Source: an uncultured Actinomycetes bacterium (GTDB lineage: Bacteria > Actinomycetota > Thermoleophilia > Solirubrobacterales > 70-9). Taken from it: a stretch of 18,696 nucleotides of DNA. Position 1 is the first letter of the stretch, and each line of letters begins with the position of its first letter. The position numbers and the translations under genes are program-made. The stretch is taken from positions 1-18,696 of the forward strand of contig CAMLHB010000031.1 in the NCBI GenBank assembly GCA_946479725.1, given 5' to 3'. A model generated the notes under the pieces. The model worked only from the letters and a program-made list of their open reading frames with translations, was not told where the DNA came from and made no database searches. Of this stretch, positions 1 to 18,696 are shown one piece after another.

Positions 1-326
1 TGCGGACCACCGACCGGGTGGACGCCCAAAATGTCCCAGCGGGGGGGTGGTCCCCCGCACCTCTTTGCGGCTTCGGAATGGAGCGGTTAACTCAGACCGC
101 CTGGAGCAGAACTCGAAACGAATCGAGCGAGCCGCTTTCTCGCGTGAAAGCTGTCCCACCTTGGGGGCGCTGTGCAGGGTCAGATGTGTATTCGAAGCTG
201 ATTAGAGAGCGGGATAACCCCTCCGACGGCTTGTACTTTTTCGGCGTCCACGCCCACGGACCGATAGCTGCGGATCACCGAAAGAAGTTGAGCCGGAGGG
301 GTCACCCCTGTCTAGCCTGCTTCGTC
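1..326. other. Gene-free stretch downstream of gltB
   Basis: I see no convincing gene here. An open frame at 18-407 (+) runs into the 3' end of gltB on the opposite strand, lacks any recognisable domain and has no clear ribosome binding site, so I do not call it. Two short inverted repeats are visible. One is GCGGGGG/CCCCCGC at 39-58 with a 6-nt loop. The other is AGGGG-TCA-CCCCT at about 297-309, just past the gltB stop. Neither is followed by a clear T run, so their role as terminators is uncertain. No gltD is present on this side of gltB. Confidence 0.5.
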
Positions 327-3300
327 TTACTCGGTGCTGATGCTCGGATCCGCCTGGACCTTCAGCGGGACGATCATCAGGAAGTTGCTCGTGGCGTCGG
401 CGGCTAGGTCGAGGACGCGCTGGGCCTCGTCGTCCTGGCCGGTGGCGCGGAGCTCCGATGCGTAGCCGTTGAGGAGGTCGTCGAGGTCGAAGAGGGCCTC
501 GTTGTCGAGGTCCTTGAGTTCGACTTTGGCGCCTTTGCCGAGACGGCGTTCGATCGCCGCCCGGTCGATACCGAAGGCGTTGTGGCGGACGTAGACGCGG
601 CCGCCGGTCATGCCCGCACAGGCCCAGGGGCCGATGTCGCCGAGGACGACGGCGCGCCCGGAGGTCATGTACTCGAAGGCGAAACCCTTGGCGTTGGCGC
701 GGTTGGCGACGGTGCCGCGGCTGTCGTCGATGTTCCCTGCCGGCTCGCCGGCCAGGACCACGTCGGCGCCGGAGAGGCGGATGCAGAAGCGGGAGTCGGC
801 GCTGCCCTGGACGTAGAGCTTGCCGCGCTGGGCGCCGTAGGCGAACGACTTGCCGACCGAGCCGTTGAGGCGCTTGCCGCGCGCGCCCTTGCCCTTGAGG
901 ATCGAGATCGTCCCGCCCAGCATCGTCTTGCCGACGCCGTCCTGGGCGCCGCCCTCGACGCGGATGTTGACCCCGTAGGAGTTGAAAGCCCCCAGTCCCT
1001 GGCCGGCGACCGAGCCGCCGTCGAACTCGAGGTTCGCGAGGACCTCGTCGTCGCTCCCCGCCGCGCCGCCGTCGAAGATCCGGTTGCGGGCAATCGCCCC
1101 CGCCAGCTCGGTCCCCAGCACGCGGTCGTTGGCGTCGGTCGGCCGCGGGAAGCGGCTGCTGACCGTGTTGCCGGAGCAGACTTCCGGCGCCAAGGCGGCG
1201 ATCTGGCTCGAGGCCTGCTTCGCCTCCATCCGGATCGGCCGCGCCATCACCAGGCCGGCTTCGGCCCGGGCCTCGGCCTCCTCGGCCACCGGCAGGTCGA
1301 GCGGTTCGAGGTCGAGGTGCTCCTCCAGCGGCTCGATCAGCGGCATCAGGTCGATCGTGTCCTTGGCCGCGACCTGCTCCAGCAGGTCGTAGCGGCCGAC
1401 CAGGTCCTGGGCGCGCTCATAGCCGAGCGAGGCGACGACCTGCTTGACCTCCTCGCCCATTGAGGCGAAGAAGCGAGCGCAGCTCTCGGCGGCGCGGTCG
1501 ACCTCCTGCGGGGTGAACTTCTTCAGCCCGTGGGCCTCCGCTTCTTCGGGGGTCTCGATCTGGGTCGCGATGCCGACGTGGCAGGTGTCGAGCTGGCAGC
1601 CGCGGCAGATCGTGCAGCCGAGGCTGACCATCGCCAGGGTGCCGAAGCCGACGCGGTTGGCGCCGAGGCAGTGCAGCTTGACGATGTCGTGACCGGTCCG
1701 ATAGCCGCCGTCGGCCCAGATCTCGACCCGGTTACGCAGCCCGGCCTCCATCAGCGCCCGGTGCACGGCGCGGGTGCCGATGTCGCTCGGCAGGCCGACG
1801 TGGCGCAGCGCGTGCTGGCGGGCCGCGCCGGTCCCCCCCTCGAAGCCCGAGAGGGTGATGATGTCGGCGCCGGCCTTGGCGATCCCGAGGCCGATCGTGC
1901 CGATGTTCGGCACCACCGGCACCTTGACCGAGACCCGCACGTCGGGATTGACGGTCTTCAGCTCGTCGATCAGCTCGGCCAGGTCCTCGATCGAGTAGAG
2001 GTCGTGGTTGTTGGAGGGCGAGATCAGGTCGGTGCCGGGCGAGGCGTTACGCGCGGCGGCGACCTTCTCCGAGACCTTCTTGCCGGGCAGGTGGCCGCCC
2101 TCGCCGGGCTTGGCGCCCTGGCCGATCTTGATCTCGGCGACGTAGGAGCTGTTCAGCATCTCGGCCGAGACGCCGAAGCGGCCGGAGGCGACCTGCTGCC
2201 CGCGCCATTTGCGGTACTGGCCGTACATGTCGCGGATCTCGCCGCCCTCGCCGTTGATGCAGAGGACGTTGATCGCCTTCGCCGCGTCGGCGTAGGCCCG
2301 GAAGGCCGGCTCGGACTGGGAGCCGAAGCTCATCGAGGAGATCACGATCGGGTAGTCGTGGTGGCCGACGCCGGCATCGACCGTGCTCGGGTCGACCGGG
2401 TCCCGGTCCCCCTTCAGCGCCATGATGTGGCGCATCGAGATCGGGTTCTGCTTCTCGAGGTCGCGGACTTTCTCCGAGTACTCCTCGTAGGTGCCCGTCC
2501 CGTTCGCGGTCGCGATCGCCGCCTTGTAGACCTTCGGGTAGAAGCGGAACGTCTTCGCCGGTTTCGCCGCCGCGTCGTCGCCTGAGAGGGCGTGGGCGCG
2601 GGCGTTGGTGTCCTCGTCGAGGTCGGCGAACCCGGTCCCGGCCTTCTCGGAGGCGGCGTAGAGCTCGGTCTGGAAGATCTCCGCCAGCTCCGGCTTGATC
2701 CCGATCGAGCTGAACTGGCGCGCGTAGCCGCGCACCTCGTGGATCCCGATCGTCGAGATCACTTTCTCGATCCCTTTGCGCAGCGCCGCGCAGAGGTTGG
2801 CGACGTCGGACTCGTAGTCCTCGACGCAGATCACCTCGACCATCGTGTACGGGCAGACGCCGTTGGCGCCGAGCCCGAGGGCGAGCATCACGTCGTGGAC
2901 GTTGCGGATCGAAGCCGCGCGGAGGACGAGGCCGCAGCGCCGGCGCAGGTTCTCTTCGCCGCGCTCGACCCTGAACTGCTTCAGCGCCTGGTCGACCGCC
3001 GAGGTCGCCAGGTGGGGGTCGAGGTAGCGGCGCTCGGCGTCATAGACGGTGCGGTCGGTGAGGACCAGCAGCTCACAGCCGTTGCGGACCTTCTTCACCG
3101 CCTCCTGCTTGATCCGCTCGATCGCGCCCCGCGTCGTCTCCGACTCCAGCAGGGAGATGTCGACGGCGGCGGCCCGCCCGCGGAACTCCTCCCAGAGGTC
3201 CTCGAGCAGGTAGGTGTCATGCTCGCGGGCGATCCTCCGGTACGGCTCTTCGGCCAGCGGCGCCAGCTCGTGGTGCCCGCCGAGGATCACCGGGAACCCG

Positions 3301-4991
3301 GTTTCGACGGTGCCGGTGTCCTCGCTGGCGTTCTCCAGCGAGGGACGGCGGCCGAACAGGGTCCGGGTCGAGAAGTGCTCCATCTCCCGTTCGCGGTCGA
3401 TCGCCGGGTTGGTGACGACGGCGACCGTCTCCTTGAAGTAGTCGGCGAGGTTCTGGCGCTCGGGCGAGAGCGCCGCCAGCGGCCCGTCGTAGCCGAGCGA
3501 GCCGACCGGCTCGGCGCCGTTGGAGGCCATCTGCTGGACGAGTTTGACGTCGTCGCGCTGCCAGCCGAAGCCGGCGAGGACGCGGTCGGAGACCTTGACC
3601 GGCTCCTCCGGGCCGGCGTCGGAGTAGCCGGGGACGTCCTGGCCCTCCAGCGGCCCGCCGGTCTCCAGCGCCCGCTCGTATCCGGCGACCCCCTCGACCC
3701 CGTTGCGGGCGAGCCAGCGGTCGCGGACGATCCGCAGCATCTCGTCGTGCGGGTGCAGCGTCGAGCCGCGCTCGGCGCGATCGATCAGGACCAGCACCTT
3801 CTCCCCTGGCGCCAGCGGCTTCGGCTCCGAGCACATCTTCGCGACCGAGACGACCCCCGGCTCGGAGCTGAAGACGAAGTCGTCTTCGGTCTCGACCTGC
3901 CAGAGCGGGCGCAGCCCCATCGCGTCGGCGGAGAAGACGCACTCGTCGGCGTGGCGGGCGATCAGGGCGACCGGGCCCTGGGCGAACGGCCCCATCGTCT
4001 GGTGCAGGTACATGTAGAAGGCGTGCAGGTCCTCGGGGAGGCCGCGGACCTCCTCGACGATCGGCGGCAGGACCATCTCCATCGCCTCGGCGAGGCTGAA
4101 GCCCTCGCGGCTGACCAGGGTGTCGATCGTCCGGTTCAGGTCCTGCGAGTCCGAGGACCCCGGCTGGATCGGCACCGCCAGCATCTTCGCCTCCTGGCGC
4201 AGCTGCTGGATCGTGTTGATCTCGCCGTTGTGGCCCAGCACGGAGAACGGCTGCACCCGCTTGAACGAGGGCCAGGTGTTGGTCGAGTAGCGGTTGTGGC
4301 CGAAGCAGCCGATCGTCTCGAAGCGCGGGTCGCGCAGGTCCGGGTAGTACTCGCCGAGCACGTTCGGCGCGCCCATCACCTTGTAGACGCAGGTGACGGC
4401 GGAGAAGGAGGGGACGTGGACGTCGAGCTCTTTCTCCAGGCTGATCATCAGGTCGAAGAGGACGGCGTCGCGCGTCTTGGCGTCGGCGACGAGGCCGCCG
4501 AGCTGCCAGAAGATCGGCTCCTCCTCGCGCGCGGTCGGCCCCAGCGCCGGCGAGTTGACCACGCCCTCGCGCTCGGCGAGGACGCGGAAGCCGCCGGCGG
4601 CGAGCAGCTCGCGGGCGTCGTGCTTGACCTTCTCGACGTCCTGCGAGCGCTCGATGAAGACGTGGGCGACGGCGAAGGCGTCGTCGGTCGCGAGCGAGGG
4701 GTCATGGCCGCCGGAGCGAACCTCCTCGGCCCAGATCTTGCGCGGGATGTCGAGCAGGAGGCCGCAGCCGTCACCCTCGCCGTCGACGTTGCCGGCGCGG
4801 TGGAGCATCTTCTGCAGGGCGGGAATCGCCAGCTCGATCGGTTCGTGGCTCGGCGTCGCGTCCTTGCGGACCGAGGCGTAGATGGCACAGGCGTCTTTGT
4901 CCTCGACGCTGGGCGGCGAGACGAGCGGGCGGAAAGGGCGCTCTGGCGAATAGCGCTCGACCTGAGCGCGGCGATCGGACTGGGTCTTCAA
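327..4991 (-). CDS. gltB: Glutamate synthase, large (alpha) subunit
   Basis: The enzyme hydrolyses glutamine and passes ammonia through an internal tunnel to 2-oxoglutarate, making glutamate in the cytoplasm. Starting at the TTG at 4991, the protein is about 1554 aa, normal for the family. The class II amidotransferase nucleophile would be Cys35, in the motif DACAIYA, after a short cleavable propeptide typical of GltB. The central and FMN-binding synthase domains follow, with the conserved GEGGHLPGKKV. The [3Fe-4S] cysteines are about 1126, 1132 and 1137 (C-x5-C-x4-C, with one extra Cys between the first two). The GXGXG beta-helix domain is at the C terminus. The frame is open back to a TTG at 5105, but that site lacks a ribosome binding site and lies upstream of the promoter. 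GltD, the NADPH-oxidising partner, is not in the window. A PucR-type regulator lies directly upstream on the same strand. Confidence 0.96.
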   Translation of the reverse strand: MKTQSDRRAQVERYSPERPFRPLVSPPSVEDKDACAIYASVRKDATPSHEPIELAIPALQKMLHRAGNVDGEGDGCGLLLDIPRKIWAEEVRSGGHDPSLATDDAFAVAHVFIERSQDVEKVKHDARELLAAGGFRVLAEREGVVNSPALGPTAREEEPIFWQLGGLVADAKTRDAVLFDLMISLEKELDVHVPSFSAVTCVYKVMGAPNVLGEYYPDLRDPRFETIGCFGHNRYSTNTWPSFKRVQPFSVLGHNGEINTIQQLRQEAKMLAVPIQPGSSDSQDLNRTIDTLVSREGFSLAEAMEMVLPPIVEEVRGLPEDLHAFYMYLHQTMGPFAQGPVALIARHADECVFSADAMGLRPLWQVETEDDFVFSSEPGVVSVAKMCSEPKPLAPGEKVLVLIDRAERGSTLHPHDEMLRIVRDRWLARNGVEGVAGYERALETGGPLEGQDVPGYSDAGPEEPVKVSDRVLAGFGWQRDDVKLVQQMASNGAEPVGSLGYDGPLAALSPERQNLADYFKETVAVVTNPAIDREREMEHFSTRTLFGRRPSLENASEDTGTVETGFPVILGGHHELAPLAEEPYRRIAREHDTYLLEDLWEEFRGRAAAVDISLLESETTRGAIERIKQEAVKKVRNGCELLVLTDRTVYDAERRYLDPHLATSAVDQALKQFRVERGEENLRRRCGLVLRAASIRNVHDVMLALGLGANGVCPYTMVEVICVEDYESDVANLCAALRKGIEKVISTIGIHEVRGYARQFSSIGIKPELAEIFQTELYAASEKAGTGFADLDEDTNARAHALSGDDAAAKPAKTFRFYPKVYKAAIATANGTGTYEEYSEKVRDLEKQNPISMRHIMALKGDRDPVDPSTVDAGVGHHDYPIVISSMSFGSQSEPAFRAYADAAKAINVLCINGEGGEIRDMYGQYRKWRGQQVASGRFGVSAEMLNSSYVAEIKIGQGAKPGEGGHLPGKKVSEKVAAARNASPGTDLISPSNNHDLYSIEDLAELIDELKTVNPDVRVSVKVPVVPNIGTIGLGIAKAGADIITLSGFEGGTGAARQHALRHVGLPSDIGTRAVHRALMEAGLRNRVEIWADGGYRTGHDIVKLHCLGANRVGFGTLAMVSLGCTICRGCQLDTCHVGIATQIETPEEAEAHGLKKFTPQEVDRAAESCARFFASMGEEVKQVVASLGYERAQDLVGRYDLLEQVAAKDTIDLMPLIEPLEEHLDLEPLDLPVAEEAEARAEAGLVMARPIRMEAKQASSQIAALAPEVCSGNTVSSRFPRPTDANDRVLGTELAGAIARNRIFDGGAAGSDDEVLANLEFDGGSVAGQGLGAFNSYGVNIRVEGGAQDGVGKTMLGGTISILKGKGARGKRLNGSVGKSFAYGAQRGKLYVQGSADSRFCIRLSGADVVLAGEPAGNIDDSRGTVANRANAKGFAFEYMTSGRAVVLGDIGPWACAGMTGGRVYVRHNAFGIDRAAIERRLGKGAKVELKDLDNEALFDLDDLLNGYASELRATGQDDEAQRVLDLAADATSNFLMIVPLKVQADPSISTE

Positions 4992-4996
4992 TTTTG

Positions 4997-5003
4997 ACCT
5001 CCC
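4997..5003 (-). promoter_or_regulatory. Ribosome binding site that fixes the gltB TTG start
   Basis: The minus strand reads GGGAGGT, then 5 nt (CAAAA), then TTG at 4991. This is a near-ideal Shine-Dalgarno sequence and spacing. It favours the TTG over the in-frame TTG 38 codons upstream, and it places the GltB catalytic Cys at residue 35, a normal propeptide length. Confidence 0.8.
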
Positions 5004-5054
5004 GGGTTCCACGCCTTCTTCGAGCGGGCGCGCGACGGGTTGACGAGTCGGAGA

Positions 5055-5060
5055 ATTATA
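5055..5060 (-). promoter_or_regulatory. Candidate -10 element of the gltB promoter
   Basis: The minus strand carries a perfect TATAAT in the gap between the PucR-type gene and gltB. Transcription would begin near 5047 and leave a leader of about 55 nt before the TTG at 4991. The -35 position (about 5078-5083) reads CGCGAT, far from consensus. It sits on a short inverted repeat, CGCGA-GAAAA-TCGCG (5080-5094), which suggests that the promoter depends on a bound regulator. That last point is inference. Confidence 0.55.
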
Positions 5061-5131
5061 GGGCTGCCGAAAGTCCCATCGCGAGAAAATCGCGTTTTCG
5101 TGCAAATAGCGCGGAACGCTGCAGGAAATGC

Positions 5132-6274
5132 CTAGCGGATTTTCTCGAGCGCCTCGATCTTCAAGGCCAGTTCGAGCGCCGGTGCGGCCCCGCGGAGCGA
5201 GCAGCCGGTTGCCTCCTCGATGACACGGAGGCGATTCGTCACGGTGGGCCGACTCACGCCCAGCAGGGCCGCAGCAGAGGAAACGTTGCGGTCAGCGCAG
5301 AAATAAGCCTCAAGGGTCTCGCGCAAAGTTCGACCGCCGTCTCGCTCTCCCGCCAGGGCATCCAAGTACATCGTGCGCAACGAGGAGACCAGGAGCTCAT
5401 CCTGTAAGGCGGACGCGATCAAGGCCACTTCCGAATAACGCAGGGAGCTCTTCTCGCCTCGCTGGACGATCGGCAGCGTGGCCTTCGCCTGCAAATGGCT
5501 TCGCCGCCATCCCGCCAGGCCCTTGCCCGGCTCACCGAATGCCAGCGAAACCGTCGCCGAGCCCTGCCAGTCGGTTAGCTCTCGAACTTCCTCGGGCGTG
5601 AATTCCTCCCTGCCGCCAAACCAAACCCAGAGGGTTTCCTCGGCAGGGCTGACCGCGAGCGGGTGGCGCTTTGCCTTCGATGCTCGCTCGCGAATGGACT
5701 CCCGGTCCAGCGGACCACTTGCCACCACGGCGAGATGCCACCCTTCGAAGGCGTAGCCCAGGGATTGGGTATCGCAACGATCGCCGTCGAGCAGGCGCCT
5801 GATCTGCGCTGCCCTGCGTATCTCATTTGAGTCGTGGGTTGCTTCATGCGCCCGTATGTACTCCGCCGTGACGCCTGCGAGGAGGCGATCGAAGCGACGT
5901 GCCTGCATATCCAGAAGGGACTGCAGAGCCGCGCCGCGCAGTCGAACCTGTTCGGCCTCCTGGACGAGAAACCCGGCGAGGATCGCGTAGCCGGCCAGGC
6001 AGCGGCGTACTACCGCGTCCATCCTCACGCCCTTGCGAGCCGCCAGACGCGCCTGCGACAAGACGGCACGCGGAATATTGTCTTCTTCCTCGCGAGCATC
6101 CTCGAGCGAGAGGCAGAAATCGATCGCTGCCGTCAAGGCGGCGCGGAAGCCGTTGACGTACTCGGGATCGCTGGGTTCGGGAAGCGCCGGAATCTGGCTG
6201 ACGCGTACCAAGGCCATCTCGATGATCTCTTGGCGCCGATCCAGTAAGCGGGTGCCGATACTCGCGGGAGCCAC
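5132..6274 (-). CDS. PucR/CdaR-family transcriptional regulator
   Basis: This 380-aa protein is a probable DNA-binding regulator. The C-terminal 80 residues fit the PucR C-terminal helix-turn-helix: a leading LRETLEAYF helix, then a recognition region with SAAALLGVSRPTVTNRL and the VIEEATG ending. Residues about 170-300 resemble the degenerate GGDEF-like middle domain of this family, with AFGEPGKGLAGW near its end. The N-terminal 150 residues are helical with no domain I recognise. The GTG start at 6274 follows a TAG stop of a small upstream frame by 3 nt; an internal ATG at residue 22 is an alternative. Its position directly upstream of gltB suggests nitrogen- or amino-acid-linked control, but its target and ligand cannot be read from sequence. 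gltB has its own promoter, so the two genes need not be one transcript. Confidence 0.85.
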   Translation of the reverse strand: MAPASIGTRLLDRRQEIIEMALVRVSQIPALPEPSDPEYVNGFRAALTAAIDFCLSLEDAREEEDNIPRAVLSQARLAARKGVRMDAVVRRCLAGYAILAGFLVQEAEQVRLRGAALQSLLDMQARRFDRLLAGVTAEYIRAHEATHDSNEIRRAAQIRRLLDGDRCDTQSLGYAFEGWHLAVVASGPLDRESIRERASKAKRHPLAVSPAEETLWVWFGGREEFTPEEVRELTDWQGSATVSLAFGEPGKGLAGWRRSHLQAKATLPIVQRGEKSSLRYSEVALIASALQDELLVSSLRTMYLDALAGERDGGRTLRETLEAYFCADRNVSSAAALLGVSRPTVTNRLRVIEEATGCSLRGAAPALELALKIEALEKIR

Positions 6275-6277
6275 GCG

Positions 6278-6394
6278 CTATTCCGACAGCCCGCCGTAGC
6301 CGTTTGGGAGCACAGGGTTGGGGGCCCCTCCTGCCCCGGGGACCGACACCGCCCCGCGGGAGCGTTGCCTCCTCTTGATGACAATACCGAGCAT
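6278..6394 (-). CDS. Possible 38-aa small protein or leader peptide upstream of the PucR-type gene
   Basis: An ATG at 6394 opens a 38-codon frame ending in TAG at 6278, 3 nt before the GTG of the PucR-type regulator. A purine-rich AGGGGGG lies 8 nt upstream of the ATG and could serve as a ribosome binding site. The peptide begins MLGIVIKRRQRSR, hydrophobic then strongly basic, and continues Gly/Pro-rich to end NGYGGLSE. No family is recognised. The tight spacing suggests translational coupling or a leader role, or a co-expressed small peptide. In GC-rich DNA a frame this short can occur by chance, so the call is tentative. Confidence 0.3.
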   Translation of the reverse strand: MLGIVIKRRQRSRGAVSVPGAGGAPNPVLPNGYGGLSE

Positions 6395-6786
6395 CCTGCG
6401 CACCCCCCTGTAGCTCCATAGCCCGCTGCGTTTCCGAATTGCAGGCTCAGGCTTGGCCGTCTCGTCAACCGGCCACGCTCAGAAAACTAGCCACAGCGCC
6501 GAGAGGACCGATGCGTGGCGACTCTTGGTCGGTTTGTTAGAAAATCCTTGATCGTTCATCCGATCCAAGCCTCAGTCCGCTCGGACCCTCATACGGTCGT
6601 TGAGGCGGCGGCCCCCTCGGGCCCAGCGTCCCATCAGGGCAATAGGCTTCCTGAGCGCGTCGTCTACAAAGGCAACGCCAGTCCGATTGTTATGTCCAAT
6701 CCAGCGGCAGGGTCATCTCCCAAGGGACGGGCAGCGAGCCCCAGCGTTCGGCGAATCGGCCATCGCCAGAGACGAGCCTAGGCATC
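6395..6786. other. Divergent intergenic region between the PucR-type operon and the winged-helix gene
   Basis: About 390 nt without a gene I can support; a plus-strand open frame at 6515-6781 has no domain or ribosome binding site. The region must carry both divergent promoters. On the minus strand TTGACG (6468-6463) resembles a -35 hexamer but has no good -10 at 17-18 bp. It sits inside a perfect inverted repeat, TGGCCG-N10-CGGCCA (6454-6475), a candidate operator. Confidence 0.4.
6454..6475. promoter_or_regulatory. Inverted repeat overlapping a -35-like TTGACG
   Basis: TGGCCG (6454-6459) and CGGCCA (6470-6475) form a perfect 6-bp dyad around 10 nt. The minus-strand TTGACG falls in its centre. 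The location upstream of the small ORF and PucR-type gene suits an operator, possibly autoregulatory. There is no -10 of quality, so this remains a weak candidate. Confidence 0.25.
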
Positions 6787-7365
6787 GTGGAAGAGGATCA
6801 GGGCGCCATCCTGATTGCCGCTGAGTTCGAACTCAGGCGCAAGATCTTGAGCTTCCTGGGGGAGGAGCGCAGGGCCACCGCGAAGGAGATACAGACGGCG
6901 ACGGGAGGGTCGCGCAGCACCGTAAACGAACACATTCGCCGCCTCCACGAGGTCGGTCTGATCACCTGCGTCGAGGAAAACCCGAAACGAGGCGCCATCG
7001 AGCGCGTCTACGCTCCTGCCCCCGGCTACCTCTTCGCCAACGACGACGATGTAAACGCCATGGGGCCAAAGGCCGAGAGGCAAATCATCCGTCGCCAGTT
7101 GAAGTCTCTGATCGACGACGCTTCGTCGGCACTTTCCCGGTTGGGGCTGCTGCAGCGCCGGGGCAACGTGTTCAGCTCCGCTCGCGCACGCGTCGACCTC
7201 GAGGGATGGCAGGACCTGTCAGACATACATACCCGGGCGCTGGAGGAAATGGAGCGGGTGCGCCGCGAGAGCGACGAGCGCCTTCGCCAGACCGGCGGCA
7301 AGACCGTCAGAGCCAGCTCCGGCATCTTTCTATTTGAGATTCCCGAGCGCTCGGCAGATCCCTGA
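6787..7365 (+). CDS. Winged helix-turn-helix regulator (ArsR/MarR-like)
   Basis: This 192-aa cytoplasmic protein is probably a transcriptional regulator. Residues about 10-80 form a winged helix: an RRKILSFL helix, then TAKEIQTATGGSRSTVNEHIRRL as helix-turn-helix, and a wing around CVEENPKRGAIERVYAP. This resembles ArsR/HTH_20-type domains. Residues about 95-175 are helical and charged and could dimerise or bind a ligand; there is no obvious metal-binding Cys/His cluster. The start is GTG with only a weak upstream AGG. It is the only convincing plus-strand gene here, diverges from the PucR-type operon and converges on the lectin gene, with a shared terminator between them. Its target is unknown. 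Confidence 0.75.
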   Translation: MEEDQGAILIAAEFELRRKILSFLGEERRATAKEIQTATGGSRSTVNEHIRRLHEVGLITCVEENPKRGAIERVYAPAPGYLFANDDDVNAMGPKAERQIIRRQLKSLIDDASSALSRLGLLQRRGNVFSSARARVDLEGWQDLSDIHTRALEEMERVRRESDERLRQTGGKTVRASSGIFLFEIPERSADP

Positions 7366-7392
7366 TCCGGTGGGCGTCTCCAGTTGAAAAGT

Positions 7393-7423
7393 GCCCGCGC
7401 GCCGGACAGGCCGGCGCGCGGGC
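7393..7423 (-). terminator. Strong hairpin terminator between converging genes
   Basis: A perfect 13-bp GC stem (arms 7393-7405 and 7411-7423) closes a 5-nt loop. On the minus strand it is followed by ACTTTTCAA, giving a short T run as expected for an intrinsic terminator of the lectin gene that ends at 7457. On the plus strand the downstream T content is weaker, so termination of the winged-helix gene (stop 7365) is possible but less sure. Confidence 0.8.
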
Positions 7424-7456
7424 TGGTCATTCACATGTCGGTCGAGGCGAGGTTCC

Positions 7457-8290
7457 TCAGCTGCCGTACCACCAGTGGCCGACGGTGCCGTCGGGCAGTC
7501 GGCCGACGACATCGACCCGCGTGCTGTTCCAGCTCGCGGCCGCCGGCCCGGCGCCCGATGCGAGCGGCCCGCTGACCGTGAGATCGCTGACGTTCTGCCA
7601 TTCGCTCCAGCCGGAGCCGATACGCCACTTCTGCCAGAGGTTCCCGTCGAGTCCCTCGACGAAGACATTGGCGCCGCCGCTGCCGACCGAGGAGACGTCG
7701 GGCTTGCCCGAGATCTGCCCGGAGAGGCTTTCGAAGCTCCAGGCGGTACCGCTCCAGTGCCAAACGCCGACGTTGGCGGACGGCATGCGGGCGACTACGT
7801 CGAGCGTGCTGGCGCTGGTCTTGACGGCTCCAACCCCCGAGCTGATCGCACCGCTGCCGGTGAGGAGACTCAAATCCTGCCATTCGCTCCAACCGGCACC
7901 GTTCCACCACCTCTGGACCAGATCGCCATTCGTCGACTTGGCAAAGACGTTGAGGTGCCCCGATCCAACCGAGGCGATGTCGGGATCGCCGGTGACGCTC
8001 CCGCCGAGATTTTCGAAATGCCAAGCGCCGTCGTAGTACCAGTGTCCGACGGTGTTATTGGACATCCGAGCGACGATATCGACGCGCGGCGCGCCCCATG
8101 AGACAGACCCGGGACTCGAGGCGATCGGGCCGCTGCCGGTCATTGCGCTGACGTTGGTCCATTCGCTCCAGGGACCGTTGTTGGCCCACCTTTGCCAGAG
8201 GTTGCCGTCCAGGCCCTTCGCGAACATGTCGAGAGCGCCCGAGGCGGGCGAGTCGAGCGACGGATCGCCGAGGATCTGGCTGGACCCGAG
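7457..8290 (-). repeat. Three tandem 282-bp repeats encoding PLL propeller units
   Basis: Units begin near 8290, 8008 and 7726 on the minus strand and each encode about 94 residues; the last is slightly short. Shared positions include the opening LG or LSG, the GDP/GKPD turn, a DGNLWQRW-like strand, WSEW, and a VDVVAR-M/L segment followed by VGHW or VGVW. Each unit contains two sub-repeats, consistent with six blades. Confidence 0.75.
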
Positions 8291-8741
8291 GCTCTGGAAT
8301 TGCCAGCTCGGGGGGGGGGGGGGCGGCGGGGGTTCCCGGATCAATCCAATAGAAGATCCCGTAGACGGTCGTATTGGTCTTGATTTCTCCCCCGTTGGGG
8401 TAGATCGTCCCGTAGTTGACGTTTTCGGTCGGGTTGAGTTCAAGGTAGGCGGCCTGGTTCGGGCCGCCGGTGCACACCGGTTTATTTTGTCCAAGGTAGT
8501 TGTCCGCGCAGACCGAGTGCTGGACCCCCAACACCCAGACGCCTACGGCGTAGTTGTGTACCCCGTGACCGTCTAGATACCCGGTGCAGTAATTGTTTGG
8601 GCCGAGCGTCACGCCATAACAGAAATGTTCTGCGTGCACCGAGGCCTTCGCCGGGCCGGCCATCGCCAGCAGAGCAAGAGCCGCAGCGATGACAGCGGCC
8701 AGCGCCGGCCATCGCGAATGTTTCAAGCGGAGTTCGTTCAC
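7457..8741 (-). CDS. Secreted PLL-type beta-propeller lectin, frame broken at a poly-C tract
   Basis: The gene starts at GTG 8741, behind a strong GAGGGAGG ribosome binding site. An N-terminal signal peptide (basic start, then an Ala/Leu core ending GPAKA) predicts export. A domain of about 105 aa follows, with four Cys (FCYG, NYCTG, SVCAD, PVCTG) that could form two disulfides. A Pro linker is encoded by the C tract. The C-terminal part holds three repeats of about 94 aa with motifs such as LDGNLWQRW, WSEWQ and TVGHW, typical of PLL-like sugar-binding propellers; each repeat should make two blades. With 14 C the frame shifts and translation would end at 8055 after about 84 unrelated residues, so no propeller is made. 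With 13 or 16 C the product would be about 427 aa. The break may be real slippage or a sequencing error. Confidence 0.8.
8310..8323 (-). repeat. Homopolymer tract C14 (minus strand) inside the lectin gene
   Basis: Fourteen consecutive G on the plus strand encode the Pro linker between the N-terminal domain and the propeller. Upstream and downstream frames match only if the tract is 13 or 16 long. The position at a domain junction is where length change would switch the propeller on or off without harming the signal peptide. Confidence 0.85.
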
Positions 8742-8746
8742 TTGTG

Positions 8747-8754
8747 CCTCCCTC
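8747..8754 (-). promoter_or_regulatory. Ribosome binding site that fixes the lectin GTG start
   Basis: The minus strand reads GAGGGAGG, then CACAA, then GTG at 8741. This supports GTG over an in-frame TTG at 8768 and leaves a compact signal peptide. Confidence 0.75.
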
Positions 8755-8773
8755 GTTGCCTTTTGCAAGGCCC

Positions 8774-8849
8774 GGGAGCGGCGCCTGACGCGGCGCCTCC
8801 CCGAGAGCCCTGCCTCTCGTGAGGGGGAGGCTCTTCCATCTTCTGGAAG
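8774..8849 (-). promoter_or_regulatory. Structured 5' leader of the lectin gene (three hairpins)
   Basis: Between a weak -10 candidate (TGATAA, minus strand, about 8862-8857) and the GTG lie three successive dyads. They are CTTCCA/TGGAAG (8833-8849, 5-nt loop), AGAGCC/GGCTCT enclosing CCTC/GAGG with a TCGT loop (8804-8834), and GGCGCC/GGCGCC (8780-8797). Together they would give a folded leader of about 100 nt before the ribosome binding site. No known riboswitch class is recognised. Confidence 0.35.
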
Positions 8850-8886
8850 GTCGCCTTATCAATGTGGGAAGGCTTTGGAGCGCATG

Positions 8887-8903
8887 TTGTGCAAGTTGCA
8901 CAA
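8887..8903. promoter_or_regulatory. 17-bp palindrome, candidate operator upstream of the lectin gene
   Basis: TTGTGCAA-G-TTGCACAA is a perfect 8-bp dyad around one base, which is typical of a dimeric regulator site. It lies about 146 bp upstream of the lectin GTG and just upstream of the weak -10 candidate, between the cupin stop (8965) and the lectin gene. The binding protein is unknown; the nearby winged-helix regulator at 6787-7365 is one possibility. Confidence 0.45.
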
Positions 8904-8964
8904 ATACCCCTCCCGCTCTGCTCCAGTTGGGAAAGCTAGCGCTCGCCCTATGGCCAGCAGCAAC

Positions 8965-9336
8965 CTAGGCCCAGGACATCGGCTCGTAGCCGCCCTCGGG
9001 CTGAACGCCAATCAGCAGGGCGGTGACCGGAGCGTCGGAGCGGTTGAGGATCTGGCGGTTCGCGGCGGGCTCGAGCGAGGCGAAGGTGCCGGCCGGCGCC
9101 GGGTGGTCCTCGCCGTCGAGCCGCATCACCGCCTCGCCCTCGAGGATCACGTACAGCTCGACCTGTCCGCTCTGCGCCTCGTCGTGCTCGGGGATCTGCC
9201 CGCCGGGCGCGATCTCGACCAGGTTGTAGCCGAAGGCCTGCGTCCCGAGCGCCTTGCGGGCGAGCTGCCAGGTGCAGTCGCCCGACCCCTCCATCCGCTC
9301 GAACTCATCCCGGTGCTTGATCGCGTAGTTAGCCAT
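8965..9336 (-). CDS. Small single-domain cupin protein
   Basis: This 123-aa cytoplasmic protein has a single cupin beta-barrel. The pattern PGGQIPEH (His51) leading to VELYVILEG (Glu60), then a GTFASLEP-to-ILN second motif, fits the two conserved cupin blocks. The usual second His of the first motif and the His of the second motif are not evident, so metal binding may be reduced or absent. Start is ATG at 9336 with only a weak upstream AGGG. It stands alone between the TolB-like gene and the lectin gene, and a 53-nt inverted repeat ends 21 nt before its start codon. Substrate unknown; such cupins are often small-molecule binders or isomerase-like enzymes. Confidence 0.75.
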   Translation of the reverse strand: MANYAIKHRDEFERMEGSGDCTWQLARKALGTQAFGYNLVEIAPGGQIPEHDEAQSGQVELYVILEGEAVMRLDGEDHPAPAGTFASLEPAANRQILNRSDAPVTALLIGVQPEGGYEPMSWA

Positions 9337-9357
9337 GAAGCGACCCTAACCCCCAGC

Positions 9358-9410
9358 CCGAACTGCATCAACTTTTCTATCCAGCAGGTGGAAAAGTTGA
9401 TGCAGTTCGG
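9358..9410. repeat. Perfect 20-bp inverted repeat (large hairpin) upstream of the cupin
   Basis: Arms 9358-9377 (CCGAACTGCATCAACTTTTC) and 9391-9410 are exact reverse complements around 13 nt. Further pairing of the 13 nt could leave only a CAGCA loop. It begins 22 nt upstream of the cupin ATG, so it would sit in the 5' leader or act between transcripts. There is no T run on either side, so it is not a standard terminator. A dispersed palindromic element of REP or MITE type is possible. Confidence 0.85.
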
Positions 9411-9414
9411 AGGC

Positions 9415-9455
9415 CGTGTCGCTTTAGTGGCCGTATAGACCACTAAGTCGACACG
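9415..9455 (-). terminator. Imperfect hairpin after the TolB-like gene
   Basis: Arms 9415-9430 and 9440-9455 pair over 16 nt with two mismatches around a 9-nt loop. It lies 10 nt beyond the stop of the TolB-like gene (9465), where a transcript end is expected for the long amino-acid cluster. No T run follows, so it may instead be a processed or protein-bound palindrome. It stands only 4 nt from the perfect hairpin next to it. Confidence 0.4.
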
Positions 9456-9464
9456 CCCTTCGGC

Positions 9465-10541
9465 TCAGCTGCTCCAGTCGGGCTCGAAGGCGTTCTTGGC
9501 GAGGACCTTGGCCTTGCCGCCGGCGTAGGGAACGCTCATCACGTTGTGCTTGAGGCTCGGGTCGAAGCCGCCGGTGTAGCCGAGGATGAACTGGCCATCG
9601 GCCGAGAGGGCGGTGCCGACGAAACCCTGCTCCCCCGCCTGTCCGACCGGCTTTTCGCCGCCCGTCTTCGGGTTGACCTTGACCGCATAGCTCGTGTCCT
9701 GGCCCTCGAACTCGGCGAGGAGCCGGTTGCCGTTCGCCGACCAGGCGGTCGGGAAGAGACCCTGCAGCAGCGGGTCGACTTTGGTGTGGGTGAGACGCTT
9801 GACGCCCTTGCCGTTCGGGTTCATCAGGTAGAGCTCGTTCTTCGGGCCGTATTTGCGTTTCTTCGCTTCGAGCGCTTTGACGAAGACGATCTTCTGCGGC
9901 CCCCAGAGCGGGTAAGCGGAGTTGTGGTCCTTGGTCAAACGATGCGGCACCACGGCCTTGACGCTGACCGCGCCGGGCGGCAGCACTTCGATCCGGAAGA
10001 TGTCGCTGCGCGGCGGGAACGCTTCCGAGCCGGCCATCCCGTAAACGAGTTCGCCGCCGTCGGGCGAGAAGCTGACGCCGTTGAAGAATCCGTGCGCGAT
10101 CGTCCGCTGCGCCCCGGTTTCGGTGTCGATCAGGGTGAGGCGCTGCTTGCCCAGTTCCGGCCCCAGCACCGCCACCACCAGCTTCGAGTCGGGCGACCAG
10201 GCGAAGACTTCGGGGAGCCGCCAACCCTTGACCAGGACCGTCGGCGGCGCGCTGCCGTCAGCAGGGGCGAGGACTATCTCCGGTTGAGTCTTGGGCGGCT
10301 TGCTCCTCAACACTGGACCCTGCCGAAGCAAGGCGACGATCTTCCCGTCGGGTGAGACGTGCGGGTTTTCCCCTGCGACCAGCTTCTTCGCTCCAGACCC
10401 GTCGTCGTTCGCCGTGAAGACCGTCGGCTGTGCGGGGTTGCGCACGTAAGCGAGCGTCGCCTGCGCGGCGGCTGGAACCGCAAGCAGCGCGGCGAGGACA
10501 AGAGCGCACAGGACGAGCGAGGGCTTCTTCATGGTCGGCAT
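9465..10541 (-). CDS. Secreted TolB-like (PD40/WD40-type) beta-propeller protein
   Basis: This 358-aa protein begins with a signal peptide (MKKPSLVLCALVLAALL core, ending about AAAQA near residue 28), so it is exported. The rest consists of beta-propeller repeats with the PD40 signature: VSPDGK (about 62), WSPDSK (about 115), FSPDGG (about 158), WSANGN (about 267) and LSADGQ (about 312). Proteins of this type act as periplasmic or cell-surface binding scaffolds; no catalytic residues are evident. Two ATG codons (10541 and 10532) are possible starts and neither has a strong ribosome binding site. The stop of the upstream membrane protein is 9 nt away, so it is probably the last gene of the thrB transcript. 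Its link to threonine synthesis is unclear. Confidence 0.8.
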   Translation of the reverse strand: MPTMKKPSLVLCALVLAALLAVPAAAQATLAYVRNPAQPTVFTANDDGSGAKKLVAGENPHVSPDGKIVALLRQGPVLRSKPPKTQPEIVLAPADGSAPPTVLVKGWRLPEVFAWSPDSKLVVAVLGPELGKQRLTLIDTETGAQRTIAHGFFNGVSFSPDGGELVYGMAGSEAFPPRSDIFRIEVLPPGAVSVKAVVPHRLTKDHNSAYPLWGPQKIVFVKALEAKKRKYGPKNELYLMNPNGKGVKRLTHTKVDPLLQGLFPTAWSANGNRLLAEFEGQDTSYAVKVNPKTGGEKPVGQAGEQGFVGTALSADGQFILGYTGGFDPSLKHNVMSVPYAGGKAKVLAKNAFEPDWSS

Positions 10542-10550
10542 GGGCCGACT

Positions 10551-10928
10551 CTAACCCGGGCCGATGACGGCCGCGACGACGAGGCCGCCGCTGACGCCGA
10601 TGAACGAGACCGTCGCCAGAATCCGGTACCAGAGGCGCTTGTCGACCTCGGGCTCGAAGGCGAGCGGGACGAAGAGGAACGGGTTGACGAGGGTGCCGAA
10701 GCCGAGCGCGATCGCCACCGCCGTCGGCAGCTCCGGCACCGCGAGCCCGACCCCGATCAGGATCAGGCCCATCATCACGTAGTCGAGGTGGACCTGGCGA
10801 ATCCGCTGCGGGACCTTGACCCCGATCCGTCGCAGCCACTCCGGCCGCTCCTCTCGCACCACCATCGCCCAGCCGAGCAGGCCGCCGAGCGCCAGCTCGA
10901 TCAGGCCGATGCGGACAACCCAGTCCAT
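10551..10928 (-). CDS. Small four-TM membrane protein, possibly styrene-oxide isomerase/hydroxylaminobenzene-mutase-like
   Basis: This 125-aa protein has about four membrane segments (roughly 5-24, 47-66, 68-90 and 101-123). The stretch RQVHLDYVMMGLILIGVGL with His47, followed by Asn82 in LVNPFLF, resembles by eye the H-x(n)-G-M and N motifs of small four-helix isomerases such as styrene oxide isomerase and hydroxylaminobenzene mutase. This is a pattern match from memory and is not certain. Its ATG shares one base with the thrB stop (TGATG), so it is translationally coupled to thrB. An amino-acid efflux role would also fit the context, but nothing in the sequence shows it. Confidence 0.55.
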   Translation of the reverse strand: MDWVVRIGLIELALGGLLGWAMVVREERPEWLRRIGVKVPQRIRQVHLDYVMMGLILIGVGLAVPELPTAVAIALGFGTLVNPFLFVPLAFEPEVDKRLWYRILATVSFIGVSGGLVVAAVIGPG

Positions 10929-11806
10929 CAGAGCTCGGGGACGTCGGCGCCGAGCGGACTGAACGGCAGCCGCCGCACCTCGGCCCAGCCGGCGCAGCGT
11001 TCCTCCAGCGCCGCGGCCACCTGCCCTGCCTCCTGCCAGGTCGTCCAGACGAGGACGGTCGGGCCGGCGCCGGAGATCGTCGCCCCCAAGGCCCCCAGCT
11101 CGCGCGCCGAGTCGACGATCTCCATCGAGCGCGGGTAAAGCTCGCGGCGGCGGTCCTGGTGAAGGGAGTCGTGGAGACCGCGGGCGAGCAGGTCGAGGTC
11201 GGCGCTGCGCAGTCCCAGCACCAGCGTCGCCGCAGCGGAGACGTTGGCGACGGCGTCGGCCAGCGGCACCTCGGCCGGAATCGCCTCCCGCGCCAGCTCG
11301 GTCGAGACCTCCTCAGGCGGGATCACGACGATCCCCTCCAGCCCCTCCGGCGGGTCGAAGCGCGCCGCGGTCGGCCCGTCCTCCCCGCTCCCGCAGACCA
11401 CGAACCCGCCGTAGATCGCCGCCGCGACGTTGTCGGGGTGCCCCTCGATCTCGGTCGCCCGCGCCAGCATCTCCTCCTTCGTCAGCGCCAACTCGTAAAG
11501 GTGGTCGGCGGCGTAGAGGCCGGCGACGATCGCCGCCGCACTCGAGCCCAGCCCCCGCGCCAGCGGGATCTCGCTGCGCAGCCGGAAACCGATCCCGTCC
11601 GCCGGCCGCAGGCTCTCGAACGCCCGCACGATCAGGTTGTCGCGCTCCGTCGAAACCTCCAGCCCGCCCGGGTCGAAGGAGAACTCTCCGGCCTCCTCCA
11701 CCTCCAGGTCCAAGTGCAGCGCCATCGCCGCCGCCATCGCGTCGTAGCCGGGGCCGAGGTTGGCCGAAGAGGCGGGAACGCGGACGAGCCGGTGGCGCGC
11801 GGTCAT
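10928..11806 (-). CDS. thrB: Homoserine kinase
   Basis: ThrB phosphorylates L-homoserine with ATP to O-phospho-L-homoserine, the substrate of threonine synthase. The 292-aa protein is a GHMP kinase of normal length. It has the N-terminal PASSANLGPGYDAM motif (11-24), the ATP loop PLARGLGSSAAA (81-92) and the C-terminal glycine motif GATISGAGPTVLVW. The start ATG at 11806 overlaps the stop of the AAA ATPase gene by four bases (ATGA), and its own stop overlaps the ATG of the membrane protein. Translation of thrB is therefore probably tied to the ATPase gene rather than directly to thrC, which is unusual for this pathway. Confidence 0.95.
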   Translation of the reverse strand: MTARHRLVRVPASSANLGPGYDAMAAAMALHLDLEVEEAGEFSFDPGGLEVSTERDNLIVRAFESLRPADGIGFRLRSEIPLARGLGSSAAAIVAGLYAADHLYELALTKEEMLARATEIEGHPDNVAAAIYGGFVVCGSGEDGPTAARFDPPEGLEGIVVIPPEEVSTELAREAIPAEVPLADAVANVSAAATLVLGLRSADLDLLARGLHDSLHQDRRRELYPRSMEIVDSARELGALGATISGAGPTVLVWTTWQEAGQVAAALEERCAGWAEVRRLPFSPLGADVPEL

Positions 11807-12945
11807 CGCGCTTCATCCTCTCCGATTCCGCGCTCCAGCCTTACAATCCACTCTGTCAGCAGGGGGTCGACCAAGTCCCATCCCTCCCCCACTCGATGCA
11901 GATGCCCTGAGCGCGCGAGAGCGTCGCGTGCATGCTGGACTCCACCCTTCGAAAGGTTGAAGCGGCTGAGGGTGCGGTCGGAGAAGAGGGCATCCTGCCC
12001 CAGCGCGAGCGCCGCGAGTACTGCCTTCTCCTTCGTCTCGAGCGCGTCCCAGGTCGCTTGGAGAGCCTCGCCGTATTCCGAGAAGACGGCCCCCAGAGTC
12101 GCCTGCCAGCGCTCGGGGGTAGCCGGTTCTCCCCGCGGGGTCCGCTCCCACAGGTAATGAGCAAGCAGCATGGCGCGTTGGGGATGACCTTTGACGAGAT
12201 CGAGAAGGGCGTGGAGCACCGGCGTCACGTCACGCTCTCCAGCTTCGAAACGCTCGCCGATGTATTCGATCAGGTCCGCATCCGCGAGGGGGCCCAGGCG
12301 CATCACCCGAGCCTGGCCGAAGAAGGGCCTCTCGTAGGCGCCGAACAGATGCTCCATGAGCCCCGGGTGCGACCCCGCGAAGATGTAACTCGCGGCGTCA
12401 CCGTGCCTCTGTATTTGGCTGCGGAAGAGGCCGTCGATCTGGGGATTCACCGCGAGCAACGACTGGAACTCGTCGAAGGCGACCAACGTCCGCGTCCCGG
12501 TCCGCTCGAACAGCTCGAGCGGTAGATCGAGCAGCCCGACCAATGCACGGGAGGCATCCAGTTCTTGGTCCAGGGAAGGGCGAGATTCGATCCTCGCCGG
12601 CCCCGCCCCCACGCTTACTCCGGGTCGCAAGGCTCGAATAGCTGCATCCGCCGCGCGGCGCGGGGCCGATTTCAAACCTCCGTAAGCCTTTTCCAGGCGC
12701 ACCGCAACGTCCTCTTTCGAAAGAACCCCGTAGAAGTCGACCTCGACGTAGTTGAACCCGATCTTTTCGGCTTCTCTGCCGACGCGCCGCAGGAGGCTGG
12801 TCTTCCCGTAGCGCCGAGGTGCGGAGAGTCGCGTCGCGTGGCCCCCCCCAGCCAGAGCGACCAACTTCTCCGCCTCCTCCTCCCGATCGATGAGATGTGC
12901 GGGATCGAGGGGGCGGCTGAAGACGAAAGGGTTTACTTCCTCCAT
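11803..12945 (-). CDS. AAA-type ATPase with C-terminal winged helix, inserted between thrC and thrB
   Basis: This 380-aa protein resembles the 'ATPase domain predominantly from Archaea' (PF01637, ORC/STAND-like) group. It has a DREEEAEKL start typical of this fold, a Walker A variant SAPRRYGKTS (about 41-50, Lys48; the first Gly is Ala), a Walker B LVAFDEFQSL (Asp158-Glu159) and a sensor-like YIFAGSH (about 187-193). Residues about 305-375 look like a winged helix that could bind DNA. It has no known part in threonine synthesis. Start is ATG at 12945, with no clear Shine-Dalgarno sequence; a -10-like TATAG lies close upstream, so the transcript may be leaderless. Three 17-bp palindromes precede it. 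Related ATPases can sit in toxin-antitoxin-like or defence modules; no partner gene is evident here. Confidence 0.85.
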   Translation of the reverse strand: MEEVNPFVFSRPLDPAHLIDREEEAEKLVALAGGGHATRLSAPRRYGKTSLLRRVGREAEKIGFNYVEVDFYGVLSKEDVAVRLEKAYGGLKSAPRRAADAAIRALRPGVSVGAGPARIESRPSLDQELDASRALVGLLDLPLELFERTGTRTLVAFDEFQSLLAVNPQIDGLFRSQIQRHGDAASYIFAGSHPGLMEHLFGAYERPFFGQARVMRLGPLADADLIEYIGERFEAGERDVTPVLHALLDLVKGHPQRAMLLAHYLWERTPRGEPATPERWQATLGAVFSEYGEALQATWDALETKEKAVLAALALGQDALFSDRTLSRFNLSKGGVQHARDALARSGHLHRVGEGWDLVDPLLTEWIVRLERGIGEDEAR

Positions 12946-12947
12946 GA

Positions 12948-13010
12948 GTATGGCTATACCATACCAGCTCGTACGGTTTTACCGTACTAACTCGTACGGT
13001 TCTACCGAAC
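12948..13010. promoter_or_regulatory. Triple 17-bp palindromic operator array (23-bp period)
   Basis: Three sites fit GTAYGG-N5-CCRTAC: GTATGGCTATACCATAC (12948-12964), GTACGGTTTTACCGTAC (12971-12987) and GTACGGTTCTACCGAAC (12994-13010). The third has one degenerate base in its right half. Six-nucleotide spacers (CAGCTC, TAACTC) give an exact 23-bp period, just over two helical turns. The array fills the gap from the thrC stop to 2 bp before the ATPase ATG and overlaps any promoter there (TATAG within the first site on the minus strand). This is expected of a cooperative autorepressor site. The binding protein is unknown; the ATPase winged helix is a candidate. Confidence 0.8.
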
Positions 13011-14045
13011 TCAGTCGAAGACGGCGCGCTCGACAGCGCTTAGGTCGTTGTCGCAGTTGATCACCGAGGGGGCTTTGGAGAGGGCCGTGTCGGGGTCCTT
13101 GAGGCCGTGGCCGGTGAGGACGCAGACGACGGTCTCGGGCCGGGCGCTGCCCTCGACGACAGGGAGGCCGTGGGCGAGGAGGCCGGCTACGGAGGCGGCG
13201 CTGGCGGGCTCGCAGAAGACGCCTTCGTTGTCGGCCAGCCAGCGGTAGGCATTCAGGATCTGCTCGTCGGAGACGGCGGCGACGCGGCCGCGGGAGGCGG
13301 TGAAGGCGGCCATCGCCTCCTCCCAGCGCGCCGGGTTGCCGATCCGGATCGCCGAGGCGACGGTCTCCGGCTTCTCGACCGGCTCGCCGCGGACCAGCGG
13401 CGCGGCGCCCTCGGCCTGGAAGCCGTAGAGGATCGGGGCGGCGTCGACCTCCTGAAAGCCGCGCCAGTAGGCGGTGACGTTGCCGGCGTTGCCGACCGGG
13501 ATCGCCAGCGCCCCGGGCGCGGCGCCGAGGTCCTCGACCACCTCGAAGGCCGCCGTCTTCTGGCCTTCGATCCGGTGCGGGTTGACCGAGTTGACGAGCT
13601 CGATCGGGTGCTTCTGGGAGAGCTCGCGGACGATCCGCAGGGCGTCGTCGAAGTTGCCCTGCAGGGCGACGACGCGGGCCCCGTGCATCAGCGCCTGGGC
13701 GAGCTTGCCGATCGCGATCTTGCCCTCGGGCACGATCACCGCCCCGCGCAGCCCGGCTCGGGCGGCGTAGGCGGCGCAGCTGGCGGCGGTGTTGCCGGTC
13801 GAGGCGCAGATGATCGCCTCCGCCCCGCGCCCCTTCGCCCGCGAGACCGCCACCGTCATCCCCCGATCCTTGAAGGAGCCGGTCGGGTTCAGCCCCTCGA
13901 ACTTGAAATAGGCCGTGGCCTCGATCCGCTCGGAGAGCCGCGGCGCTTCGATCAGCGGCGTCGATCCCTCGTTCAGCGTCACCACCGGATCCCCCGGCTC
14001 GAGCGAGAGCCGGTCGCGGTAGCGATCGATCAGCCCCGCCGCCAT
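13011..14045 (-). CDS. thrC: Threonine synthase
   Basis: ThrC is a PLP enzyme that converts O-phospho-L-homoserine to L-threonine. The 344-aa protein belongs to the short bacterial fold-type II class. It shows the PLP lysine Lys59 in [10 protein letters not shown], the ASTGNTAAS phosphate-binding loop (about 80-90) and the PVGNAGN motif. The ATG at 14045 is preceded by GAGGAGGAG (14051-14059) with 5-nt spacing and shares one base with the hom stop (TGATG). The frame stays open upstream to 14147 inside hom, but that longer form has no ribosome binding site and lacks similarity. The stop is followed at once by the operator array of the ATPase gene. Confidence 0.96.
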
Positions 14046-15277
14046 CAGTACTCCTCCTCGATCACCCTGATGCTGCGCGGAGGCGAGCGCAGGTCGTCGA
14101 GCCGGGCCAGCTCGGCGACCGCGGCGGCGAACTTCGACTCCAGGCACTCGTGGATCACCATCACCAGCCGCGCGTCTTCGCCGGTCCCCCGCTGGACGAA
14201 GCTCTTGACAGAGACGCCGTGGTCACCGAGCACCGTCGCCACCCGGGCCAGCACGCCGGGGCGGTCGGCGACCTCGAGGTGGAGGTAGAAGGAGGAGCTG
14301 ACGTCCCCGACGATCGGCAGCTCGACCCGGGTCTCGTGCACCGGCGCGTCGCCGGCGAGGATCGAGACGACGTCGCCGAGCACCGCCGAGGCGGTCTGCA
14401 GGCCGCCCGCCCCCGGCCCCGACATCGTCACCTCGGTGATCGCCGGCGCCTCGACCATCACCGCGTTGAACGGCCCCTCGATCGGCGCCAGTGGATGCCC
14501 CCCATAGAGGAAGCAGGGGAAGACGCGGACGCTGATGCCGCCGTCGCGCCGTTCGGCGACGCCAAGCAGCTTCAGCGAGAGGCCCAGCTCCTTGGCGTAA
14601 GCGAGGTCGTCGGGCTGGATCCCCTCGATCCCCTCGAAGGCGACCTCGGAGAGGGTGACCGGGGTGTGGAAGGCGAGGCGGGCGAGGATCGCCATCTTCG
14701 CCGCGGCGTCCGCGCCCCCCACGTCGTCGGAGGGATCGGCCTCGGCATAGCCCAGCTCCTGCGCCCGCGCCAGCACCTCGTCGTAGCCGGCGCCGGAGGC
14801 GGCCATCTCGCTGAGGATGAAGTTGGTGGTGCCGTTGACGATCCCGAAGACCTTGGAGATCTCGGTGACGCCGAAGCCCTCCTGGATCGTCCGCACGATC
14901 GGGATCACCGCCGCGACCGCGGCCTCGAAGCGCAGCTGCACCCCCGCCTCGCGGGCGACCGCGAAGAGCTCGTCGCCGTGCTGGGCGAGCAGCTGCTTGT
15001 TGGCGGTGACGACCGGCTTGCCGGCGCGCAGGGCGGCGAGGACGTGATCGCGGGCCGGATCGGTCCCGCCCATCAGCTCGACCACCAGGTCGGAGCCGGC
15101 GAGGATCTGTTCGAAATCGCCGTGCTCGCGGGTGAGGACGCCGGCGATCTCCGGCCGCCGCCCGGTCGCCGCGAACACCGCCTCGGCCCGCTCCGCCAGC
15201 AGCTCGGCGAAGGCGGCGCCGACGGTGCCGCGTCCCAGCAGCCCGATGCGGACGGGTTTGGAGCCCCCGGCGTCCAC
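14045..15277 (-). CDS. hom: Homoserine dehydrogenase with C-terminal ACT domain
   Basis: Hom reduces L-aspartate-4-semialdehyde to L-homoserine with NAD(P)H, the first step committed to threonine and methionine. The 410-aa protein has a nucleotide-binding motif GLLGRGTVG (12-20), the TANKQLL segment, the catalytic domain with NGTTNFILS and the [10 protein letters not shown] motif, and an ACT domain at about 335-405 ([17 protein letters not shown]). ACT domains commonly give feedback inhibition by threonine. The GTG start at 15277 lies 3 nt after the lysA stop, with GAGGGACG (15286-15293) as a ribosome binding site, so lysA and hom form one transcript. Confidence 0.96.
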
Positions 15278-15280
15278 GCG

Positions 15281-16588
15281 CTAGACGTCCCTCGCGGTCA
15301 GGTCCTCGTAGGTCTCCCGCCGAACCACGACCCGGGCCTCGCCGTCGCGGCAGAAGACGACCGGCGGCCGCGGCACGCCGTTGTAGTTGTTGGCCATCGC
15401 GTAGCCGTAGGCGCCGGTGGCCGGGGTGACGAGGACGTCGCCGACCGCCGGCTCGGCCAGCTTGGCGTCGCGGACGATCACGTCGCCGGACTCGCAGTGC
15501 ATGCCGGCGATCGTGACCAGCGTCTCGGCCGGAGCGGCGGCGCGGTCGGCGATCAGCGCCTCGTAGACCGAGCCGTAGAGCATCGGCCGCAGGTTGTCGG
15601 ACATGCCGCCGTCGACCGCGACGTAGGTCCGCACGCCGGGGATCTCCTTGACGGTCCCGACCCGGTAGGCGGTGAGGCCGGCGTTGGCGACCAGCGAGCG
15701 GCCGGGCTCGACCAGGATCCGCACGCCCTCGCCGAAGACCTCGGCGACGCCGCGGACCTTGACGTCGACGTAGGCGTCGATCGAGGGCGGCTCGTCCTCG
15801 GCGGTGTAGGCGACGCCGAGGCCGCCGCCGACGTTGACGACCCGGCACCACTCGCCCGCCAGCTCGCCCAGCGCCTCGATCGCCAGCTTGTAGGGCTCGA
15901 GCTCGAAGATCTGAGAGCCGATGTGGGCGTGCAGCCCGACCAGCTCGAGCTTCTCGGAGGCGAGCACGCGCTCGACGGCACGCGCCGCCAGACCGTCCGC
16001 CAGCCCGAAGCCGAACTTGGAGTCGAGCTGGCCGGTGGTGATGTAGTCGTGGGTCGAGGGCTTGATCCCGGGGGTGACCCGGATCAGCACCCGCTGCGGT
16101 TCGTCGAGCAGCCGCTCGCAACGCTCGATCTCGTCGAAGGAGTCGAGGATCAGGTGGCGGATCCCGGCGCGGGCGGCGAAGAGGATCTCCTCGTCGGACT
16201 TGTTGTTGCCGTGCATGTGGATCCGCTGGGGATCGAAGTCGGCCTTCAGCGCCATGTGCAGCTCGCCGCCGGAGGCGACGTCGACCGAGAGCCCCTCCTC
16301 GGCGAAGAGCCGGTAGGCGGCGGTGCAGGGCAGGGACTTGCTGGCGAAGAGGACCTCGTACTCGGCACCGCGGGACTCGAAGGCCTCGCGGTAGGCGCGG
16401 GCGCGGGCGCGGATGTCGTCCTCGGCGTAGAAGTAGGCGGGGGTGCCGAACTCTTCGGCCAGCTCGACGACGTCGCAGCCCGCGACCTCGAGGTGCCCCT
16501 CGGCGTCGACCCGGCTCCCCTGTGGGAAGACGGCCGAACCCGCGATCGGATCGTTTGCCACCGGCCCCGCCTGTAAATGCTCCGCCAT
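15281..16588 (-). CDS. lysA: Diaminopimelate decarboxylase
   Basis: LysA decarboxylates meso-diaminopimelate to L-lysine using PLP, the last step of lysine synthesis. The 435-aa protein is a fold-type III enzyme. Key parts are PLP Lys84 in FASKSLPC, the HAHIGSQ loop (220-226), the GGGLG phosphate motif (254-258), EPGRSLVANAG (294-304), catalytic Cys365 in HCESGD, and Tyr395 in GAYGYAMANN. It heads the lysine/threonine cluster. The ATG at 16588 has no strong ribosome binding site; a TTTAAT about 20 nt upstream could be a -10 giving a very short leader. It may also be read through from the Gly-rich gene 58 nt upstream. Confidence 0.97.
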   Translation of the reverse strand: MAEHLQAGPVANDPIAGSAVFPQGSRVDAEGHLEVAGCDVVELAEEFGTPAYFYAEDDIRARARAYREAFESRGAEYEVLFASKSLPCTAAYRLFAEEGLSVDVASGGELHMALKADFDPQRIHMHGNNKSDEEILFAARAGIRHLILDSFDEIERCERLLDEPQRVLIRVTPGIKPSTHDYITTGQLDSKFGFGLADGLAARAVERVLASEKLELVGLHAHIGSQIFELEPYKLAIEALGELAGEWCRVVNVGGGLGVAYTAEDEPPSIDAYVDVKVRGVAEVFGEGVRILVEPGRSLVANAGLTAYRVGTVKEIPGVRTYVAVDGGMSDNLRPMLYGSVYEALIADRAAAPAETLVTIAGMHCESGDVIVRDAKLAEPAVGDVLVTPATGAYGYAMANNYNGVPRPPVVFCRDGEARVVVRRETYEDLTARDV

Positions 16589-16646
16589 AGGACGGGCATT
16601 TTGACGATTAAAGGGGGAGCGGGCGGAACGCTCGATCCAGCGGGGA

Positions 16647-17327
16647 CTATTTGCCGCCGACGATGCCTTCGACCGCGCCGACGGTTTCGTCGACGGTCTT
16701 GCCGACCGGGGATTCCGGGCCGGCGACGCCGTCGACGGTTTCTTCGGTCGTCTGGGTGACGCCGGTTTCTTCGAGGGCGCCGCCGGTCACCGTTTCGTCG
16801 ACCTGGTGGACGGTTTCGTTGACGGTGCTGGTGACTTTTTCCGAGGTCGAGGAGGTGGTCGTGCCGCCCCCTTCTTCGCCGCCTCCGGTTCCACCGCCGC
16901 CGCCGGACGCGGTGCCCGAGCCACCCGAACCGCCGCCGGGGGCCGAGCCGCCTCCCCCGCCCGCACCGCCTCCAGCCGGATCTTCTCCACCGCCGCCGGG
17001 ACCCTGGCCTGAGCCGCCAACCCCCTGCTGTCCCGTCCCGCTCGCGCCCCCACCGGCGCCACTGCCGGCTTCAGCCGAGCCGCCGCCCGCGGGGCCGCCG
17101 GCGCTACCTTTCGCGGTCGGGCTGCCGCCGCCTGCGGCACCCCCCGCAACGCCGGCGGCCTCCGCTGCCGAGACGGCGGCTTCGTCGTTCCCGCCGATCA
17201 ACCCCGGGATCGGGAAGTTGTCGAAGACCTGGACCGAGACCAGGAGCACGAAGGCGACGACCGCCGTCGCGATCAACCCTGCGCCCGACATTGCGCCGAG
17301 CATGTAGTTGCGCGCCTGCCTGATCAT
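16647..17327 (-). CDS. Membrane-anchored Gly-rich protein with TV-rich C-terminal repeats
   Basis: This 226-aa protein starts MIRQARNYMLGAMSGAG and has one transmembrane segment at about 13-35, which predicts a short cytoplasmic tail and an outside C terminus. Residues about 55-150 are a low-complexity Gly/Ala/Ser stretch that would be flexible. The C-terminal 70 residues carry degenerate repeats of the kind TV-x2-TV-x2-VDETV and ETVDGVAG, ending VGAVEGIVGG. No known domain is recognised. The convincing N-terminal membrane helix and the ordered C-terminal repeats argue for a real gene despite the low complexity. It lies 58 nt upstream of lysA on the same strand. A cell-surface or wall-associated role is a guess from its architecture. 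Confidence 0.65.
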   Translation of the reverse strand: MIRQARNYMLGAMSGAGLIATAVVAFVLLVSVQVFDNFPIPGLIGGNDEAAVSAAEAAGVAGGAAGGGSPTAKGSAGGPAGGGSAEAGSGAGGGASGTGQQGVGGSGQGPGGGGEDPAGGGAGGGGGSAPGGGSGGSGTASGGGGGTGGGEEGGGTTTSSTSEKVTSTVNETVHQVDETVTGGALEETGVTQTTEETVDGVAGPESPVGKTVDETVGAVEGIVGGK

Positions 17328-17331
17328 CCGC

Positions 17332-17404
17332 CGTTCGCCTACCCACGTTAGTCAGTGGATAACGAGCGGTCAGAGATTACTCCTAAAATTGAGTAGGGCG
17401 AACG
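17332..17404. promoter_or_regulatory. Intergenic region bounded by inverted arms, upstream of the Gly-rich gene
   Basis: CGTTCGCC (17332-17339) and GGCGAACG (17397-17404) are 8-bp inverted arms about 57 nt apart, flanking almost the entire gap between the CDF gene and the Gly-rich gene. Inside, CGTTA (17346-17350) and TAACG (17360-17364) form a shorter dyad. A weak CTGACC/TAACGT pair at 17-bp spacing is the best promoter guess for the Gly-rich gene. Confidence 0.25.
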
Positions 17405-17405
17405 T

Positions 17406-18335
17406 TCAGGCAGGCGGCGCGTTCTCGACGCGCAGCAGCTCCTGGCTCGCCTCTTCCTCCATCTGCAGGGTCGTGTGTTCGATCCCGTAGCTCTCGCGCA
17501 GGGTCAGCTCCAGCCGGCGCCGGATCAGGTCGCGGTCGGCGTCCTGGGCCACCACGACGTGGGCGGCGATCGCGCCGAAGCCGGAGGTGACGGTCCAGAC
17601 GTGGAGGTCGTGGACCGAGCGCACCCCCTCCTCACGGCAGATCTCCTTACCCACCGCTTCGACGTCGAGGCCGGCCGGCGCCGCCTCCATCAGAACGTCG
17701 AACGGCTCCTTGATCAGGCGCCAGGAGGAGGCGAGGATCAGCGCCGCGATCAGCAGGCCGACGATCGGGTCGACGACCGGCGAGCCGCCGAGCAGGACGA
17801 AGGCGCCGGCGACGACGACACCAACCGAGCCGAGGGCATCGGCGGCGGAATGGCGGAGGACGCCCTCGAGGTTGATGTCGTCGCGCTGGCCGCGGGCGAG
17901 GACGACGGTGGCGGCGACGTTGCCCGCCAGGCCGAGGACGCCGAGGCCCAGGACTCCCCAGCCATCGATCTTCGGCGGGTCGGAGAAGCGCCCGATCGCG
18001 ACGATCGCGACGGCGACGCTCACCGCGACGAGGAGCAACCCGTTGACGAGCGCGGCCAGGACCTCCGAGCGCTGGTAACCGAAGGTGCGGCGGCCGGCGG
18101 CGGGCAGGCTCGCCAGCCGTGCGGCGATCAGCGCGAGGACGATCGAGCCGGCGTCCGAGAGCAGATGTCCGGCGTCGGCCAGCACCGCCAGCGAGCCGGT
18201 GAGGAAGCCGCCGATCGCCTCGGCGACGAGCAGGCCGACGTTGATCCACAGCGCCCACCACATCCGCCGCCGGCTGTCGGCGCGACGGGCGTCCAGGGCG
18301 TGGCTGTGGCTGTGACCGTGTCCGGAACCGTGCAC
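17406..18335 (-). CDS. Cation diffusion facilitator (CzcD/ZitB-type metal exporter)
   Basis: This 309-aa inner-membrane protein exports divalent metal, most likely Zn2+, in exchange for protons. It has a His-rich N terminus (GHGHSHSH), six membrane segments, the transport-site motif DAGHLLSD in TM2 (Asp54, His57, Asp61) and HSAAD in TM5 (His162, Asp166). This HxxxD pairing marks zinc-type members. The C-terminal cytoplasmic domain with VHDLHVWTVTSG (about 240-255) matches the CDF regulatory domain. Start is GTG at 18335 with only a weak ribosome binding site. It has its own gap on both sides and looks like a single-gene unit. Confidence 0.92.
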   Translation of the reverse strand: MHGSGHGHSHSHALDARRADSRRRMWWALWINVGLLVAEAIGGFLTGSLAVLADAGHLLSDAGSIVLALIAARLASLPAAGRRTFGYQRSEVLAALVNGLLLVAVSVAVAIVAIGRFSDPPKIDGWGVLGLGVLGLAGNVAATVVLARGQRDDINLEGVLRHSAADALGSVGVVVAGAFVLLGGSPVVDPIVGLLIAALILASSWRLIKEPFDVLMEAAPAGLDVEAVGKEICREEGVRSVHDLHVWTVTSGFGAIAAHVVVAQDADRDLIRRRLELTLRESYGIEHTTLQMEEEASQELLRVENAPPA

Positions 18336-18354
18336 GCAACCGAGGATACGACCG

Positions 18355-18401
18355 CCGACGGGACGAAAACGGTCCTATACGGACCGGAATCGTCCCGTCG
18401 G
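18355..18401 (-). terminator. Nested inverted repeat between the acyl-CoA dehydrogenase and CDF genes
   Basis: Outer arms 18355-18366 and 18390-18401 (CCGACGGGACGA and its exact complement) enclose inner arms CGGTCC/GGACCG (18370-18386) around TATAC. On the minus strand the inner hairpin is followed by TTTTCGTC, so it could terminate the acyl-CoA dehydrogenase transcript. The outer pairing would compete with or extend it. It also lies just upstream of the CDF start, so a regulatory role is possible. Confidence 0.5.
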
Positions 18402-18409
18402 CCGGAGGT

Positions 18410-18696
18410 TCAGGCGGGGACGGGCTCTTTCGTCGCCTCGGCGGCTACTTCGGCGGCGTAGCCGAGGCGCTCGGCGTATTCGCGGGCCTGCATCCGCGAG
18501 ATGACCATCCGCTGGATCTCGGCCGTGCCCTCGAACAGCTGGTAGATCTTGGCGTCGCGGAACCACTTCTCCAGCGGGCACTCGGTGCTCTGCGCGTAGG
18601 GGCCGACCAGGTCCATCAGCGTCGTCGTCGCCCACATCGTCACGTCGCCGGCCTTCAGCTTCGACATCGAGCCCTGGCCGCCGGTCATCGGCACCC
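18410..18696 (-). CDS. Acyl-CoA dehydrogenase, C-terminal fragment (cut by window edge)
   Basis: About 95 residues of the C terminus are visible, and the 5' part lies beyond the window. The segment RDAKIYQLFEGTAEIQRMVISR is the highly conserved C-terminal block of FAD-dependent acyl-CoA dehydrogenases, which oxidise acyl-CoA to the 2-enoyl-CoA in fatty-acid or amino-acid breakdown. The frame stays open to the edge, so it is a normal gene end and not a broken copy. Substrate chain length cannot be judged from this part. Confidence 0.9.
   Translation of the reverse strand, partial: VPMTGGQGSMSKLKAGDVTMWATTTLMDLVGPYAQSTECPLEKWFRDAKIYQLFEGTAEIQRMVISRMQAREYAERLGYAAEVAAEATKEPVPA

Follow-up and report, generated by a model that had tools for sequence, protein, structure and literature searches.

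The window, which is the whole stretch of 18,696 nucleotides that was analysed, carries on its minus strand a run of genes in the order lysA, hom, thrC, an ATPase gene and thrB, with an array of three DNA dyads between thrC and the ATPase gene. The names thrC and thrB are based on the PALP and GHMP kinase domains of the encoded proteins, and lysA and hom are what we take the two upstream genes to be from recognition of their sequences. The run is tightly packed: only 3 bp separate lysA from hom, hom and thrC have one base in common, and the ATPase gene overlaps thrB by the ATGA that the first-pass annotation had described, at 11803-11806. Because the other genes are so closely spaced, the array occupies the only gap of more than a few bases between lysA and thrB. 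Three 17-bp dyads, separated by 6-nt spacers and repeating every 23 bp exactly, fill this gap of 65 bp and extend from the first base past the thrC stop (13011-13013) to 2 bp short of the ATPase ATG (12943-12945). The coordinates of all features are given in Table 1.

Table 1. Features of the thrC-ATPase-thrB region, in coordinates of the window.
Feature	Positions	Strand	Sequence or basis	Remark
Dyad 1	12948-12964	.	GTATGGCTATACCATAC, GTATGG-N5-CCATAC	nearest the ATPase start
Dyad 2	12971-12987	.	GTACGGTTTTACCGTAC, GTACGGT-TTT-ACCGTAC	7-bp arms
Dyad 3	12994-13010	.	GTACGGTTCTACCGAAC, GTACGG-N5-CCGAAC	one arm imperfect; directly past the thrC stop
Whole array	12948-13010	.	3 dyads, 23-bp period; repeat/palindrome score	proposed operator
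thrC, threonine synthase	13011-14045	-	PALP domain	
STAND-type P-loop ATPase, 380 aa	11803-12945	-	predicted fold nearest PABY2304 (2qen), SSO1545 (2fna)	
Presumed Walker A region, SAPRRYGKTS, residues 41-50	12796-12825	-	invariant or nearly invariant columns in alignments A1, A2	
Presumed Walker B region, residues 153-159, including D158 E159	12469-12489	-	invariant or nearly invariant columns in alignments A1, A2	
C-terminal winged-helix-like domain, residues ~301-379	11809-12045	-	structure model	proposed DNA-binding part
thrB, homoserine kinase	10928-11806	-	GHMP kinase domains	start overlaps the ATPase stop (ATGA)

The number, spacing and extent of the palindromes agree with the first-pass annotation, which had described three near-identical palindromes at 23 bp, with 6-nt spacers, beginning right behind the thrC stop and ending 2 bp short of the ATPase start. 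Its consensus GTAYGG-N5-CCRTAC applies to dyads 1 and 2 and fails for dyad 3, which departs from the palindrome by having CCGAAC in place of CCGTAC. The phasing that it described is likewise correct as to the regular spacing only, since 23 bp correspond to about 2.2 helical turns and the helix face is therefore not quite the same from one dyad to the next. The block is indeed AT-richer than its surroundings, as had been noted, with a GC content of 47.6% for the array compared to 68.4% for the window, 72% for thrC, 74% for thrB and 65% for the ATPase gene.

Single dyads of the GTAYGG kind are not rare in the window, and it is their tandem arrangement that is the unusual feature. At up to two mismatches three dyads were matched against 1.16 expected, a number that was reached in 24 of 200 shuffles, and beyond these three no further match was found at that tolerance in the 18.7 kb. 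The combined palindrome and repeat score of the array was 47, compared to a maximum of 41 in 40 shuffles of the whole window and of 34 when the 63-bp block itself was shuffled 5,000 times. An earlier dyad-pair score that required near-perfect arms gave the array a value of 0 and was replaced by the scores used below for the upstream regions of homologues. In a scan of 12800-13200 the dyads were found on one side of the ATPase gene only. The ATPase gene has repeated dyads at its own start, as is typical of an autoregulated gene with an operator array. A consensus scan of 12500-13500 gave no sigma-70-like promoter.

Predicted fold and family of the ATPase

The window ATPase models as a STAND ATPase of the SSO1545/PABY2304 type with a winged helix. 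In the predicted structure the fold is common to this protein and to SSO1545 and PABY2304 over the whole chain, and the sequence contains two segments, residues 41-50 and 153-159, which we take to be the Walker A and Walker B regions, as in STAND ATPases of this kind. Within them G47, K48, T49 and S50 as well as D158 and E159 are invariant in both alignments. The modelled C terminus consists of helices at 304-315, 323-328 and 333-345, strands at 349-352 and 355-358, and a helix at 361-379, and this order of elements is winged-helix-like.

Searches of Pfam placed the protein just below the cut-off of 27 bits for AAA_35 (26.7 bits) and further below the same cut-off for AAA_14 (20.3 bits), and PF14516 was found on 97 of the 120 listed relatives. 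Homologues are numerous, with 1,851 at E <= 0.001 among 7,994 candidates scored, and the names given among the 120 listed relatives were 'hypothetical protein', 'uncharacterized protein' and 'AAA+ ATPase superfamily predicted ATPase'. Those relatives that carry an organism name belong to the Solirubrobacterales, and P0015 has 86% identity. Predicted structures place these ATPases beside archaeal STAND ATPases, ORC initiators and NLR immune receptors. Among the PADLOC models of anti-phage defence no family matched the window ATPase up to E 0.01.

Distant homologues were found on 12 plasmid records, all below 60% identity, and on one phage record in a phage search, and no relatives were confirmed in viral contigs by single-protein or alignment searches. 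Upstream of the three plasmid homologues that were inspected, a perfect 17-bp dyad was present in Geobacter, and only AT-rich dyads in Sulfurimonas and Parabacteroides.

Possible dyads in nearer relatives

The array probably has an equivalent in the thrC-ATPase gap of another lineage, which was reconstructed from the protein P0142. This is a frame of 498 residues that starts within ThrC (60% identity across a 288-column match), appears to shift frame, and continues through the gap into the N terminus of an ATPase of the family, with 76% identity over the N-terminal stretch compared. As P0142 spans both ThrC and the ATPase, the two genes are adjacent in its lineage too. Two perfect GTTCGG-N5-CCGAAC dyads at a distance of 22 bp are among the back-translations that the gap peptide allows. 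Among 20,000 shuffled peptides none permitted such a pair at 20-26 bp for GTTCGG, a half-site taken from P0142 before its test, and one did so for GTWYGG, which is the window's own half-site set. A third dyad with one base missing could be fitted by hand before the start codon. The search for the P0142 region gave no match besides P0142 itself.

Back-translation also suggests that the array may be kept before other orthologues. Twelve homologues whose translation begins ahead of the usual start were used, out of 20 flagged rows from a pool of 149 proteins. The other eight (P0055, P0059, P0079, P0082, P0101, P0108, P0115 and P0127) were excluded because there was no start codon inside the extension at the consensus place, or because the N terminus was shorter. 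A CCRWAC half-site no more than 3 nt from the start was compatible with 7 of the 12 without mismatch and with another 3 with one mismatch, and it did not fit P0022, in which the extension is too short, or P0134, with three mismatches. For extensions of at least four codons the chance of such a fit is about 3.5% per homologue without mismatch and 34% with up to one, and several of the 12 are close kin.

The first-pass annotation had proposed a search of genomes for the motif and its adjacent genes. In the genome contig collection the strict paired GTAYGG motif gave no actinobacterial contig and no ATPase neighbour, which counts against the operator reading. It follows that the half-sites vary, that the collection lacks close relatives, or that few relatives have the array in this form; P0142 suggests that half-sites do vary between relatives. 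The one contig matched in the collection was from Bacteroidales, before hisG, and two viral contigs (L002 and L003) were also matched, with no ATPase seen in any of them. The Bacteroidales contig (L001:2473-2581) has five dyads at 23-bp spacing, four of them GTATGG-N5-CCATAC and one a variant, situated between two ORFs that by eye we take to be serine hydrolase-like and HisG-like. In L002 there are two tandem GTAYGG-type dyads at 5065-5104, and in L003 several around 4215-4340, with spacings of about 23-24 bp. Since GTAYGG dyads at 23 bp are thus also found before a HisG-like ORF and in viral contigs, the motif itself is no signature of the ATPase family.

Arrays upstream of Bacteroidota homologues

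Distant homologues of the ATPase, at about 21-30% identity, were fetched with their flanks from relatives of a Bacteroidales genome. This first sample comprised 50 loci (L004-L053), which represent 52 of 69 places; most of the 17 left out ranked low, and a few partial matches among them were stronger. In the 120 bp upstream, dyads or tandem repeats gave a strong signal for 30 of the 52 homologues compared to 16 of 148 other ORFs when each region was shuffled 60 times, and with 40 shuffles each the figures were 31/52 and 16/148. Where the upstream region was free of other ORFs, the signal was present in 29/44 homologues and 12/94 other ORFs. The remaining 22 of the 52 homologues showed no excess over shuffles.

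The repeat sequences vary by ATPase subfamily, with a period that is nearly constant: it was 14 or 15 bp in 17 of 21 arrays of the first sample compared to 1 of 19 control arrays. This period was noticed in the first sample and then tested on a second, drawn from other genomes of the phylum (30 loci, L060-L089, of 31 places, giving 30 regions), in which all 30 ORFs were kept, including six long (873-875 aa) and two short ones (231 and 324 aa). Counted at any score, the best lag was 14 or 15 bp in 16 of the 30 homologues compared to 5 of 76 other ORFs, and the 60 shuffled sets averaged 1.75 such cases and never exceeded 7. At a score threshold of 10 an array was present in 13/30, with a period of 14-15 bp in 9 of those. 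Across both sets of loci, arrays of short palindromes lie upstream of many ATPase genes of the ATPase_2/AAA_14 type.

A TAnnTTTG-like box, presumably a promoter motif, occurred in 40 of 52 first-sample regions and 43 of 149 controls. In regions with a box there are 25 strong arrays, of which 15 stop short of the box or at it, 8 run across it and 2 follow it. As the period differs between the phyla (23 bp versus 14-15 bp), the Bacteroidota result backs the principle and not the exact site.

Within Bacteroidota the array motif follows the ATPase subfamily in the absence of shared neighbours. At a protein identity of at least 60%, 13 of 33 cross-genome non-syntenic pairs shared an upstream match of 14 of 16 bases, compared to 26 of 1,265 less similar pairs; non-syntenic here means no similar ORF of at least 120 aa among the fetched flanks, and the pairs are not independent. 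Exact copies of the motifs were located in six genomes that had been picked for ATPase arrays showing the motif or a variant, so that only the absence of copies elsewhere counts as a test. Five genomes were searched for TTATTASTAATAA: three have one copy each, at the ATPase, the fourth has three, of which two are at the ATPase and one belongs to an array some 150 bp ahead of an ATPase_2-DUF234 gene, and the fifth (G036) gave no exact match. The sixth genome has three copies of TTGTGTAACACAA, two at the ATPase and the third inside an ORF. Hence, apart from the genome without an exact copy, each exact copy outside ORFs precedes an ATPase gene. Control patterns occurred 0-2 times per genome, and the location is therefore informative and not the count alone.

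An array of TTATTACTAATAA lies at L058:740-908, about 150 bp before an ATPase_2-DUF234 gene, with a motif common to another ATPase gene of the same genome.

Proposed role of the array

On balance we judge it probable that the winged helix of the ATPase itself binds the array as its operator, and that the resulting autoregulation reaches thrB. The computations provide the array, the likely equivalent in the gap of another lineage, the predicted fold and the family-level link between ATPase and array in Bacteroidota; binding, repression and nucleotide control are what we infer. The first-pass idea of an autoregulatory operator is thereby strengthened in part, by the Bacteroidota arrays and their near-constant period, the subfamily-linked motif, the confinement of exact non-ORF copies to ATPase genes in the genomes searched, the winged-helix-like model and the P0142 gap.

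Dimers or oligomers of the ATPase would bind successive dyads through the C-terminal winged helix, and the bound protein would set the expression of its own gene and, by the ATGA overlap, of thrB. The array may contain an internal promoter, which the bound protein would block, or the protein may be a roadblock for transcription that comes from lysA-hom-thrC. Repression is the likelier effect, compared to activation, because the array abuts the start codon. Binding may be switched by the nucleotide, ATP or ADP, that the protein carries, a behaviour of other STAND/ORC-like regulators. If the ATPase does bind the array, threonine synthesis in the host bacteria would depend on a nucleotide-driven switch.

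SSO1545 (2fna) and PABY2304 (2qen) are archaeal STAND/AAA+ ATPases, whereas the window ATPase is bacterial and encoded inside a threonine operon. Replication initiators have iteron or ORB arrays, repeated binding sites that adjoin the initiator gene; the sites in the window are likewise repeated beside a gene, and differ in being true dyads within an operon. Orc1-2 of Saccharolobus, an archaeal ORC-like transcription regulator with AAA+ and winged-helix domains, is reported to bind the promoter of its own gene, with strong binding when in the ATP form (PMC9738581); the window ATPase would resemble it in both the winged-helix architecture, according to the model, and the putative own-promoter binding. 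The mycobacterial STAND-type regulator IniR is an actinobacterial protein whose ATPase domain is predicted to be similar to SSO1545, as is that of the window ATPase, but it has 818 aa and a separate LuxR-like DNA-binding domain, and it is needed for iniBAC induction (PMC5760070). Palindrome arrays upstream of this ATPase family were not described among the matches listed in a literature search with thin coverage of subscription journals.

More tentatively, and with somewhat less than even confidence, many bacterial STAND ATPases may be self-operating DNA switches. At its promoter each subfamily would carry a palindrome array of its own, and the protein assembly would fix the spacing, at 14-15 bp for Bacteroidota and 22-23 bp for the lineage of the window. 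Array and ATPase would be a private module that became wired into the threonine operon in the window's lineage. These ATPases are abundant, and a private, regularly spaced operator would give each a concrete DNA target and make its role testable.

Alternative explanations

The array could be the operator of a separate dimeric regulator, for example a TetR-like one, encoded elsewhere and controlling the ATPase gene and thrB. Dyads of 17 bp suit common homodimeric regulators, and the link between ATPase and array is itself computational. We nevertheless regard this as unlikely, since in Bacteroidota the motif tracks the ATPase subfamily without shared neighbours, exact non-ORF copies sit before ATPase genes in the genomes searched, and the 18.7 kb hold no other match at up to two mismatches.

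A transferable module made up of array and ATPase gene, in which the array is a recognition or insertion site and not an operator, is quite improbable. The two recur in Bacteroidota without common flanks, the GC content of the ATPase gene is below that of thrC and thrB, and distant homologues occur on plasmid and phage records, all of which such a module would explain. However, the dyads lie on a single side of the gene within 12800-13200, and the thrC-ATPase order is kept in the P0142 lineage, so that the placement is not recent. The position of the Bacteroidota arrays, with 15/25 ending at or before the TAnnTTTG-like box and 8 crossing it, is operator-like.

An autoregulatory operator also remains our preferred reading over a role of the array as RNA, in which hairpins between thrC and the ATPase gene would attenuate, stabilise or process the message and which we consider very unlikely. 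The folding energy of the array transcript is far below that of shuffles (-34.7 kcal/mol, z -7.6), but any three palindromes fold well whatever their role, and it is the sequence and not only the pairing that the three dyads have in common. Neither a terminator-like site in 12500-13500 nor any Rfam match in the window was found. In Bacteroidota only 2 of the 25 strong arrays lie after the promoter-like box, and the 15 that end at or before it may consequently not be transcribed.

A functionless product of chance or local repeat expansion, to which the frequency of single dyads in the window would lend itself, is most improbable given the tandem score of 47 against shuffles, the P0142 back-translation, the half-site fits in extended homologues and the upstream signal at family level (30/52 vs 16/148 and 16/30 vs 5/76).

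At the RNA level, within 12943-13013, bases at the thrC stop can pair with bases before the ATPase ATG, giving one long hairpin that encloses the array.
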